NCBI RefSeq assembly: GCF_000411255.1
Contig: NZ_KE150413.1
Location: 1,032,999 to 1,096,998, forward strand
Direction of reading: 5' to 3'
Length of the DNA stretch: 64,000 nt
Source: Paenibacillus sp. HGH0039
Lineage (GTDB): Bacteria; Bacillota; Bacilli; Paenibacillales; NBRC-103111
In this document: in pieces, positions 1 to 64,000 of the stretch
How positions within the stretch are numbered: the stretch's first letter is position 1
Layout: every line of letters begins with the position of its first letter
The notes under the pieces: model-generated
Databases searched by the model: none
What the model saw: only the letters and a program-made list of their open reading frames with translations
What the model was told of the DNA's origin: nothing
Translations under genes and position numbers: made by a program

Positions 1-1
1 C

Positions 2-391
2 TTCGCTTTACCTCACAAATATACAATCAAAAAACCAATTAAGGGATTTAGTCGATATGAGGATGACGTATTTGATGGAACATTCTACGACATAAGTAAT
101 ACACACTTATTCTCAATACATCGGTTTATTGATATCATAAGCAAACCGGATCTAGGAACAATTGGGTTCTATTTGTTTCAGTATTTGTTGTACAGTTGTG
201 CTAAATTTCCTAATGGTTATTTTGTAACTCTAATTACGCTATCAGAGACATTATCGCTAAGTACAAGCACTATTCAAAAGTATATAAACAATTTAGAAAA
301 GACAGGGAACATAAGAATAGAGCGGCCAAAACATTATCTAAAAGAAGGGGAATGGAAGAGATATGCCAATACTTACTTTATCAATTATTAA
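2..391 (+). CDS. Winged-helix phage protein, 5' end outside window
   Basis: The frame is open from the window edge to a stop at 391, so this is the C-terminal 129 residues of a longer protein. The last 70 residues look like a winged helix-turn-helix: a helical stretch, then LSLSTSTIQKYINNLEKTG (recognition helix), then a wing with RIERPKHYL. Such domains occur in phage replication initiators and regulators. The function cannot be fixed without the upstream part. It lies at the end of the phage early region, just before a long inverted repeat. Confidence 0.6.
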   Translation, partial: FALPHKYTIKKPIKGFSRYEDDVFDGTFYDISNTHLFSIHRFIDIISKPDLGTIGFYLFQYLLYSCAKFPNGYFVTLITLSETLSLSTSTIQKYINNLEKTGNIRIERPKHYLKEGEWKRYANTYFINY

Positions 392-394
392 AAT

Positions 395-492
395 AAAAAG
401 GTTAAATATTTGGTGTGTATATAATAGATCTTTAAGAGAGAGTCTTATTAATAATTAAAAGATTATAAGGAATACAAATATTTAACCTTTTT
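395..492. repeat. Perfect 18-bp inverted repeat, 62-nt AT-rich loop
   Basis: AAAAAGGTTAAATATTTG at 395-412 is the exact reverse complement of 475-492. It begins just after the stop of the upstream gene and ends 25 bases before the next start. A TATAAT-like hexamer lies in the loop. It could be a bidirectional terminator, an operator pair or a replication element. Confidence 0.8.
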
Positions 493-517
493 GATTTTAA
501 ACTTTATGAGGTGGAGA

Positions 518-688
518 ATGAGCAAATTAGATACGTTAGTTTTATTCGTGATAACACACTTGGTGTTAGCCAGTATTGTCTTGATTTTGTGGGCATGTTT
601 TAATGATCCGACAGTAGAGGATTTCTTATTTTACTTATTAGGACTAGTATGGATATTCGGAGGATGTATTGCGATTGCTAAGATTTAA
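518..688 (+). CDS. Small two-span membrane protein
   Basis: A 56-residue protein. The start at 518 is chosen because GAGGTGGAG lies immediately before it; a TTG at 491 in frame lacks a ribosome-binding site and lies inside the inverted repeat. Two hydrophobic segments (about residues 6-26 and 35-55) flank a short acidic loop (NDPTVED). No family is recognised. It is an isolated gene between long inverted repeats in the prophage. Holin-like or superinfection-exclusion roles are conceivable but nothing here shows them. Confidence 0.55.
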   Translation: MSKLDTLVLFVITHLVLASIVLILWACFNDPTVEDFLFYLLGLVWIFGGCIAIAKI

Positions 689-866
689 CCAGGGTACTCC
701 ACAACAAACGATAGGGTTCAATTTTAATTGTAAATTCAACACATTTATCAATAGAATTACCATGTCTCATAATCAATTAATGGTTTCATTCGTTTGACAA
801 TGTTATATCTTAAATTTATTGATAACTCTGTTGTATTTTCTTTCTTATACTTTAGTCAGTTAAAAG

Positions 867-970
867 CATAGAAAATGGCACACTCCTATAATAGAATGAT
901 TAATATATTTAATACTTATATTTATATTATATATATATTACTCTATTATAGGTGTATGCCAAAATCTATG
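867..970. repeat. Long imperfect inverted repeat (about 34-bp arms)
   Basis: The left arm (867-900) and right arm (937-970) match as reverse complements apart from a few positions. The cores are CATAGA/TCTATG, TGGCA/TGCCA and an exact 11-bp match, CCTATAATAGA with TCTATTATAGG. The loop is about 36 nt of almost pure A/T. No gene lies within it. Confidence 0.8.
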
Positions 971-1048
971 TTGTTGAGCATTTATCTTTTACTCCCAGAA
1001 ATCGAATAAGTCATGGTGAATTAAGAGAATAGAAAAGCCTGCTAGAAT

Positions 1049-1237
1049 TTTAGAAAATCGCTGTAACCCTTGATGCGCTTGGGTTTCAAGCACAATAGGA
1101 CAGAATTATTGATATAGAAAAGTCTTCATATCCTTTATTTAATAAGGATTTTACCTATTTCTCTTAATCGTATTAAAGGGAAACAAAAATCACTACCGCT
1201 TTAGAAAATCGCTGTAACCCGCAACAGCACTGGGTTT
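1049..1237. repeat. Pair of 35-38-bp direct repeats, 151 bp apart
   Basis: AGAAAATCGCTGTAACCC occurs at 1052-1069 and again at 1203-1220. In each copy 11 unlike bases follow and then GGGTTT (1081-1086, 1232-1237), so AACCC...GGGTT can form a hairpin with a variable loop. An inverted copy of the AAAATCGCT core (AGCGATTTT) lies near 1291-1300. The region from 690 to 1675 holds no convincing gene; these repeats and hairpins are its main content. Confidence 0.75.
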
Positions 1238-1289
1238 GTGGTTTTTTCATAAAAATAAAAGAATGATAAATCATTAATCATCCTGTTGC

Positions 1290-1670
1290 AAAGCGATTTT
1301 ATTGTAAAACCCTTAATGGTATTAAAGGGAGCATCAACAACCAGCGCTTAAAACTTGAGTGATGTCTCTCTTCACAGCGCAGGGAGGCAGGGATTCGGTG
1401 ACAATTGTTCACATCAAATAATAGACCCATCATCCTTGCGCTTAATATAGACAGTGAAATGAGAAGGTGAGATGCTTCTCCGGCTTGTGAAGAGGCAAGC
1501 AACTAACAACTAAATATCGTATCGCTTAATGCGAGGCTTTGACAGCCTTATCATCATCCTACTCATTATGTAGTGAGTAACCATAATTACGGAACCAGTG
1601 ATATCAGGGCGCCTTTCTTTGAAAGAGGGCGCTTTGACACTGGACCACTATAAATGGAAAAGGATGATTA
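1290..1670 (+). other. Structured non-coding leader before the antirepressor
   Basis: Several hairpins follow one another. CCCTTAAT/ATTAAAGGG is at 1310-1329. GAGAAG/CTTCTC is at 1461-1480, followed directly by GCTTG/CAAGC at 1483-1500. A two-level stem has CCAGTG (1595-1600) pairing with CACTGG (1638-1643) around GCGCCTTTC/GAAA..GGCGC. The last lies just before the antirepressor ribosome-binding site. This could be a 5' leader, an independent RNA or part of the packaging region; the sequence does not decide. Confidence 0.45.
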
Positions 1671-1675
1671 ACTGA

Positions 1676-2419
1676 TTGAGTAAAGATGAAATCAGGATTT
1701 TTGAGTATTTTGGGAAGACTGTTAGAACTATTATTATTGAAAATGAGACATGGTGGGTAGCTAAAGATATTTGTAATATCTTAGAGCATTCAGATACAAA
1801 TATGGCGGTTAAGAGATTAGACAAGCACGAGAAGGGTACAAACAGTATTTGGACCCCTGGTGGCAAGCAGGAATTACTAACAATTAATGAGTCAGGATTG
1901 TACTCATTAATTTTTAACAGCCGAAAAACCGAAGCAAAGCGTTTTAAAAAGTGGGTGACCGGTGAAGTACTTCCGTCTATCCGTAAAACGGGACAATACT
2001 CAGTTAATAATACTGTTCAACAATACCTTGCGCTATCTGAAGAAGATAGAGCTATTGCGTACTTTAGTCAAGTTAAGAAAAAGAAAGAGCTTGAACATCA
2101 ACTCGAACTATCGGCACCTAAAATTCAAAAGTACGACGAGTTTCTAGATGCAGATGGTTATATGACCATTGGCGATGCTGCTAAGGTGCTGAATATTGGT
2201 AGGAATAAATTATTCGAGTTTTTGAGAAGAATCGGAATTCTAATGAACAACAATACTCCTTATCAGAAGTATAGGAACGGTATTGATAAATTTAAAGTAA
2301 TACATACAACAAGAAATAAAGAGCCATTCAGTGTAACTTTGCTGACTCCTAAAGGCTTTGACTATATCGCTGATAAAGTAAGAGAAAAATTTCAAACATT
2401 TAATTTTAAGGGAGAATAA
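1676..2419 (+). CDS. Phage antirepressor, Bro-N + KilAC
   Basis: A 247-residue protein. Residues about 5-105 form a Bro-N domain (TWWVAKDICNILEHSD, SGLYSLIFNSRK, KRFKKWVTGEVLPSIRKTG). Residues about 150-240 form a KilAC DNA-binding domain (YDEFLDADGYMTIGDAAKVL, FEFLRRIGIL, TPKGFDYI). Proteins of this architecture act in lysogeny decisions by interfering with repressors. The TTG start at 1676 follows AAAAGGATGATT. It lies four bases before the HU gene and so is probably co-transcribed with it. A second antirepressor with the same C-terminal domain lies at 32129. Confidence 0.9.
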   Translation: MSKDEIRIFEYFGKTVRTIIIENETWWVAKDICNILEHSDTNMAVKRLDKHEKGTNSIWTPGGKQELLTINESGLYSLIFNSRKTEAKRFKKWVTGEVLPSIRKTGQYSVNNTVQQYLALSEEDRAIAYFSQVKKKKELEHQLELSAPKIQKYDEFLDADGYMTIGDAAKVLNIGRNKLFEFLRRIGILMNNNTPYQKYRNGIDKFKVIHTTRNKEPFSVTLLTPKGFDYIADKVREKFQTFNFKGE

Positions 2420-2423
2420 GAAT

Positions 2424-2702
2424 ATGAATAAAGATCAATTGGTTAAACGAGTAGCTAAAGAACTGAATATGAGCAATAAGAATATTGAATCTGTTGTAGA
2501 TGCAATTCTTGAAACAATTGTCGATGTAGTTGCTAAAGGTGAGGAGGTAGCCCTACACGGCTTTGGTAAGTTTGAAATTCGTTCGCGCGCAGCCCGTAAG
2601 GGATTTAATCCTTCTACTCGTGAAGAAATGCAAATTGATGTATCTAAGTGCCCAGGATTTACAGCGGGTAAAAACTTCAAAGAAGCGGTCAAATCTAAAT
2701 AA
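2424..2702 (+). CDS. HU-family DNA-binding protein
   Basis: At 92 residues it has the normal HU length and layout. An N-terminal helical dimer part starts MNKDQLVKRVAKEL; GEEVALHGFGKFEIR leads into the DNA-binding arm RSRAARKGFNPSTREEMQI, and it ends with a C-terminal helix. HU bends DNA non-specifically. A phage-encoded copy between the antirepressor and the packaging genes may help replication or DNA architecture at the nearby repeats; that role is inferred. The start follows GGGAGAATAAGA. Confidence 0.93.
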   Translation: MNKDQLVKRVAKELNMSNKNIESVVDAILETIVDVVAKGEEVALHGFGKFEIRSRAARKGFNPSTREEMQIDVSKCPGFTAGKNFKEAVKSK

Positions 2703-2713
2703 GGAGTTATCAA

Positions 2714-3922
2714 GTGAATCATTCCAATATTACACGCGGTAAAGCTGAAAGCCTAGATCGTTTCCTTTTGCGTATTGGAAATGATAAAGAGTTGTACGGG
2801 TTAGAAAATTGGCATCAAATTAGAGATGTTATGAACGCTGAATCAAATGAGGATTTTTCTGAATCAAAGTGGAGAAAGGATTATCATTTACTAAAACGCG
2901 GATACGATTTGCATCAAACTGAAATTAGTTCTGATGAAATAGTCATGTTGCATGAAGAAAAGAAGCTTGAGGCACAGAAGGAATACAAAAAGATTCAAGC
3001 TGTAAAGAATGAACTCAATAAGAATCTAAATAAAGCAGCTAGACGAGAAGTAATGTGGGATATGATAAAGGATTCCATTGAGAAGATTCCTGTTCCAAAG
3101 TTTCAGCCCATTATCTATCCACCTACAAGAGATAAGGTTGGTGTTCTATCCTTTGCCGATATCCACTTCGGCAAGTACTTTAAAAGTCTAAAGAATGAAT
3201 ATAGTGAAGATATTGCACGTGACAGAATGTCTCTGCTTATGGGCAATACGTTAGAAATCATTAGGCAGCATGGTTTTGAACATATACATATTATTAATGC
3301 GGCAGATTCGATTGAGGGAATGACACTTCGTACAAGTCAATTGCAATCTATACAAAGTGGAATTATTGATCAGACTATTAAATTCAGCAAGTTTATTGCG
3401 TCCTGGCTCAATGTATTGTCTCAGTATGTGAGAATAACCTATCATCATGTGCCATCTGCAAATCATTCAGAGATACGACCGTTTAACAGTAACCGCGGCG
3501 AGTATCCGTCGGAGGATCTGGAGAAAGTGATTATGAACTACGTTCATGATGTACTTGAAAATAACCCCAGAATTGAAGTTCCACTATACGATAAAGACTA
3601 TGTGAAACTAGATGTCTTTGGCTATAAGCTGTGGGCGTTGCATGGGCATCAGTTGAGGGGCAAAAAGAACGCTATTAGAGACTTGTCTGTATTGCATAGA
3701 GAATTTATTGATTATCTGTACATAGCTCACTTTCATCATGGCGGTACACTGACAGTTGGCGAAGGATTAACAAACGACATTGAGATTATTCAGATTCCAA
3801 GTGTAATGGGATCAGACGAGTATTCAGATTCGTTAATGACGGGAGCTAAAGCCGGTGCTAACTTCTCTGTATTTGAGAAAGATAAGGGTAGATCAATAAG
3901 TTATAGCATAAAACTAAATTAG
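2714..3922 (+). CDS. Calcineurin-like metallophosphoesterase
   Basis: A 402-residue protein. The N-terminal 70 residues are helical and HTH-like, followed by a charged coiled segment (about 75-120). The rest carries the metallophosphoesterase signature in order: D149-x-H151 (SFADIHFG), D198 (NAADSIEG), N250-H251 (SANHSE), H310-G-H312 and 339-342 AHFHH. All metal ligands appear intact, so it is probably an active phosphodiesterase or nuclease. The GTG start follows AAGGAG. Phage relatives are often encoded close to the terminase; the substrate is not known from sequence. Confidence 0.85.
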   Translation: MNHSNITRGKAESLDRFLLRIGNDKELYGLENWHQIRDVMNAESNEDFSESKWRKDYHLLKRGYDLHQTEISSDEIVMLHEEKKLEAQKEYKKIQAVKNELNKNLNKAARREVMWDMIKDSIEKIPVPKFQPIIYPPTRDKVGVLSFADIHFGKYFKSLKNEYSEDIARDRMSLLMGNTLEIIRQHGFEHIHIINAADSIEGMTLRTSQLQSIQSGIIDQTIKFSKFIASWLNVLSQYVRITYHHVPSANHSEIRPFNSNRGEYPSEDLEKVIMNYVHDVLENNPRIEVPLYDKDYVKLDVFGYKLWALHGHQLRGKKNAIRDLSVLHREFIDYLYIAHFHHGGTLTVGEGLTNDIEIIQIPSVMGSDEYSDSLMTGAKAGANFSVFEKDKGRSISYSIKLN

Positions 3923-4076
3923 TGAGTTAGTTTCAAGCACATCATGCCCTATTCGGTTTGGTGTGTTTTCATTTATTCATTAAATAATGGAGGCGGAGAA
4001 CGGTTAGTTCTTAAATTGGCCACTCCCTCCTTTCCGTCTTCATTTTTAAATTCAGGGAGTTAAGGATGGTGTGATT

Positions 4077-5114
4077 ATGGCTAGAGCAAGTGTAGCAAAA
4101 ACTAAAAATGTTCCTTTAAAAAAAGTTTGTACATGTTGTCTCAAAAGCAAAAATCTTAATACGGAGTATTGGATGTCAAATTCTAAATATCATGAAGACA
4201 AGAGATTTCATGTATGTAAGGAATGCTTGCTTGCCGATACCAATTCAAATGATTTGAAAAGTGTAAGAAGGACATTGCTCGTCTTGAATAGACCATTTAT
4301 TGCGAGTTTATGGGAATCTACTCTCGCTGAAGCAAACAATAAAAATTCAGATCCATTTGGCCTGTACGTGAAAAATTGCCAGATATCATACAAAGAATAT
4401 ACCTATGATGATAGTGATAAAGTGACATTTATTAGACCGATCAAGAAAGAAATCCTCCAAGATAGCGGTAATGAAGAAGACACAAGAAACGAAGAAGATG
4501 TAATTCGTATGCTTAGGTATGATCCTTTTGAAAATGAGCATCCATCAGATCGACGAAATTTGTTTAATAAATTGGTTGAGTTTCTTGATGAAAGTACCCT
4601 TGAAGATAACTTTAAGTTACCGGCAGTAATTGAAATCGTGAAGAGTTTCAATCAAATTGATAAATTGAATATCGCTCTTTCTAGAATCACTTCTGATACT
4701 GAGGCTGTCTCAGCTAATGCTGGTGGCGTCACCTCTCTAGTTACAGCAAAAGAAAAAATGCTTAAATCTGTGCTTGCACTCGCAAAGGATAACGGGATTT
4801 CAGTAAATCACAATAATAATAAGAGTAAAGGCGCCGGGACTCTTTCGGGGATTATCAAACAGTTGCACGAGAAAGGTATACACGCTGCAGATATAAATGT
4901 ATATGACATTGAAACATGTGACGGTATGAGACAAGTTGCAGATATAAGCAATAAAAGTCTGATGGACCAGTTGATGTTAAATGAAAATGATTATACCGAG
5001 ATGATCAAAGAGCAAAGGGAAATGATTTTAAAGTACGAGAAGGACTGTTCAAGGCTTGAAGAAGATAATAGAAATTTACACATTAAAATAAAGCACTTTG
5101 AAGACATGAATTGA
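4077..5114 (+). CDS. Zinc-binding protein, putative small terminase
   Basis: A 345-residue protein directly upstream of TerL. The N-terminus carries a four-cysteine zinc ribbon (CTCCLKSK at about 16-23, CKECL at about 49-53). The C-terminal 60 residues form a coiled coil (MIKEQREMILKYEKDCSRLEEDNRNL). The small terminase usually sits here and binds packaging sites; position and size fit, but no sequence motif proves it. ATG at 4077 is preferred over GTG at 4071 because AAGGATG gives better spacing. A hairpin-rich 150-base gap separates it from the phosphoesterase. Confidence 0.55.
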   Translation: MARASVAKTKNVPLKKVCTCCLKSKNLNTEYWMSNSKYHEDKRFHVCKECLLADTNSNDLKSVRRTLLVLNRPFIASLWESTLAEANNKNSDPFGLYVKNCQISYKEYTYDDSDKVTFIRPIKKEILQDSGNEEDTRNEEDVIRMLRYDPFENEHPSDRRNLFNKLVEFLDESTLEDNFKLPAVIEIVKSFNQIDKLNIALSRITSDTEAVSANAGGVTSLVTAKEKMLKSVLALAKDNGISVNHNNNKSKGAGTLSGIIKQLHEKGIHAADINVYDIETCDGMRQVADISNKSLMDQLMLNENDYTEMIKEQREMILKYEKDCSRLEEDNRNLHIKIKHFEDMN

Positions 5115-5138
5115 TACTGGGGGTGGGGCCAACTTGTT

Positions 5139-6956
5139 ATGGAAATAATCATCAAGAAGTCAGAGAAAGAGATATCTCAAAGGAAGTTAGAAGGATATTT
5201 GAAGCTTGCAGAAGTAGTCCAATGGGGCAGAAGAGTACCCGTTAAGTTCTGTGAAAGGTTTTACGGTATTGAATTTCTCGATAATCAGAAATATGTTTTT
5301 ATGATGAGTTGGGTCACTCCATTTAATGTCTGGTGTCAGTCAAGGAACAGCGGCAAAACGACATTGGCAGCTCCTTTCATCATGGCTAAATCAAATCTAA
5401 TTCCGAATTTTCAAGCATATATAATGTCTGGGGTCGGTTCTCAAGCTCAGGAAGCATTCTTAAAGATCGAAAAGATTGCAAAACGAGAAATTGCATCATT
5501 TACAGGATTAACTGATGTATTCTATAACGAAACAGTGAAGAGTGCTGCTAACACAGATGGATTCACACATAATCCAGGCTCATTTCAATATAAGCTCTAT
5601 AACGGTGCTGCAGTAAATTCTTTGAATGGTGCCTTCGACAATAACAGAAGTAAACGTTCCAATCTTAACTTTTATGATGAAGCTGGGTTTGCTCCAGAAG
5701 AAATGTTTGAAACATCAATGCCTTTCCTTGCCCAAGATAGCAACTTTAAACTTGGTGGAGGCGTAGATGTCTCGCTGCTCCCTAAAGAATTTCCGAACCA
5801 AGTGATTGCGGCTTCTTCTGCATCAAGTACAGATACATATTTTTATAAGCTGTATAAAGATTATGCTAAAAAGATGATTCTCGGTGATAAGCGATTCTTC
5901 GTTGCCGATATCAATGCTGAAATCGTAATTAATGCAACCTTCGACGGAAAGAAGTATCCGGGACTATTACGGCAAGAAGTAATTGACGATGCAATGAAGA
6001 AAAACAAGGAAAAAGCGCTCCGCGAATACTATAACAAATTCAGTACCGAAGGTGGAGAAAATCAAGCAATACGCCGCGCGACGATCATTAGAAATAGTGA
6101 AGTTAGGGTTCCTACTCTTTTCAATAATACAAGCAGTAAGTTTGCTTTAGCATATGACCCCGCAAGGTCTTATGATAATTCGATTTGTTTAGTCGGTGAA
6201 TATTACATCGATGATGAAGTTGGATATAAAATGAACATTTGTAATGGGGTTAGTTTTGCGGACATATCCAAAAAGAAAAAGACACCGATGAGGACGCCAG
6301 ACCAGATCAGTCATTTAAAGCAAATGCTTCTTGACTATAACGGGAAGAATGCTGCAGATTATGAAAATCTAATATCTTTGATGATTGATTCAGGTGCTGG
6401 TGGTGGTGGCGTTAATATTGCTGATTATTTCATGGAAGACTGGTCAGATTCTAAAGGGATAAAGCACAAAGGGCTTATTGATAAAATTGAATCGGCAGAC
6501 TACATTAGCAAATTTCCAAATGCTGTTGATAAAATTAAGCTATTATCTCCAAAGAAATATAAAACAGAAATGTTTGATGCATTAGTTGAGATGTTAAACC
6601 TTGATCTTATTTCTTTTACTGAGGAATACGATATGAAGGGTTATTTGACGTTGTTTGAAAGTAAACAGAATGCTGATGGTTTGCATGAAAGCAAGGAAAA
6701 AAGCTATAAATTATCATTTGATGAAGAACTGGCGCTTAAAAATATTGATCTAACAAAAGAAGAAGCTGTAAATATCTACAGATATGATAATCCCTCTGGT
6801 GGATATAGGTATGCCCTCGCTCCGGATAAAGAAACTAAGATGCATGATGACAGGGCCTATTGTTTAGCAATGTTGGCATGGCAATTACAACAACTAAGAA
6901 GGGAACATATTACAGGTAAAAAGAAGACCAGTAAAATGGTGTTTCTGTATAACTGA
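5139..6956 (+). CDS. terL: Terminase large subunit
   Basis: A 605-residue DNA-packaging motor. The ATPase has a Walker A-like SRNSGKTT (about 69-76) and Walker B LNFYDEAGF with D180-E181. The C-terminal RNase H-like nuclease shows D340 (LAYDPARS), a middle acidic strand (LMIDSGAGGGG) and a late acidic pair (MHDDRAYCLAML). Together these cut concatemeric DNA and pump it into the prohead through the portal encoded next. It is 24 bases after the putative small subunit and 17 before the portal gene. Confidence 0.93.
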   Translation: MEIIIKKSEKEISQRKLEGYLKLAEVVQWGRRVPVKFCERFYGIEFLDNQKYVFMMSWVTPFNVWCQSRNSGKTTLAAPFIMAKSNLIPNFQAYIMSGVGSQAQEAFLKIEKIAKREIASFTGLTDVFYNETVKSAANTDGFTHNPGSFQYKLYNGAAVNSLNGAFDNNRSKRSNLNFYDEAGFAPEEMFETSMPFLAQDSNFKLGGGVDVSLLPKEFPNQVIAASSASSTDTYFYKLYKDYAKKMILGDKRFFVADINAEIVINATFDGKKYPGLLRQEVIDDAMKKNKEKALREYYNKFSTEGGENQAIRRATIIRNSEVRVPTLFNNTSSKFALAYDPARSYDNSICLVGEYYIDDEVGYKMNICNGVSFADISKKKKTPMRTPDQISHLKQMLLDYNGKNAADYENLISLMIDSGAGGGGVNIADYFMEDWSDSKGIKHKGLIDKIESADYISKFPNAVDKIKLLSPKKYKTEMFDALVEMLNLDLISFTEEYDMKGYLTLFESKQNADGLHESKEKSYKLSFDEELALKNIDLTKEEAVNIYRYDNPSGGYRYALAPDKETKMHDDRAYCLAMLAWQLQQLRREHITGKKKTSKMVFLYN

Positions 6957-6973
6957 AGGAAGGAGGACAAAGT

Positions 6974-8473
6974 GTGTCGGAAACAGTCAACATAGTAAAA
7001 AATGAAAAAGGCAAAGTTATTACTGCTGAATTAGCTTACACGCCATATAACAGTAGCAATCAATATGGTAGTTATAAGCAAGATGTAAAGTATTCTAGCC
7101 AAGATATCAAGAGGCTGCTCTCAAACCATGAAAAGAACTCTGTTGCGCTTAGAGAAATGTCTGACTACCTCTATATTACAAATGGAACTTACCGAAGATT
7201 GATTGATACCACTAAAAACATTGTTTCATTTGAGTATCTTATCGAGCCTTCCGTTGTAAATATCGAAAAACTAAATACTAAATCGTATCAGAAAAAACAC
7301 GCTGAGGTAAAGGCGTACTTGGCGGATTGCATTATGGATACGACCGTAGATGACATTCTGTTTAAAACAATTAAATACGGTCGGTACTCGGCGTATGATC
7401 GTGGAACTTTCATCCAGCCATTGCCTTTAGACTACACACGAATAATTGGAGTAGCTTCTGATGGCAATCCGGTACTACAGTTCAATTTTGAGTACTTTGA
7501 ACAGTTTCAAACAATGCGAGAAAGAGAAATGCAGTTAAACGGTTACGATCCTTTATTTAAAAAGATGTATATGGATTATAAAAAGCGTATCGATGATTCG
7601 AGAGTTAACTTTTCCAATGAATACAATTGGAGAACGCTACCTTATGAGAAGACATACACAATCAAAATTGGTTCCAATATGGAGAGCAGAGAAGGAATAG
7701 GTCTACTATATGGTTCTATCGATGATATTCAATATTACGACGAGCTTAAAGAATTAGATCGTTCAGTTATCAACTCTCAAAAACGAAAAATTGTTGTACA
7801 GCAAATTCCTGTCGATAAAGAGGGGAATTCAATTCTTGGCGAAGAAGAAATCATACAATCGCATGAGAATTTGAAAAAACTCTTACCCAATAATGCAGGA
7901 TGCTTGACTGTTTTGGGTGGGACAAAGTTCGATGATATTCCTCTGCAATTATCTGCACTCGAAAAGGGTAAGGTTCAGGAAGTGCAGAGCGATGTACTTA
8001 TGAACGCCGGTATTGGCGAGGGGGCACTAAAAGGTGGAAACTTCTCGGCTGGCGTCTTAAACGTCGAGATTATTACCAATTCTCTTGTTAAAATTCTTGG
8101 ACAGATTCAATCCATTTGGTTCAATCGGAAGTTTAAGTCGTTTGGTAATAGTCAGTTTCAATTTCGAATGAAATTCCTCGGCATTACATCATTTAATCGT
8201 GATAAAGTGATTGCCGCATTTGATGGATTGCTTGATAAGGGTGGAAGTCTAAGTCATTCTATCGCGGCTAGAGGAATGGATGTTTCAAATTATATCGACA
8301 TAGTAGCTATTGAGGACGCGTTAGAGTACAAGGACAAGTTTAAACCATTACAAACATCTCATACGATAAGTGGTAATGATGGGGGAAGACCTTCCGAACC
8401 AGACTTGTCTAATGATAATACTGTGAAAGACAAAACAAATGGTGGTTCTATGGCTCCGCGTACAGGTCAGTGA
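6974..8473 (+). CDS. Portal protein
   Basis: A 499-residue protein between TerL and the prohead protease, the usual portal position. It is mixed alpha/beta with a helical segment near residues 340-400 (GEGALKGGNFSAGVLNVEIITNSLVKILGQ is typical of the portal stem/wing region). A polar disordered tail of about 40 residues follows. The GTG start lies after AAGGAAGGAGG. The portal forms the dodecameric vertex through which DNA enters and to which the tail attaches. Confidence 0.85.
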   Translation: MSETVNIVKNEKGKVITAELAYTPYNSSNQYGSYKQDVKYSSQDIKRLLSNHEKNSVALREMSDYLYITNGTYRRLIDTTKNIVSFEYLIEPSVVNIEKLNTKSYQKKHAEVKAYLADCIMDTTVDDILFKTIKYGRYSAYDRGTFIQPLPLDYTRIIGVASDGNPVLQFNFEYFEQFQTMREREMQLNGYDPLFKKMYMDYKKRIDDSRVNFSNEYNWRTLPYEKTYTIKIGSNMESREGIGLLYGSIDDIQYYDELKELDRSVINSQKRKIVVQQIPVDKEGNSILGEEEIIQSHENLKKLLPNNAGCLTVLGGTKFDDIPLQLSALEKGKVQEVQSDVLMNAGIGEGALKGGNFSAGVLNVEIITNSLVKILGQIQSIWFNRKFKSFGNSQFQFRMKFLGITSFNRDKVIAAFDGLLDKGGSLSHSIAARGMDVSNYIDIVAIEDALEYKDKFKPLQTSHTISGNDGGRPSEPDLSNDNTVKDKTNGGSMAPRTGQ

Positions 8474-8487
8474 GAGGAGGTGATTGA

Positions 8488-9498
8488 TTGCAGAAACAGC
8501 TTGTATTGAATTCCCTAAAAACAGTTTTAAGTGAAGAAAACAGTAATCCACTATTTCTTGAAATGGACATTCTTCTCATGCGAAATGCAGTGAACCTGAA
8601 CAATTACTATTTCACTGAGAGCTTTATCGATGAAATTGTTCAGAATCAGGATAAATATAATGGTCTTCCATTGGTTGTCGATTTAGAAAGATTGCTTGAA
8701 AATGAGTATGATGGTCTTGGACATCAATATTCCGAATTTCTGAATAAGTTCTTTACTCAACAGATTGGGAACTACGTTTCTTTTGAGAAGAAGTATGATG
8801 AAAATAGGATTGCAGAATTACATGGAACAGCGAGGATCAGCAAACGAAATGAAGACCTAGTGAAAGTAATAAATGAGCTGTATGTAACATCTGGTCTAAA
8901 TTTTAGTGTTGAAGTGATTGCTCATGAATATAGAGTCGATGAAAACAATTGGCTTATTATTGATGCCCATCCGGGGAACCTATTAGTTTCAGATTGTCTT
9001 GTATCGGTTCCTGCAGAACCATCAAGTAAGGCATTAAAATTAGTTGCTCAATTGACTAAAGGAGGAAAAGAAAAAGTGAGTCTAGAGGAAATGAAGATTG
9101 AAAAAGAAAAACTCGAAGCCCAGGTAGCGACTCTTACCGCTCAACTAAATGAAGCGAATCAAGCGGTAACGACACTTGGGAAAGAGAAAGAAATGCTAAC
9201 TGCTCAAGTAGATGATTTGTCTAAGTATAAGAACGACACATTGGAGAAGGCAGAAGTAGACAAAATTAATGCCTTGATTGCAGAGGTAAAAGAAAGCCTA
9301 AGCGAACAAGAGCTAACATTGGTTAACGAAGTAGCAGAAGCTAAAGAATTTACTAAGGTTCAGTATAAGGTAAATGAAATTTGTGCTCAAAAGTATAAAG
9401 AAACAATTAGGCTTAACAACTCGAAGGGTAGCAACTTCTTTTCTGTAACCAAACAGAAAGATCTTGGCAATGACGAGCTTACAAAGTTCAATATGTAA
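8488..9498 (+). CDS. Prohead protease fused to scaffold region
   Basis: A 336-residue protein. The N-terminal 190 residues resemble head-maturation proteases (NGLPLVVDLERLLENEYDGLGH, HGTARIS, LNFSVEV, SDCLVSVPAEPSSKA). The C-terminal 140 residues are a coiled coil rich in E, K and Q with repeated AQVATL / AQVDDL, like a scaffold. Candidate catalytic residues are the His of GLGH and the Ser of LNFSVEV; this is by analogy. The TTG start follows GAGGAGGTGATT. An internal ribosome-binding site gives a scaffold-only product (next entry). Confidence 0.8.
   Translation: MQKQLVLNSLKTVLSEENSNPLFLEMDILLMRNAVNLNNYYFTESFIDEIVQNQDKYNGLPLVVDLERLLENEYDGLGHQYSEFLNKFFTQQIGNYVSFEKKYDENRIAELHGTARISKRNEDLVKVINELYVTSGLNFSVEVIAHEYRVDENNWLIIDAHPGNLLVSDCLVSVPAEPSSKALKLVAQLTKGGKEKVSLEEMKIEKEKLEAQVATLTAQLNEANQAVTTLGKEKEMLTAQVDDLSKYKNDTLEKAEVDKINALIAEVKESLSEQELTLVNEVAEAKEFTKVQYKVNEICAQKYKETIRLNNSKGSNFFSVTKQKDLGNDELTKFNM
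9076..9498 (+). CDS. Nested in-frame scaffolding protein
   Basis: A strong AAAGGAGG (9058-9065) lies inside the protease gene, ten bases before an in-frame GTG at 9076. Starting there yields 140 residues consisting of the coiled-coil region alone. Nested protease/scaffold genes are known in lambda-like phages; here the arrangement is inferred from the internal ribosome-binding site and the domain boundary coinciding with it. Confidence 0.6.
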   Translation: MSLEEMKIEKEKLEAQVATLTAQLNEANQAVTTLGKEKEMLTAQVDDLSKYKNDTLEKAEVDKINALIAEVKESLSEQELTLVNEVAEAKEFTKVQYKVNEICAQKYKETIRLNNSKGSNFFSVTKQKDLGNDELTKFNM

Positions 9499-9527
9499 AG
9501 TAAAAATATTAAGGAGGAATTATATAA

Positions 9528-10007
9528 ATGGCTAATAAATATGGTATTGTTCGCTTGGATCGTGTGTCTGGTACACCAGATGGCCGACTTAAAGCAAAGG
9601 TTGATTTGGAGAATGGGCAATTTGTAGTACAGGATGAAGTAAATGGTGAACTAAAACTTCCAGCAGCGGTGACTGACCGTGTTGTGTTGGTAGCCTCCGT
9701 ATGTCATCAATATGAAAGCATGAATGAAGGTGACTTCATTAATAAGGCTGGGTCTAAACTCAAACCCCGTACCTATGAAAAAGTAGCTGGGGACATCTTT
9801 ACAGTTACCGCAATTGGTTACACAGGTGGTACTTCTCCACGTGCCGATTTTAACGCTATTCAAGTTGGGGATAAAGGACATGTACAACCTAGCGGAAAAC
9901 TGGTATTCTATACTGCTGCTGACGCTACTGCATATCTTACTGTAGAAGTGATTGGTAAAACTAAACTAAACGGTGACAATGCCGTTCAAGTAAAAGTATT
10001 GAAATAA
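9528..10007 (+). CDS. Putative capsid decoration protein
   Basis: A 159-residue, beta-rich protein between the scaffold and the major capsid protein, a position typical for head-decoration proteins. It starts MANKYGIVRLDRVSG and has no transmembrane segment or signal peptide. AAGGAGGAATT before the ATG predicts strong expression. Assignment is by position and fold impression only; no diagnostic motif was found. Confidence 0.55.
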   Translation: MANKYGIVRLDRVSGTPDGRLKAKVDLENGQFVVQDEVNGELKLPAAVTDRVVLVASVCHQYESMNEGDFINKAGSKLKPRTYEKVAGDIFTVTAIGYTGGTSPRADFNAIQVGDKGHVQPSGKLVFYTAADATAYLTVEVIGKTKLNGDNAVQVKVLK

Positions 10008-10035
10008 ATAATATAAATATTGGAGGACTACATAA

Positions 10036-11007
10036 ATGATTGAACAACGTATTTTGAACTGTGCCGTTGACGCAGCTCTTGGAAGAAGCTCTGATCCTAA
10101 ATTTACTCCTGAACAACGTGTAGAAGGTATGCGGGCATATCTAGCTGAATTGGGGAAGGATTATCGTCGTAATGAGGTTCTAATTAATGAGGTTATTGAG
10201 CAAACAGTTGATGCTATTTTGCCCATTAAAATCACTGAACGGTTGGGAGTATTTGCAGATGTATCCCAAGTCCAAGACGGTGTCACTAAAAAGTGGCACG
10301 TTAAGAATGGTAAAATTACTGCGGCATACACTGCACTTGGTGTTGAACAGCCTCGTCAGAAGTTGTACAAAGGTACCTTTGTTACTCAAACAGCACCAAT
10401 CGGTGGTGCAGTTTATGCTGAGTACGAAGATCTGATTACTGGTCGAGTAGATTTTGCTGATATGATTAACCAACTTGTCGATGCAATTATGGATCAAATC
10501 TATGCAGGCATCCAAGATGCGCTGATTGGTGCTTTTGGAACTACCAATAATGCAAATCGATTTGCTGGCAGCTCTTTTATTCAATCTGAATTTGATAAAC
10601 TGAAAGGTACTGTCCAGGCATACGGCAAACCAGTTGTCTTTGGAACAGCCGTAGGACTTACTGACATTTCTAATGGTGCAGGCTTTGATTGGAATAAAAC
10701 ATCCGAAGCAGATCGACTTGATATTCGTAATCTTGGACATGTTGGCAAATACAAGGGTTCTGATGTAGTGGAATTGCCTAACTCCTTTACAGATGAAACG
10801 AATTCTCAGAAGTTGCTTGATGATGGTTATATCTATATGGCTCCTGTTAATGCTGACAAGCCAGTTAAGATTGTACTGGAAGGTAATATGCATATTCGTG
10901 ATAAACAAGAGAAGGATTGGAGCACCACAAAAGAGTACTATCGCAAAGCTGGCGTATCTGTACTTGCTGTGAACAATATGGCGCTGTATGAGAATACTTC
11001 GCTGTAA
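10036..11007 (+). CDS. Major capsid protein
   Basis: A 323-residue protein after protease/scaffold and decoration genes. It has the N-terminal helical region followed by mixed sheet and helices expected of a capsid protein: QPRQKLYKGTFVTQTAPIGGAVYAEYEDL, then the ADMINQLVDAIMDQIYAGIQDAL spine-like helix. The C-terminal KAGVSVLAVNNMALYENTSL strand is common in phage coat proteins. TGGAGG precedes the start, and a GC-rich hairpin follows the stop. Confidence 0.85.
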   Translation: MIEQRILNCAVDAALGRSSDPKFTPEQRVEGMRAYLAELGKDYRRNEVLINEVIEQTVDAILPIKITERLGVFADVSQVQDGVTKKWHVKNGKITAAYTALGVEQPRQKLYKGTFVTQTAPIGGAVYAEYEDLITGRVDFADMINQLVDAIMDQIYAGIQDALIGAFGTTNNANRFAGSSFIQSEFDKLKGTVQAYGKPVVFGTAVGLTDISNGAGFDWNKTSEADRLDIRNLGHVGKYKGSDVVELPNSFTDETNSQKLLDDGYIYMAPVNADKPVKIVLEGNMHIRDKQEKDWSTTKEYYRKAGVSVLAVNNMALYENTSL

Positions 11008-11018
11008 ATAAACAAAAT

Positions 11019-11038
11019 GGAGGGGAGTTTACCCCTCC
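11019..11038 (+). other. Hairpin after the capsid gene
   Basis: GGAGGGG/CCCCTCC with a 6-base loop lies 11 bases after the capsid stop. No T run follows, so it is more likely an mRNA-stabilising or partly attenuating element than a full terminator. Confidence 0.55.
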
Positions 11039-11058
11039 TTAAATAAGGGAGGCTATAA

Positions 11059-11556
11059 ATGACTAAAGCAAAAATGATTAGAGTGGTCAACAATATGCCA
11101 ACAGGTTCACTTGGAATTGTATTGACTGATGGGAAGCCAATTGTTTTGCCTAAACCCGGCAGCTACAAAGAGGTATCCTTTGATAATGTTCTTAACATTT
11201 ACACTTCGTGCAAGTTGATTCAAAAGGGCCATCTTTATATTGATAATAAAGAAGTACGCATCGAATTTGGGCTTGAAGATGGTGATCAAGTTGATATTAA
11301 CGCACTTTCCAGAGAAGAGTTAGGCGAACTTGTAAAGGAATCTGACGCAAAGCACCTTGAAACTATTCTCGCGGCTGATACAAGTGATGGGACTAAAGAG
11401 AAGATTGTCCTGCTTGCGAGAGAACAGTATAAAAATGAGTCTATGGATGCCAAAAAGGTGAAAGTAATCGAAACAGCTACAGGGATGTCGGTTACGGAAG
11501 AGGATCTTCAAAGTAAACCGGAAACAACTAAATCAAGCATGATTTCAAAGAAGTAA
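11059..11556 (+). CDS. Phage head-region protein, unknown
   Basis: A 165-residue protein with a beta-rich N-terminal half (GSLGIVLTDGKPIVLPKPGSY, HLYIDNKEVRIEF) and an acidic helical C-terminal half (LSREELGELVKESDAKHLETIL). A polar tail ends in SKK. It lies between the capsid and connector genes and is likely a structural or assembly factor. The family is not recognised. GGGAGGC precedes the ATG. Confidence 0.6.
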   Translation: MTKAKMIRVVNNMPTGSLGIVLTDGKPIVLPKPGSYKEVSFDNVLNIYTSCKLIQKGHLYIDNKEVRIEFGLEDGDQVDINALSREELGELVKESDAKHLETILAADTSDGTKEKIVLLAREQYKNESMDAKKVKVIETATGMSVTEEDLQSKPETTKSSMISKK

Positions 11557-11568
11557 AGTTGGTGAGAA

Positions 11569-12000
11569 ATGCCTGTCACATTAGAAAAAATATATGATGT
11601 ATTTTATTCCTCGATAAATGAAGATTTGGCTAAGCACCCTGAATTAGATGTCAATGTTCCCGACAACATTGTTGATACCTTTTTGAATTCTGCTGTATAT
11701 GAATATGAAGAGAACTTTGGCGAAGAGATCATTTGCGATACCAACAAGACAGAAATTCTAAATGATATTCCTCGGCATCATATCCGTTTACTTGGAAAGC
11801 TTATTTATAAGAGCTACATGGAGCGTGAACTGAATAGTTGTTTAAAACTATCCAATCATTTCAATAAACGTTCTGAATTACAGGTAATTGGATTACAGTC
11901 CAAAATAGTTGCTCTTAAAGAAATAACAGGCCGTCTGACACAAGAAATTAACAGGATGTTTACGAGGGGAATTCTTAAAGGGATTTCGAAGTTAGGGTGA
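11569..12000 (+). CDS. Head-tail connector-like protein
   Basis: A 143-residue, mostly helical protein in the slot after the capsid genes where gp6/gp15-type connectors usually lie. Helices such as RHHIRLLGKLIYKSYMERELNSCLKL and VALKEITGRLTQEINRMFTRGILKGI fit that fold. Function is inferred from position and helix content. It starts 12 bases after the previous gene and ends 4 bases before the next. Confidence 0.55.
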   Translation: MPVTLEKIYDVFYSSINEDLAKHPELDVNVPDNIVDTFLNSAVYEYEENFGEEIICDTNKTEILNDIPRHHIRLLGKLIYKSYMERELNSCLKLSNHFNKRSELQVIGLQSKIVALKEITGRLTQEINRMFTRGILKGISKLG

Positions 12001-12004
12001 ATAC

Positions 12005-12622
12005 ATGAAGGACTACAGCAAATGGATGTCTCCTAATTCAGACAGTGAAGAAATTGTTTTCGATTTATGTGAAAAAAGCAAAGTTAAGATTAATGATTTA
12101 TCTACTGGTTCGGTAACATACGATGCAATCATAAACGATGCGAATGAGTGGCAAAAGGATGTAGATATGATTGTTCTAATCAAGAAAACTGTCTACGAGA
12201 TTAAAACAGGCGACTACATTGAGATTGATAACACGCCCTATATAGTTCTCTTTCAAGCAGAAGATCGCGATTTCTTTTGGTCGGTTAGGGTTAGAAAATG
12301 CCACTCTAGATTGAAATGGACTAATAAGGCCGGACAGTTAATAGAGGTTCCGTTTTGGTTAGAAAACGTCACTAGTGCAGTAGGAATCGAATCAGGGAAA
12401 ATTATTAATTTGCCAAATGAGGAGAGAAAAGTCACTATTCAGTTCAATGTGGATACTGCTCAAATCGGAAAGTCACATCGTTTTATTCTTGATAGGAGAG
12501 CATGGAAAGTCTCTGCGATTGATGGCTTATCCAGAGCTAATCTGCTCACACTTACTTTACAGGAAGTCGCCATTAGTTCATCTGATAAAGTTGAAGAAGG
12601 TATCGCTTATAACAAATGGTGA
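12005..12622 (+). CDS. Head-closure or stopper-like protein
   Basis: A 205-residue, beta-rich protein between the connector and the tail genes. Strands such as YEIKTGDYIEIDNTPYIVLFQAEDRDFFWSV resemble small beta-barrel head-completion proteins. A C-terminal half of similar character (KVTIQFNVDTAQIGKSHRFILDRRAWKVSAIDG) suggests two related barrels. No catalytic motif is present. The assignment is positional. Confidence 0.5.
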   Translation: MKDYSKWMSPNSDSEEIVFDLCEKSKVKINDLSTGSVTYDAIINDANEWQKDVDMIVLIKKTVYEIKTGDYIEIDNTPYIVLFQAEDRDFFWSVRVRKCHSRLKWTNKAGQLIEVPFWLENVTSAVGIESGKIINLPNEERKVTIQFNVDTAQIGKSHRFILDRRAWKVSAIDGLSRANLLTLTLQEVAISSSDKVEEGIAYNKW

Positions 12623-12639
12623 AGGGAGCGATGCCCTAG

Positions 12640-13128
12640 TTGGCTAGGTTCGAACAGTTAAATAAAAATATCTCAGGATTACTAAGTAATTTGATCGAAA
12701 ATCAGAACTTGTGCAAATTGCTTTTTTATGCCGTCGACGATCCGTTATCCGAACCCGATATGTCAGACGACCAGCGTTCAAGCCTTCTCAATGAGCATAT
12801 TTTCCCTATGCCGAAGATTCCAGGTGAGCAAGAGTATGAAGCAAGTTTCTTGAGTATCTACCTCGACAACTTCAAGCCGTCTGTAGAGAACAAAGGAGTA
12901 AAGGAGAGCGTTTTAGTTATTGATGTACTCATTCATAATAATTTATGGATGCTAAATGATAAAGCATTATTGCGACCCTACCTAGTTCTGCACGAAGTCG
13001 ATGAAATGTTAAATGACAAGCATATTTTAGGCTTTAAGAAGATGCCTTTTGATCGGGGGAGACTAGTTCGCTACAATTCGGACTACTCTGGCTATCAAGT
13101 AACCTACAGTGTGTCGAGTGTGAACTAA
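12640..13128 (+). CDS. Tail-completion region protein
   Basis: A 162-residue protein beginning at TTG after GAAGGGAGCG. It contains a helical start, a DEPLS-type acidic loop and a strand-rich centre (ESVLVIDVLIHNNLWMLNDKALLRPYLVLHEVDEMLNDK). This slot commonly encodes a neck or tail-terminator protein. The exact family is not recognised. Its stop directly abuts the next start (TAA-ATG), so translation is probably coupled. Confidence 0.5.
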   Translation: MARFEQLNKNISGLLSNLIENQNLCKLLFYAVDDPLSEPDMSDDQRSSLLNEHIFPMPKIPGEQEYEASFLSIYLDNFKPSVENKGVKESVLVIDVLIHNNLWMLNDKALLRPYLVLHEVDEMLNDKHILGFKKMPFDRGRLVRYNSDYSGYQVTYSVSSVN

Positions 13129-13848
13129 ATGGAATCGGTAAAATACATATTGGGTAAGCCAGAAATAGATATTGAGGCAGGCGAAATATTCCCAATCAAG
13201 GTAAAGGACTATGATGAGTTTAATGATTGTAAGAATGTCCTCTACATAACGAAGAATCATTTCTCTAACGAATATCAAGAGTACCCTTTATTAGATTTGA
13301 TTGTATACGGTATGAAAGATGTCGAGATGATACGACAGCTTAAACTGCTTATTAAATTAGTGACTGGTCGCGATCCTCTACTTCGCGAAGACGACAATGG
13401 TTGTTCCTTTATTATTAATAGTGATAAGAAGGTATATAGCAGTAATTATGAAAGCTTTCGCAGTATCGTCATGCGGCAAAACTTGTTGTTTGAACAGAAG
13501 GTTTACAAAAATAAGCTCACACAAGAATGGGCGAATAAGGCTATCGAAGCTAAAAGCAAAAATGGTATTCCTATTACCTTCGAAGACATGATAACAACGG
13601 TCTCCGTAATTACTGGTAAAACCTATGACCAAATTGGGGAACAAACCATTTATCAATTAACCGCTGATTTCAAACGTATATCAAGGGATAAGAGTTATCA
13701 CACATCAATTGCAATGAAATGTGCGGGTGCAGAGAAAGTATCAATTGAACATTTCGCCGAAGAGATCAATATGTTTGAGAATCCTTACGATAGCTTATTC
13801 GTTGGAAAAGATAATCTAAATCACTTAAATAAAGCAATGAAAAATTAA
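13129..13848 (+). CDS. Phage tail-region protein, unknown
   Basis: A 239-residue protein starting immediately after the previous stop. A beta-containing N-terminal part (EAGEIFPIKVKDYDEF) is followed by mostly charged helices. No recognised domain, membrane segment or signal peptide is seen. It lies just before the tail-tube gene and may be a tail assembly factor. A GNRA-type hairpin follows its stop. Confidence 0.55.
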   Translation: MESVKYILGKPEIDIEAGEIFPIKVKDYDEFNDCKNVLYITKNHFSNEYQEYPLLDLIVYGMKDVEMIRQLKLLIKLVTGRDPLLREDDNGCSFIINSDKKVYSSNYESFRSIVMRQNLLFEQKVYKNKLTQEWANKAIEAKSKNGIPITFEDMITTVSVITGKTYDQIGEQTIYQLTADFKRISRDKSYHTSIAMKCAGAEKVSIEHFAEEINMFENPYDSLFVGKDNLNHLNKAMKN

Positions 13849-13875
13849 AAGGGCGAAAGCTCCTTATTTTATTTT
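13849..13875 (+). terminator. Hairpin upstream of tail-tube gene
   Basis: AAGGGC-GAAA-GCTCCTT (one bulged base) is followed by TATTTTATTTT. It is probably a weak terminator or attenuator just before the major tail gene. Confidence 0.5.
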
Positions 13876-13890
13876 AGGAGGAATTTTTTA

Positions 13891-14625
13891 ATGGCATTGA
13901 TTGCAGACGTATTTATTGCGCAGATGATTGACAAGGATGGTCAAGTATTTGCATCCACAACTCTCCAAAGCGGAGATATTGATTTTAATGTAAAGGAAAA
14001 TGAGGTTCGTGGAGGCCGTGGTAATGCACTACAAGGCGTACTGCACTCTGACCGTGATATCTCCGTCAAGATGACAGACAGTCTGTTCCGTTATGATTGG
14101 ATGGCTCGTCAGCTCGGTCAGTCTATTGTAACAGGAGCAGGCAAAGCATATGCCATGCCAGAATGGTACACCGCCAGCGGTTCGACTACGATTAAAATTT
14201 CGTTGCCAGAAGCGCCAATCGCAGATACGCTCGCAATTTATAAAGCAGACGGCACACCTATTCCAAAAGCAAACTACACGCTTTCCAGCAAAGATGTAAC
14301 ATTCACTACGGGAGTAACCGCAGGTGAGAAAGTAGAAGTTAGAACTTTCCAATATGCTACATCTGCTAAGACAGAAACCATCAATATCGACAATAGTGTA
14401 TTTGCACGAGGTACTAAACTTGTCCTTGAAACACTTGAGATTGATAATGATGAAACCCCTCTGTATAAGATTCAGTATATTTTCGAAAGTGCAGTACCGA
14501 CGGGTAACTTCTCGGTTAAAACGGCTTCCGAGCGTAACGGTCAAGCTCAACAGTTTGATTTGAAGGTGCTTAAACCAAAGGACAGCAATGTCATTGGTCA
14601 GGTTGTACGTATTCCATTGGCATAA
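13891..14625 (+). CDS. Major tail (tube) protein
   Basis: A 244-residue, beta-rich protein with a strong ribosome-binding site (TTAGGAGGAATT). The N-terminus (LIADVFIAQMIDKDGQVFASTTLQSGDIDFNVKENEVRGG) has the look of tail-tube subunits of Gram-positive siphophages. The middle (about 85-155) resembles an inserted immunoglobulin-like strand domain. No sheath gene is present nearby, so the tail is probably non-contractile. A clear terminator follows, giving a high-level subunit transcript. Confidence 0.75.
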   Translation: MALIADVFIAQMIDKDGQVFASTTLQSGDIDFNVKENEVRGGRGNALQGVLHSDRDISVKMTDSLFRYDWMARQLGQSIVTGAGKAYAMPEWYTASGSTTIKISLPEAPIADTLAIYKADGTPIPKANYTLSSKDVTFTTGVTAGEKVEVRTFQYATSAKTETINIDNSVFARGTKLVLETLEIDNDETPLYKIQYIFESAVPTGNFSVKTASERNGQAQQFDLKVLKPKDSNVIGQVVRIPLA

Positions 14626-14633
14626 ATTTGTTG

Positions 14634-14669
14634 AGGGTAGATTCCTTTTGGTTTCTACCCTATTTTTTA
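14634..14669 (+). terminator. Terminator after tail-tube gene
   Basis: AGGGTAGA pairs with TCTACCCT around a 12-base loop and is followed by ATTTTTTA. Partial termination here would favour tube subunits over downstream tail proteins. Confidence 0.8.
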
Positions 14670-14741
14670 TTAGAAATTCATCTTGAGAAACCTGATAAAA
14701 GGTTGCTGAATATGGCTTTTTACAATTAGGGAGGATTAAAA

Positions 14742-15257
14742 ATGACTAAAGCAAAAAACAAAAAATTGGCACTTACGCTTGAGCAAGCCACTACCCAGGA
14801 TGAGCAATATGACAAGTTGAAAAAGGTTGTATTTGATGATGGGGCTTATACAGAAGTATATGTGAGTTTCCGTCCATCTAAAATTGAAACGATGACTGAG
14901 CAACTAGCAATTTTCTTGCAAGAATACGAAAAGCATCAAGGGAAAATTGAAGACGACAATACCTTTCACAAGTTTCTATATTTACACGTGGTTGTTCATT
15001 TTTCAACAATTGTTTCAGAGCTTCCATCTGATTTTTCGACAAAGTTAGACTTGTTTACCAAGCTTGCTGACAACGAATACGTTAGACAGCTTGAGAGCCG
15101 TTTCGACAATAAGGAAATCCAAAAAATTTATGAAATGATCTTCAAGCGTTTGGATGATTATCAAAATCTAATTGAGCAGAATAAGAAATTGAGTAATCAG
15201 ATGAGTGAGAAAGTGAATCAATTGAATATTCAAAACAAAGAGCTGCTTAATGCCTGA
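14742..15257 (+). CDS. Tail assembly chaperone-like protein
   Basis: A 171-residue, acidic and helical protein between tail tube and tape measure, where tail assembly chaperones are encoded. The C-terminal 35 residues form a coiled coil (NLIEQNKKLSNQMSEKVNQLNIQNKELL). The next reading frame starts eight bases before its stop, in another frame. A gpG/gpGT-like slippery heptamer was looked for at the overlap and not found. Confidence 0.55.
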   Translation: MTKAKNKKLALTLEQATTQDEQYDKLKKVVFDDGAYTEVYVSFRPSKIETMTEQLAIFLQEYEKHQGKIEDDNTFHKFLYLHVVVHFSTIVSELPSDFSTKLDLFTKLADNEYVRQLESRFDNKEIQKIYEMIFKRLDDYQNLIEQNKKLSNQMSEKVNQLNIQNKELLNA

Positions 15258-15678
15258 CTTCACTTCAATTAAAGAACTTCAACGGTATATACAGTCAAAA
15301 GCAAATGTAGTGTTAAAAAATGAGGTTGCCACTAATACGGTAGAGGTTATGACGAATAAGATTAATGAAGTGGTTTATGCTGTATATGAGCCTAAAATGT
15401 ATAAACGTGATGAGGAGCATGGCGGTTTAAGCGATCCCAACAATATTAGAGTACAAATGATCAAAGACGATACAGTTTCAATTGAGAATATTCGTTCAGA
15501 TGGGAATAGGAACGTAGCGGAGATAGTGGAAACTGGACAAGGATATTATTATTCATTTGATTATACAAATAAACCAAGAGCATTCACCGAAGCTACACGG
15601 CAAGAATTGAGAAGGTCGCAATCTCATGTAAAAGCAATGAAGCTTGGACTGGCCAAGCAAGGAATCAAAACAGATTAA
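15250..15678 (+). CDS. Phage protein, HK97 gp10/neck-like
   Basis: A 142-residue protein that overlaps the preceding gene by eight bases, indicating coupled translation. Its layout (a helix with VEVMTNKINEVVYAVYEPKMYKRDEEHGGLSD, then strands, then RAFTEATRQELRRSQSHVKAMKLGL) resembles small gp10-like neck proteins. Such genes normally sit before the tail tube, so the position is unusual. A tail-assembly role remains possible. Confidence 0.5.
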   Translation: MPDFTSIKELQRYIQSKANVVLKNEVATNTVEVMTNKINEVVYAVYEPKMYKRDEEHGGLSDPNNIRVQMIKDDTVSIENIRSDGNRNVAEIVETGQGYYYSFDYTNKPRAFTEATRQELRRSQSHVKAMKLGLAKQGIKTD

Positions 15679-15716
15679 GGACTTTGTAGGGTTATTAGAT
15701 GAACACAGAACGCATA

Positions 15717-15744
15717 TTGTTTTCTCTACATTTAATGGTATAAT
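15717..15744 (+). promoter_or_regulatory. Vegetative promoter for the zinc-finger cargo gene
   Basis: TTGTTT (15717-15722) and a consensus TATAAT (15739-15744) are separated by 16 bases. The promoter lies within the late tail operon, 43 bases before the TTG start of the next gene. Confidence 0.7.
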
Positions 15745-15786
15745 TTTCTTGTGTAGTATTTGGTGTTATTGAAAGGGGTACCTGCT

Positions 15787-16026
15787 TTGGATCAGCTGCA
15801 AGCCTTTGAAGATTACTCTTTAATGTGTATTTGTGGAGAAAAAGCAGATCTGAACTATATCACAAGAGTGGGCAGGGTAGGAAGAGAAGTAATCACGGTG
15901 TATAGTGTTCCTACTTATACTTGTCCATCATGTGGTGAAAGCTTTATGACCGGTTCAGACAGCATTACCTTTGCACAAAAGCTAGATCAGGCTGCAAGGG
16001 ATCACAAGGATTCCATTAACTTTTGA
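15787..16026 (+). CDS. YgiT-type zinc-finger protein (cargo gene)
   Basis: A 79-residue protein. The TTG start at 15787 is chosen because GAAAGGGG lies eight bases before it. It carries two cysteine pairs, C-I-C-G near residue 14 and C-P-S-C-G near residue 44, spaced as in the zinc-binding domain of MqsA/YgiT and YokU proteins, and then a short helix. MqsA's DNA-binding HTH is absent. It has its own promoter and terminator inside the tail operon, so it is probably expressed in the lysogen. Its function is unknown; a regulatory or antitoxin-like role is possible. Confidence 0.75.
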   Translation: MDQLQAFEDYSLMCICGEKADLNYITRVGRVGREVITVYSVPTYTCPSCGESFMTGSDSITFAQKLDQAARDHKDSINF

Positions 16027-16050
16027 TTAAAACAGAATAGGTACGACTAG

Positions 16051-16079
16051 GAAGCGATCATTGTGTCGCTTCTTTTTTA
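16051..16079 (+). terminator. Terminator of the zinc-finger cargo gene
   Basis: GAAGCGA (16051-16057) pairs with TCGCTTC (16066-16072), followed by TTTTTTAT. It closes the single-gene unit before the tape measure. Confidence 0.85.
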
Positions 16080-16101
16080 TTTTCTAAAAAGGAGTGAGAC
16101 A

Positions 16102-19100
16102 ATGGCTGATGATTTGAGGATATTAATTACTGCCGGTTTAAACGTTGGAAAAACAACAACTGAGATCAATAAAGCAGTAGCTGCCTTAGATAAGAAGATA
16201 GACAAACTGCAATTAAGGATTGATGTCGATCAAAATTTTACCAAGAACATTCAGAGTTTTACTGGTGCTATTGAAAAGTTAAAGAAGCAGTTAGAAGAAT
16301 TAAATAAAACTTTTCAAAATACGAATGCTGTAAACAATTATAAAAAATCTTTAAGTGATACTGACAATCAACTGAAAACATTAGGCAATACAGCACAAGC
16401 AAGCAGAGCACATGTAGCAGGTATTGGTGAAGCAATGGCATCAGCTATCGCAGGTACGCTTACCTGGGGAGTAGCTACTACTGCCATTTACGGAAGTAAG
16501 AGAGCAATGGAAGAAATGCTTCAAGTTATTATTGAAGTTGATACCCAAATGACTCATCTTAAACGTGTCATGAATGCTGATACAAACTTTGAAGAAATGT
16601 TGAATGGCTCAATTTCTATGGCAAATGAGTTGGGACAAAAGATAACCAAGATTAACGAGGCGTTAATTGACGCGGCACAAGCAGGCTACGCTGCACAAGA
16701 AGCCTTGGACATAACTAGGACTGCAACTCTTGCGTCTAATGTATCTGATTTAAGCCCAAAAGAAGCTATGTCCAATCTAATCGCGGCAATGAAGGCTTAT
16801 AAGATTGAAGCGAAAGATACCATTCAGATTGTCGATAAGCTGAACCAAGTAGATAACGACTATTCGATTACAACTAAGACATTATCACAAAGTATGGAAA
16901 AGGCTGGTGCTACGGCTGCTACTTATGGAGTTAGCCTAGATGAGTTAATTGGCTATACAGCGGCGATTGGTGAGGTAACAAGGGAAAGTGGCAATATTAT
17001 TGGCAATGCTCAAAAGTCTATCTTTTCCAGTCTATACAGCAAAAAGGCTGCCACTGCCCTTGCCGAAGTTGGAGTAGCGATTACGGATGTGAATGGACAG
17101 AATCGTAAAGCATCCGAGATCATTAATGAGCTGGGTAGTAAATGGAAATCGCTATCTATGACTCAACAACAGCATACAGCATTAAGCATTGCGGGTAAGT
17201 ATCAATTGACGCGATTCCTGGCTTTGATGGGTAATTTTGATATTGCAATTAAAGCGACTCAAACGTCTCTCACCTCTCAGGGATCTGCATTCCGTGAAAA
17301 TGAAAAATACATGGATTCTCTTCAGGCGAAGTTGAATCTTAATAGTGCAGCTTGGCAGAATCTTGCCATAACAATTGGCAATAGCGGTGTAACAAGTGCG
17401 TTTAGTGCGATTGTTACTGGAATAACTGGCATGGTTAAAGGCTTCACATCACTTACAGAGGCTACTTATGGAATAAATATTTATCTACCCGTAGCTATTG
17501 CAGGCGTATATGGATTAGTCAAGGCATTTAATGCATTAAAAGCTGCAGGAATCGGATTGAAGGCTTCTTTTGGATGGATAGGTGCTGCAGTAGTGCTAGC
17601 AGAACTTTTAGTGTCTGCTTTCGTGGGTAGCACAAAATCAGTAGAAGTTAACTCTCAAGCCCTTGCCGAAAACGCAAATCAAACACGTATGAATGCTGAT
17701 AATCTCCAAAGCCTAGTTGACCAATATAATAAGCTTGAACCACTGGCTGCGGGTAACAGCGAGAAACAAAAGGAATTAGAATCTGTACTGAACCAAATCA
17801 ATAGCATTGCCCCTCAATTAATTGAACATACAGGGAAATATGGAGACTCTCTTTCGCTCAACAAAGAAAAAGCTAATGAGTACATCGAATCTTTAAGACA
17901 GATGACAAAAGAGCAAGTCGAACAGGCTAAATTAGCTAATGGTATTGAACTGAATAATGTGAATACCGAAATTGCGAAAGCAGAAGAGAAATTAAAAAAG
18001 CTCGGTACGAATGTTTCTAAAGAGTTTAGTGACTTAAAAGTTTACCAAAAGCTATTTAATGCTCAAACCGCCAATGAAGCAAGAGAAAATTTCAGCAATA
18101 TGACAAGGCAGATGAAAAGTGAAATCAAATCACTTTATGACTCTGGGGATATTTCGAAAGCATTATTAAAAGAGGAAGAGTTAAACAAGCTCAAAACCAA
18201 GTTTGATGCCTTTCTTATTATGCTTGAGAATAGCGGAGAGAGGCTTAAAGGCTATTCAGACGCTGTAAACGATAAAAATGGACTTGAGCAGAAGAAGACT
18301 CAACTTTTAGAGAGAGAAAGAGCAATTGACAAACTTACGCAGACTCAAGATAAAGCTAGAGGTAGTACCGATCAGTTAAGCGGAGCTTTCAATGAACAGA
18401 CTGGTGAGATTGAAAATAACACAGATGCTCTACAAGATAACAATGAACAAGTTGCTACTGGGATAGCTAAGAATCAAAATTTCATTAAGCAGTTCAACAC
18501 AACGACAAATGAATTGAAAACTTTAAATAATGCTATCAGTGATGTAACTAAAGGTCAGGCTCTGTCCAGTGAAGCGACTCAAGATTTAATTTTGCAATAT
18601 CCTGAATTGGCTAGTTACGTACAGATTAGCGCAGAAGGTTTTACTATTGAGAAGTCAGCATTAGATAAAGTTAGACAAGCTAAAATTGATAAAGCTAAGG
18701 CTGACTTGGAAAATGAGAAAGCTTCTACGGCTGCCGCGATCTCAAATACCATTGCCAGGATGCAAGCTTATGGAAAAGAAATTGGAGCAATTAGAAGTGT
18801 AGCTGAAGCTAAAGGTAAACTTGAAGATGTAAACAGAAAGATTATCGAGAATTCTAAGCCAGGCATTGAAGAGGAATTAGGATTTAAAGTAGCAACAATT
18901 CCTAATCAATACAGAGAGAAATTTGAACAGCAAAAGAGGGCTCAGTTAGCAGAGGCCAACGCAACAAGAGATGCTTTAAGAGGCTTTATCAGTGAAATGA
19001 CTGGCTTTGATGCTCAAATTGCTGTTTTGCAAAAAACATTAGATAATCCCAATTTGGGTGTATCTTCATCTAAAACTAAAACGCCAAAAGAGAAAAGCGC

Positions 19101-21684
19101 AAAGACTAAGTCTGAACCGTCTGCTTATGACGAATCAGAAAAGTATAAAATTAACGAGTACGAACGTGCTTTACGAAGTCTTGATGATGAACTACGGGAA
19201 TCCGAAGCTATAATCAATCGTTACCCTGACACGTCTAAGGATTATCGCGACGAGTTAACGAAGCAAGTTGATATTCGAAAGAAAATGCAAGCTCTCGCCC
19301 ACAATGAAGCTGAACGTCTTCGCTCTGAAATATCGGACGTTAAGAATAAAATTGCTGTTGGTAAACTTAATCAGAAACAAGAAAACGACCTGCTTAAACA
19401 ACTTGAGCAGAAAGAAAACAACCTTAGTCGACTCAGCAACAACTGGTGGGATTATCAAGTTGCGGTTGAATCTACTCAGAAGAAAATTACCGAAAGCATC
19501 GCCAAATATAATAAAGAACAATTCGACATCTCTAAGAATTGGATTGATCAAGAGAAATATTATAAACGGCTATCCTTAGATGATGAATTGGCTGCTTGGG
19601 AACGTGTCCAGGCAAGGTACGATCAAGGAACCGAAGAGCGGTTAAATGCGGATAAAGAAGTTTACCGTGTCAGACAAGAACTCCTATCCAAGTATGAGGA
19701 AGATTTCAACAAGGTAATGGAGAAAGCTTCACAAGCAGCAGATGAAACGATTGAGAAACTCCGCAAAAAGATGGAGACAAAGGAATCGTTCAATCCGGGT
19801 GAACTAGCGGATTCAGTCGATGCAATCATGGCGAGTATCGATATGATTGATAAGAAATACCCGAATGGATACTCGCCTATAGATACTTCTGACGAAGCTA
19901 GAACGCGGCTTAATGCTTATAAAGGTAACATTACTGGACTCGCGGCTAATATGAAAAGCATGATGGAAATGCCTTACCAAAACGCAGATCAGCTTAAAAA
20001 TATGATTGATGGTCAGATCATGTTTGCTGGCAATATCAAAAAGCTTATGAATGAAACGAACGCGCTTATTAAGCAAACTGAAACCGCATATCGGATGCAA
20101 GAAGCGTCGTTAGAAAATCAAATCAAACTTCATCAGCAGAGAAACGATAAGATTATTGAAGGTTTGAATAAGGCTCTTGAAGTCAAGGATACCTTTAACT
20201 CAACTGACTTTAGTACTTCCATCAATTCTATACTGTCAGCTTTAGATGCATTAGATGGTAAGTATGTTAAAGGTAATTTTGTTGAATCCACCCTAGGTAC
20301 ACGGGAAGACTTAGAATCGTATAAGAAGAAAGTTACCGAGATAGCTGAAGCGATTAAGAATTATCAAAATAGCGCTAACTTCTCATCTTCCTCAATTACT
20401 GAGCAAACTAATTACATTAATGGGCTTAAGGCTCAAATTGATTCACTTAACGATTCCATCCGAGTTAAAGAGTTACAGTACAAAAATGAAGAAGAAGCTC
20501 TCGCACAACTAATCAAAGCAAAAGAGAAATCTTATGACGATGAAATCAATAAGCAGAAAGAAGCACTAAAGAATCTTGATGAGCAGATTGATAAAGAGGA
20601 TCGCTTAAAGAAACTCAAAGATATCAATGACGAGCTTGACAAGGTTAAGAATGATAAGCGCTTTTCCTATATCAATGCTGATGGCAAGGAAATACTCACG
20701 TATGATAAAGGGAAGGTTGCTGAACTAGAGAAGCAGCGTGACGATCTTTTAAAGCAGTATGAACGCGAAGACGTCAAGAAAGCTCTCCAAGACAGCATTG
20801 ACGAGCTTGAGAAAACCAAGAACGAAACCATTCAGAAGCTACAGGAACAACTCGATAAGACTAAGGTAATCCACCAGAATGAACTTGAGTCCCAAAAGCT
20901 TTATGTTAAAAGTCTTGAGGATTTGTATCGGATTGGTTTACAGGATGTACAGAATAAAATTGGTCAATTGAAGTCTCAATATGATACTGAAATTGCAAAT
21001 GAACAGGCGCGCCTAGATACGCTAAGACAAGTTCACCAATCCGAACTGGACAGCATGAATATGTATGCCGGTTACTTGTCACAGTTGAATCAATTTCTTA
21101 CCCAAGATACTCAAACAAAGATTGATACGCTCAAGACCATTTATGATAAAGAGGCAGAAGATCTCAAAACTCATCTCAAAGAAATGGTTGAAACTACCGA
21201 AGCGGGTAAGGTGGCATTTCATGAAGTTTTAGATGAATATACAGGTGGAGCTATTTCAAAGCTCGAAACAATGGTTTCATCAGCTAGAGATAGGCTAAAG
21301 GAAATGCAGGCTATAATGGCGGCAATGGCTTCTATGTCTGGGGGCGCAGCTCCATCATCTGCAAACGTACCTAAGTATCATACAGGAGGCGTAGTTGGCT
21401 CTGCTCCACTTGCCAGTAATGAAGTTCCGGCAATCCTAAAACTTGGAGAAGAAGTGTTCACACAGGATCACATTGCCAAACTAAAAAGTGTCATCATGCA
21501 GCCAATTAATTTTGTTGGAAGCATTCTAGGAACCGTGCGGAATACCATTCCTGATACTCCTATTAGAAACAATCAAGCAATGGCTGGACCAACATATAAC
21601 TTATCGAATTTTACAATTCAAGCGAATAATCCAACAGAACTGTTTAGTGGATTAAATAACTTAATTAAATCAAATAGAACATAG
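16102..21684 (+). CDS. Tail tape measure protein
   Basis: An 1860-residue protein; ATG at 16102 follows AAAAAGGAGTGAG. The long gene fixes tail length; at about 0.15 nm per residue this predicts a tail near 280 nm. Features in order: an N-terminal coiled coil, a conserved TMP core (about 110-450, with IDVDTQMTHLKR-like text and LGSKWKSL), a hydrophobic stretch (about 475-535), and then more than 1000 residues of coiled coil. A Gly-rich end has YHTGGVVGSAPLASNEVPAILKLGEEVF. Two related segments start near residues 1210 and 1350 (MET-KESFNPGELADSVDAIMAS and ALEVKDTFNSTDFSTSINSILS), so an internal duplication is likely. No lysozyme or peptidase motif was seen. Confidence 0.93.
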   Translation: MADDLRILITAGLNVGKTTTEINKAVAALDKKIDKLQLRIDVDQNFTKNIQSFTGAIEKLKKQLEELNKTFQNTNAVNNYKKSLSDTDNQLKTLGNTAQASRAHVAGIGEAMASAIAGTLTWGVATTAIYGSKRAMEEMLQVIIEVDTQMTHLKRVMNADTNFEEMLNGSISMANELGQKITKINEALIDAAQAGYAAQEALDITRTATLASNVSDLSPKEAMSNLIAAMKAYKIEAKDTIQIVDKLNQVDNDYSITTKTLSQSMEKAGATAATYGVSLDELIGYTAAIGEVTRESGNIIGNAQKSIFSSLYSKKAATALAEVGVAITDVNGQNRKASEIINELGSKWKSLSMTQQQHTALSIAGKYQLTRFLALMGNFDIAIKATQTSLTSQGSAFRENEKYMDSLQAKLNLNSAAWQNLAITIGNSGVTSAFSAIVTGITGMVKGFTSLTEATYGINIYLPVAIAGVYGLVKAFNALKAAGIGLKASFGWIGAAVVLAELLVSAFVGSTKSVEVNSQALAENANQTRMNADNLQSLVDQYNKLEPLAAGNSEKQKELESVLNQINSIAPQLIEHTGKYGDSLSLNKEKANEYIESLRQMTKEQVEQAKLANGIELNNVNTEIAKAEEKLKKLGTNVSKEFSDLKVYQKLFNAQTANEARENFSNMTRQMKSEIKSLYDSGDISKALLKEEELNKLKTKFDAFLIMLENSGERLKGYSDAVNDKNGLEQKKTQLLERERAIDKLTQTQDKARGSTDQLSGAFNEQTGEIENNTDALQDNNEQVATGIAKNQNFIKQFNTTTNELKTLNNAISDVTKGQALSSEATQDLILQYPELASYVQISAEGFTIEKSALDKVRQAKIDKAKADLENEKASTAAAISNTIARMQAYGKEIGAIRSVAEAKGKLEDVNRKIIENSKPGIEEELGFKVATIPNQYREKFEQQKRAQLAEANATRDALRGFISEMTGFDAQIAVLQKTLDNPNLGVSSSKTKTPKEKSAKTKSEPSAYDESEKYKINEYERALRSLDDELRESEAIINRYPDTSKDYRDELTKQVDIRKKMQALAHNEAERLRSEISDVKNKIAVGKLNQKQENDLLKQLEQKENNLSRLSNNWWDYQVAVESTQKKITESIAKYNKEQFDISKNWIDQEKYYKRLSLDDELAAWERVQARYDQGTEERLNADKEVYRVRQELLSKYEEDFNKVMEKASQAADETIEKLRKKMETKESFNPGELADSVDAIMASIDMIDKKYPNGYSPIDTSDEARTRLNAYKGNITGLAANMKSMMEMPYQNADQLKNMIDGQIMFAGNIKKLMNETNALIKQTETAYRMQEASLENQIKLHQQRNDKIIEGLNKALEVKDTFNSTDFSTSINSILSALDALDGKYVKGNFVESTLGTREDLESYKKKVTEIAEAIKNYQNSANFSSSSITEQTNYINGLKAQIDSLNDSIRVKELQYKNEEEALAQLIKAKEKSYDDEINKQKEALKNLDEQIDKEDRLKKLKDINDELDKVKNDKRFSYINADGKEILTYDKGKVAELEKQRDDLLKQYEREDVKKALQDSIDELEKTKNETIQKLQEQLDKTKVIHQNELESQKLYVKSLEDLYRIGLQDVQNKIGQLKSQYDTEIANEQARLDTLRQVHQSELDSMNMYAGYLSQLNQFLTQDTQTKIDTLKTIYDKEAEDLKTHLKEMVETTEAGKVAFHEVLDEYTGGAISKLETMVSSARDRLKEMQAIMAAMASMSGGAAPSSANVPKYHTGGVVGSAPLASNEVPAILKLGEEVFTQDHIAKLKSVIMQPINFVGSILGTVRNTIPDTPIRNNQAMAGPTYNLSNFTIQANNPTELFSGLNNLIKSNRT

Positions 21685-21713
21685 GGGAGAGGTTGTTAAT
21701 CTCCCCTCTTTTT
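21683..21713 (+). terminator. Terminator after tape measure
   Basis: GGGGAGA (21684-21690) pairs with TCTCCCC (21700-21706), followed by TCTTTTTC. It ends the upstream tail transcript before the GNAT pair. Confidence 0.85.
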
Positions 21714-21742
21714 CTACTATTAATTATACAGGGAAAATTTTC

Positions 21743-21837
21743 TTGATAGATGGTAGATTTAACCTAGTAACATTTGGTAGAATGATAATAGAATAGGGTT
21801 GCGATAGTTTTGTACTAACAGCTAGGCTATCTATCAA
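21743..21837. promoter_or_regulatory. Inverted repeat in the GNAT-pair promoter region
   Basis: TTGATAGAT (21743-21751) is repeated in inverted form as ATCTATCAA (21829-21837). Both lie between the tape-measure terminator and the small gene at 21922. They could be two operator half-sites used for autoregulation. No strong consensus promoter was identified in the interval. Confidence 0.4.
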
Positions 21838-21921
21838 ACACAACTCCTAGTAATCGATTGTTCTAAACATGATTCTATCGCATATGCTAGCGTTAATTAT
21901 ATTAACGGAGGTGTGCGAACG

Positions 21922-22098
21922 ATGGGAAAGAAGGGGAAAAGAATGGCGACACAAATTGCAGAAACTCCTGTTTTGTATGGAAAAGATGCCGAAGCAGTAT
22001 TAAAACAGATTCAATCAAAACCTAGTGAACGTCAATTAGAATTGTTGAAAAAACAGTATGAACAAAAATTTGCAAACATTCAAACAAGGCGGCGCTAG
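21922..22098 (+). CDS. Small antitoxin-like partner of GNAT protein
   Basis: A 58-residue basic protein; ATG at 21922 follows GGAGGTG with good spacing. The core IAETPVLYGKDAEAVLKQI resembles short proteins often encoded just before GNAT acetyltransferases in bacteria and suspected to be antitoxins. The C-terminus is helical and ends TRRR. It is two bases from the GNAT start, so translation is probably coupled. The antitoxin role is an inference from gene order and family resemblance. Confidence 0.65.
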   Translation: MGKKGKRMATQIAETPVLYGKDAEAVLKQIQSKPSERQLELLKKQYEQKFANIQTRRR

Positions 22099-22100
22099 AA

Positions 22101-22646
22101 TTGTTTAATGAAAGACAGGTAGCTGTATATCCTTTAGGAAAAGAAGATGAATGGTACATATCACAGTTCGATTGTGAAGATGAGGAAATGAATCGTTTCT
22201 TTCGTGAAGAATGTCTGGAAGAGCAAAATTTTGGTCTCAATAAGACGTTTGTTTTATATTATTGTGGCGATTTAGCAGCATTCTGTTCTATATGTGCGGA
22301 TCGTATTTCACTGGCTTCTTCGGAAAAAGAGGTTTCACAACTCCCTAGAAACAGTGTCCCTGCAGTAAAAATTGCTAGATTAGGAAGAGACAAAAAGTAC
22401 AAAGACCTTAAATTGGGTCGGTACTTGATGGAGTATGTACAGTATCAGGTTTTGAATATCTCTCAAGAGCAGTTAGGAATAAGATTTATCACTCTAGATG
22501 CCTATCCTGCTAGAGTTCCTTTTTATGAGTCTCTAAACTTTATTCAAAATGTTCAACAAGACGCAAGAAAGGGAACTGTTAGTATGAGATTTGATATCTT
22601 TTCAAGTTCTGAATCTCTCAATATGGTCAATGAAGATACTGCTTAA
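22101..22646 (+). CDS. GNAT acetyltransferase, toxin-like (cargo gene)
   Basis: A 181-residue protein resembling TacT/AtaT-type acetyltransferases. PAVKIARLGRDKKY corresponds to their iGRLAVDk-Y strand, and ITLDAYPARVPFYESLNFI to the VDA...FYE..GF end, with the tyrosine present. The acetyl-CoA loop, normally Q-x-x-G-x-G, reads K-D-L-K-L-G, so two conserved positions are changed. The TTG start follows AAGGCGG. It is flanked by terminators and coupled to a small upstream protein, which fits a toxin-antitoxin-like cargo unit. Toxicity is not shown. Confidence 0.7.
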   Translation: MFNERQVAVYPLGKEDEWYISQFDCEDEEMNRFFREECLEEQNFGLNKTFVLYYCGDLAAFCSICADRISLASSEKEVSQLPRNSVPAVKIARLGRDKKYKDLKLGRYLMEYVQYQVLNISQEQLGIRFITLDAYPARVPFYESLNFIQNVQQDARKGTVSMRFDIFSSSESLNMVNEDTA

Positions 22647-22670
22647 TAGTAGTATCTTTTATTATTTTTA
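22634..22670 (+). terminator. Terminator of the GNAT pair
   Basis: AGATACT (22634-22640) pairs with AGTATCT (22651-22657), followed by TTTATTATTTTTAT. It overlaps the GNAT stop codon and ends the cargo unit. Confidence 0.7.
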
Positions 22671-22682
22671 TGGAGGTGAATT

Positions 22683-23537
22683 ATGACAATTATCGGATAT
22701 GATTTTTATGGAACACAGTTTTTCCGTAGCCCAGGAAACGCAATAAAAGACATCTTCTATGGTGAGTTAAAGGGGGGTATCTACGATGAATTAGAGATTC
22801 GAGACCGAACAGATGCACCAACTGACAAGAACAAAACCAAATGGGAACTTGACCATAGAGCAATATTTAAATTCGCTGGAGATCTTGAAGGCGGCAATAT
22901 ATCAAACAGCGGATTAGAAATTGTAAGCTTTGCAATTAAGCGTCGAAGAGTCAATGAGATCGATTCTATTACCCTCGAACACATTCCTTTTATAAATAAT
23001 CTCAGCATTAACTATGAAGATTACACGCAGCCAAACGATGAGTTAATTTACACAATTGTCCCTATTGCTCAGAATGAACTAGAAGGTAAGCCGGTTGAAG
23101 TCCATGTAAAATCTGATTTTGTTGGCTGGTGGTTAGTCGATAAAGAAACAGATAATACACTTGGATTTGATTCAGCTATAGGCGAAATCGGTAGTGTCGA
23201 AACAGCTTTGAATCAAGGAAGAACAGTAATCGAAACGCTCTCTCGTTTCCCTTCTGTTTACTATTTCGATAAAGACTATCACACATTTTCACTAAGCACG
23301 GCAATTATCCCAAGTGAGTTTGAACGTTCTGGCCAGAACTATGAGAAGATCGTGAATACGTTTATTCGCGACCATCGTCCTTTTATTGTTAAATCTGATA
23401 CAGGTAGAATTTTTGTCTGTGACTGCAGCAACCCAAGATTCAGCACACCGTTGAATACTTGGAAGGATTATGACTATGGTGTTTTAACGATTGATTTCGT
23501 AGAAATTCAAGACTACAACGAGTTTATGAATGAGTAA
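22683..23537 (+). CDS. Distal tail (Dit-like) protein
   Basis: A 284-residue protein that would normally follow the tape measure directly. It is beta-rich with a Dit-like N-terminal half (LEIVSFAIKRRRVNEIDSITLEHIPF, INYEDYTQPNDELIYTIVPI) and ends in YGVLTIDFVEIQDYNEFMNE. Dit forms the ring joining the tail tube to the receptor-binding apparatus. The start follows TGGAGGTGAATT. Assignment rests on position and fold impression. Confidence 0.7.
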   Translation: MTIIGYDFYGTQFFRSPGNAIKDIFYGELKGGIYDELEIRDRTDAPTDKNKTKWELDHRAIFKFAGDLEGGNISNSGLEIVSFAIKRRRVNEIDSITLEHIPFINNLSINYEDYTQPNDELIYTIVPIAQNELEGKPVEVHVKSDFVGWWLVDKETDNTLGFDSAIGEIGSVETALNQGRTVIETLSRFPSVYYFDKDYHTFSLSTAIIPSEFERSGQNYEKIVNTFIRDHRPFIVKSDTGRIFVCDCSNPRFSTPLNTWKDYDYGVLTIDFVEIQDYNEFMNE

Positions 23538-23548
23538 GAAGGTGAAGA

Positions 23549-24727
23549 ATGCAATATTGCTCATCTGAATATTTGGCAGCTTTAAAGAGCCCAATCAAAC
23601 AAATGTTTTTGAAATTTGAGTTTTATGATTCGCAAATGAGCTACATTAGTGAATTTACAAAGCAAATCACAACACAGGATTCAGGTTCCATTTCTGTGGA
23701 TGCTTCTCGCCCAGTTAGACGCAGTTTCTCCTTCAAGCTATTGAACAAGAAGAACGAGTTTAACTTTGGTGAAGATAATCTAATCTGGATTGATAAGCGA
23801 GTCAAAGTATATACAGGGTTAAAGCTTAGGTCTGGAGGGATGGAATACATTCCGCAGGGTGTATTTGTATTATCGGAACCAGAAGATAGTCATACAACTG
23901 AAGGTAAGTTAACTAGCCTTTCAGGCATGGATAAAATGTTTCTATGTACGGATAAGCGAGGCAAGTTTCGAACAGAAACTACAATTGAAGTCGGTGGAAA
24001 TATTGGAGCCATTATTAAATTATTAGCTCAAAAGTATGGAGAAACGCAATTCAACTTCGACCCCATTACAGAAACAATTCCTTATACGTTTACCTTTCAA
24101 CCAAGCGATAATATATATAAGGCAATGTCTGATCTGGCTCTACTTGCTAAGTGTGAGCTTTTTTATGATGTAAATGGGTATCTGCGGTTGCGTAAGATCG
24201 ATCTGAATCAATTTGAACAATCTCCCTCAGTATGGAAGTATGTGTATGGTGATCCGAATGAACGCTTTTATGCTGGAAACGTACGTAAGTTTGATGAAAA
24301 TCAATTAGCTAACAGAATATTAGTTCTCGGGGGATCAAGCCAAATTGCCGAGAGTCGATACGAGCTTATTGTTACGGAGTCTAATTCACTATGGAAAGAC
24401 CACCCCTATTCTATTGAGAAGATTGGCGAAATTACCTATGAGCATAATAGCGGCAATCCTGACAGTTTGCTTGCAACTAATGAGGAATGTAAATGGAGAG
24501 CTAAATACGAGCTTATGAATCGGCTAGGTTATGCAGAGCGCGTTTCTTTGTCCTTAAGTCCAAACCATTTGCATGACGCAAACGATGTCATTGAGATTGA
24601 AGACATAGAAAACTCGGTAACGGGCAAATATCTTTTGCAGAGTTTTTCACTCCCATTAACTCCACAATTAATGAATTGCGAATGCATGAAGTATCGCCGC
24701 GTTATAAGCGATTGGAATTTTATCTAA
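23549..24727 (+). CDS. Tail-associated (Tal/hub) protein
   Basis: A 392-residue protein after Dit. The N-terminal half resembles phage tail hub proteins (KQMFLKFEFYDSQMSYISEFT, then GVFVLSEPEDSHTTEGKLTSLSGMDKM). The second half resembles a baseplate-hub ring (NIYKAMSDLALLAKCELFYDVNGYLRLRKI; HLHDANDVIEIED). No peptidase domain is attached, unlike many Tal proteins. It likely plugs the tail tip. The ATG follows AAGAAGGTGAAG. Confidence 0.7.
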   Translation: MQYCSSEYLAALKSPIKQMFLKFEFYDSQMSYISEFTKQITTQDSGSISVDASRPVRRSFSFKLLNKKNEFNFGEDNLIWIDKRVKVYTGLKLRSGGMEYIPQGVFVLSEPEDSHTTEGKLTSLSGMDKMFLCTDKRGKFRTETTIEVGGNIGAIIKLLAQKYGETQFNFDPITETIPYTFTFQPSDNIYKAMSDLALLAKCELFYDVNGYLRLRKIDLNQFEQSPSVWKYVYGDPNERFYAGNVRKFDENQLANRILVLGGSSQIAESRYELIVTESNSLWKDHPYSIEKIGEITYEHNSGNPDSLLATNEECKWRAKYELMNRLGYAERVSLSLSPNHLHDANDVIEIEDIENSVTGKYLLQSFSLPLTPQLMNCECMKYRRVISDWNFI

Positions 24728-24739
24728 GGAGGTGATCGG

Positions 24740-26086
24740 TTGACGAATGAAGATTTTATAAAAGCGGTAAGGCAAATTGTAAACATTGAATTAAAAGAGA
24801 ACAATTTAGCAATTGGGCACTGGCATTTAGGCACCGTAACCAAGGTGAAAAATAAGACTCTCCTAAGCATTTCAATAAATGGCTCGGCGACTTCACAAGA
24901 CGTTCCATGTAATCCAGATGTGAATTTTATCAAAGGGGATCTTGTTTACGTCGTCTATGTAAATGGAGACTCGAAAAATAAATTTGTTCCCTACAAACGA
25001 TTTGCAGATGAGAATTATATCGGCAGTAGTGTGGCAAACCAAGTATTAGGAAACCTATCCCTTAACCATAAGGAAGAATCGGGATTAACAGCTCCATACA
25101 ATTTTACTGTCATTCAAGGGACGCGAGGCGGTGTTCAGTACTCTGAATTATGGATTCTCGTTAATGCCTACTACGATTACAAAGCGAAGCGTTTTAAAAG
25201 AAAAAATGTAAATAACTATTCTTTTGGCTGGCAGTTTCAAGGCATGGGTACATATCCAGGTGAAGAAAACTTCGGAGATTATTCCAATCAAGGCGTAAAC
25301 CTCTGGAAAGCAAACGGTAAATCAGCATATGGGGTCAATGATCCGGCTAGAGATATAACCAATGAAGATATAGGCGCAGTACAATCAGACGGATCGTGGC
25401 GTGAGTTTGGAATCATGCTTGGTTGGAATAATGTTTTTATGTGTGACTCCTATGGCGGCATGACAATTGGCGGGGCTGGGTTTGAGATAGATGGGAATGG
25501 TACAAGTCCCTTCAAGCGAGTGTCTTTGAATAAATTTAACGGTGGAAGTGTGGATTCTTCAAAAGGATACGAGCAATACGGTTACGCATATAACGGGAAC
25601 CTGTGGAATGCCTTTCACGGTATGCATGGAAGCGATCAAAACAATAGGAATAGCTTCTTTTGGGGGTTAGTGAGCCCCATTGATTTTTATGATCAGGGCT
25701 ACCATAACCCATACTCTAACCAGGCTTCTATGGAGGACGTTAAATATGTTTTGCGAATGAAGCCTAAGAATGTAGGGCATCAGGTTGAAAATTGGAAGGA
25801 TATTTTGTCATTAGACATGGACGGTAATATGAAAGTGAAAGACAAGACCGTTCCAGCAATCTTGCCCGTCAAAGCAGACGTCGTTAATGGAACGGATTTT
25901 AATCTTAGCTACCCTGATCCAACATGGAATAAGAATAACACGTACATTACGGGGGTAATCGGAGTTCAGTCTGATGGCTCATTGAAACAATTTGGGGCAA
26001 TAAATGCGACTTTTACTGATTACGGAGCCTACGGCTATCTTGGTAGCGGTTTTGTATCTGCTAAGCTCCTACTATCGAAGTATTAG
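24740..26086 (+). CDS. Baseplate or tail-tip protein
   Basis: A 448-residue protein beginning at TTG after GGAGGTGATC. Residues about 25-90 look like a small OB/beta-barrel (HWHLGTVTKVKNKTLLSISI, KGDLVYVVYVNGD). The rest is Gly-, Asn- and Tyr-rich beta structure (SFGWQFQGMGTYPGEENFGDYSN), as in tail-tip or fibre-like proteins. The C-terminal 70 residues could be a trimerisation region. No enzymatic motif was seen. Confidence 0.6.
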   Translation: MTNEDFIKAVRQIVNIELKENNLAIGHWHLGTVTKVKNKTLLSISINGSATSQDVPCNPDVNFIKGDLVYVVYVNGDSKNKFVPYKRFADENYIGSSVANQVLGNLSLNHKEESGLTAPYNFTVIQGTRGGVQYSELWILVNAYYDYKAKRFKRKNVNNYSFGWQFQGMGTYPGEENFGDYSNQGVNLWKANGKSAYGVNDPARDITNEDIGAVQSDGSWREFGIMLGWNNVFMCDSYGGMTIGGAGFEIDGNGTSPFKRVSLNKFNGGSVDSSKGYEQYGYAYNGNLWNAFHGMHGSDQNNRNSFFWGLVSPIDFYDQGYHNPYSNQASMEDVKYVLRMKPKNVGHQVENWKDILSLDMDGNMKVKDKTVPAILPVKADVVNGTDFNLSYPDPTWNKNNTYITGVIGVQSDGSLKQFGAINATFTDYGAYGYLGSGFVSAKLLLSKY

Positions 26087-26104
26087 AAGAAATGAGGTGA
26101 TTTT

Positions 26105-27112
26105 TTGGCTATACAAAAGCCCTATAATATCAGCTTGAAGGGTACAACGGTTGATGCGAAAGATTCCATCAAAGTATCTTGGCAAAGCTCTGGAGATATG
26201 AGCACAGCCTTTGAAGTTCGAATTTATAGAAACCAAGATAACAATTTAATTTATGATAGTGGACTCATAACATCGTTTGCAAAAGCCTACTCTCTTCCTG
26301 CATTTGCTTTGCCAAATGGATACGAATTGAAAGTGCAAGTCACGATCTGGGATTCGAGTAACAACTTTGCCGTCTCGGATACAGAGATATTCCAAACATC
26401 ATCTAGGCCTAATATTTCTGTTTCTCCAATTGGAATTGTAAACTCCCAATCGTATGAGTTTTCGGCTAGTTACACTCAAACAGAAAATGTCCCACTACGT
26501 TCATGGATTGCATTCTTATACGACAAAGATAGGACGTTAATTAGCCAGTCTAATGTAAGAACATCGGCTCCACTTGTTTATTTAATTCATTACTTGAAAA
26601 GCGGATCATCTTATTTTATTGAATTCCAAGCAACAAGTAATAAAGGCTCCGTTGGTACGAGTGGTTTGATACCATTCACGGTTAGTTACCTGCAGCCTGA
26701 CATTAGCATCAATCTTGAGGCGAAGAATGTTAAGAATGCTGGTATTCAATTGTCGTGGCAGACGATTCAGATTATCGGAAAAACTACTAAGCAGCCCATT
26801 TACTTGAATGGTGAGAAACTGGATCTACGAGATGACGTTTTCACATTTACAGATGGATTTCATGTGGATGCGGACTTCACATTGAAATTGTGGTTTGAGG
26901 ACATCAAACCTTATACTGATTTATTAGTTTTAAAAGGACAGAACGGAATCATGACTCTACAATATTGGGATGATGATCAAAGGTTTCACCTATTCAGGGA
27001 AGTTTATAATTACCGTTCGCATTACGCCAGCCAGCCGTTAACCGGTAGTGGCTATTTTTTATGCATTCAGCAGATTGGCGGAGACATGAATATATTTGGT
27101 GAGGTGAATTAG
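26105..27112 (+). CDS. Tail protein with fibronectin-III-like domains
   Basis: A 335-residue protein starting at TTG after GAGGTGATTTT. Two or three successive beta domains resemble fibronectin type III (IKVSWQSSGDMSTAFEVRIYRNQDNNLIYDSG; a second block near 100-195; IQLSWQTIQI near 215). A jelly-roll-like segment follows (FTDGFHVDADFTLKLWFEDIKPY). Such domains decorate phage tails and may bind cell-surface sugars. It is probably a fibre or adhesin-type component. Confidence 0.65.
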   Translation: MAIQKPYNISLKGTTVDAKDSIKVSWQSSGDMSTAFEVRIYRNQDNNLIYDSGLITSFAKAYSLPAFALPNGYELKVQVTIWDSSNNFAVSDTEIFQTSSRPNISVSPIGIVNSQSYEFSASYTQTENVPLRSWIAFLYDKDRTLISQSNVRTSAPLVYLIHYLKSGSSYFIEFQATSNKGSVGTSGLIPFTVSYLQPDISINLEAKNVKNAGIQLSWQTIQIIGKTTKQPIYLNGEKLDLRDDVFTFTDGFHVDADFTLKLWFEDIKPYTDLLVLKGQNGIMTLQYWDDDQRFHLFREVYNYRSHYASQPLTGSGYFLCIQQIGGDMNIFGEVN

Positions 27113-27116
27113 AAAT

Positions 27117-27734
27117 ATGGCAGTTAATTTATCGACCTTTCCTGTGAAAATTGATGAGTTTCAGCGTCATTATGAACTTCAAGCTCAAGACATTCCAGGA
27201 GTACAGAGGTTTCAAGAATTAAAACTAAAAGCCAATCGTACTCCCGCGGAAGAAACTGAACTGGCTAATTTAACCGTGCAGTATCGGGAAAAGTTTATTT
27301 CGGCTGATGACTTTAACAGGTTTCAAGACGCCTTGGTTAACATGGAGATATTCATTAAAGATAATGTTGAAGGCTATATTTTGACCAAGCAAGGGGAATT
27401 TACAACCTATGTAGATATAGCCACAAATACTGTTCAAGCAACAAAGGACTCGGCTCTACAAACCATTGAGCAGAAAAAAGAAAATGTAATTACCTATCTT
27501 GATGGAACTACTGCAGGGGCATTAAGAAATGATATTGGAGTCATGGGGGATTTGGAGACCGTTAATAAACAATCTCTTGTCAAAGTGGCCAATGAACTTC
27601 GATCTGACAATATAAAAATAGACAATAAAATTGGAGCTTTGTCTACTCTTAATACAACGGATCAAAGCAATATTGTGAAAGCGATGAATGAAATCAAGTC
27701 AAATTTAGAAATTGCCTATTGGATGGGGGTATAA
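27117..27734 (+). CDS. Tail fibre shaft-like protein
   Basis: A 205-residue helical protein, four bases after the previous gene. The N-terminal 70 residues include a short repeat region; the end has two fibre-type repeats (NDIGVMGDLETVNKQSLVKVANEL and NKIGALSTLNTTDQSNIVKAMNEI) with the I-G-x-L-x-x-L-x-T...V-x-A-x-N-E pattern known from phage tail fibres. It probably forms a coiled-coil stalk that presents the receptor-binding protein. Confidence 0.7.
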   Translation: MAVNLSTFPVKIDEFQRHYELQAQDIPGVQRFQELKLKANRTPAEETELANLTVQYREKFISADDFNRFQDALVNMEIFIKDNVEGYILTKQGEFTTYVDIATNTVQATKDSALQTIEQKKENVITYLDGTTAGALRNDIGVMGDLETVNKQSLVKVANELRSDNIKIDNKIGALSTLNTTDQSNIVKAMNEIKSNLEIAYWMGV

Positions 27735-27735
27735 A

Positions 27736-28065
27736 ATGATTAATACACCAAAGAGATTATATGTAAATCAACCGGGTACGACTGTTTCGACAGCCTATAC
27801 CGTTCCAGCGGGAACAACAACGATTGTGAAAAATATACATATTGCAAATAATACTGCTGCTGTTTCTACTGTAACTATCCATCTTGTTCCAAATGGACAG
27901 TCAGCAACGAATGCAAATAAAATCATCGCTAATTATCCGGTTAAACCAAATGACAGCATTAGCGTGGATATGTCGTCTGTCCTTCATAGCGGCGATACGA
28001 TTCAAGTTTCTCAAGGTACAGCGAACGCTATTTCAGCCTATATCTCGGGAGTTGAGTGTGTATGA
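27736..28065 (+). CDS. Small beta-rich tail protein
   Basis: A 109-residue protein. ATG at 27736 is preferred because ATGGGGGTA lies just before it. It is a single beta domain (TAYTVPAGTTTIVKNIHIANNTAAVSTVTIHLVPNG; SGDTIQVSQGTANAISAYISGVE), as found in phage virion-associated carbohydrate-binding or fibre-base proteins. Its stop overlaps the start of the next gene by ATGA, so the two are translationally coupled. Confidence 0.65.
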   Translation: MINTPKRLYVNQPGTTVSTAYTVPAGTTTIVKNIHIANNTAAVSTVTIHLVPNGQSATNANKIIANYPVKPNDSISVDMSSVLHSGDTIQVSQGTANAISAYISGVECV

Positions 28066-29654
28066 GTATTCGCCGTTTAGGAGACATGAGGATCAAACCT
28101 GGGGCTTCTGGCGATGTACAACCGAGCGATGTAAGAGCAGGTAAAACATTTTCATCTGAAATTGATACGGATTTAGTTGGAACGCTGCCTGATCGTGGCG
28201 CTATGACATTGACGCCAAGTGGAACCGGTCAGGTTTCAATTCCAGATGGAATCCATGCTAATAGTAAAATTGCTCAAGTGAACGTACCCGCGGATAAAGT
28301 TTTAACTGGTACAACAATTGCAAGTGTAGCAGGTACAATGCCTAATCTAGGTGCCCCTACATTTAACGTCTCTCCTAATAACCAATCGATACTCGCAGGT
28401 TATTATACAGGCGGCACTGTTGCAGGTGACGCAAACATACGGCCTGAAAATATCCGCAAAGGCGTATGGATCGGTGGAGTGCAAGGTAACTCCCTCGAGT
28501 ATGGTGCCAGCGATTGGATCCCATTCGGACGTATACAGAAGTACCGCATATTACGACGTTGGGAGAAGAACTTTGGTCTTGGGTATGTTCTTGCTCCTCG
28601 GCCATGTGGTGTAGACAATCGCTACGTTAGCAGTATGAGTTACAATGACGGAGTATCTGTCAGACAAACTATAGTAATTTGTTGGGATACAGCTGGCACG
28701 GAAGTATGGCGACAAACTGTGGCAGCTAGATCAGGTTACTATCCGCAAGTAGGCGCTACTACGGTTGCAAGAGACCGCACCCACGTCTTTTGGACTTATG
28801 GTGACAATACTGGTAATTCTTATTACCATACAGTACGAAAGATCAGACTTACTGATGGTGTTACTGTTTGGGAAAGCCCTTTAAATAGGGACCAGACTGT
28901 TGCGGCCATCCAAGAAACGCCTGATGGTAAACTTTGGTTACTTGGATCGTTTTATACTGGCACTTCTTATTCGGCTATTACTAGGATGTCGGCTACAGGC
29001 GTCGTAGAAGCCTCTCAATCACATAGTCCAGGAAATGGTTCTCAGATAGTAGTACAGCCAGATAGTCAGTATTACTATATGTTTGATGAAAACAGACGAC
29101 TGCATAAATATCAAGCAACAGGCACTACTACCACAGATGGAAGTGGAAATTATTTCGGCAAAGAGCAATGGTCACTTTCTTTGTTTGTTCCATTCAGGTA
29201 TGGCTATGGTGCTTTCTGGGCTCCCGCATTAGGTCAAGTCGTTGTAAGTGGTTACGGATACCTCTACGCTAATAACGGTGAAACTCTTGATACCGCTTAC
29301 AGGACTACTAATATGGCGTATATAAACACAAACGGGACAATTACGGTACAGGATACCGTTGGTGTTCCTGAGTACACTACCACAGCCGAAGCGCAGTCTA
29401 TAAATGATGGCGAATATTTATTTGTTGGGGGTTCTGGTTCGGGCCCGTCTTATATATTCAGAACATCGGATAAGACAGTATTAGCCAGATTCAATGGAGC
29501 CACTGCCAATCCTGACGGTTTTGGGGTTGATCGTAACAGTACCGGTATGTCTTGGGATTTTGGTAACCATCTAATTGCTAGAACTAATACAGCGCCTAAC
29601 AGCAGCAGTAATACGCAGATATCTTTACAATATCTCAACACTTACTTTGGTTAA
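28062..29654 (+). CDS. Tail fibre / receptor-binding protein
   Basis: A 530-residue protein with ATG at 28062 overlapping the previous stop. Residues about 20-150 are fibre-type repeats (V-R-A-G-K-T-F, LVGTLPDRGAMTLTPSGTGQVSIPDG, IASVAGTMPN). The C-terminal 370 residues contain several W/Y-rich strand repeats with the spacing of a beta-propeller (TAGTEVWRQTVAARSGYYPQVG; TPDGKLWLLGSFY; DSQYYYMFDENRRLHKYQATG). This is the best candidate for host recognition. The receptor is unknown. Confidence 0.65.
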   Translation: MSIRRLGDMRIKPGASGDVQPSDVRAGKTFSSEIDTDLVGTLPDRGAMTLTPSGTGQVSIPDGIHANSKIAQVNVPADKVLTGTTIASVAGTMPNLGAPTFNVSPNNQSILAGYYTGGTVAGDANIRPENIRKGVWIGGVQGNSLEYGASDWIPFGRIQKYRILRRWEKNFGLGYVLAPRPCGVDNRYVSSMSYNDGVSVRQTIVICWDTAGTEVWRQTVAARSGYYPQVGATTVARDRTHVFWTYGDNTGNSYYHTVRKIRLTDGVTVWESPLNRDQTVAAIQETPDGKLWLLGSFYTGTSYSAITRMSATGVVEASQSHSPGNGSQIVVQPDSQYYYMFDENRRLHKYQATGTTTTDGSGNYFGKEQWSLSLFVPFRYGYGAFWAPALGQVVVSGYGYLYANNGETLDTAYRTTNMAYINTNGTITVQDTVGVPEYTTTAEAQSINDGEYLFVGGSGSGPSYIFRTSDKTVLARFNGATANPDGFGVDRNSTGMSWDFGNHLIARTNTAPNSSSNTQISLQYLNTYFG

Positions 29655-29670
29655 ATAGGAGGCTTATACA

Positions 29671-29955
29671 ATGGAAAAACGTTATATTATGCTTAATGAA
29701 AACGGTGAAATTGGTACCATATATAACTCACTTGAATATGGTCCAAAAGATGCTAATCTTATAGAAGTAGACTATATTTCGCAAGACCCAGAAAAAAGTA
29801 AAACACATGTCGCTGCTCTTAAATTTGATCCAGATAAAAAGTGCTTATATTATGAATATACACTAGCGCCACCTTCACAAGAACAAATAATTCAGGATAT
29901 GCAGGCAGCACAAGCAGTTATGATGCTAGCACTTGTAGATGCTGGCCTCGTATAA
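29671..29955 (+). CDS. Small tail-region protein, unknown
   Basis: A 94-residue protein between the fibre gene and xkdX. It has a beta-rich N-terminal half (KRYIMLNENGEIGTIYNSLEYG) and a helical C-terminus with an Ala/Met-rich end (MQAAQAVMMLALVDAGLV). AGGAGGC precedes the ATG. It may be a fibre-associated or tail-tip accessory protein. Confidence 0.55.
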   Translation: MEKRYIMLNENGEIGTIYNSLEYGPKDANLIEVDYISQDPEKSKTHVAALKFDPDKKCLYYEYTLAPPSQEQIIQDMQAAQAVMMLALVDAGLV

Positions 29956-29975
29956 TCCGAGAGGGGGGAAGCCTA

Positions 29976-30116
29976 ATGGACTGGTTTAAAACAGTAAAAG
30001 TTTATTATGATAAAGGATTCTATACTAATGATAATGTAAAAGTGTTCGTGGTAAAAAACAAAATCACGCTTGAGCAATACGAAATTATTACAAACGAAAA
30101 GTTTTCTATTGAATAA
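29976..30116 (+). CDS. xkdX: XkdX family protein
   Basis: A 46-residue protein. The sequence MDWFKTVKVYYDKGFYTNDN followed by KITLEQYEIITNE is a near-textbook XkdX, a very short protein conserved just upstream of the holin in PBSX-like and related Gram-positive phages. GAGAGGGGGG precedes the ATG. The role of the family is unknown. Confidence 0.88.
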   Translation: MDWFKTVKVYYDKGFYTNDNVKVFVVKNKITLEQYEIITNEKFSIE

Positions 30117-30147
30117 AAGAAAACAATAAATCATTAATTTGTAATTA

Positions 30148-30175
30148 AAGGAGGACTCTTAATTGAGGCCTCCTT
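30148..30175 (+). other. Hairpin between xkdX and holin
   Basis: AAGGAGG-CTC pairs with GAG-CCTCCTT with one mismatch and a 6-base loop. It is followed by ATTAATTA rather than a T run, so it may be an attenuator between tail and lysis genes. The left arm would sequester an AGGAGG. Confidence 0.55.
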
Positions 30176-30195
30176 ATTAATTAGGAGGATCCAAA

Positions 30196-30594
30196 TTGAA
30201 TGAATCAATTTTAAAGCTGATATTTAGTACAGGAGCAACTATTACAACCTATGCATTCGGCGGTTGGCCAGCAGTATTGGGGGTTCTTGTAGCACTCGTT
30301 GTGATAGACCAGGTAACCGGTATCGTAGCATCGATTAAAGACGGAACTGGGCTAAGCTCTCGTGTAGGTTTTATTGGTATAAGCAAAAAAGTATTTATTT
30401 TTGTAGTAATTGCAATGTGTCATTGGTTCGATGGCATTATGAATCTGAATGGGATCTTGATGGATGCAGCAATCTACTTTTACATTGCTAATGAGACGAT
30501 TTCAATTATCGAAAACCTTGGACGTATAGATGTACTCATTCCAGAACAACTCAAACAAATCATTACTGTACTTCGAAATAAAAACCAAAAATAG
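30196..30594 (+). CDS. Phage holin (Phage_holin_4 / TcdE-like)
   Basis: A 132-residue membrane protein with about three hydrophobic segments (about 18-42, 60-80, 85-105). The typical text VVIDQVTGIVASIKDG and GLSSRVGFIGISKKVFIFVVI is seen in the phi-Cp/TcdE holin family. It permeabilises the cell membrane so that the endolysin can reach the wall. It starts at TTG after AGGAGGATCC and lies 11 bases before the endolysin gene. Confidence 0.92.
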   Translation: MNESILKLIFSTGATITTYAFGGWPAVLGVLVALVVIDQVTGIVASIKDGTGLSSRVGFIGISKKVFIFVVIAMCHWFDGIMNLNGILMDAAIYFYIANETISIIENLGRIDVLIPEQLKQIITVLRNKNQK

Positions 30595-30605
30595 GTGATA
30601 AATCA

Positions 30606-31322
30606 ATGGGATTACAACTTGAATTTATCTTAAGTAAATCATCAAAACGTCTAAGTGATCTGCATCCAACAGTTAAAGTTGCTGCTGAAAAGCTAATCAT
30701 AAACAGTTATAAAAGAGGAGTTCCGATTGTAATTACACAAGGCCTTCGTACCTTTGCGGAGCAGAACGCCCTATATGCACAGGGGAGATATGGTGACAAG
30801 AGGCCTATTGTAACAAATGCCAAGGCCGGTGAGAGTTTTCATAACTATGGTGTAGCTATTGATTTTGCATTGTTATTACCAGATGGTAAAAATGTGTCCT
30901 GGGATATGCAAAGAGATGGTGACGGAGATCGTCAGTGTGATTGGCTAGAAGTTGTAGAGGAAGCTAAAAAGCTTGGTTTCCAATGGGGCGGAGACTGGAT
31001 TAATTTTAAGGATTCCCCGCATTTTGAAATGACCTTTGGTCTTTCGATTAAGGACTTTCAACTAGGTAAGAGACCGCCTGTCGTAAATGAAAGCATCAAG
31101 GAGGTTGAAGACAATATGCCATTGCAATTAAATGATTATGAATGGAAAATGCTAAACGGTATATGGAGTCAAAGATACAATAAAGGCGAGATAGAAGATT
31201 GGAAATGGATTGAAAAGATCAGATGTAAGCAATTGAATGCTGGCGAATTAGCATTCCTGAATGCGGTAATTGCAGCTAAAAAGGATTGTCTAAGTGTAGA
31301 AGCTGAATCTGCGGGGATGTAA
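30606..31322 (+). CDS. Endolysin, L-alanyl-D-glutamate peptidase
   Basis: A 238-residue M15-type zinc peptidase like CwlK and Ply500. H79 and D86 are in SFHNYGVAIDFAL, and H139 is in SPHFEMTF with GGDW before it. It cuts the L-Ala-D-Glu bond in peptidoglycan stems. The catalytic domain covers about 20-150; after a linker, residues 175-235 (NMPLQLNDYEWKMLNGIW) are a separate, probably wall-binding segment. It follows the holin in the lysis cassette. Confidence 0.93.
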   Translation: MGLQLEFILSKSSKRLSDLHPTVKVAAEKLIINSYKRGVPIVITQGLRTFAEQNALYAQGRYGDKRPIVTNAKAGESFHNYGVAIDFALLLPDGKNVSWDMQRDGDGDRQCDWLEVVEEAKKLGFQWGGDWINFKDSPHFEMTFGLSIKDFQLGKRPPVVNESIKEVEDNMPLQLNDYEWKMLNGIWSQRYNKGEIEDWKWIEKIRCKQLNAGELAFLNAVIAAKKDCLSVEAESAGM

Positions 31323-31326
31323 AAAA

Positions 31327-31947
31327 TTGAAGAAGATAAATGAAGGCAAGAAATTTGAAAAGAATTATGAAAGTGCAGTAAATCGCACAGCTTACTTCTT
31401 TCTAAGACTTAAAGATAGCGCTAAATGGTTAAGGGGTTCTGGAGCTACTTTTACACCTGAGAACCCATGTGATGGGATTCAATATGCTGCCCCCTTTCTA
31501 TGGCTAATAGAATTGAAAAGCACCAAAGGGAGTTCGATAAGCTTTAATCCTGAGAGACCAGAAGAGAAACCCCAAAACAAAACTACACAGGTAATGATTA
31601 AGGCTCATCAGGTTAAATCGCTTATGAAATTTGCAACTAAAGATGGATTGATACCTGGATTCATATTCAATTTTAGAGAAAGAGAAACAAAAACTAAATC
31701 ATATCCCGATGAAACGTTCTTCGTACATATAAATGATTTCATAAGCTGGTCAAAGAGTAGTGGGAAATCAGGAATAAACAGAGACGATTGTAAGACGATT
31801 GGAGTTAAAATACACTCGTCTGAAAAACAAAAGTACGACATAAGCAAATTTGTTGATGAAGCAGTACAGGTTTTTATTAGACGTGGATACATTAAGAGTG
31901 AATTCATAAAAGGTATGAGTGAATACTTTCTTACTATTAGTAAGTGA
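31327..31947 (+). CDS. RecU-like Holliday junction resolvase
   Basis: A 206-residue protein of the RecU / penicillin-binding-protein-related-factor-A family. D49 (PCDGIQY), E62 and K64 (WLIELKSTKG) reproduce the D-x13-E-x-K spacing of B. subtilis RecU. PxxxxQVKSLxxF also fits. RecU cleaves four-way junctions. It starts at TTG four bases after the endolysin, inside the lysis cassette, which is an odd place for a recombination gene. A packaging-substrate resolution role is possible. Confidence 0.8.
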   Translation: MKKINEGKKFEKNYESAVNRTAYFFLRLKDSAKWLRGSGATFTPENPCDGIQYAAPFLWLIELKSTKGSSISFNPERPEEKPQNKTTQVMIKAHQVKSLMKFATKDGLIPGFIFNFRERETKTKSYPDETFFVHINDFISWSKSSGKSGINRDDCKTIGVKIHSSEKQKYDISKFVDEAVQVFIRRGYIKSEFIKGMSEYFLTISK

Positions 31948-31962
31948 TAGAATGGAAACTTT

Positions 31963-32018
31963 AGGGTAGTCTTTGACAATCGTTTTTTGACGAAAGTTGA
32001 GGATTACCCTATTTTTTT
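31963..32018 (+). terminator. Terminator after the lysis cassette
   Basis: AGGGTA (31963-31968) pairs with TACCCT (32005-32010) with further pairing inside (CTTT/GAAAG), followed by ATTTTTTTC. It separates the late operon from the antirepressor/integrase group. Confidence 0.75.
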
Positions 32019-32039
32019 CTCTATTATTAAAATAAAAGA

Positions 32040-32068
32040 TTGTAATAAATTGAAATGTGTTATATTAT
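32040..32068 (+). promoter_or_regulatory. Promoter of the second antirepressor
   Basis: TTGTAA (32040-32045) and TATTAT (32063-32068) are spaced 17 bases, about 60 bases before the ATG at 32129. This suggests independent expression from the late operon. Confidence 0.6.
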
Positions 32069-32128
32069 GGATTTATGAAGATAGCAACTTGTGGAGACAA
32101 CAAAAACATATAAAAAAAGGATGATTGA

Positions 32129-32866
32129 ATGGAACTTAGTATTTTGAATCAAGAGGGAAGACTTTTCGTGGATAGTCGCGATGTAGCAGACATGACAGGT
32201 AAACGGCACGATCATTTACTTAGGGATATCGATGGCTTCATTGGAATTCTCAACAAGGCTACCTCCCCAGATTTGGGGGCGTCAGATTTCTTCGTTCTTA
32301 GTAGTTATTTAGATGCAAAAGGAGAGACAAGAAGAAAATATGATCTCACTCGTATTGGATGTGATATGGTAGCAAACAAAATGTCCGGTGAAAAGGGTGT
32401 TCTTTTTACAGCGGCCTACGTTAAAAAATTTGAACTAATGGAAAGATACATTGCACATGGATTAGATAAGTTTAACATTCCTAGCACGATGTCTGGGGCT
32501 TTGCAATTAGCCGGAGAAATACAGACTAAATTAGAAATTGCTCAACCAAAAGCAGACAAATACGATCAATTTCTTAATACTGAAGGACTGATTCAGTTAA
32601 ATGAAGTAGCCAAACATCTAAATGTAGGATTAAAAACTTTTTACGCTATCCTCCGCACGGAAGGAATTCTAATGAAGCAGAAGAAGCCCAATGTGCATAT
32701 TCCTACAGCTAAATATGCGAATAAAGGGTACTTCTCTGTTGTCAGAGAGCAAATACCCAATAAAGATGGTAAGATGGTTTGGCATTCAATTGCTTACGCT
32801 ACACATTCGGGCTTCGATTTTCTGAGCAAATTCGTAAGTGCATACATACAAGATGAAACCGCATAA
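32129..32866 (+). CDS. Phage antirepressor, Rha + KilAC
   Basis: A 245-residue protein. Residues about 5-110 form a Rha domain (DSRDVADMTGKRHDHLLRDI, SSYLDAKGETRRKYDLTRIGCDMVANKMSGEKG, YVKKFELME). Residues about 150-240 form a KilAC domain (YDQFLNTEGLIQLNEVAKHL, YAILRTEGILM). Rha proteins act in phage regulation and in interference with related phages. It has a ribosome-binding site (AAAAAAGGATGATTGA) almost the same as that of the antirepressor at 1676, and its own promoter. Confidence 0.9.
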   Translation: MELSILNQEGRLFVDSRDVADMTGKRHDHLLRDIDGFIGILNKATSPDLGASDFFVLSSYLDAKGETRRKYDLTRIGCDMVANKMSGEKGVLFTAAYVKKFELMERYIAHGLDKFNIPSTMSGALQLAGEIQTKLEIAQPKADKYDQFLNTEGLIQLNEVAKHLNVGLKTFYAILRTEGILMKQKKPNVHIPTAKYANKGYFSVVREQIPNKDGKMVWHSIAYATHSGFDFLSKFVSAYIQDETA

Positions 32867-32955
32867 TAAAATAAAAGTAAACAATAATTAGTTTTCATTA
32901 ACATGTCGAATAGGACAAATCATTCATGAATAAATTTTTTTAGAGGTGATCATAT

Positions 32956-33138
32956 ATGATTAGAAAAAATGAGAAAAAAGTTATTTTAGGAATCAAAGAC
33001 ATTATGGAAAGATTACAAATCGGTAGGAACATGGCTGCACGAATTTTAGCATCCGATGAACTGCATGTATTTCGAATTAATGAAAAAAGATTTGTACACG
33101 AAGATGTTTTTGAAAAGTGGCTTAAAGGCGATCAATAA
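32956..33138 (+). CDS. Excisionase-like DNA-binding protein
   Basis: A 60-residue HTH protein (ILGIKDIMERLQIGRNMAARILASDE, then FVHEDVFEKWL) of the MerR-like excisionase type. In temperate phages such proteins, encoded next to the integrase, steer it toward excision. It lies 86 bases before the integrase with a terminator between, so the two are not simply co-expressed. AGAGGTGATC precedes the ATG. Confidence 0.8.
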   Translation: MIRKNEKKVILGIKDIMERLQIGRNMAARILASDELHVFRINEKRFVHEDVFEKWLKGDQ

Positions 33139-33148
33139 GAATATAATG

Positions 33149-33197
33149 CGGAGTCTGGGTGTGATAAACTAAAATTGTCACGTTTTGACTCCGTTTT
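33149..33197 (+). terminator. Terminator between excisionase and integrase
   Basis: CGGAGTC (33149-33155) pairs with GACTCCG (33187-33193) with inner pairing GTGAT/TGTCAC, followed by TTTTA. It would allow separate control of int. Confidence 0.65.
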
Positions 33198-33224
33198 ACT
33201 TACAAGGTATACGGAGGTATTTGA

Positions 33225-34337
33225 ATGCCAGAGCCTAAAAAAAATCCTAAAACGGAAACTTGGGAATTTGTCTTTGATTACTATGTCAAAGGTGTTCGTA
33301 AACAGGTCAGAAGAAGAGGATTCCAGACCAGAAAACAAGCAAGTAAAGCTATGATCGCTCTACAAAATGAAGTCTTAGAGGAAAAGTTTGTTTGCACGGA
33401 CAAGACAACGGTAGGGGCCTTTGTACAGAATTGGATTGATACAGTTAGAAAATTAGAAATTGACGAAACGACCATGTACAACAATAAACTTTATTTAAAG
33501 AATCACATTATGCCTCGAATCGGAAAAATGAGACTTCAAAAATTAGACCATATTGTTTGTCAGGAATTTGTTAATGAAATGCATGAGAAAGGTTATGCAA
33601 GAAATACGATAGACAGAGTTGTAACGATGCTGAAAAAGGCTCTTGATAAAGCTGTACAGTATAAATTGATTCGCGAGAACTATATGAGGCAGGTAACACT
33701 ACCTAGAGTAGTTAAAAAGGCAAAGGAAATATGGACAGCCAAGCAAGCGATCCAGTTTTTAAAAGCAACAGAGGACAGAAGATTTCATTGTGTGTATGCA
33801 TTAGCATTGTTGACGGGAATGAGGCAAGGAGAAATCCTTGGACTAAGATGGAAAGATATCGATTTTGAAAGACGAATTATTTCTATCAATCAAACGTTAA
33901 CTCATTATGGGAAGAGCATCAAGAGTGGTGCAAAAACTGCAGCGGGGATTAGAACAATTGCTATGCCTAATTTGCTTATAACGATTTTGAAGAAGCAGCA
34001 TGAAAAATACATTGAACTGAAGCAAAAACTTGGTGAGAAATTTATTGATATGGATCTGGTTATTTTCAATTTGTCTAATGGTAAAACAGTTTTTCCATCA
34101 AATTTGACTAAAGTTTATACGGCGGATGTAAAGAGAGCGGGACTTCCTCATATTACATTTCACTCTATGCGTCACACTCATGCAACAATGCTGATTGAGC
34201 AAAACGTAAATGTGAAATTGATTTCTGAAAGACTGGGACATTCTAAAATTGGAGTAACCCTTGATACTTACAGTCATGTGATTCCAAGTATGCAGCAAGA
34301 GGTCGCGGATACGATTGATGAGATCATGGTGATGTGA
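33225..34337 (+). CDS. int: Tyrosine-type phage integrase
   Basis: A 370-residue recombinase. The N-terminal arm-binding region (about 1-55) and SAM-like core-binding domain (60-155) precede the catalytic domain with R200 (TGMRQGEIL), H313-x-x-R316 (HSMRHTHATML), H339 (RLGHS) and Y349 (LDTYSHV), all intact. It catalyses integration and excision between attP and attB. The gene sits at the very end of the prophage, about 40 bases before the host gene fragment. GGAGGTATTTGA precedes the ATG. Confidence 0.96.
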   Translation: MPEPKKNPKTETWEFVFDYYVKGVRKQVRRRGFQTRKQASKAMIALQNEVLEEKFVCTDKTTVGAFVQNWIDTVRKLEIDETTMYNNKLYLKNHIMPRIGKMRLQKLDHIVCQEFVNEMHEKGYARNTIDRVVTMLKKALDKAVQYKLIRENYMRQVTLPRVVKKAKEIWTAKQAIQFLKATEDRRFHCVYALALLTGMRQGEILGLRWKDIDFERRIISINQTLTHYGKSIKSGAKTAAGIRTIAMPNLLITILKKQHEKYIELKQKLGEKFIDMDLVIFNLSNGKTVFPSNLTKVYTADVKRAGLPHITFHSMRHTHATMLIEQNVNVKLISERLGHSKIGVTLDTYSHVIPSMQQEVADTIDEIMVM

Positions 34338-34400
34338 CCACGTTGTGACTTTTAACTGATTTGGTTAGAAAGGCCTAGATTTATCAAGGGTTTGAGGACG
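34338..34400. other. Prophage-chromosome junction (att region)
   Basis: Composition changes from AT-rich to GC-rich here, right after the integrase. GTGAC occurs twice (34335-34339 and 34346-34350). The reading frame of yunC is open from 34379, after an in-frame TAG at 34376. The core att sequence cannot be placed because the other junction is outside the window. Confidence 0.7.
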
Positions 34401-34603
34401 ATTACATCCATCGCGGAGCACTTGATGTCGCCCTGCTGAACGAACGGCTGAGCGACCGCCAGATTATCGCCGCCCGTGCCACAGGTGTGAAAACAATCGG
34501 CGAGCTGCTCGACGCTCCGCTGGAATCCGTTACGCATACGGCCGAGGAGATGGGGATCTTCGCGGGCATGACCGGCCGTGACGCCATACTTAAAATGATG
34601 TAG
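34379..34603 (+). pseudogene. yunC: yunC (DUF1805) 3' fragment cut by the prophage
   Basis: The frame encodes 74 residues ending in the conserved C-terminal part of YunC/DUF1805: RGALDVALLNERLSDRQ, GVKTIGELLDAPLESVT, and GMTGRDAILKM. Intact YunC has about 100 residues, with a beta-rich N-terminal third and a GYIMCGALD motif. Here the N-terminus is missing and the text before GALD reads DDYIHR instead of GYIMC. No ribosome-binding site or start codon remains, so this copy is probably not expressed as YunC. Confidence 0.8.
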
Positions 34604-34624
34604 GAAACTCGGAAAGCCTCGGGT

Positions 34625-34664
34625 GCGGGTGCTGCCGCTGCGCAGACGCCCGCCTCTTTTTTTA
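34625..34664 (+). terminator. Terminator of yunC
   Basis: GCGGGTG (34625-34631) pairs with CGCCCGC (34647-34653) with one G-T pair, followed by CTCTTTTTTT. Confidence 0.8.
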
Positions 34665-34697
34665 CGCGGAAAAACGTGCACGTTATCCTTCATCTAA

Positions 34698-34726
34698 TTG
34701 TCCCAAAAGATCATTTGAGGTATAAT
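34698..34726 (+). promoter_or_regulatory. Promoter of the RRNPP regulator
   Basis: TTGTCC (34698-34703) and a consensus TATAAT (34721-34726) are spaced 17 bases. Transcription from here would give a leader of about 110 bases before the TTG start at 34842. Confidence 0.75.
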
Positions 34727-34841
34727 TCCCATGTAATGGAAAATACGTTCTCAAATTCTTTTATTGACCGATGTCCTAATAGATTTATTTTGTGATAGGG
34801 AAACCGGCAGGATTCGGTGGTTTTCAGAAAGTGGTGATGGT

Positions 34842-36203
34842 TTGGGGCCAAAAATAACTTCGATTCGCACACAATTGAAGAGCTATCTAGATCGCCGGCA
34901 GATGACGATTAACCAATTTGCGGAAGTATCCGGAATCAACTCCGGAACGTTGAGCATTATTTTGCACGGGAATCGTCCGATCGCCATGCAGCAGTTGGAT
35001 CGAATGACCGCCGGTATGGGGCTTCACGAAGGCCATTTCTATGACGTGTACATTGAAGAATGTTTTTTTCATTCGAATCCGGATTGGCGCAGATTGGGAC
35101 CGCTCATACACCGCTGTGCGGAGCTGGGCAAACTGGACCTCCTCTTGCGCGTGGTACGGCTGATGCTGGAAAATCTCTCGTATCTTCCTTTGTTATTTGA
35201 GACGGCCGAACACTTTCATTCGGAAGGAAGAAGAGAGGCTGCCGCGCTTTTGTATGAGTGCATTGCGGAAAGTGAAAAGTACCAGCATTCCGAAAGACTG
35301 GCCCTCTGTCAGTACCGGCTGTTTACCCTTGCCATAGGAGATGATCTAAAAGCTAATTTACGGGCGGCTACCTTATTCGAAAGCTATGTGCCCCGGTTAG
35401 ACGTATCGGATCAGTTGGATGCGCTGAATCAATTGGCTTATGTATTCGGGACTCTGCACGAATGGGAGAAGGTCGATACACTAGCCCAAGAGCTGCACCG
35501 GATTGCGGCCATTCAGTACCGGCTTGAGCCGGCTTCGGAACCCGGCAGGGAGGCTATCAAGCAGCCCAAACGTCCGCTTTGCTATTATATCCTCCAGGCC
35601 CTGCTGATCCGTTCGGTGGTATGTGAGGAACGCGGCCAATTCGATCAGGCGCTGCATTACGTTTCCTTGTACGCGGAACCGGACTGGCTACGGGAACAAT
35701 CGGATGAGGAGAAACGTATTGTCGAGCAGTTTAGAGAATGGGCGGTAGCGAACACTTATTTGTACCGCATCATGTCGGGAGAACTCATGGTTCTGCCCGA
35801 ATACATCAACTGCATCGCGTCCCGCAAGGACGATATTTTCACGGCACTCTGCAAAATCGTACAAATAGCCAATCGGTACGGATATGAGATCGACGACATT
35901 CTGGACCGCTTTTCTTCTCATCTTCCCTATCAAACCTATCAATCTGAATTTGGCGAATACAACAAGCCCGTTATGAAGGAGCGGTACGCCCAGTTTTTGA
36001 GCGATTTGGCCGCCTATCACTTGACTCAAAATCGTAGAAAAGGGATAAAGTTTGTACTGCACGGATTGGAATTTTCTGTTAGAATAAATAGTGAGAGAAA
36101 TATTATTCAATGTATGGCGCTTTTTGAAAGATTTAGGCACTTGGCGGGCATTGAAGAAAAGAATGAATTTAAACATTTAGTGAATGAGGTGCGATTAGGA
36201 TGA
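34842..36203 (+). CDS. RRNPP quorum receptor (HTH + TPR), Alo-like
   Basis: A 453-residue protein; TTG at 34842 follows GAAAGTGGTGA, whereas an earlier in-frame TTG at 34764 lacks a ribosome-binding site. Residues about 10-65 are a Cro/C1-type HTH (LDRRQMTINQFAEVSGINSGTLSIILHGNRP). The rest is about 380 residues of helical pairs typical of TPR repeats that bind a short peptide. Its stop overlaps by ATGA the start of an exported propeptide gene. This is the layout of RRNPP receptors (PlcR, AimR, and the Alo systems of Paenibacillaceae). It would control transcription according to the imported peptide; targets are unknown. Confidence 0.85.
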   Translation: MGPKITSIRTQLKSYLDRRQMTINQFAEVSGINSGTLSIILHGNRPIAMQQLDRMTAGMGLHEGHFYDVYIEECFFHSNPDWRRLGPLIHRCAELGKLDLLLRVVRLMLENLSYLPLLFETAEHFHSEGRREAAALLYECIAESEKYQHSERLALCQYRLFTLAIGDDLKANLRAATLFESYVPRLDVSDQLDALNQLAYVFGTLHEWEKVDTLAQELHRIAAIQYRLEPASEPGREAIKQPKRPLCYYILQALLIRSVVCEERGQFDQALHYVSLYAEPDWLREQSDEEKRIVEQFREWAVANTYLYRIMSGELMVLPEYINCIASRKDDIFTALCKIVQIANRYGYEIDDILDRFSSHLPYQTYQSEFGEYNKPVMKERYAQFLSDLAAYHLTQNRRKGIKFVLHGLEFSVRINSERNIIQCMALFERFRHLAGIEEKNEFKHLVNEVRLG

Positions 36204-36337
36204 AAAGAAAATTATCTGTTTTGCTCGTGCTGTCGAGTGTGGCAATTGCCGTTTTGGCTCCAAGCACGGGATTTTCAGCTCAACCGCAGACGCAAGTACA
36301 TAAGATCGTACAATTGGGGCATGGCTGGGGAAATTAA
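36200..36337 (+). CDS. Exported signalling propeptide (Phr/AloP-like)
   Basis: A 45-residue protein too short for usual gene calling. MKRK, a hydrophobic core (SVLLVLSSVAIAVLA) and FSA|QP form a Sec signal peptide; the remaining 18 residues end in LGHGWGN. The ATG overlaps the receptor stop (ATGA) and follows GAGGTGCGATTAGG. In RRNPP systems the C-terminal 5-8 residues are cut out, re-imported and bound by the receptor. The candidate here is GHGWGN; an H-G-x-G pattern also occurs in known Alo peptides, as far as I recall. A strong terminator follows. Confidence 0.85.
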   Translation: MKRKLSVLLVLSSVAIAVLAPSTGFSAQPQTQVHKIVQLGHGWGN

Positions 36338-36370
36338 CCCGGCAAATGAAAAGGATAGCAGCAGAAAGGG

Positions 36371-36402
36371 CATTCCCGGGTAATCCGGGAATGTCTTTTT
36401 TT
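36371..36402 (+). terminator. Terminator of the receptor-propeptide operon
   Basis: CATTCCCGG (36371-36379) pairs perfectly with CCGGGAATG (36385-36393), followed by TCTTTTTTT. Confidence 0.92.
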
Positions 36403-36475
36403 ATTCGGGGGAGAAGGCGTCTAAGCGTAATGTCATTCGAACGATATCCTATAATTTAACAGAAGGATGTAAAAT

Positions 36476-36559
36476 ATGACAAGAACAGAGGTAAAGGACA
36501 AGTTTTACATATTACCTATAGGAGAGTATGAGGATGGACGAAATTCATCAGCATATTGA
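36476..36559 (+). CDS. Possible 27-residue upstream reading frame
   Basis: AGAAGGATG lies six bases before an ATG that opens a 27-codon frame (MTRTEVKDKFYILPIGEYED...). It ends 26 bases inside the Spo0E-like gene in another frame. A weak TATAAT lies at 36450-36455. It may be a leader peptide coupled to Spo0E-like translation, or chance. Confidence 0.3.
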   Translation: MTRTEVKDKFYILPIGEYEDGRNSSAY

Positions 36560-36758
36560 AGAAATTCGTAGAGAAATGATGCGGCTGGCAGGGGAATATG
36601 GTTTTTCCGATTCCAGGGTTCTAACTAAATCTCAGGAATTAGACCGTGTTTTGAATACCTATCAGCGGGAGAAATGCAAGCTCAAGGAGCAAAAGTACCC
36701 GGGTGTTATTCATCTAAGCCTCTCTTCTGTAACCGGTCCCGCTGAATTCATAAATTAG
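36534..36758 (+). CDS. Spo0E-like aspartyl-phosphate phosphatase
   Basis: A 74-residue, two-helix protein of the Spo0E family: HIEEIRREMMRLAGEYGFSDSRVLTKSQELDRVLNTYQ with the signature SQELD at residues 33-37. Spo0E-type proteins remove phosphate from Spo0A-P and so delay sporulation. ATG at 36534 is preferred to 36528 because of its spacing from AGGAGAG. It lies about 200 bases after the quorum operon, from which a terminator separates it, so any link is through the regulator rather than read-through. It is longer at the C-terminus than the minimal family. Confidence 0.88.
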   Translation: MDEIHQHIEEIRREMMRLAGEYGFSDSRVLTKSQELDRVLNTYQREKCKLKEQKYPGVIHLSLSSVTGPAEFIN

Positions 36759-36770
36759 GAGAATACCCGT

Positions 36771-36971
36771 ATGCCTACTTCGATTATTCAATTGTTCAAT
36801 TCCGATCAGCTCATCATTGTGATGTTTTTGATGTGGGTGCTCATAAGCGCCATGTTTATGGTATTCCATCTGGACGGTAAAAAAAGCAAGCGTACACGTA
36901 ATAAAGTTGACCCGAAGCGGGAAGAACTGCCTGAACACGAGCATCGTAAAAATGAACGAGGGCTGCTTTAA
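36771..36971 (+). CDS. Small single-span membrane protein
   Basis: A 66-residue protein, 12 bases after the Spo0E-like gene and probably co-transcribed with it. One transmembrane segment (about 13-33, LIIVMFLMWVLISAMFMVF) is followed by a strongly charged cytoplasmic tail (KKSKRTRNKVDPKREELPEHEHRKNER). No family is recognised. A hairpin covers its stop codon. Confidence 0.6.
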   Translation: MPTSIIQLFNSDQLIIVMFLMWVLISAMFMVFHLDGKKSKRTRNKVDPKREELPEHEHRKNERGLL

Positions 36972-36999
36972 CGGTCAGAAAACCGATCAAAAGCAGCTC
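36961..36999 (+). other. Hairpin over the stop of the small membrane gene
   Basis: GCTGCTTT (36962-36969) pairs with AAAGCAGC (36990-36997), and an inner CGGT/ACCG stem stacks on it. No T run follows, so it may be an mRNA-stabilising structure. The rest of 36972-37213 shows no gene. Confidence 0.55.
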
Positions 37000-37213
37000 G
37001 GATAACTAAGAGCCTTCTTGTGCGTTTCGATCTTGTTCGAGCGCTTGTTTGCGTTAGATCGCAATTTGCCGAGAATACTTAGACCCGAACAGGAAAGTGT
37101 TAAAAAAGAGGGACCGCGGGCATCGAAGTTCACCTGGTCTGACTTGGGGGAAAAGCCAGCCAACGGAGCCGGAACGCGCATCTGTTATTGCCGATTACGT
37201 GTGCTTTTCAGCC

Positions 37214-37260
37214 CAAAAAAGCGGTTACCGCTGCGCGAAAGACGCGAGGGTAACCGCTGC
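37214..37260 (-). terminator. Terminator of the chitinase gene
   Basis: AGCGGTTACC and GGTAACCGCT form a perfect 10-bp stem (37220-37229 with 37249-37258). Read on the minus strand it is followed by TTTTTTGG. Confidence 0.9.
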
Positions 37261-37287
37261 TTGCAAGGTGCCGTTATGCCGCTTTCG

Positions 37288-38964
37288 TTACGGAGTCAAC
37301 TTCGGCAGCGTCGGAATGGTCTGGCTGCAGTCGCCTGCCAAAGGCAGGTTGCGGCACACATACTGGCCCGCGCTGTTCTCGGTGGCGCCGTCTGAAGGGG
37401 CTGGCAGATGAACGCGCTGCTTCCACAACTGCCAGAGCATGAAGCCGTCAAACGACTTGCCTTTGTTTTTGACGTATTTGACAAGCGTCTCCACGTTGTA
37501 GTAAGCGGAGGCGACGTTGTTCTGGCCGTTCAGCATTTCGGCGTCGTAGACGGTTCCCGGTGCGGCATTCAGCTTCAGTACGGCACCGCCGGAGCCTTCG
37601 GGCGCAATCTGCAGGCCCATGTTGATCGTTCCGCCGTAGATGGCGCGGTACGATTCGTAGCCTTCGCGCGGATCGTAATAGACGCCGCCGTCGTAGGACA
37701 TGAGGTTGATCATGTCGATTTTGCTGCCGTGATCTTTCACGACGCGGTACATCGTTCCGCCGAACGGCGAGCCGTACTGGACTTTGCCTTCTTCGAACGG
37801 CGAGCCTTTCACGTAGTAGGCTCCCGTGGACCAGCCGGCGATGGAGATTTTCAGCTTCGCGCCCCGTGCCTTGATTTCGTTGTACAGGCTGTTGATGATG
37901 CCGGCGATTTCGGCGTCTTTGGAACAGCTGAACGATTCGGCTGCGGCTTTGTTGCAGTTGCTGCCGCTCGATTCCCAGTCGATATCCACGCCGGAAGCGC
38001 CGAGATCCAGCGCGAGGTCGACGACATGCGGCGCGTTGAAATTCGCCCACTGGCTGCCTTGGCTGTAAGACCAGCCGCCCACGGAGAGCCACGTGTCCGT
38101 TCCGCGCGCATCCAGTGCGGCGATGCTGCTGCGCAGATCCTGGGACTGCTGCGGCGTAAACTTCAGCTGGCCGCGGCCCGTAGTGGCGCCCTCGACAAAC
38201 TCAAAGCCGGCAACTTCCTGGTCGAAGGCGTAAGAACCTTTGACATACTTCGTATCCGGTCTGGCGAAAGACAGGTTGACATCCGTGATGTAATTCGGGA
38301 TGTTCTCCAGCTTCAAATCGTAGATGCTGGTGTTCCAGGTACTGGCGTAGGCCACGTACCTGCGGTCCGGGGAAGGCGTGGTTCCGCCTTCCGGTGTCGT
38401 CACGCTGACCGGAGCGCTTGCGGCCGATACGTTGCCGGCCGCGTCCTTGGCCTTCACGGTAAAGCTGTAGGCCGTCGAGGCGGTAAGGCCGGTGACGAGG
38501 GCTGTCGTTCCCGTCACGCTGGCGGCAAGAGCCGTTCCCTGATAGACGTCGTAGCCCGTCACGCCGACGTTGTCCGTCGAGGCTGCCCATGACAGGGAGA
38601 CGCTTGTGCTCGTGGAGGCGGTTGCCTTCAGCCCGGAAGGAACGGATGGCGCCTGCGTGTCTGTCGTGCCGCCGCCGGTGGAGCCGCAGTCGCTCACATA
38701 CTTCCAGGCGCCCCAGGTGTTCGCCGTGTTGGGCTGTTCCCCTTGCGTCCACCATTTGGCTTCGAAGGTCTTGCCGGAGTAGGAGACTCTTTTGCCGGCC
38801 GTGTAGGCGGTTGTAGAGTTCCAGGCGGGGTCTTGGCATGCCGCCGCAGCCGTACCGGCCGCATGAGCCTGGCTGGAAGCCAGAGCAGGCACTACGCCGA
38901 GGCCAAGCGTGAAGGCGAGAGCAAGGTGAATCATTTTTTTTCGGGGAGTTGCGTAAGAAGTCAT
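37288..38964 (-). CDS. Secreted GH18 chitinase
   Basis: A 558-residue exported protein. It has a signal peptide (to about 35, SQAHA), a CBM5/12 chitin-binding module (about 42-90, [31 protein letters not shown]), a fibronectin-III domain (about 105-195), and a GH18 barrel from about 200. The barrel has [14 protein letters not shown] with catalytic Glu near residue 331, MSYD and a final W (LWQLW). It releases chito-oligosaccharides outside the cell. ATG at 38964 or TTG at 38967 can start it after AAAAAGGAG. A cre-like site upstream suggests repression by glucose. Confidence 0.92.
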
Positions 38965-39038
38965 CAATCGGTACGCTCCTTTTTAATTGAGATAAGTGCG
39001 GGTTCTGCCGGTAAGCGGGTTGAATAGGCCTCCTTTTT

Positions 39039-39052
39039 TGTAAACGGTTACA
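39039..39052 (-). promoter_or_regulatory. cre (CcpA) site upstream of chitinase
   Basis: TGTAAACGGTTACA fits the catabolite-responsive element pattern (TG-N-AA-N-CG-N-W-N-N-CW) and is nearly palindromic. It lies about 75 bases upstream of the chitinase start, probably overlapping or flanking its promoter. Repression by CcpA in the presence of preferred sugars is the expected role. Confidence 0.75.
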
Positions 39053-39252
39053 AATGCACTTTTATTATCCCATGGAGACTCGTCCCGATTAAGGATAAAA
39101 ACCTATTATGGAGGGGGGAATTTCGACAAAGTCTTTTTAGCGGTAAAATATTCCGCGTATAAAGGCGGATTAAGGCGGCGGTTAGCAGTGAAGTTTGCGC
39201 CGGTATGAGGGCCGCGTTCATGCGGATTGTCGAAGAGAGAGGAGCGGATAAA

Positions 39253-39624
39253 TTGACTAGCGGGAAGATGATTTACCGGATGACGGTGTTTCTGCTACTC
39301 GCGGGTTTGATTTATTTGATAAGAGGCTATGTGAGCGTTTATCCGGTACGGTCCGTGGGCCTTACGGATTGGCAGGCTGCTCAGGTTGTATGGATCATTC
39401 TACTCGTGTGCTTGCTCGTGTGCGCGGTGATCGTCATCCTTCAGGGACTGCAGACTTATCTCAAAAAAAAGGGAAGTTTTAAAAGAACCAATATGCGGCA
39501 GATAATTGAGGCTGGACGAAGACGGATATGGAAACACGTCCGCTTGTTAGCCGGGAAGCCGGAATGCTGGGTAATACTCAGCAGCGGCGAGTTGGAGGTA
39601 TTGTTATGGTTAAACTATTGGTAA
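39253..39624 (+). CDS. Two-span membrane protein, unknown
   Basis: A 123-residue protein; TTG at 39253 follows AGAGGAG with eight-base spacing. Two transmembrane segments (about residues 8-28 and 45-68) flank an outside loop (GYVSVYPVRSVGLTDWQ). A basic cytoplasmic part of about 55 residues follows. No family is recognised. It stands alone between the divergent chitinase promoter and a converging aldo/keto reductase gene. Confidence 0.55.
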   Translation: MTSGKMIYRMTVFLLLAGLIYLIRGYVSVYPVRSVGLTDWQAAQVVWIILLVCLLVCAVIVILQGLQTYLKKKGSFKRTNMRQIIEAGRRRIWKHVRLLAGKPECWVILSSGELEVLLWLNYW

Positions 39625-39713
39625 AGTGTTTCCTAATAACTGTGCTGTGCTAATTGTTGTCGGAATTGTTCATTTCATTAATGGGCAGAGCTGAGTCGGG
39701 GGGCCTTCGGTAT

Positions 39714-39756
39714 CCACAAAAAAACCTCCGGAGCTGCCGAAGCAGACCGGAGGTTC
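39714..39756 (-). terminator. Terminator of aldo/keto reductase gene
   Basis: AACCTCCGG (39723-39731) pairs with CCGGAGGTT (39747-39755). On the minus strand it ends in TTTTTTTG. Confidence 0.88.
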
Positions 39757-39765
39757 CGGATGCGC

Positions 39766-40743
39766 TTAAGGCAGGAAGCTGCCTCTCGCGCTGACGTAAA
39801 GCGAATACCACTCTTCGCGGGTCATGAGTTCCGCCTGGCGCTCGGCGTCCCGGCAGGCGGCAATGCGCTCCGCGTTGGCCGTGCCGATCACCGGCTGGAT
39901 CATGGCCGGGTGCCGCATGAGCCAGCCGAGTACGACAGCCTCGCGCGTGGTCTCTTTCTCATCCGCAAGCTTGCCGACGAGCTCCGCCGTCTTGCGGATG
40001 TGCTCCGGCTCCGATTCTCCGAGGTTGCCGGAGAATTTTCCCTGGGCCAGCGGGCCCCATGCCTGGATCTGGATGTTCTCCATCCGGCAGTATTCCAGCA
40101 GCCCCTCGGAGAAGTTCACCGAAGTGCCGGCCTTCTGGTTCACGTGAACCCCCTGGTCGAGCCAGTCGTGGCGCGCCAGACTCATCTCCAGCTGGTTGAC
40201 GGCGAGCTGATCGGGCAGCGCACGCTGAAGGAAACGGATTTGGGCGGCGCTCATGTTGGACACCCCGAAATAGCGGACTTTTCCGGCGGCTTTAAGACGG
40301 CCGAATGCTTCCGCGACTTCTTCCGGCTCCATCAGCGGATCGGGTCTATGCAGCAGGAGGATGTCGAGATAGTCGGTGCCCAGACGGCGGAGAATTCCGT
40401 CGACGGCTTCGCCGATATAGGCTTTGGAGAAGTCGTAACGCCCGGGTACATCCCCCTCGGCGAAGCGGATGCCGCATTTGGACTGGATCACCATCTCCTC
40501 GCGCAGACCCGGCTTGTTTTTGAGAATGCGGCCGAAAGTTTCTTCCGCTTTTCCTCTTGTATAGATATCGGCATGGTCGAACATGGAGATTCCGATGGAA
40601 AGAGCGGCTTCGACGGCTTTCTGCGCCTGCGTTTCATCTTCTTTGGTCACCGGATCGGAATTCCAGCCTCCGCCGAAAGGCATGCAGCCCAGTACGAGAC
40701 GGCTCGCGTTCAGGCCGCGTTTTTTTAACGGTAGTATGTTCAT
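39766..40743 (-). CDS. Aldo/keto reductase
   Basis: A 325-residue NADPH-dependent oxidoreductase. Catalytic residues appear in FDHADIYTRG (Asp, Tyr), VIQSKCGI (Lys) and ILLLHRPDP (His). The NADPH-binding end is VIGTANAERI. It is close to B. subtilis YcsN-type proteins. Three ATG codons in a row follow AGGAGG; the third (40743) has the best spacing. An open frame extends about 60 codons upstream without support. The substrate is unknown. Confidence 0.9.
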   Translation of the reverse strand: MNILPLKKRGLNASRLVLGCMPFGGGWNSDPVTKEDETQAQKAVEAALSIGISMFDHADIYTRGKAEETFGRILKNKPGLREEMVIQSKCGIRFAEGDVPGRYDFSKAYIGEAVDGILRRLGTDYLDILLLHRPDPLMEPEEVAEAFGRLKAAGKVRYFGVSNMSAAQIRFLQRALPDQLAVNQLEMSLARHDWLDQGVHVNQKAGTSVNFSEGLLEYCRMENIQIQAWGPLAQGKFSGNLGESEPEHIRKTAELVGKLADEKETTREAVVLGWLMRHPAMIQPVIGTANAERIAACRDAERQAELMTREEWYSLYVSARGSFLP

Positions 40744-40922
40744 CATCATTCCTCCTGTTGTAGGCGCTATGCGGCAGACGTATGTACGTTGTTCATTATA
40801 CCGAATCCGGCGGAGAGTGCCAAAAAAACCAAAAGGAAAATCGGGGGAATTTACCGGAAGATTTCTTTCTCTTCTCTTCCTTTCATGCCACGCGCAGCTC
40901 GCCGACGTACGGAGCGGTGTCA

Positions 40923-40950
40923 TTGGTGAAGGAGGACCTTTTTGTATTAT
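40923..40950 (+). promoter_or_regulatory. Candidate promoter of dinB
   Basis: TTGGTG (40923-40928) and TATTAT (40945-40950) are spaced 16 bases, about 40 bases before the DinB ATG. Confidence 0.4.
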
Positions 40951-40990
40951 ACTGGTAAAGAGATTAGTTCCTTAAAGGAGGCTGACAAGT

Positions 40991-41479
40991 ATGTTCGTAA
41001 GTCTGAACGAGTTTCAACAGGAATGGAAGCGAGAGGCTTCGTTGACGGGAAAAATTTTAAATACGTTGACGGACGAGTCGCTCGACCAGAGCGTCGCGTT
41101 GGACCACTTCTCCCTTGGAGAGCTTGGATGGCATCTGTCTCAAGCCATGTACGGCCTTTTTTCGGCGGCAGGCCTGAAGTTCGAGGGACCTGAGCGAGGC
41201 GCGGGAGTTCCCGAGTCCGCCAAAGAAATCGCCGATGTCTACGAGCGGACAAGCTCGAACCTGCTTCGGGCGGCGGGCGAGCAGTGGACGGACGAGACGC
41301 TGAAGCAAAGCATTACCGTGTTCGGCCGGGAAACCACGATTCATGGCATCATGCGCTTCGTTATTCAGCACCAGGCTCATCACCGGGGCCAAATGACGGT
41401 CCTTATGCGCCAAGCCGGCTTGATTGTGCCGGGCATTTACGGCCCGAGTAAGGAAGAACGCGAGCAGATCGGCAAATAA
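40991..41479 (+). CDS. DinB/YfiT-like metal-binding protein
   Basis: A 162-residue four-helix protein of the DinB superfamily. The three metal-binding histidines are visible: LGELGWHLSQ and the pair in VIQHQAHHRGQMTVLMRQAG. Members act as metal-dependent transferases or damage-inducible proteins of unknown substrate; several use bacillithiol. AAAGGAGG lies ten bases before the ATG. It is a single gene ended by a hairpin. Confidence 0.88.
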   Translation: MFVSLNEFQQEWKREASLTGKILNTLTDESLDQSVALDHFSLGELGWHLSQAMYGLFSAAGLKFEGPERGAGVPESAKEIADVYERTSSNLLRAAGEQWTDETLKQSITVFGRETTIHGIMRFVIQHQAHHRGQMTVLMRQAGLIVPGIYGPSKEEREQIGK

Positions 41480-41549
41480 TCGGTCCGGAGCAAGCCCCGA
41501 GTGGGACCCAAAGCTTTGCCGAAGGCTTCGTACATAGCTTCTATTTGAG

Positions 41550-41582
41550 AACATCAAGTGAATTTCGCTTGGTGTTTTCTTT
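41550..41582 (+). terminator. Terminator after dinB
   Basis: AACATCAAG (41550-41558) pairs with CTTGGTGTT (41568-41576), with one G-T pair, followed by TTCTTTG. Confidence 0.7.
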
Positions 41583-41688
41583 GTGAACCGGAACCAAAAA
41601 GAAAAGGGGGAGAGGACGAGAGATGAGAGGCGAGTCGGAAACGCCGGGGCTGCTGCGCCGGAAGATGCCTAAGGTGAAATACAAAGAA

Positions 41689-41716
41689 CGTGTGCATGAC
41701 ATGCACGCGTTTTTTT
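41689..41716 (+). terminator. Orphan terminator-like hairpin
   Basis: CGTGTGCAT pairs with ATGCACGCG around GAC and is followed by TTTTTTT. No clear gene precedes it, so an unannotated short transcript may end here. The remainder of the 41480-41922 gap shows nothing else. Confidence 0.6.
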
Positions 41717-41922
41717 GCGTTTTCGCGCCGGATCGATCCGCTAAGGAGCTGTTCAAGAACCGTTCGTTTCGCCGGAAAATAAGGAAGAAATCGGCAAACG
41801 ACTTTTTTTGTTTACCTTCTTTTAACGAAAATTTTCTTTTTCAAAAAGCATTTTCAAATGAGACCAGGGATGCTACTCTAACAGAAGGATCGACTTACAA
41901 ATCATGGGAAGAGGAGCTTGCC

Positions 41923-42240
41923 ATGCGAAGCGAAAAGGGGACGGAACCCGTGAACGGAGGGAGACGGCTGCTTACCTGGCGCTACTACAGCCTGCTTCTG
42001 CTGCTTACGGTCGGATTGGAATACGGGGCTCTCGTCGCGGTGCATCTGCCGTTCGGCGATGAACTGACGGGCTTTCTGGTCATGATGGCCATGCTTGCTT
42101 TTAGTGTGCTGCTGGCGATATTTACCTTTGTTTTCGGTCTGCTGACGTGTCTGGAGAACAGACAGCCTATGCTTATCGTGCCGTGCGCTCTTCTGACCGC
42201 CGGATTATATCTGGCCATAATCAAATGGGAAGGGATGTGA
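41923..42240 (+). CDS. Small three-span membrane protein
   Basis: A 105-residue protein; ATG at 41923 follows AGAGGAG, while the frame extends 100 codons further upstream through a terminator hairpin and is not supported there. Three hydrophobic segments are seen (about 18-38, 46-72, 80-98). No family is recognised. It lies six bases before a GNAT gene, so the two form an operon. Confidence 0.65.
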   Translation: MRSEKGTEPVNGGRRLLTWRYYSLLLLLTVGLEYGALVAVHLPFGDELTGFLVMMAMLAFSVLLAIFTFVFGLLTCLENRQPMLIVPCALLTAGLYLAIIKWEGM

Positions 42241-42246
42241 TCTGAA

Positions 42247-42783
42247 ATGATCCGGTTTGCGTATTTTGGACGGGAGGATTTCGACCAGCTTATCGAATGG
42301 AGCGGAGACGAGGCTTTTCTGCTTCAGTGGGCGGGGCCTCAGTTTAAGTACCCTCTAACCGCATCGCAGCTGGAGGCTTACACGGAAGGAGTCAACGATC
42401 TTGAACAATCCGGCCGGCTCGTATATAAGGTCATAGATTCGGAGACCGACCTGACGATAGGGCATCTTTCGATCGGAAATATCGACCGGCATAACCGCTC
42501 CGCAAGGATCGGCAAGGTGCTCGTGGGCCATACGGCCCGGCGGGGCCGAGGAACCGGACAAGCGATGATCCGCGAGGCGCTCCGGATCGGATTTGAAGAG
42601 CTCCGCCTGCATAAAATGACGCTCGGCGTTTTCGACTTTAACGAAGCGGCAATCCGCTGCTACGAGAAGGAAGGCTTCGTGAGAGAAGGCCTCATTCGGG
42701 ACTCCAAACGAATGGGAGACACCTACTGGAATTTGATTGAAATGGGCATTTTGGAGAGCGAATGGCACGGACGCGGCCGGTAA
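42247..42783 (+). CDS. GNAT acetyltransferase (RimJ-like)
   Basis: A 178-residue N-acetyltransferase. The acetyl-CoA loop is RRGRGTGQAMI after the strand IGKVLVGHTA, and LHKMTLGVFDFNEAAIRCYEKEGFVREGL is the typical end of RimJ/RimL-type enzymes. The substrate (protein N-terminus, polyamine or antibiotic) cannot be told. It follows the small membrane protein gene and precedes the IMPase-like gene by 75 bases. Confidence 0.88.
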   Translation: MIRFAYFGREDFDQLIEWSGDEAFLLQWAGPQFKYPLTASQLEAYTEGVNDLEQSGRLVYKVIDSETDLTIGHLSIGNIDRHNRSARIGKVLVGHTARRGRGTGQAMIREALRIGFEELRLHKMTLGVFDFNEAAIRCYEKEGFVREGLIRDSKRMGDTYWNLIEMGILESEWHGRGR

Positions 42784-42858
42784 CAACGCCGGACTACAGA
42801 CACCGATATACAAGGCTAGTCGGATAGGCGGACAGATAGAGCAGAGGGGGAGAAGGCA

Positions 42859-43656
42859 GTGGAAGACATCCTGCGCGCAGCGAAGAAGGTGGCCATCCAA
42901 GCCGCTTTACAAGCCGGGCAAGAAGCGAAGAACCGGTTTGAGAATATTAACAGCATTCTGGAAAAGGACGATTTCGGCGACGTCGTGACGGAAGTGGATC
43001 ACCTCGCGGAGGAAATTATTTTGACCCACATCGCGAAAAGCTTTCCCGATCACTGCGTGGACAGCGAAGAGATCGGGCACAACGGCAGGCAGAGCGACTG
43101 GATGTGGATCGTGGACCCGCTAGACGGGACGAACAATTACGCGATAGGTCTTCCGCTTTTCGCCACGTCTATCACGCTGATGCACCAGGGAAATCCCGTG
43201 CTGGCCGTAATTTACGAACCGATGGTGGACAGGCTGTTCCTCAGCGCGGCGGACAAAGGGGCCTTCTGCAACAATATCCGCATTCAGACCAAACCTTGCC
43301 CGTCCATTCAACGCGGCACGATCGGCTGGATACAAGGGCACAAGGTCCAGAACGAGGCGCGTGCCGTTAAGCTCCGCCATCATCTGGACGTCCGGTTCAA
43401 GCGGATGATGAGGGTGTGGGCGCCGACTCTCCAGTGGTGCATGCTCGCCAAGGGAGACCTGGACGGCATCGTTCTCTACAACTCGGAGGGGACCGATCTG
43501 TATTCGGGCATCCTGATGGTACAGGAGGCGGGCGGACTCGTCATGGATTATGAAGGCAAGCCGTTCAGAGGAATGAGCCCGGAGCCTTACCTCATTGCCT
43601 GCCACCCGGCGCATAAGGAGCATTTTTTGAAAACGGTGGCCGAAGGGCTGGGCTGA
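42859..43656 (+). CDS. Inositol monophosphatase family protein
   Basis: A 265-residue Mg-dependent phosphatase. Family motifs are in order: DVVTEVDHLAEE, SEEIG, WIVDPLDGTNNYAIGLPLF (metal-binding Asp pair), and the second motif region with LYSGILMVQEAGG where the family has W-D-xx-AG. The last motif lacks the usual W-D, so activity may differ. It may dephosphorylate inositol phosphate, PAP or a sugar phosphate. The GTG start follows GGGGGAGAAGG. Confidence 0.88.
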   Translation: MEDILRAAKKVAIQAALQAGQEAKNRFENINSILEKDDFGDVVTEVDHLAEEIILTHIAKSFPDHCVDSEEIGHNGRQSDWMWIVDPLDGTNNYAIGLPLFATSITLMHQGNPVLAVIYEPMVDRLFLSAADKGAFCNNIRIQTKPCPSIQRGTIGWIQGHKVQNEARAVKLRHHLDVRFKRMMRVWAPTLQWCMLAKGDLDGIVLYNSEGTDLYSGILMVQEAGGLVMDYEGKPFRGMSPEPYLIACHPAHKEHFLKTVAEGLG

Positions 43657-43732
43657 TCGGTTCAAGCACCCGCTGCCGGCGATCCTGCTCGTACACGATT
43701 TTCCCCAAAAACCTAACGAAGGCGGGCTGCAG

Positions 43733-44590
43733 ATGAAGCATAAAATCACGATGGTAACCGGGGCCAATTCCGGTATGGGTCTCGCCACAACGATTGCGTT
43801 GGCCCTGCAGGGGGCGAAGGTCGTTATGGTATGCCGCAGCGAAAAGCGGGGGCAGAGCGCTCTCCGGGAGGCGATAGCTGCCAGCGGCTCCGGAGACATC
43901 GAGCTGATGCAGTGCGACCTCGGTTCGCTCCGGAGCATCCGGTCTTTTGCCGCGGATTTCAAGAGCCGCTACGATCATCTGGACGTGCTGATCAACAATG
44001 CCGGCGTCGTATCGCTCAAGAGAGAGACCACTTCCGACGGATTCGAAGTTATGATGGGCGTCAACCATCTGGGCCATTTTCTGCTGACGAATCTGCTGCT
44101 GGGGCCGTTGAAGCGGGCGGAGCAGGGCCGGATCGTCGTCGTCTCCTCCGGTGCGCATAAAATCGGCAAAATCCGCTGGGAAGACCCGTATCTGACGAAA
44201 GGGTATACGGTATGGACCGGATACGCGCAGTCCAAGCTGGCGAACATTTTGTTCGCCAAGGAGCTCGCCGCCCGGCTGAAAGGCACCGCCGTTACGGTGA
44301 ACGCCCTGCACCCGGGAGCCGTCGGCACCCAGATCGGCGTGGACCGGAATACGGGCTTCGGCAAATCGGTGCTCGCTATGCTGCGGCCGTTCTTCCTGAC
44401 ACCCGCCCAGGGGGCGGAAACGGCGGTTTATCTGGCTGCCAGCGATAACGTGTCGTGCGCCACGGGCGAATATTTTTACCGGAAGAAGATTGCGCCGGTG
44501 TCCGCACGGGCTAAAGACAAGGAGCTTGCCGCGAAGTTCTGGGATTGGAGCGTGCGGGAAGTGGGACTGCGGCCTTCGGAAACGGAGTGA
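43733..44590 (+). CDS. Short-chain dehydrogenase/reductase
   Basis: A 285-residue Rossmann-fold oxidoreductase. TGANSGMG (about 8-15) binds the cofactor, and INNAGVVS, VVSSGAHK and Y-A-Q-S-K (YAQSKLANI) give the catalytic Ser-Tyr-Lys. An Arg (VCRSEKR) after the second strand suggests NADP(H). It is most like retinol-dehydrogenase-type SDRs (LHPGAVGTQI). GCGGGCTGCAG precedes the ATG and the ribosome-binding site is weak. The substrate is unknown. Confidence 0.9.
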   Translation: MKHKITMVTGANSGMGLATTIALALQGAKVVMVCRSEKRGQSALREAIAASGSGDIELMQCDLGSLRSIRSFAADFKSRYDHLDVLINNAGVVSLKRETTSDGFEVMMGVNHLGHFLLTNLLLGPLKRAEQGRIVVVSSGAHKIGKIRWEDPYLTKGYTVWTGYAQSKLANILFAKELAARLKGTAVTVNALHPGAVGTQIGVDRNTGFGKSVLAMLRPFFLTPAQGAETAVYLAASDNVSCATGEYFYRKKIAPVSARAKDKELAAKFWDWSVREVGLRPSETE

Positions 44591-44668
44591 CGCGGGCGGA
44601 TACGGATTAATCGGGATAAAAGCAAGTCAGCGGCGGTAATGAGATAGACGGGTCCTATTCAATAGAAC

Positions 44669-44718
44669 CGGCTTGATAAAGCGGCCAGGAGCGGATGCTT
44701 CCGGAGCCGTTTTTTTGC
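44669..44718 (+). terminator. Terminator after the SDR gene
   Basis: CGGCT pairs with AGCCG around an inner CGGA/TCCG stem, followed by TTTTTTTG. Confidence 0.6.
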
Positions 44719-44806
44719 GTGGACGAAAGCCGAAGCCGGGTGCCGTCTTCCGGATTTGCTAGATTAGAATTCATTTTTGCACAAAGGAGCCTCCACGAAT
44801 TGAACT

Positions 44807-44835
44807 GTCTTTCGTTTATTGTCCATGGGTATAAT
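44807..44835 (+). promoter_or_regulatory. Candidate promoter of the PTS operon regulator
   Basis: A consensus TATAAT (44830-44835) preceded by GGG lies about 50 bases before the start. The -35 region (GTCTTT at 17 bases) is poor, so activation by a regulator is likely. A TTGAAC lies 24 bases upstream of the -10, too far for direct use. Confidence 0.35.
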
Positions 44836-44882
44836 CAAATCGAACAAAGAACCACACTAAACGGCAAAGGAGGTGATGCCGT

Positions 44883-47006
44883 ATTCTGGACGAACGCAGT
44901 ACCCGGATTTTGACGCTGCTGCAGCAGGCAGCCGATTATGTATCTCTGGAAGAACTGATGCAGAAGCTCGGCATCTCCAGACGAACCGTTTATTACGATA
45001 TGGAAAAAATCAACGACTGGCTGAAAACGATTCATCTTCCGCCGGTCGAATATGTCCGGGCGGCCGGCTATTATTTGCCGGATGAAAGCCGCAAGGGCAT
45101 TCCGCAGCTGGCCGGACAGCTTCCGGTCCAGCAGTACTACTTGTCTCCGCGGGAGCGGCTGGCCTGGCTGGCCGTCCATCTGTTATCGCCGGCGGATGGA
45201 TCGCTTTTCGTCCATCACTTGACGGATCTCCTGCAAGTCAGCCGGGGAACCGTGCTGAAGGATTTGAACATCGTCCGGCCGGAACTGGAATCCCTGAAGC
45301 TTAAGGTCGCTTACGACCGCAAGCAGGGCTACCGGGTCCGGGGGGAAGAGAGCGACAAGCGGAAGGCGCTCACGTACTACTTCGGGCAGATCTTCGGAAG
45401 CGTGGGCTGGGAGCAGGCGCTCAGCCGGAGCGAAGACCCGGGCAGTCTTGACCCGGTGCTGGACCTATTCCCTCCGATGAAGCCGGATCACCTGAAGCGG
45501 GTTTACCGGCTCATCGCCGACAGCGAACGCACACTCGGCGTGGAATTAACGGACGAGATGGTGTTTAACCTGACCACTCGCTTCCTGCTCTATACACGCC
45601 GAATCCAGAACAAGCAGCTCATCTCGATCGACGAAGATGAGTGGAGCGTGCTCGGGCGCATGCCGGAATACGAGGCCGCCGCCCGCATTGCGGAGGGTCT
45701 CGGCGATCTGTTCGACGCCGCCGTACCGGACGAGGAAATCGCGTATTTTACGATGCACCTGCTCGGGGCGCGCGTCAACCGGATGGAGCAGCTGACCGGC
45801 TCCGAGGAAGTGATCGACAAGCTCCGCGATGCGGCCAGGGAAATGACCGACGCCTTCCAGCGTCACGCCTGCGTGTTTCTGCCGAACCGGGAAGCGATGG
45901 AGGAGAATCTGCTCGTTCATCTGAAGCCGGCGTATTACCGGATCCTGTATGGGCTGGAGCTCGATAACCCGCTCCTCGGCAACATCCGCTCCAAGTACGG
46001 AGAAGTGTTCGAGCTGACGCGGCGCTCCGCGGCACCGTTCGAGGAGCTTGTCGGACGCAGGCTCGACGATGACGAGATCGGCTACCTCGCCATGCATTTC
46101 GGCGGCTGGCTGCGGAGGGAGAACACGGAGCCGGTACAGAGGCGCCAGGCCGCCATCGTCTGCGTCAACGGCATTTCCGCTTCGCGGATGCTGAAGTCCC
46201 AGCTCGAAGATTTGTTTTCGGCGGTGGACATTACGGCCATTCTCTCGCTGAGGGATTACGAAGCGTTTGAAGAGGAAAGCGTCGATTTTATTTTCTCGAC
46301 GGTCCCGCTTCCGGACAGCAGCGTCCCCGTGTTCGTCGTGAATCCGATCCTCAGCGACAAGGACAAGGAGCATCTGCTGAACCAGATCAACACGGTCGTC
46401 GGCCGCAAGTCCCGGGCCCAGGCCAGCTCGGTTCAGGCTCTGCTCGACATTGTCCGCAAATACGCGAAGGTGACGGATGAAGCGGGGCTCGCGGAGGAAC
46501 TGAACCGCTACATGTCCGTGGGGAAAACGTGGCTGAGCGAAGCCCGCAAGCCGTCGCTGGCCGACCTGCTCACCGGACCGATGGTCCGGGTGGAGGAGGA
46601 GGCCGCCGACTGGCGCTCCGCCATCCGCGAGGCGGCCCTGCCTCTTCTCGAGGACGGGCGCATCGAAGAGGCCTACATCGGGGCGATGATCGCCAAAGTG
46701 GAGGCGCTGGGCCCCTACATCGTCGTGGCTCCGGGCATCGCCATCGCGCACGGCAAGCCGCAGGAGGGAGTAAAGCGGCTGGGAATCAGCCTGCTGCGGC
46801 TTGCGAAGCCCGTAGCCTTCTCCGAAGAAACCCGCTATCAAGTACAGGTGATCCTGGTGCTGGCGGCGATCGACGGAGAATCGCATCTCAAAGCGTTGTC
46901 GGAGCTGACGCTCCTGCTCAGAGAACAAGATAGCCTGACCCGGCTGAAGGACGCCGGGACCAAAGAACAGATATTACAGCAGATAAAAGAAGGTCCCCGC
47001 AGTTAG
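44883..47006 (+). CDS. PRD-type PTS regulator (HTH-PRD-IIB-like-IIA)
   Basis: A protein of about 707 residues. In order: HTH_11 (about 5-60, ILTLLQQAADYVSLEELMQKLGISRRTVYYD), Mga-type HTH (about 80-150, LLQVSRGTVLKDLNIV), two PRD domains (about 190-390), a IIB-like domain (about 410-490, IVCVNGISASRM) and a C-terminal EIIA (about 560-705) with the active-site His near 623 (IAIAHGKP). It is of the MtlR/LicR class and controls the operon downstream according to PTS phosphorylation. No ATG/GTG/TTG follows the AAAGGAGGTGAT; ATT at 44883 or CTG at 44886 must be the start, since the next TTG (44910) would cut the first HTH helix. Confidence 0.88.
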   Translation: MLDERSTRILTLLQQAADYVSLEELMQKLGISRRTVYYDMEKINDWLKTIHLPPVEYVRAAGYYLPDESRKGIPQLAGQLPVQQYYLSPRERLAWLAVHLLSPADGSLFVHHLTDLLQVSRGTVLKDLNIVRPELESLKLKVAYDRKQGYRVRGEESDKRKALTYYFGQIFGSVGWEQALSRSEDPGSLDPVLDLFPPMKPDHLKRVYRLIADSERTLGVELTDEMVFNLTTRFLLYTRRIQNKQLISIDEDEWSVLGRMPEYEAAARIAEGLGDLFDAAVPDEEIAYFTMHLLGARVNRMEQLTGSEEVIDKLRDAAREMTDAFQRHACVFLPNREAMEENLLVHLKPAYYRILYGLELDNPLLGNIRSKYGEVFELTRRSAAPFEELVGRRLDDDEIGYLAMHFGGWLRRENTEPVQRRQAAIVCVNGISASRMLKSQLEDLFSAVDITAILSLRDYEAFEEESVDFIFSTVPLPDSSVPVFVVNPILSDKDKEHLLNQINTVVGRKSRAQASSVQALLDIVRKYAKVTDEAGLAEELNRYMSVGKTWLSEARKPSLADLLTGPMVRVEEEAADWRSAIREAALPLLEDGRIEEAYIGAMIAKVEALGPYIVVAPGIAIAHGKPQEGVKRLGISLLRLAKPVAFSEETRYQVQVILVLAAIDGESHLKALSELTLLLREQDSLTRLKDAGTKEQILQQIKEGPRS

Positions 47007-47032
47007 ATTACCGGATTTGGGAGAGATGAGAG

Positions 47033-47476
47033 ATGAAATTTTTAGAACCGTCACTGATTGCACTGGATGTCGAAGCCGAGACGGCGGAAGAAGCGATCCG
47101 CCTGGCGGGAGGACTGCTGGCGGACGCGGGAGCCGCGGAAGCGCGCTACGCCGAAGCCATGGTAGAATCCTACCGGGACAAAGGCCCGTACTTCGTCCTG
47201 GCGCCTCATATCGCTCTGCCGCACGCCCGTGCGGAAGACGGAGTGAAAGAAGCGTCCGTCTCGCTGCTCCGGCTGAAGAAACCGGTCGAATTCGGCCACG
47301 CGGCCAACGATCCCGTTCAGCTCGTATTCGCACTGGGCGGGTCCACCAGCTCCGAGCATATCACCATGCTGCGCAAGCTGACGATTTTGCTAAGCAACCC
47401 GGACAACGTGGAAGCGTTCAAGCAGGCAGCCGATGTAGATACTATTCAACAACTTATTAGGGGGAACGAACAATGA
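47033..47476 (+). CDS. PTS EIIA (fructose/mannitol-type)
   Basis: A 147-residue phosphocarrier with the conserved PHIALPHARAEDGVKEASVSLL; H64 is the phosphorylation site. It takes phosphate from HPr and passes it to the EIIB encoded next. Its stop overlaps the EIIB start (ATGA). It is related to the IIA domain at the C-terminus of the upstream regulator. Confidence 0.93.
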   Translation: MKFLEPSLIALDVEAETAEEAIRLAGGLLADAGAAEARYAEAMVESYRDKGPYFVLAPHIALPHARAEDGVKEASVSLLRLKKPVEFGHAANDPVQLVFALGGSTSSEHITMLRKLTILLSNPDNVEAFKQAADVDTIQQLIRGNEQ

Positions 47477-47736
47477 AAATTTTATGCGTATGCGGTCTTG
47501 GACAAGGAACCAGCCTGATTTTGAGAATGAACGTGGAAAACGTGCTGAGCGGCTTGGGTGTAAGCGCCGATGTGGAGCATACCGACGTATCCACGGCATC
47601 CGGCACGGCGGCGGAGTACATCATTACGAGCAATGAACTGGCACAGAGCCTGCAAGGGCACGCGGCCAAAATCGTGATCGTCAATAACTATTTTGACAAT
47701 GACGAAATCAAACAAAAACTGGAAGAAGTGCTGTAA
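47473..47736 (+). CDS. PTS EIIB (ascorbate/Sgc type)
   Basis: An 87-residue protein with the active-site loop ILCVCGLGQGTSLI; C7 is the likely phosphorylated cysteine. The layout matches lactose/ascorbate-type IIB proteins. It overlaps the IIA gene and is 20 bases from IIC. It transfers phosphate to the sugar as it passes through IIC. Confidence 0.92.
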   Translation: MKILCVCGLGQGTSLILRMNVENVLSGLGVSADVEHTDVSTASGTAAEYIITSNELAQSLQGHAAKIVIVNNYFDNDEIKQKLEEVL

Positions 47737-47756
47737 CCCATTAAGGAGGGGTCTTT

Positions 47757-49052
47757 ATGGACATGCTTTTTTGGATCGCCACCAATATTTTCGGAACACC
47801 GGCCATTCTGCTCGGGTTCATCGTTCTGGTCGGACTTCTGCTCCAGAAGAAGTCGACTAGCCAGCTCGTAAGCGGTACCTTTAAAGCTATTATCGGTTTC
47901 CTTGTAATCGGCGCCGGTTCCGACGTCATCGTCAAAGCGCTGAATGTCTTCGAGCCGATGTGGAAAGAGGTCTTCGGACTGGAGGCCGGCTCGCTCGGTA
48001 CGTTTATGGGGCAGGAAGCGTTTAACGGCAAATACGGAAGCGCCGTCACGCTGGCGATGCTCGTCGGCTTCCTGATCAACGTCGCGCTGGCCCGTTTTAC
48101 CCGGTTTAAATTCATTTACCTGACCGGTCACATGATGTTCTGGACTTCAACGATCTTCGCGGGCGTGATCGTGCATGCCTCAAGCGGTATCGCCATTTGG
48201 AAGCTTGTGCTGATGATTGCCGTCGTACTCGGTCTGTACTGGACCTTCCAGCCGGCTCTCGTTCAGCCGTTCCTGCGCAAAGTAACGGGCAACGATAACA
48301 TTGCCCTCGGTCACACGTCCGCCTCAGTTGCCCTGCTGGCAGCCCTGTTCGGTAAACTATTCGGCAACAAAAACAACGACTCGGAGAAAATCAAAGTGCC
48401 GAAAGGCTTCGAATTCCTTCGTGATTCCAACGTCATTACAGCGCTCAGCATGGGGATTCTGTTCCTGATCGGGGCCATTATCCTTTCGACGAAAGGAACG
48501 CCTGCCGCCGCCGAACTGATGGCGAAATCGGGCGATCAGAACTTTATTATCTATTCGATTATTCAATCGTTTACGTTCGCGGGCGGTATCGCCATCGTTC
48601 TGATGGGGGTCCGGATGTTTGTCGGCGAACTGGTTCCGGCTTTCAACGGGATCGCTACAAAACTCGTACCCGGAGCCAAGCCGGCACTGGACGCGCCGGT
48701 TGTGTATCCGTACGCGCCGAATGCGGTCGTACTCGGCTTCCTGGGAGCTTTCGCGGGCGCCATTATCTGGCTGCTTGTGCTCGGTAACACCGTTTCCTAC
48801 ATCTTCGTTCCGACGATGATCGTCTTGTTCTTCCACGGGGCTACGGCCGGCGTATTCGGGAACTCGACGGGCGGTGTCCGCGGGGCTGTGATCGGCGGAT
48901 TCATCACGGCCACGATCGTAGCCTGGGGACAATTCCTCATGGTCCGCTTCTTCATCGCTTCGACGGTGCCGGATACGGCCATGTGGGCAGCCGACTCCGA
49001 TATGTTCATTATCGGTCCGATTCTGCACTTCCTGGCTAAACTGTTCTTCTAA
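47757..49052 (+). CDS. PTS EIIC (UlaA/SgcC family)
   Basis: A 431-residue membrane permease with about 11-12 hydrophobic segments. It has the UlaA-like start (FWIATNIFGTPAILLGFIVLVGLLLQKKS), LARFTRFKFIYLTGHMMFW, and the central GVRMFVGELVPAFNGIATKLVPGAKPALDAPVVYPYAPNAVVLGF. The family carries L-ascorbate and other sugar acids with phosphorylation at entry. AAGGAGGGG precedes the ATG. Since the lactonase is next, the substrate is probably a lactone or aldonic acid. Confidence 0.93.
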   Translation: MDMLFWIATNIFGTPAILLGFIVLVGLLLQKKSTSQLVSGTFKAIIGFLVIGAGSDVIVKALNVFEPMWKEVFGLEAGSLGTFMGQEAFNGKYGSAVTLAMLVGFLINVALARFTRFKFIYLTGHMMFWTSTIFAGVIVHASSGIAIWKLVLMIAVVLGLYWTFQPALVQPFLRKVTGNDNIALGHTSASVALLAALFGKLFGNKNNDSEKIKVPKGFEFLRDSNVITALSMGILFLIGAIILSTKGTPAAAELMAKSGDQNFIIYSIIQSFTFAGGIAIVLMGVRMFVGELVPAFNGIATKLVPGAKPALDAPVVYPYAPNAVVLGFLGAFAGAIIWLLVLGNTVSYIFVPTMIVLFFHGATAGVFGNSTGGVRGAVIGGFITATIVAWGQFLMVRFFIASTVPDTAMWAADSDMFIIGPILHFLAKLFF

Positions 49053-49062
49053 CAACGAATGA

Positions 49063-49122
49063 GCGGGCGAACGCCCGAGGGCAACAAGACGGTGACAGCG
49101 CTAAGCTCCGCCGTCTTCCTTT
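49063..49122 (+). other. Hairpins between EIIC and lactonase
   Basis: CGGGCGAACGCCCG at 49064-49077 folds on itself. AAGACGG (49088-49094) pairs with CCGTCTT (49112-49119 region), followed by CCTTTTCC. It probably sets relative expression of transporter and enzymes by partial termination or mRNA protection. Confidence 0.55.
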
Positions 49123-49152
49123 TCCGAATAAAGAGAGTGGAGGAGACACGTT

Positions 49153-50145
49153 ATGAGCTATATCCGTACCTTACATGGAGACATCGCCAAAGAGGATCTG
49201 GGCTTTACGTATTCCCACGAACATATTGTATGCCGTCCGGCCTTCTGGCAGGAACGGGGAGAGGACGATCTGCTGCTGGACGATAAAGAGAAATCCAAGC
49301 GGGACGTTCTTGATTTCAAAAAGCACGGCGGACGCGCGATCGTGGATGCGACGGCGGTCGATTACGGCCGGGACGTCCAGGCGGTACAGGAAATTGCCCT
49401 GGAAACGGGCATTAAGATCGTGGGCACGGCGGGCTTCAACAAAAGCTTCCTGTGGGATGCCAAAATCAAAGAAGAGCTGAAGCCGCTCACCGGCGATTAT
49501 GAAACCTATACCCAATGGATCGAAGCGAAAAGCATCAACGAGCTGGCCGATTTCGTCATCCGCGAGGTGGAGGAAGGGCTCGAAGGAACGCCTTTCAAAG
49601 CCGGCCAAGTCAAATTCGGGACGGGCTACAACCGCATTACGCCCCTGGAAGAGAAAACACTCCGCGCGGTAGCGCGCGCTCACCACGAGACGAAAGCTCC
49701 CGTGCACTCCCATACGGAAGTCGGCACCATGGCGCTGGAGCAGATCGAGCTCCTGAAAAGCGAGGGCGTGGACCTGTCGTACCTCAGCCTGGGCCATATG
49801 GACCGCAACCCGGACCCTTACTACCACGAGCAGATCGCGGCAACCGGCGCTTACATGAGCTTTGACGGAATCGGCAAAATCAAGTACGCCCCCGAAAGCA
49901 CGCGGATCGCGCTGATTCTCAATCTCGTAAGCAAGGGCTACGAGGATCAGATTCTGATCAGCGGAGATACCGCCCGCAAAACGTATTATAAGCATTACGA
50001 CCACGGTCTCGGTCTGGAGTACATCATTGCGAAGTGGGTGCCGCGCTTTGTGGACGAAGCGAACCGCAACGGGTTCGACGGGCAGAAGTTGATCGAGAAA
50101 TTTTTCGTGAAAAACCCGGCCAACTGCTTCTCATTCAAAAAGTAA
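49153..50145 (+). CDS. Phosphotriesterase-family lactonase
   Basis: A 330-residue metal-dependent hydrolase of the phosphotriesterase family. H-x-H is in GFTYSHEHIVC, the carboxylated-lysine position in AGQVKFGTGYN, the next His in VHSHTEVG and LSLGHMDRN, and a final Asp in ILISGDTARK. Characterised relatives in Firmicutes and mycoplasmas hydrolyse phosphorylated furanose lactones; being next to an ascorbate-type PTS supports the same activity. It would open the lactone ring of the imported phosphosugar. Confidence 0.88.
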   Translation: MSYIRTLHGDIAKEDLGFTYSHEHIVCRPAFWQERGEDDLLLDDKEKSKRDVLDFKKHGGRAIVDATAVDYGRDVQAVQEIALETGIKIVGTAGFNKSFLWDAKIKEELKPLTGDYETYTQWIEAKSINELADFVIREVEEGLEGTPFKAGQVKFGTGYNRITPLEEKTLRAVARAHHETKAPVHSHTEVGTMALEQIELLKSEGVDLSYLSLGHMDRNPDPYYHEQIAATGAYMSFDGIGKIKYAPESTRIALILNLVSKGYEDQILISGDTARKTYYKHYDHGLGLEYIIAKWVPRFVDEANRNGFDGQKLIEKFFVKNPANCFSFKK

Positions 50146-50158
50146 GGAGGCGCGCACG

Positions 50159-50917
50159 ATGAAATTCGAGCACGAAAACTCGTACGAGGTGCAGGATAAA
50201 ATCCGACAATTCCGGGCGGCGATACTGCCTATCGGAGCCGTGGAAGCGCACGGCCCCCACCTGCCGCTCGGCACCGATAATCTGCTTGCCGAACGGCTGG
50301 CGGATAAACTGGCGGCCCGCACGGACAGCTTCGTGCTTCCGGTCCTGCCTTACGGCCAGGTGTGGAGCCTGCGTAATTTTCCGGGAAGCATCAACGTCTC
50401 CAACGAGGCGCTGATCCGGCTGCTGGCCGATATCGGAGAGAGCCTGTACCAGCAGGGTTTCCATATTTTCACCATGGTCAACGGCCATTTGGGCAATGCG
50501 GTCGCGCTTAAGGAAGCCGCCAGAGTTTTATACGAACGGGTGCCGGAGCTGAAAGTGTTCTATTTCTTTTATCCGGGCACGAAAGAAATCACCGCTCAAG
50601 TGAGGGAGTCTTCGGCGGCTCACGGGACCTACATGCATGCCGACGAAATCGAGACTTCCTACATGCTTTATCTGGCCGGCGAGTACGTGGATATGAGCAA
50701 AGCGATAGACGGAGCGCCCCGCATATCAGCGGAAGCGGACTGCACGCCGACGCCATGGGAGGAAATCACGTCCTCCGCCGTTCTCGGCGACGCCACGCTG
50801 GCTACCCGGGAGAAGGGCGAGAAGATTATCGAACGCAGCCTGGACGTGATGGCCGAGATGCTTCTGCGGGCCAAGCAGGCGCTGGAAGACGGGGAACATC
50901 AGGATTCAACAGACTGA
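50159..50917 (+). CDS. Creatininase-family amidohydrolase
   Basis: A 252-residue protein of the creatininase family, with metal-binding motifs PIGAVEAHGPHLPLGTDN (Glu, His, Asp), TMVNGHLGN (His) and HADEIETSYM (Glu). The family hydrolyses cyclic or linear amides (creatinine, formamides). It starts 13 bases after the lactonase with AAGGAGGCG. In this operon its substrate is unknown; an N-acyl or lactam derivative of the sugar is one idea. Confidence 0.88.
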   Translation: MKFEHENSYEVQDKIRQFRAAILPIGAVEAHGPHLPLGTDNLLAERLADKLAARTDSFVLPVLPYGQVWSLRNFPGSINVSNEALIRLLADIGESLYQQGFHIFTMVNGHLGNAVALKEAARVLYERVPELKVFYFFYPGTKEITAQVRESSAAHGTYMHADEIETSYMLYLAGEYVDMSKAIDGAPRISAEADCTPTPWEEITSSAVLGDATLATREKGEKIIERSLDVMAEMLLRAKQALEDGEHQDSTD

Positions 50918-50933
50918 CAACGGGGTGAGAGCT

Positions 50934-51671
50934 ATGATGATGAATACGTATTTTGATGTGATCGGCGAGCTGCTGAACAAAGTTCGGACCGAACAGGCCG
51001 GACCGATTCGCGAAGCGGCCGAGAAAGTGGCGGCCTGCATTCAGGACGGCGGCATTATTCATTTGTTCGGCTGCGGCCATTCGCATATTTTGACCGAGGA
51101 AGTATTCTACCGGGCAGGCGGGCTTGTCCCGATTCGTCCGATCTTCGTCGAGAAACTGATGCTGCACGAAGGCGCGGTACGCTCGTCGGAGCTGGAGAGA
51201 CAGAACAATCTGGCGGTCGATTTCATGAAGGAGCAGGATATCCGCAAGGACGAAGTCGTATTTGTCCTGTCCACTTCGGGCCGCAATCCGGTTCCGGTCG
51301 ATGTCGCCCTGATGGCGAAGGAGAAAGGCGCCGTTACCGTCGGGATTACTTCCCTGGAGTATTCCATGAGCCAGCCGTCGCGGCATACCAGCGGCAAGCA
51401 TCTGGCCGAGGCGGTGGATCTCGTGATCGACAACTTCTCGGTCAAAGGAGACGCCGTGCTGAATCATCCGGGCTTGCAAGTCCCTTTCACACCGAGCTCG
51501 ACCGTGATCGGAGCTGCGATCCTGAACGCCGTTTTTGCCGAGTCCATTGAAATCATGATCGAAAACGGCTTTAACCCGCCGGTGTTCCTGAGCGGAAACA
51601 TCGACGGTTCCGACGCGCACAACCAGGCGCTGATCCAAACGTACAAAGAGCGGATCGCCCTGCTGGCTTAA
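50934..51671 (+). CDS. SIS-domain phosphosugar-binding protein (UPF0309-like)
   Basis: A 245-residue protein with one SIS domain: HLFGCGHSHILTEEVFYRAGG, VFVLSTSGRNPVPVDVAL, ITS, and the C-terminal helix with ESIEIMIENG. It resembles the COG4821/UPF0309 group, found near PTS and lactonase genes. A phosphosugar isomerase or deaminase-like role is likely. ATG codons at 50934, 50937 and 50940 follow GGGGTGAG; the exact one is open. After the stop, 51672-51937 shows no gene. Confidence 0.88.
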   Translation: MMMNTYFDVIGELLNKVRTEQAGPIREAAEKVAACIQDGGIIHLFGCGHSHILTEEVFYRAGGLVPIRPIFVEKLMLHEGAVRSSELERQNNLAVDFMKEQDIRKDEVVFVLSTSGRNPVPVDVALMAKEKGAVTVGITSLEYSMSQPSRHTSGKHLAEAVDLVIDNFSVKGDAVLNHPGLQVPFTPSSTVIGAAILNAVFAESIEIMIENGFNPPVFLSGNIDGSDAHNQALIQTYKERIALLA

Positions 51672-51937
51672 CGCTTAACCTGCCTTAACAGAGAAAAACA
51701 ACCGCAAATCAAACAGAAGGTTGTATCCGGCTCAGATCCGGCAAATGTGTGGAGTAATAGAGAGATAAGCAGACCAAAGAACGGAATTTGTACAATCAAC
51801 CCCAAAAAAACGTTAACCGGGAACAATCGCCGAAAGACGACTTGCAAAACTTAAGCGGATAGCTGTCGGGAGAAACCATACATCCCTATCCTTTTTTGCG
51901 GTCTTGATCCGGCGGTGAACGGGTGAGGAGGAACGAC

Positions 51938-52207
51938 ATGTTTGCACAAACAGTAACCATACAGAACGCGCAGGGTTTTCATGTCCGTCCGGCTCAGCTT
52001 TTTGCTGAAACAGCCGGCCAGTTTGGAGCAGAGGTGCACCTGAAGACCGGAGACGGACGCACAGCGGATTGCAAAAGCATGCTGGAGCTGATGACGCTCG
52101 GCATTGAAAAGGGAGCTGTCGTGACGATCGAAGCGAGCGGCGACGGAGAGAAGGAAGCCGTTGAAGCGCTGACGCAGCTTGTCGAAAGCAAGTTCGGTGA
52201 AGCCTAA
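51938..52207 (+). CDS. HPr-like phosphocarrier
   Basis: An 89-residue HPr homologue. H15 in GFHVRPAQLF is the phosphorylated histidine, and S47 in CKSMLELMTLG matches the regulatory Ser46 position. It shuttles phosphate from enzyme I to EIIA. ATG at 51938 follows GAGGAGG. It overlaps the enzyme I start by one base (TAATG). The motif differs from ordinary HPr (G-[IF]-H-A-R-P), so it is a paralogue dedicated to this operon. Confidence 0.92.
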   Translation: MFAQTVTIQNAQGFHVRPAQLFAETAGQFGAEVHLKTGDGRTADCKSMLELMTLGIEKGAVVTIEASGDGEKEAVEALTQLVESKFGEA

Positions 52208-53964
52208 TGAAGGGGCTGCATATTCAGGGAATCGGCGTTTCGGAAGGAATCCGCATCGCGCAGGCATTCGTTTACCGCGCAGCGCACGAGAATGCTGGCG
52301 GAGCGTCTGCCGAATGGAAGCCTATTGCGGCTGATTCGGCGGTTGTCGAGGCTGAGCTTGCCAAGCTTAGAGAAGCCAAAGCCCGCTGCGCGGGCGAACT
52401 GGAACAGCTCACGGAGAAGGCGAAGGAAACCGTCGGTGAAGAGCAGGCCGGTATTTTGGCGGGCCAGCGGAAGCTGCTGGACGATCCGGCTTTCTATCCG
52501 AAGATGGAAGCCCGGATCCGGGAAAAGCTGGAGCCGGCTCCGCAGGCCGTCTCCGAAATCGTAAGTCAGGTCGCCTCCTGGTTCGAGGGCATGACCAACG
52601 ACTATATGAAAGAGCGTGCCGCCGATATCCGCGATATCGGAAACCGCCTCTTGGCCTGCCTGTCGCCCGAAGAGAGAGCCGGTCTTGAGGGAATCACCGG
52701 CGAGGTGATCCTCGTGGCGGACGATCTTACGCCGTCCGACACCGTGCAGCTCGACCCGGCCAAGGTCGTCGGCTTTATCACCCGCACGGGCGGGGCGACC
52801 TCTCACACCGCCATTCTGGCGCGGTCGCTCGGCATCGCCGCCATCGTCGGCGCGGGCGATGCCGTGGACGGCATTGACGACGGGGACACCCTCGTCGTCG
52901 ACGGAGCCGCCGGGCTGTGCATCGCCCGGCCGGGAGAAGCCGAAGCGGAGCAGTACCGGCTCCGCATGGGGCAGGATCTCGAGCGCCGCAAGTCGCTCGA
53001 GGCTTACGCGGCCCGTCCCGCGGTAACCGCGGACGGTACGCGCGTGGAGCTCGCGGCGAACATCGGAACCGCCGCGGAAGCCGGGGCCGCCGCCGCACAG
53101 GGAGCGGACGGCGTGGGGCTGTACCGCACGGAGTTCCTGTTCATGAATTCCCCGTCTATGCCGGGGGAGGAAGAACAGTACCGTGCCTACCTGGAAGCGG
53201 CCCAGCTTATGGAGGGCCGCCCCGTGATCATCCGCACGATGGATATCGGCGGGGATAAGGAGCTTCCGTATCTGCAGCTGCCGAAGGAAGTGAACCCCTT
53301 CCTCGGTTACCGGGCGATACGGATCGGTCTCAGCCGCAAGGAGCTGCTGCTCACGCAGCTGCGGGCGGTTCTGCGGGCCAGCGCCTTCAGCAAGGTGAAG
53401 GTGATGTTCCCGATGATCTCCGGCCTGCAGGAATGGCGGCAGGCCAAAGAAATCCTGGCGGAAGCGCAGGCGGAGCTGAGACAGGAGGGCGTCCCGTTCG
53501 ACGAGGACATGGAAGTCGGCATCATGGTCGAGATTCCTTCCACGGCCGTGATGGCGGGTCAGTTCGCCCGGGAAGTGGACTTCTTCAGCATCGGGACGAA
53601 CGACCTCGTCCAGTACACGCTGGCCGTGGACCGGATGAACGAGCACGTGGCGTACTTGTACGACTATTTCCATCCGGCCGTTCTCCAACTGATCCGCACC
53701 GTGATCGAAGCTTCGCACTCGGCCGGCAAGTGGACCGGCATGTGCGGCGGCATGGCGGGCGATCCGCTGGCCGCGCCGCTTCTGCTCGGTCTCGGACTGG
53801 ACGAGTGGAGCATGGAGGCGGGCCGTCTCAGCCCGCTGAAGGAAGTGCTCGCCGGACTGGACCGTCAGGAGTGCCGAGAGCTTGCGGAGCGGGTGCTGCT
53901 TCTGGATACGCCTCAGGCGGTGCGTCAGGCGCTTGAGGAGTTCCGCGGAACTAAAGCTGTTTAA
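52207..53964 (+). CDS. PTS enzyme I (paralogue)
   Basis: A 585-residue PEP-protein phosphotransferase. The N-terminal domain carries the phosphohistidine near residue 200 (GGATSHTAILARS). The PEP-binding domain has GLYRTEFLFM, IRTMDIGGDKELPYL, FSIGTNDLVQYTLAVDR and MCGGMAGDP. Length and motifs are complete. With HPr, IIA, IIB and IIC in one locus it provides a full phosphorelay. The general ptsHI is expected elsewhere in the genome. Confidence 0.94.
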   Translation: MKGLHIQGIGVSEGIRIAQAFVYRAAHENAGGASAEWKPIAADSAVVEAELAKLREAKARCAGELEQLTEKAKETVGEEQAGILAGQRKLLDDPAFYPKMEARIREKLEPAPQAVSEIVSQVASWFEGMTNDYMKERAADIRDIGNRLLACLSPEERAGLEGITGEVILVADDLTPSDTVQLDPAKVVGFITRTGGATSHTAILARSLGIAAIVGAGDAVDGIDDGDTLVVDGAAGLCIARPGEAEAEQYRLRMGQDLERRKSLEAYAARPAVTADGTRVELAANIGTAAEAGAAAAQGADGVGLYRTEFLFMNSPSMPGEEEQYRAYLEAAQLMEGRPVIIRTMDIGGDKELPYLQLPKEVNPFLGYRAIRIGLSRKELLLTQLRAVLRASAFSKVKVMFPMISGLQEWRQAKEILAEAQAELRQEGVPFDEDMEVGIMVEIPSTAVMAGQFAREVDFFSIGTNDLVQYTLAVDRMNEHVAYLYDYFHPAVLQLIRTVIEASHSAGKWTGMCGGMAGDPLAAPLLLGLGLDEWSMEAGRLSPLKEVLAGLDRQECRELAERVLLLDTPQAVRQALEEFRGTKAV

Positions 53965-54062
53965 ATCCCGCCGGCGAAGTGGTTGGAAAACTGACGCTGA
54001 TGCGAAGATTGAAGCTGGTGTCAGGTTTAGTGCGGGAGCGGCTGCTTGCTTGTGTCGCCGAT

Positions 54063-54190
54063 GAAGCGGAATTCCGCTTCGGGGGTTTCAAATTAAGCCT
54101 CTGATCAAGATTCAGATACAGGCCGATCTCCGACAGAGATCGGCAATAAACACAACCCGGTTCCGTATAGAGCGGAACCGGGTTGTTCGG
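54063..54190. terminator. Three successive hairpins after enzyme I
   Basis: GAAGCGG/CCGCTTC lies at 54063-54080. GCCGATCTC/GAGATCGGC lies at 54122-54144. AACCCGGTTCCG/CGGAACCGGGTT lies at 54154-54184 and is followed by GTTCGGTTTTA. The last is a strong terminator usable in both directions. The rest of 53965-54423 shows no gene. Confidence 0.8.
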
Positions 54191-54423
54191 TTTTATTATC
54201 CGGCAAGGCAAGGGAGGGCACAGTCTGCGTCAGACTTCCTTCCTGCACGGCTGCTCGATAAGCGGGGCGGCTGACGCCTTATACACCGCGCTTGCAGCTC
54301 CCCGCGTGCGGCGGGCACGCATGGAGGCGGTCGCCGACAGCAGCTAAACCTGCTGCGTCCTGTGCGAGGAGGACGGAACGGCAACGTCCCTCTCTGAGGT
54401 GCGATGCTTTCTTCCACCGCCTG

Positions 54424-55053
54424 TTACCCCTCCTTATGCGCCGGACAATACAGCTTCATCAGCCGGACGGTTTCCTCGTCCAGTTCTTTCCCGCGGTTTT
54501 CGAGTCCGGTCACGACGGCCTCGCGCTTGGCGCCTTTCATGTTCTGCCCGAACTTGAACTTGGCGGACAGGTCGTCCACGTCGATACGGATGACGGCGAC
54601 GCCGCGGATTTGGCTGACGTAGCCCGGATTTTCCAGGGAGAATGGCTCATAGCCTCCCTCGGGCTGAAGTTTTTCCATGAAGATGCCGAGCGCCTTCGCT
54701 TTTTCCTCCAAATCTTCCACGAGGACGGCATGGCCTTTTATCACGACGGACTTAAAGAAAGCTGTCGCCGGACAGGCGTACACGGGCTCCGTAAAATAAG
54801 AAGGAATGAGCGCATACTCCTTGGCTATGGCGAACGTGACGAGAGGATTCCGGCCCAGGTCCGAAATTTTTTCGCCGACTTTGCTTCCGTGGGCATAAAT
54901 GGCGCCGTCCGCGTATACAAAATTAAGAGCTTTTAAATTCGGATACCCGTCTTCGCCGGTCGTTCCCAGAATCCCGAATGTCATTTCGCTCATAAACTGC
55001 TCGATTTCCTGCCAGTCTTCCACGCCGAATTCTTTTCTTCTCAAATTCTCCAC
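54424..55053 (-). CDS. Pyridoxamine 5'-phosphate oxidase-like flavoprotein
   Basis: A 209-residue split-barrel protein: FMSEMTFGILGTTGEDGYPNLKALNFVYADGAIYAHGSKVGEKISDL and the VVIKGHAVLVEDLEEKAKAL segment. Members bind FMN or heme; some inactivate nitroimidazoles (NimA-like). The GTG start at 55053 lies after an AGGGG-type sequence; a TTG nine bases later is also possible. It is a stand-alone gene facing the enzyme I gene. Confidence 0.85.
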   Translation of the reverse strand: MENLRRKEFGVEDWQEIEQFMSEMTFGILGTTGEDGYPNLKALNFVYADGAIYAHGSKVGEKISDLGRNPLVTFAIAKEYALIPSYFTEPVYACPATAFFKSVVIKGHAVLVEDLEEKAKALGIFMEKLQPEGGYEPFSLENPGYVSQIRGVAVIRIDVDDLSAKFKFGQNMKGAKREAVVTGLENRGKELDEETVRLMKLYCPAHKEG

Positions 55054-55340
55054 CCCTATGGTTGCCTGGTTGCGGCTGTTTTTTTCATCTTAGCGGGACG
55101 GTTGACTTTTCTAAAGAGCCACTTTACGCTATTTTTAGTGGACCAGTTGTGCAGCCGATCGCAAGCAAAAGGATAGGGTGTGGGTTGCACAGGATGATGT
55201 ACGCGCGTTCAAATTGCTGTAAAACAATTTTAATCAGGTATGTATTCACATGCAGCTTCCAAACAAAAGGCATGCGCCGGACAGGGGCTTCACCCTATCG
55301 GCTAACCGAAACCAACCAGACATAATGGAGGTATTTTCTT

Positions 55341-56336
55341 ATGTTAAAAGTCGCTCTGCTCAGTTTCTGGCACGTTCACGCCCTGGATTACGAGAAAGAC
55401 GCCAACCAGCATCCGGGCACTCAGGTTACCGCGATCTGGGACGAAGACCCGGCCAGAGGCAGTAAAGAAGCGGAAAACCGCGGAATTCCATTTTACGAAA
55501 ACCTGGATGAGCTGCTTGCCGACGATGAAATCGACGGCATTATCGTGACGACCCCGACCCATCTTCACCGGGACGTTATGGTGGCGGCGGCCAAAGCGGG
55601 CAAGCATATTTTCACGGAAAAAGTCGTTGCCGCCACGAACAAAGAATGCGACGAGATTATGGACGCGGTCCGCGAAGCGGGAGTGGTCATGACGGTTTCG
55701 CTGCCGAGATTGAACGCTTCGTATACGTTGGCGATTCGGAACATACTCGAACAGGGAATACTCGGAAAACTGACGCTGGTCCGTACAAGACTGTCCCATA
55801 ACGGCGGATTAAGCCGTGAAGAAGGGGGCGGCTGGCTTCCCGAGCGTTTCTTCGACGAATCCGCTGCGCAGGGAGGCGCCATGATCGACCTCGGCTGTCA
55901 TCCGATGTACCTGACCCGCTTATTCCTGGGTATGCCGGAAAGCCTGACAGCGAATTACGGCAGCGTGACGGGACGCTCCGCGGAAGATAACGCGGTAAGC
56001 GTACTGCGTTACCCGAGCGGTGCCCTGGGCATCGTGGAAGCGGGCTTTGTGAACAGCCATTCCCCGTTCGTGATCGAGATTCACGGCACACAGGGCAGCC
56101 TGCTGTACTCCCAGCACGACGACAAGCTCCTGCTCCGTACGCGGTCGCAGGAAGGGGAGGAGTGGCAGACGGTGACGGATCTCCCGCAGGCGAAGCCCTC
56201 GGCTTTCGAGCAGTGGGTGGCGCATATCGAGTCCGGGACCCGGGCGGAGGAAAATCTGCTGCTGGCAGCGGACCTTACCCGCCTGATGGAAGCGTCCAAC
56301 GCTTCGGCAGCGAGCGGCTGCGCCGTTAAGCTTTAA
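55341..56336 (+). CDS. Gfo/Idh/MocA-family oxidoreductase
   Basis: A 331-residue NAD(P)-dependent dehydrogenase. The N-terminal Rossmann domain (LLSFWHVHALDYEKDANQHPGTQVTAIWDEDPARG) lacks the classic G-x-G-x-x-G, having S-F-W-H-V-H instead. The E-K motif is in HIFTEKVVA, and GGAMIDLGCHPMYLTRLFLG contains the catalytic His. Substrates in the family are sugars or polyols. ATAATGGAGG precedes the ATG. It is not in an operon with its neighbours. Confidence 0.9.
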   Translation: MLKVALLSFWHVHALDYEKDANQHPGTQVTAIWDEDPARGSKEAENRGIPFYENLDELLADDEIDGIIVTTPTHLHRDVMVAAAKAGKHIFTEKVVAATNKECDEIMDAVREAGVVMTVSLPRLNASYTLAIRNILEQGILGKLTLVRTRLSHNGGLSREEGGGWLPERFFDESAAQGGAMIDLGCHPMYLTRLFLGMPESLTANYGSVTGRSAEDNAVSVLRYPSGALGIVEAGFVNSHSPFVIEIHGTQGSLLYSQHDDKLLLRTRSQEGEEWQTVTDLPQAKPSAFEQWVAHIESGTRAEENLLLAADLTRLMEASNASAASGCAVKL

Positions 56337-56534
56337 GAGAAGAGAATGAAGGCCCGCCCTCATGCGACGCTGCACTGCGCGCCGGAACTGCATGCGGTGC
56401 TGTAAATGGGGTGCAGGCTGCCGACGGACGTTTTGGCAGTGTCTCCGCCTGCCTTAGGCAGAACTTGCGGGCGCTTTCCGGGCGTATCTCGTTGCCTGAT
56501 CATTTCTTTCCGGCATCGCGCTGTATAAAGACAG

Positions 56535-56566
56535 AAAAGAAGCCGGTTAACCGGCTTCTTTTTTTG
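56535..56566 (+). terminator. Terminator after the MocA-type gene
   Basis: GAAGCCGGTTAACCGGCTTC is a perfect palindrome at 56539-56558, followed by TTTTTTTG. The remainder of 56337-56704 shows no gene. Confidence 0.92.
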
Positions 56567-56704
56567 TGGCTTTCTGTGAGATCAGCTATCTTTAGCGTAC
56601 CTTATACCTTGTACCTTGTCCGGCTGCTTGTCCCGTCAACCGAAAACGCAGCGATCCCGGGCGACCCTGTATCCGCCGGCTCGGTGATTCTCTAGGACAG
56701 CCCG

Positions 56705-57175
56705 CTAGTCAGCCGACCCGTCGGCTGTGGCTGTTACCGCCCCGGCTTCACCTGCATTGCGCTTCAACTGACGTTCGATGCCGGCCCGGTCGATCTGGAT
56801 CCAGTACTCGGCGATTTTGCCGTTCTCCACCCGGTACACCGCGCTCGCCAGCTCGATAACGGGCAGTCCGGTCGGCGGATAGCCGTCGATTTCACCGATG
56901 TGCGTTCCCGTCTGCTTCCAGCGTGCGTACACCCGGTCGCCGGAGCCCAGGAGTTCCTGCACTTCCAGGGTGAAGGGGCCGTAGGCATCGAGCATTTCCT
57001 GCACGTGCTCCGCATAAACTTCGGGCGTGCGCTCGACCGTCACTTCTTGCTCCGACTGGACCTGGTGGGCGAATACTTTACCGCCCATCAGCTCGGGAGC
57101 GGCCTTTAGATTTTTTCCCGACCGCACTTCATCAAAAAAACGCTTGACCACTTCTTCCGATCTTAAAGCTGTCAT
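56705..57175 (-). CDS. SnoaL-like (NTF2 fold) protein
   Basis: A 156-residue protein; ATG at 57175 follows GAGGAAAAAG on the minus strand, and an upstream in-frame ATG has no ribosome-binding site. It is a single NTF2-type domain (VVKRFFDEVRSGKNLKAAPELMGGKVFAHQ, YAEHVQEMLDAYGPF, VYARWKQTGTHIGEIDGYPPTGLPVIELASAVYRVENGKIAEYWIQID), like SnoaL ester cyclases. Its substrate is unknown. It lies downstream of the broken HxlR regulator on the same strand and may once have been its target. Confidence 0.85.
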   Translation of the reverse strand: MTALRSEEVVKRFFDEVRSGKNLKAAPELMGGKVFAHQVQSEQEVTVERTPEVYAEHVQEMLDAYGPFTLEVQELLGSGDRVYARWKQTGTHIGEIDGYPPTGLPVIELASAVYRVENGKIAEYWIQIDRAGIERQLKRNAGEAGAVTATADGSAD

Positions 57176-57260
57176 GATTCTTTTTCCTCGCTCTCCTTGG
57201 TTCATGTATCGGCTTGTTATGTCCGCTGCCGGTTGATCGAACAATTCGTTCCTGCGTCAG

Positions 57261-57625
57261 TCAGGTCCATTTTGCCGCCCAGAGTTTCATTTCTTTTAAA
57301 ATCTTGTGTAAATCGCGGCCTTTCGGCGTCAGTGTATACTCCACCGTAACCGGCACAGTCGCGAAGGCTTTCCGTTCAAGCACGCCCTGTTTCTCCAGAT
57401 GGCGGAGAATATTCGTCAGCGCGGTAGGGCTGATCGAAGCAATGCTCCGCTGAAGCTCCCCGAAGCGTCTCGTTCCGTCGAAAGTTCCCGGATAACAAGA
57501 AACGCCCATTTTCCGCCGATTACATCGAGTGTCTTTTCGATAGAGCATTCGATGACGCAGGGTTCCTTCGGAATATAGCTGCTTGCCGCCGGTTCCGCCG
57601 GTATTTTCCCGGATTGAGCTGTCAT
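57261..57625 (-). pseudogene. HxlR-family regulator, frameshifted
   Basis: Two overlapping frames on the minus strand encode the two halves of one HxlR protein. The first half (from 57625) runs to CSIEKTLDVIGGKWAFLVIREL. The second half continues FDGTRRFGELQRSI, LTNILRHLEKQGVLERK and YTLTPKGRDL to 57261. They join at about 57481-57486, where GAACTTTCGAC would need one extra base to keep the frame. Each half alone is not a functional regulator. The loss could be a real mutation or a sequencing error in a short T run. Confidence 0.85.
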
Positions 57626-57821
57626 GAAGACGCTTCCCCCTTTTAAAAAAATAAGTCCGCCGCAAGGCCGGAGCCCTGCTAAACAAAAGTGTAGCAGCTA
57701 CAATTTTATGGGTATGATCAAAAAAAGATCACTACTGTTCATCATATAGAAAGTATTTTATGATGGCAATGGGAGGCGGTTTGTCCGCTTCGTGAAAACA
57801 GATTGGGGAGGTTTATGGAAC

Positions 57822-58781
57822 ATGCATTATCGCAGACTCGGACGGTCGGGCTTGAAGGTCAGTGAGATTAGCCTCGGAAGCTGGCTTACTTATGGAGGCT
57901 ACGTCGAACGTGACAATGCGGTTCAATCGATCCGTAAAGCTTACGATTTGGGCGTTAACTTCTTCGATACCGCAAACGTTTACAAGCAGGGTGAAGCCGA
58001 GAAGGTGGTCGGCGACACTTTGAAGGAATATCCGCGCGAATCTTATGTGCTGGCGACGAAAGCTTTCTGGCCGATGGGCGAAGGACCGAACGACAGAGGC
58101 CTTTCCCGCAAGCATATCATGGAGCAGGCGCATGCCAGTCTGAAAAGACTGGGAACCGACTACGTCGACATTTATTACTGCCACCGGTACGATCCCGAGA
58201 CGCCGCTGGAGGAAACGCTCCGCGCCCTTGACGATCTCGTTACCCAGGGCAAAGTGCTTTACATAGGGGTAAGCGAATGGACGGCGGCTCAAATGGCGGA
58301 TGCGCTCGGTCTGGCCGAGAGATACCTGCTGGATAAAATCGTCGTCAACCAGCCGGTTTACAACATGTTCAACCGGTATATCGAGAAAGACATCATCCCT
58401 CTGGGCGAGGAAAAAGGAATCGGTCAAGTCGTATTCTCGCCGCTCGCGCAAGGACTCTTGACCGGCAAATACAAGTCGGCGGACGACATCCCGGCGGACA
58501 GCCGCGCCGCCAAAGTCGAAACGATGCGCGGCGCCGTGACGGCGGAGAACATCGCGAAGGTGAAGCAGCTCGAAGGCATCGCGGCGGAGCTGGATCTTAC
58601 CGTGGGACAGCTCGCCCTTGCCTGGATTCTGCGCCAGCCGAACGTAGCGAGCGCCCTCGTAGGCGCGAGCCGTCCGGAGCAGGTGGAGCAGAATGTGAAG
58701 GCCGAAGGCGTGAAGCTGGCGGCGGACGTGCTGGAGCGGATCGAGGCGGTTCTCTCGGGGAGCGAAGCGGCCGGGAAGTAA
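57822..58781 (+). CDS. Aldo/keto reductase (potassium-channel-beta-like)
   Basis: A 319-residue NADPH-dependent oxidoreductase. ATG at 57822 gives the usual family start MHYRRLGRSGLKVSEISLGSWLTYGG. Catalytic residues are in NFFDTANVYKQG (Asp, Tyr), LATKAFW (Lys) and IYYCHRYD (His). The cofactor end has ALVGASRPEQV. It is close to YghZ/KvAP-beta-type reductases that act on methylglyoxal and other aldehydes. It lies divergent from the broken HxlR gene, which may have controlled it. Confidence 0.9.
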   Translation: MHYRRLGRSGLKVSEISLGSWLTYGGYVERDNAVQSIRKAYDLGVNFFDTANVYKQGEAEKVVGDTLKEYPRESYVLATKAFWPMGEGPNDRGLSRKHIMEQAHASLKRLGTDYVDIYYCHRYDPETPLEETLRALDDLVTQGKVLYIGVSEWTAAQMADALGLAERYLLDKIVVNQPVYNMFNRYIEKDIIPLGEEKGIGQVVFSPLAQGLLTGKYKSADDIPADSRAAKVETMRGAVTAENIAKVKQLEGIAAELDLTVGQLALAWILRQPNVASALVGASRPEQVEQNVKAEGVKLAADVLERIEAVLSGSEAAGK

Positions 58782-59060
58782 CCGGTTCGGGACGGAGGCA
58801 AGGCCGCCTTAATGACGGGCAGTGGTTGACCACCGTCATGTGACGCCGAGCAACGCGCGGTGCGGAAAATCAGCAAAGACGCGGAGGAGTCGTCTGGTTC
58901 CCCAGGCCGGAATTACGCGCCGCAACCGCGATCTAAGAATTGAATCGCCGACCGGGCGGGCGTCTCTCGCCATCCTTTCGGCCTCGCCCCCATGCGCGCC
59001 TGAACTCACATATCCCCACGGTTCCTAACCTTGGGACGCCTATAAACCATACAGGCGCAC

Positions 59061-59096
59061 AAAATCACCGGTTCCTGGAACCGGTGATTTTGTTTT
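59061..59096. terminator. Bidirectional terminator
   Basis: AAAATCACCGGTTCC (59061-59075) pairs perfectly with GGAACCGGTGATTTT (59077-59091), with T-rich flanks on both sides. It lies between converging genes. The rest of 58782-59105 shows no gene. Confidence 0.9.
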
Positions 59097-59105
59097 GCCG
59101 TCCGC

Positions 59106-60806
59106 CTACTGCGGGGAGCGGAGGGCATTTTCCACGCGTTCCGCTTCCCGTGCGGGCTCCGCCGTCTTTCGTCCGTTAACGAAAGCGCAGACGGCGCCGA
59201 GAAGCAGAGCCAGGCAGCTGATTTTAAACACGAGGCCGAACGCGGCCGTCGTATGGGTATTCACCGTCGCCTGAAGCTGGGGGAGCAGGCCCTGCAGCTC
59301 CGCTTTGTCTTTGGCGAAGGCTTCCTTCACCCGCCCGGCCGCTTCGGGGGACGCGGCTTGGAGCTGTTCCCGCTCCTTGCGGTCCGACTGGTCGAGCAGG
59401 CCCTGCATCGCCCCTGAAGCGCCTCCCGCAGCAGCAGTCCCGCGGTTTCCGGCCTGCTGCAGAGCTTCGGCAAGTCCCGCCTTGCTTTCCGCAGACAGAG
59501 AGCTGCTTGCGATCCGTTCCGCCAGCTCCGTTTTGGCCGAAGCCATCTCCGTCCGCATGGATTGGGACAGCAGGGCGACGAGCACGGCGATGCCGAGCGC
59601 GCTTCCGATCGTCCGGGCCATCGTTCCGATGCCCATGGCGATGGTCGTTTTATCCGGCGGGGGAAGCAGGACGGTCGTTGCCGTCAAATTCGCGATCGCC
59701 ATGCCGGTTCCCATCCCGGCAATCACGAGGCGCCAAATGTAATCCAGAGTCGTGGATTCCGTCGTGAGTCCCGCCAGCAGGTAAGTTCCGAGGCCAAGGA
59801 GGATCATTCCGGTGACCGAGAATATCCGCGGGCCCAGCTTGGCGGCGCCTTTGGCGGCAAGCACGGAGCAGATCATGGACGCGACGGCCAGGACGCTAAT
59901 AATGAGTCCGGCGCGCAGCTCCGTCATGCCGATCACCTGCGTGAGGAAGAACGCGAGGATGAAGGTCGGGCCGGTCATGCCGATTCCGAGCAGGAACAGG
60001 CCGAGATTGCCGGACGGGAACCGTTTGATCCTGAAAAGAGACAGCGGCAGCATCGGTTCTTTTACGCGGGATTCGATCCATAGGAACAGGAGAAGGGAAA
60101 CCAGAGCCGCGGCGAAAAGGGACAAAATATAAGGAGAATCCCAGCCTTTCTCGTTAGCCTGCATAAAAGCGAGCGTCAAGGCCAGCGAAGCGGCCGATAC
60201 CGTCAGCATACCGCCCCAGTCGAGCTTTCGCGTAGCCGTCGGATCGTAAGATTCCGTCAGGGAGGAGGCGGCCAGAACGAGGGCCAGGGCCCCGAGCGGG
60301 ATATTAATGTAGAAAATCCACTGCCAGTCGAGCTGGTACGAGAGGACACCGCCCAGGGCGGGTCCGCTTGCGGCCGCAAGGCCGGCCAAGGCGCCGGTAA
60401 TGCCCATCATGACGGCTTTCTTTTCGGGAGGGAACAGCGCCAGCAGCAAAGGGGCGACCAGAGGGGTGATCAAGGCCGCGCCGATCCCTTGCAGAACACG
60501 GAAAAGGATGAGGGACGTGATGGATCCTGCCAGACCGCACAGAAGGGAACTCAAGGTGAAGAGGAACAAGCCGGTCATAAACGCTTTTTTACGGCCGAAC
60601 TGGTCGGCGAGGCGTGAAGCGGCAAGCAGAAAAACGGCGAACGACAGGCTGTAGCCGTTCACGACCCAGGAAATGCCGGCGGTGTCAGCGCCGTAAAACT
60701 CGCTCATCCGGGGAAGCGCGACATTGACGATACTTGTGTCGAGAATCGCCATAAAAAAACCGAGCAGAAGAGTAAGGATGGCGGGGATCTTGCGTGATTT
60801 TTGCAT
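59106..60806 (-). CDS. MFS efflux transporter, DHA2 (EmrB/QacA)
   Basis: A 566-residue membrane protein with about 14 transmembrane segments. It has the DHA2 features LDTSIVNVALPRM (motif D1), RLADQFGRKKAFMTG (motif A) and ALAGLAAASGPALGGVL (motif C). An unusual 110-residue hydrophilic, Ala/Glu-rich loop (about 425-530) precedes the last segment. It probably pumps out drugs or organic cations by proton antiport. It faces a TetR gene with two operators in between, so it is very likely controlled by that regulator. Confidence 0.93.
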   Translation of the reverse strand: MQKSRKIPAILTLLLGFFMAILDTSIVNVALPRMSEFYGADTAGISWVVNGYSLSFAVFLLAASRLADQFGRKKAFMTGLFLFTLSSLLCGLAGSITSLILFRVLQGIGAALITPLVAPLLLALFPPEKKAVMMGITGALAGLAAASGPALGGVLSYQLDWQWIFYINIPLGALALVLAASSLTESYDPTATRKLDWGGMLTVSAASLALTLAFMQANEKGWDSPYILSLFAAALVSLLLFLWIESRVKEPMLPLSLFRIKRFPSGNLGLFLLGIGMTGPTFILAFFLTQVIGMTELRAGLIISVLAVASMICSVLAAKGAAKLGPRIFSVTGMILLGLGTYLLAGLTTESTTLDYIWRLVIAGMGTGMAIANLTATTVLLPPPDKTTIAMGIGTMARTIGSALGIAVLVALLSQSMRTEMASAKTELAERIASSSLSAESKAGLAEALQQAGNRGTAAAGGASGAMQGLLDQSDRKEREQLQAASPEAAGRVKEAFAKDKAELQGLLPQLQATVNTHTTAAFGLVFKISCLALLLGAVCAFVNGRKTAEPAREAERVENALRSPQ

Positions 60807-60830
60807 GGGTGGGAATCCTCCAAATTTATA

Positions 60831-60894
60831 ATTGACTGACTGTCAATCAGTCGATGAAAAAACTATATAACATTGACTGACTGACAGTCAATAG
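60831..60894. promoter_or_regulatory. Two TetR-type operators
   Basis: Site 1 (60831-60854) contains TTGACTGA and TCAGTCGA as inverted arms. Site 2 (60872-60894) contains TTGACTG-ACTGA-CAGTCAA, perfect 7-bp arms with a 5-base centre. They lie between the divergent MFS and TetR genes and overlap TTGACT-like -35 elements, fitting repression of both genes by the TetR protein. Confidence 0.85.
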
Positions 60895-60965
60895 TTAAAT
60901 TTAAAAGAAAGAGCCTCCTTCTCCGATCATTTTTCAACCGGAATCGGATAGGGGGCATAAAGGCG

Positions 60966-61667
60966 GTGGAGAAGTTGGCACGTGTAACGAAAAGTCCGGA
61001 GGAACGCAAACAGGAACTTTTATCCGCTGCGGAGTCGCTGTTCCGGGTGAAGGGATACGAACGCACGGCGGTTAGCGATATCGTTAAACAGGTCGGGGTC
61101 GCTCAAGGGACCTTTTATTATTATTTTAAGTCGAAAGACGAACTGGCGGACACGATGATCCGGCGTATGCTGGATGAACACATGGAGCTTATTTCGTCCA
61201 TTGCGGAAGACCCGGAGCTGTCCGGGCGGGAGAAGATCATCAAGGTCATGAAAGAAGATTTCGTTCAGCGGGGAGAAAATCTGGACAATCTGGATTATAT
61301 GCACCATGAGAACAACGCGCTTCTTCATCAAAAAATGCTCGTGGAATCCGTCAAAGCTTACACGCCTTTCATTACGGGCATTATCGAGCAGGGGATCCGG
61401 GAGGGGAACTTCCATACGAGCCATCCTCGGGAAGTGGTCGAGTTTTTTATGGTCGGCCTGTTTTTCCTCTACGATCCCGGCATTTTCGCCTGGACGGTGG
61501 AAGAAGTAGTGACGAAGCTTCAAGCCATCGGTGAAATTCTGGAAAAGCTGCTCGGAGCGGAGAAAGATTCGCTCGATATCTGGAAAGACCTTCCCGATAT
61601 GCCTGCTATCATCCAGAAGGCGCTCAAAGCCGAAAAGGCACCGCGGGGAGAAAGCTCCCCGTCCTAA
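60966..61667 (+). CDS. TetR/AcrR-family repressor
   Basis: A 233-residue protein. Residues about 10-57 are the TetR HTH (RKQELLSAAESLFRVKGYERTAVSDIVKQVGVAQGTFYYYFKSKDEL). The C-terminal helical part would bind an inducer. It starts at GTG after GGGGGCATAAAGGCG. Located divergently from the MFS pump with two palindromes in between, it is probably its local repressor, released by pump substrates. Confidence 0.92.
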   Translation: MEKLARVTKSPEERKQELLSAAESLFRVKGYERTAVSDIVKQVGVAQGTFYYYFKSKDELADTMIRRMLDEHMELISSIAEDPELSGREKIIKVMKEDFVQRGENLDNLDYMHHENNALLHQKMLVESVKAYTPFITGIIEQGIREGNFHTSHPREVVEFFMVGLFFLYDPGIFAWTVEEVVTKLQAIGEILEKLLGAEKDSLDIWKDLPDMPAIIQKALKAEKAPRGESSPS

Positions 61668-61851
61668 TCCGGGTTCCGGGGCGTGTGTCTCGGACACGGG
61701 CGACAGTAATGAGCTGAACGGCGGCGGATTCTCCTTGCTGAGTGCAGGAGCACAAGCCGGCATCCGTTTGTAATTCCGGCGGGGAAGAAAGCTGCATGCG
61801 ATCAAACGCCACAGACACTTTGATCACCAAGGGAAGCGCCGATTGTTCCAT

Positions 61852-61924
61852 AAACGGCATGAACCGCATGCACCTCATGTATATCACGATATCTCACCCG
61901 TCATAAACGGGCACGAACCGCGTG
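61852..61924. repeat. Short imperfect direct repeat
   Basis: CATAAACGGCATGAACCGCATG (61852 region) and CATAAACGGGCACGAACCGCG (61902 region) resemble each other about 50 bases apart. No gene is evident in 61668-61976. The meaning is unknown; it may be decayed sequence. Confidence 0.35.
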
Positions 61925-61976
61925 AATAACCTGAATCTGCTCTGCCGTAAGCATTGCCCTGCGACCCGCAGCGCGA

Positions 61977-62009
61977 GAAGCCAGCCCGGAATTTAACCGG
62001 GCTGGCTTC
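61977..62009. terminator. Terminator between TetR and mtnA
   Basis: GAAGCCAGCCCGG pairs perfectly with CCGGGCTGGCTTC (13 bp), loop AATTTAA; TTGTTTG follows on the plus strand. It can also stop mtnA transcripts from the other side. Confidence 0.8.
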
Positions 62010-62033
62010 TTGTTTGCCGGGACAACCGGCGGA

Positions 62034-63142
<1,109 letters not shown>

Positions 63143-63143
<1 letters not shown>

Positions 63144-64000
63144 TAGCGGACTCCCTCCTTCGCGGCGGCAGCCTCGCGGGCAGCCGCAATCAGTTCGTCG
63201 ATCGAACTTGCCTGACGGCCGCGCTTGATCAGGGTCGTGCCGATCGCAAGCGCAAGCCGCTGCGCCCGTTCGCGTGCCGCGGCGTCTTCGATTCCGTCAA
63301 TGTCCGCCACGTGCGAGAGGCCGTAGATCCGGCGGACCATTTTGCAGCCCGCGAATCCGATCGTCTCCTGAAGAACGCGGTTCATGTACCAGTCCTGATA
63401 GGCGGGCGTTTCGGACATCGGATCGACGGTTTCGTTGTCCCAAAGGGCGCGGAATTCACGCTCGAATACCGTCCACACTTCTTTCACGGTTTCCAGCAGG
63501 TACTCCCGGTAGTCCGTACGCTCGGCCTCGCCCGCGCTCCAGCCTTCCTGCCCTGCGTAATTCAGCAGCAGATTGGCCAGGACCGCACCGATGTCAAAGC
63601 CCATCGGCCCGTAGTAGGCGAATTCGGGGTCGATTACTTTCGTGGAATCTTCTTTGATGAAAATACTGCCCGTATGCAGATCGCCGTGAAGCAGAGCTTC
63701 GGCACGCGTCAGGAACGTATTGCGCAGAATGGCGACTTCCAGATGAAGTTCGCGGTCCTGCCAGATAGCATGAACGGCATCTTTCAAATGATCTTCGATG
63801 CTGTTATTTTCCGAATCGCGGTATGGATCGTCGAAAATAAGATCCTCCGTGATTTTGCACAATTCCGGATTAATGAACCGGCCGACACGCAGTTTCTTCT
63901 CCTGCTGATTCATTCCGAGATCCGACGAGAAAAACAGCGTGCGTGCCATAAACCGGCCGATATGTTTCGCGAAGAGCGGGTATTTGTTTTTCTCGATCAA
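63143..64000 (-). CDS. mtnK: Methylthioribose kinase, N-terminus outside window
   Basis: The frame is open to the window edge, giving the C-terminal 285 residues of a protein of about 400. The catalytic loop [13 protein letters not shown] and metal-binding [18 protein letters not shown] are typical of MtnK. It phosphorylates 5-methylthioribose at C1, feeding MtnA encoded directly downstream. A regulatory leader (often an S-box in Bacillota) would lie beyond the window. Confidence 0.96.

Follow-up and report, generated by a model that had tools for sequence, protein, structure and literature searches.

Within a 64,000-nucleotide stretch of the genome of Paenibacillus sp. HGH0039 (the window), the gene for a putative peptide receptor overlaps a frame of 45 residues that could encode its peptide, and the locus raises the question of which gene such a pair controls, and through which DNA site. 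Judged from the sequence, what is new here is a long-spacer element before spo0E in this branch of the Alo family, which we predict to be an operator; the pair itself is of a kind known in Paenibacillus. The predicted operator is the useful part, since a defined DNA site would let the gene targets of an Alo receptor be tested, and would also test whether long-spacer operators reach beyond the AimR receptors of phages.

An overlapping receptor and propeptide

The receptor gene, aloR, occupies positions 34842-36203 of the forward strand. It starts with TTG and encodes 453 amino acids, that is, an N-terminal helix-turn-helix (HTH, residues ~8-58) followed by helical TPR-like repeats up to the C-terminus. 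The ribosome-binding sequence GGTGAT lies just ahead of the start (34833-34838, forward strand) and is kept in P. chitinolyticus NBRC 15660 (L031) and Paenibacillus sp. UNC499MF (L032), whose receptors are 97% and 89% identical to that of the window. The first-pass annotation, made from the letters alone, had described exactly such a receptor, and this description is borne out: HTH_26 is the only Pfam match (1.3e-3, below that model's cut-off), and an AlphaFold model (pLDDT 89.3) consists of an HTH and an all-helical TPR-like superhelix with TPR-type structure matches. On this model and the sub-cut-off HTH_26 match, AloR has the layout of the RRNPP superfamily, an N-terminal HTH with a C-terminal TPR-like domain. 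The TPR repeats are not seen by sequence search in the window's AloR, and TPR models match a minority of 55 relatives (six for the best of these models).

Many unrelated TPR proteins appear among the structural matches, with scores as high as those of NprR, Rap and PlcR, and a Foldseek search with the model returned no match reaching E 0.001. Thus, the fold alone cannot place AloR. A search of NCBIfam gave no match to the PlcR, NprR or Rap families, to which the likeness is one of fold only, and the AimR model NF038310 reached 14.3 bits against a cut-off of 70. Among known receptors, the homology is to the AloR type, at 31-33% identity, as described below.

The consensus promoter that had been assigned to the unit fares less well. 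A match is indeed present (TTGTCC-N17-TATAAT, 34698-34726, forward strand), but consensus matches around aloR occur at the rate of chance (four against 3.9 expected), and this one is only partly kept in L032; we regard it as a possible aloR promoter.

The second frame, aloP (36200-36337, forward strand), overlaps aloR by ATGA and encodes a propeptide of 45 residues. Its N-terminus, KRK followed by a hydrophobic stretch, is of the exported type by sequence, and the tail past residue 27 comprises 18 residues ending in LGHGWGN; overlap, length and tail are all as first claimed. The 45 residues are identical in the window, L031 and L032, which are the three of five species of the genus that have the receptor, so none of these three genomes shows a retained receptor without its small frame, a pattern that had been named as grounds for rejecting the pair. 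At the codon level, the window's aloP differs from that of L031 by six synonymous changes and no others, and from that of L032, the most distant, by nine synonymous and no non-synonymous changes, while pN between the same two genomes is 0.053 for aloR and 0.11 for spo0E. An identical peptide with only synonymous codon changes implies that the propeptide frame is more than a chance frame.

Membership in the Alo family

Voichek et al. (2020) defined the Alo family by its receptor-propeptide layout, and the signal of its member AloP13 is SHGRGG (PMC7425212). In a B. subtilis reporter, AloR13 turns on the adjacent spo0E, and SHGRGG shuts it off (PMC7425212). At the window we find homology over the full length of the receptor, a downstream frame of 45 residues (the family's range is 32-50), a downstream spo0E-like gene, as in a subset of the family, and a Paenibacillaceae-type host, the nearest named records being P. 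chitinolyticus and Paenibacillus sp. UNC499MF. By analogy with SHGRGG and with the HGxG motif described below, the mature signal here is probably GHGWGN, encoded at 36317-36334 (forward strand).

Alo13-type loci were identified by the codon pattern of SHGRGG, which has 18 matches in 75 genomes; we retain four, the others (L147 and L152-L164) not being Alo loci with a full receptor. The published Alo13_R primer site is found, by eye, at the start of spo0E in L149 and L150 (PMC7425212). The window's AloR is 31-33% identical, over residues 6-434 or 6-450, to the four receptors beside SHGRGG propeptides. We considered orthology with Alo13 and reject it, because the SHGRGG receptors fall outside the window's clade in a tree of 122 of 124 candidates (L036 and L134, which are short before a stop, were omitted). 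The identity and the tree together support, at the level of sequence, an Alo pair that belongs to another branch than Alo13. Like AloR13-AloP13-spo0E of P. polymyxa (PMC7425212), this pair combines an HTH and TPR-like receptor, an overlapping or adjacent propeptide, an HG.G hexapeptide at the C-terminus (SHGRGG there, GHGWGN here) and a spo0E gene just downstream; it differs from AloR13-AloP13 in its 31-33% receptor identity, in its recognition helix and in the sequence 5' of spo0E.

The nearest signal to GHGWGN in the tree belongs to Paenibacillus sp. Root52 (L088), on a neighbouring branch of weak support (0.148), whose propeptide ends in VLGHGWGT. This pair differs from the window's in receptor identity (51%), and neither a Spo0E gene nor the element was found beside L088.

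We also asked how general this arrangement is. A profile search of GTDB genomes gave 311 related stretches, and the counts that follow rest on the best 80 of these, which form 79 distinct loci; an alignment was made of 54 of them together with the window (L036, which has an internal stop, was omitted, and 24 were unchosen). All of these best 79 loci are labelled Paenibacillus or 'Bacillus sp.' FJAT-27264. A propeptide candidate, defined as a small exported-type frame 3' of the receptor by a simple charge-and-hydrophobicity rule, accompanies 74 of the 79 receptors; in 70 of these 74 its start falls inside aloR or coincides with the end of that gene, and 72 of the 74 carry HGxG within the last 14 residues, as compared with about 1% after shuffling. 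In 39 of the best 79 loci, a Spo0E-like gene follows at a distance of no more than 2.5 kb. In P. terrae NRRL B-30644, for which Voichek et al. counted a record 40 AloRs (PMC7425212), we obtain 43 profile matches, fragments included, and 30 receptors at 30-48% identity to the window's AloR. The proposal that the pair is an RRNPP system of the Alo type thus agrees with receptor homology (31-33% and 30-48%), gene order, overlap, propeptide size, the HG.G tail and the downstream spo0E. It had also been suggested that the pair and its peptide may be undescribed. Within the literature searched, which did not include the supplementary tables of Voichek et al., this stands for the pair and the peptide, but the Alo family has been described, and Table S2 of that paper may already include the receptor of P. 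chitinolyticus; the pair is an ordinary addition to the family.

Several variations on the layout deserve mention. The propeptides just after the receptors of L007 and L015 carry the likely signal twice within one small protein (IHGSGQ and SHGDGY, respectively). In L074 the Spo0E-like match lies inside a frame of 530 residues, 280 bp past the receptor stop, rather than in the usual protein of ~60 residues. Copy number also varies: G007 has 17 AloR-like matches and P. terrae (G059) 43, several of them broken by stops, and the window's genus has one copy in each of the three of its five genomes with an Alo receptor.

A long-spacer element upstream of spo0E

The likely target of the pair, a gene that was absent from the first-pass annotation, is a Spo0E-like gene at 36528-36758 on the forward strand (PF09388, E 1.1e-13), which may begin at its second ATG (36534). 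Between aloP and this gene stands an intrinsic terminator (36363-36401, forward strand), which confirms the earlier call of a terminator after the pair: its stem folds at -25.1 kcal/mol (z -6.74), although a consensus terminator scan missed it. Since this terminator is strong, spo0E is expected to form a separate unit. Further downstream is a small frame with one hydrophobic stretch (36771-36971, forward strand), which is conserved in L031 and L032 and has no Pfam match. A GH18 chitinase (37288-38967), which has CBM5/12 and fn3 domains, is encoded convergently to the Alo-spo0E unit; like that unit, it is missing from the corresponding region of G004.

In the region between terminator and spo0E we find the predicted AloR operator, ATGTCA (36430-36435)-N21-TAACAG (36457-36462), on the forward strand. 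The element spans 36430-36462 and is followed, 6 bp on, by GTAAAAT (36469-36475, forward strand), the predicted -10 region of spo0E; the whole arrangement is kept in L031 and L032. It is an instance of a more general type, an ATGTCA-N21-TGACAT inverted repeat 6 bp ahead of a CTAAAAT box.

This type was derived from the regions upstream of spo0E. One locus (L047), whose spo0E lies 1.85 kb off, was omitted at first reading; from the other 38 and the window, 20 non-redundant regions, including that of the window, were used. The 8-mers TTTTACAT and CTAAAATA occur in eight and seven of these 20 regions, respectively, and the highest count in shuffled sequence was four. We anchored the element on its right half-site, T(G/T)(A/G)CA(T/G), and the CTAAAAT box 6 bp on. 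In the left half-site, which was unused in the anchoring, the G at the third position is fixed in all 20 regions. Moreover, when the left arm is compared with the reverse complement of the right arm, agreement peaks at a spacer of 21 (3.45 of 6 positions) and lies at 1.0-2.1 for the other spacers from 4 to 44. Covariation between the arms is unconvincing: one pair of arm positions is complementary in 11 of 20 regions.

We built a weight matrix from the 20 regions and retained scores of at least 14 within 2.4 kb downstream of aloR. Among the best 79 of the 311 stretches, all 39 loci with spo0E pass, those outside the 20 regions being close relatives of the training regions, as do four of the 40 other loci. 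In 1.74 Mb of strand, once these sites and their readings on the opposite strand are set aside, two chance matches remain (14.7 and 14.1); in 2000 shuffled regions the 99th percentile is 9.6 and the largest score 16.9. In leave-one-out trials 17 of 19 regions score at least 14, and the remaining two fall below it, the lowest at 13.1. With a matrix built without the window's clade, the window's site scores 15.3, the highest in the 64 kb, and the next match 13.9.

Does the element simply accompany spo0E genes? The five genomes of the genus hold 21 Spo0E genes; the three beside alo score 19.2 within 400 bp upstream, and the other 18 score 6.4 or less. By these scores, in this branch the element tracks aloR, not spo0E as such. 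In the four other element-bearing loci, the element stands ahead of what looks like a broken spo0E in L096, of a second AloR-like frame in L084 (at 6567), and of apparently signal-bearing proteins of ~220 residues in L036 and L038. These sequences suggest that the second AloR-like frame and the ~220-residue proteins are other Alo targets. The ~220-residue proteins have a signal-like start and follow the element at 6801 in L036 and at 6501 in L038; the aloR of L036 is interrupted by a stop.

Among more distant relatives the picture is mixed. Of nine distant relatives that bear spo0E, the element is found in four (L004, L005, L006 and L025, in the last ahead of the second of two spo0E genes) and is missing in L009, L010, L011, L015 and L021, with weak versions in L010 (9.3) and L021 (11.1). 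Two G007 loci lacking spo0E score 15.2 (L022) and 15.7 (L026), and are probable chance matches. The element is found in none of the 11 P. terrae Alo-spo0E loci and in none of the four Alo13-type loci, so that the one member with proven control of spo0E, Alo13, is without it; L027 was too short to score in this comparison. In several of the P. terrae loci the left arm is gone, and what remains is the CTAAAAT box together with CAT where the right arm would be. The consensus recognition helices differ by group (SGTLSNI, PGTVSGI and RGIFSAM), and such differences could explain why the element is missing from distant Alo groups.

In the open-access literature searched we found no published Alo binding site. 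A similar design is that of the AimR-AimP arbitrium systems of SPbeta and phi3T, in which, as predicted here, a long-spacer inverted repeat lies between the peptide gene and the controlled gene, and the peptide turns expression off. The AimR operator consists of two 6-bp boxes with a 25-bp spacer, as opposed to 21 bp here, and is called unusual there (PMC6458997); AimR is moreover phage-borne, and its model scores AloR far below cut-off. Because most of the more distant Alo loci lack the element, we lean, with slightly reduced confidence, towards the view that the N21 element is this branch's AloR operator. Another candidate operator was rejected: a perfect inverted repeat, ATGTAAAA-N27-TTTTACAT (36468-36510), is kept in three congeners and nowhere else, with a shuffle P of 0.05-0.08.

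Proposed mechanism and alternatives

Taken as a whole, we consider it probable that the Alo receptor-pheromone pair controls the adjacent spo0E-like gene via the long-spacer element. Our analysis shows the gene anatomy and its conservation, membership in the family at the sequence level, a predicted fold, the terminator and the conserved element; to these we carry over, from AloP13/AloR13 (PMC7425212), the processing of the peptide, the direction of control and the link to Spo0A. By this analogy AloP would be exported and then cut down to its C-terminal end, probably GHGWGN; this peptide would be re-imported and bind the TPR-like domain of AloR. Peptide-free AloR would sit on the inverted repeat at 36430-36462 and activate the spo0E promoter; peptide binding would end this activation, so that dense populations would make less of the Spo0E-like phosphatase, allowing Spo0A~P to rise. 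The net effect would be that crowded cells probably switch off a neighbouring brake on spore formation. With one Alo receptor per genome in three of the five genomes, the genus would offer a cleaner model than P. polymyxa, with at least 16 systems, or P. terrae, with about 40.

A broader reading, to which we give slightly less than even odds, is that a large Alo branch including the window uses an AimR-like ATGTCA-N21-TGACAT operator as a portable switch that can be set ahead of spo0E, of a second aloR or of a secreted protein, and that in other branches the recognition helix and the operator have both changed. Were this so, the DNA site as well as the peptide could separate the many parallel peptide channels of a genome.

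The pair might instead be real while AloR acts elsewhere or through another site, the element then belonging to another regulator or to a sigma factor that drives such spo0E promoters. The absences from the Alo13-type loci, the P. terrae Alo-spo0E loci and five of the nine other distant ones would fit this, as would the finding that 36 of the 40 loci without spo0E have no element in 2.4 kb even though this element-less group shares the consensus recognition helix. Against it, the 18 Spo0E genes of the five genomes that are not beside alo lack the element, and in three loci it precedes other kinds of gene next to aloR; we judge this explanation unlikely. Far less likely still is that the peptide works extracellularly, perhaps signalling to other strains or inhibiting them, with AloR in practice an orphan. 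Uptake is here a proposal, and the three genomes of the genus with any Alo receptor have just one; against this stand the overlapping frames, both kept in 3/3 congeners and in 74 of the best 79 relatives, and the published precedent of Alo13 (PMC7425212).

The adjoining prophage invites a further alternative, namely that the pair is an arbitrium-like (AimR-type) lysis-lysogeny system. An integrase (33225-34337) lies to the left of the Alo locus and ends 505 bp upstream of aloR, and both the architecture of the receptor and the long-spacer repeat resemble AimR. The prophage, of ~47 kb, is nevertheless delimited by a DUF1805 gene (the domain is from Pfam), which we take to be yunC-like. Residues 2-44 of this gene are encoded at G000:C2:1020148-1020276, and residues 33-103 at 1067386-1067598, or 34388-34600 in the window; the overlap, attR, is at 34388-34423 (no strand assigned). 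Since the att sites split the gene, the prophage ends near 34388-34423, and aloR begins ~430 bp further on, outside it. We thus reject a prophage-encoded Alo system; location inside a phage or prophage, a hallmark of AimR, is not found here. The integrase end of the insertion and the right part of the yunC-like gene together lie at 33225-34603 of the window, and this right part is present in all five genomes of the genus. In G004 the gene is intact, and prophage and Alo locus are both absent; between its yunC-like and DinB genes the block that runs from about 34.7 to about 40.9 kb in the window is lacking. L032 keeps the Alo locus with a different integrase, of 386 residues, at the same place. 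Together with the low score of the AimR model, these observations make a lysis-lysogeny function the most improbable of the alternatives, and control of spo0E by the Alo pair remains our preferred reading.

Relatives of AloR do occur on mobile elements elsewhere, as their presence in viral, plasmid and phage records indicates. A 96% identical aloR stands at the very end of an IMG/VR record (L188, UViG_2848028059, 3001-4359); as the window's aloR lies outside the prophage ends, this record is likely an over-extended prophage boundary. Beyond it, relatives are found in 19 further viral-collection loci (39-48% identity), bringing that collection to 20, in 35 plasmid records and, more distantly, in two phage records. 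Brevibacillus phage SecTim467 (KT151957.1, 67468-68790) encodes a 28% identical AloR-like protein, annotated only as a putative DNA-binding protein.
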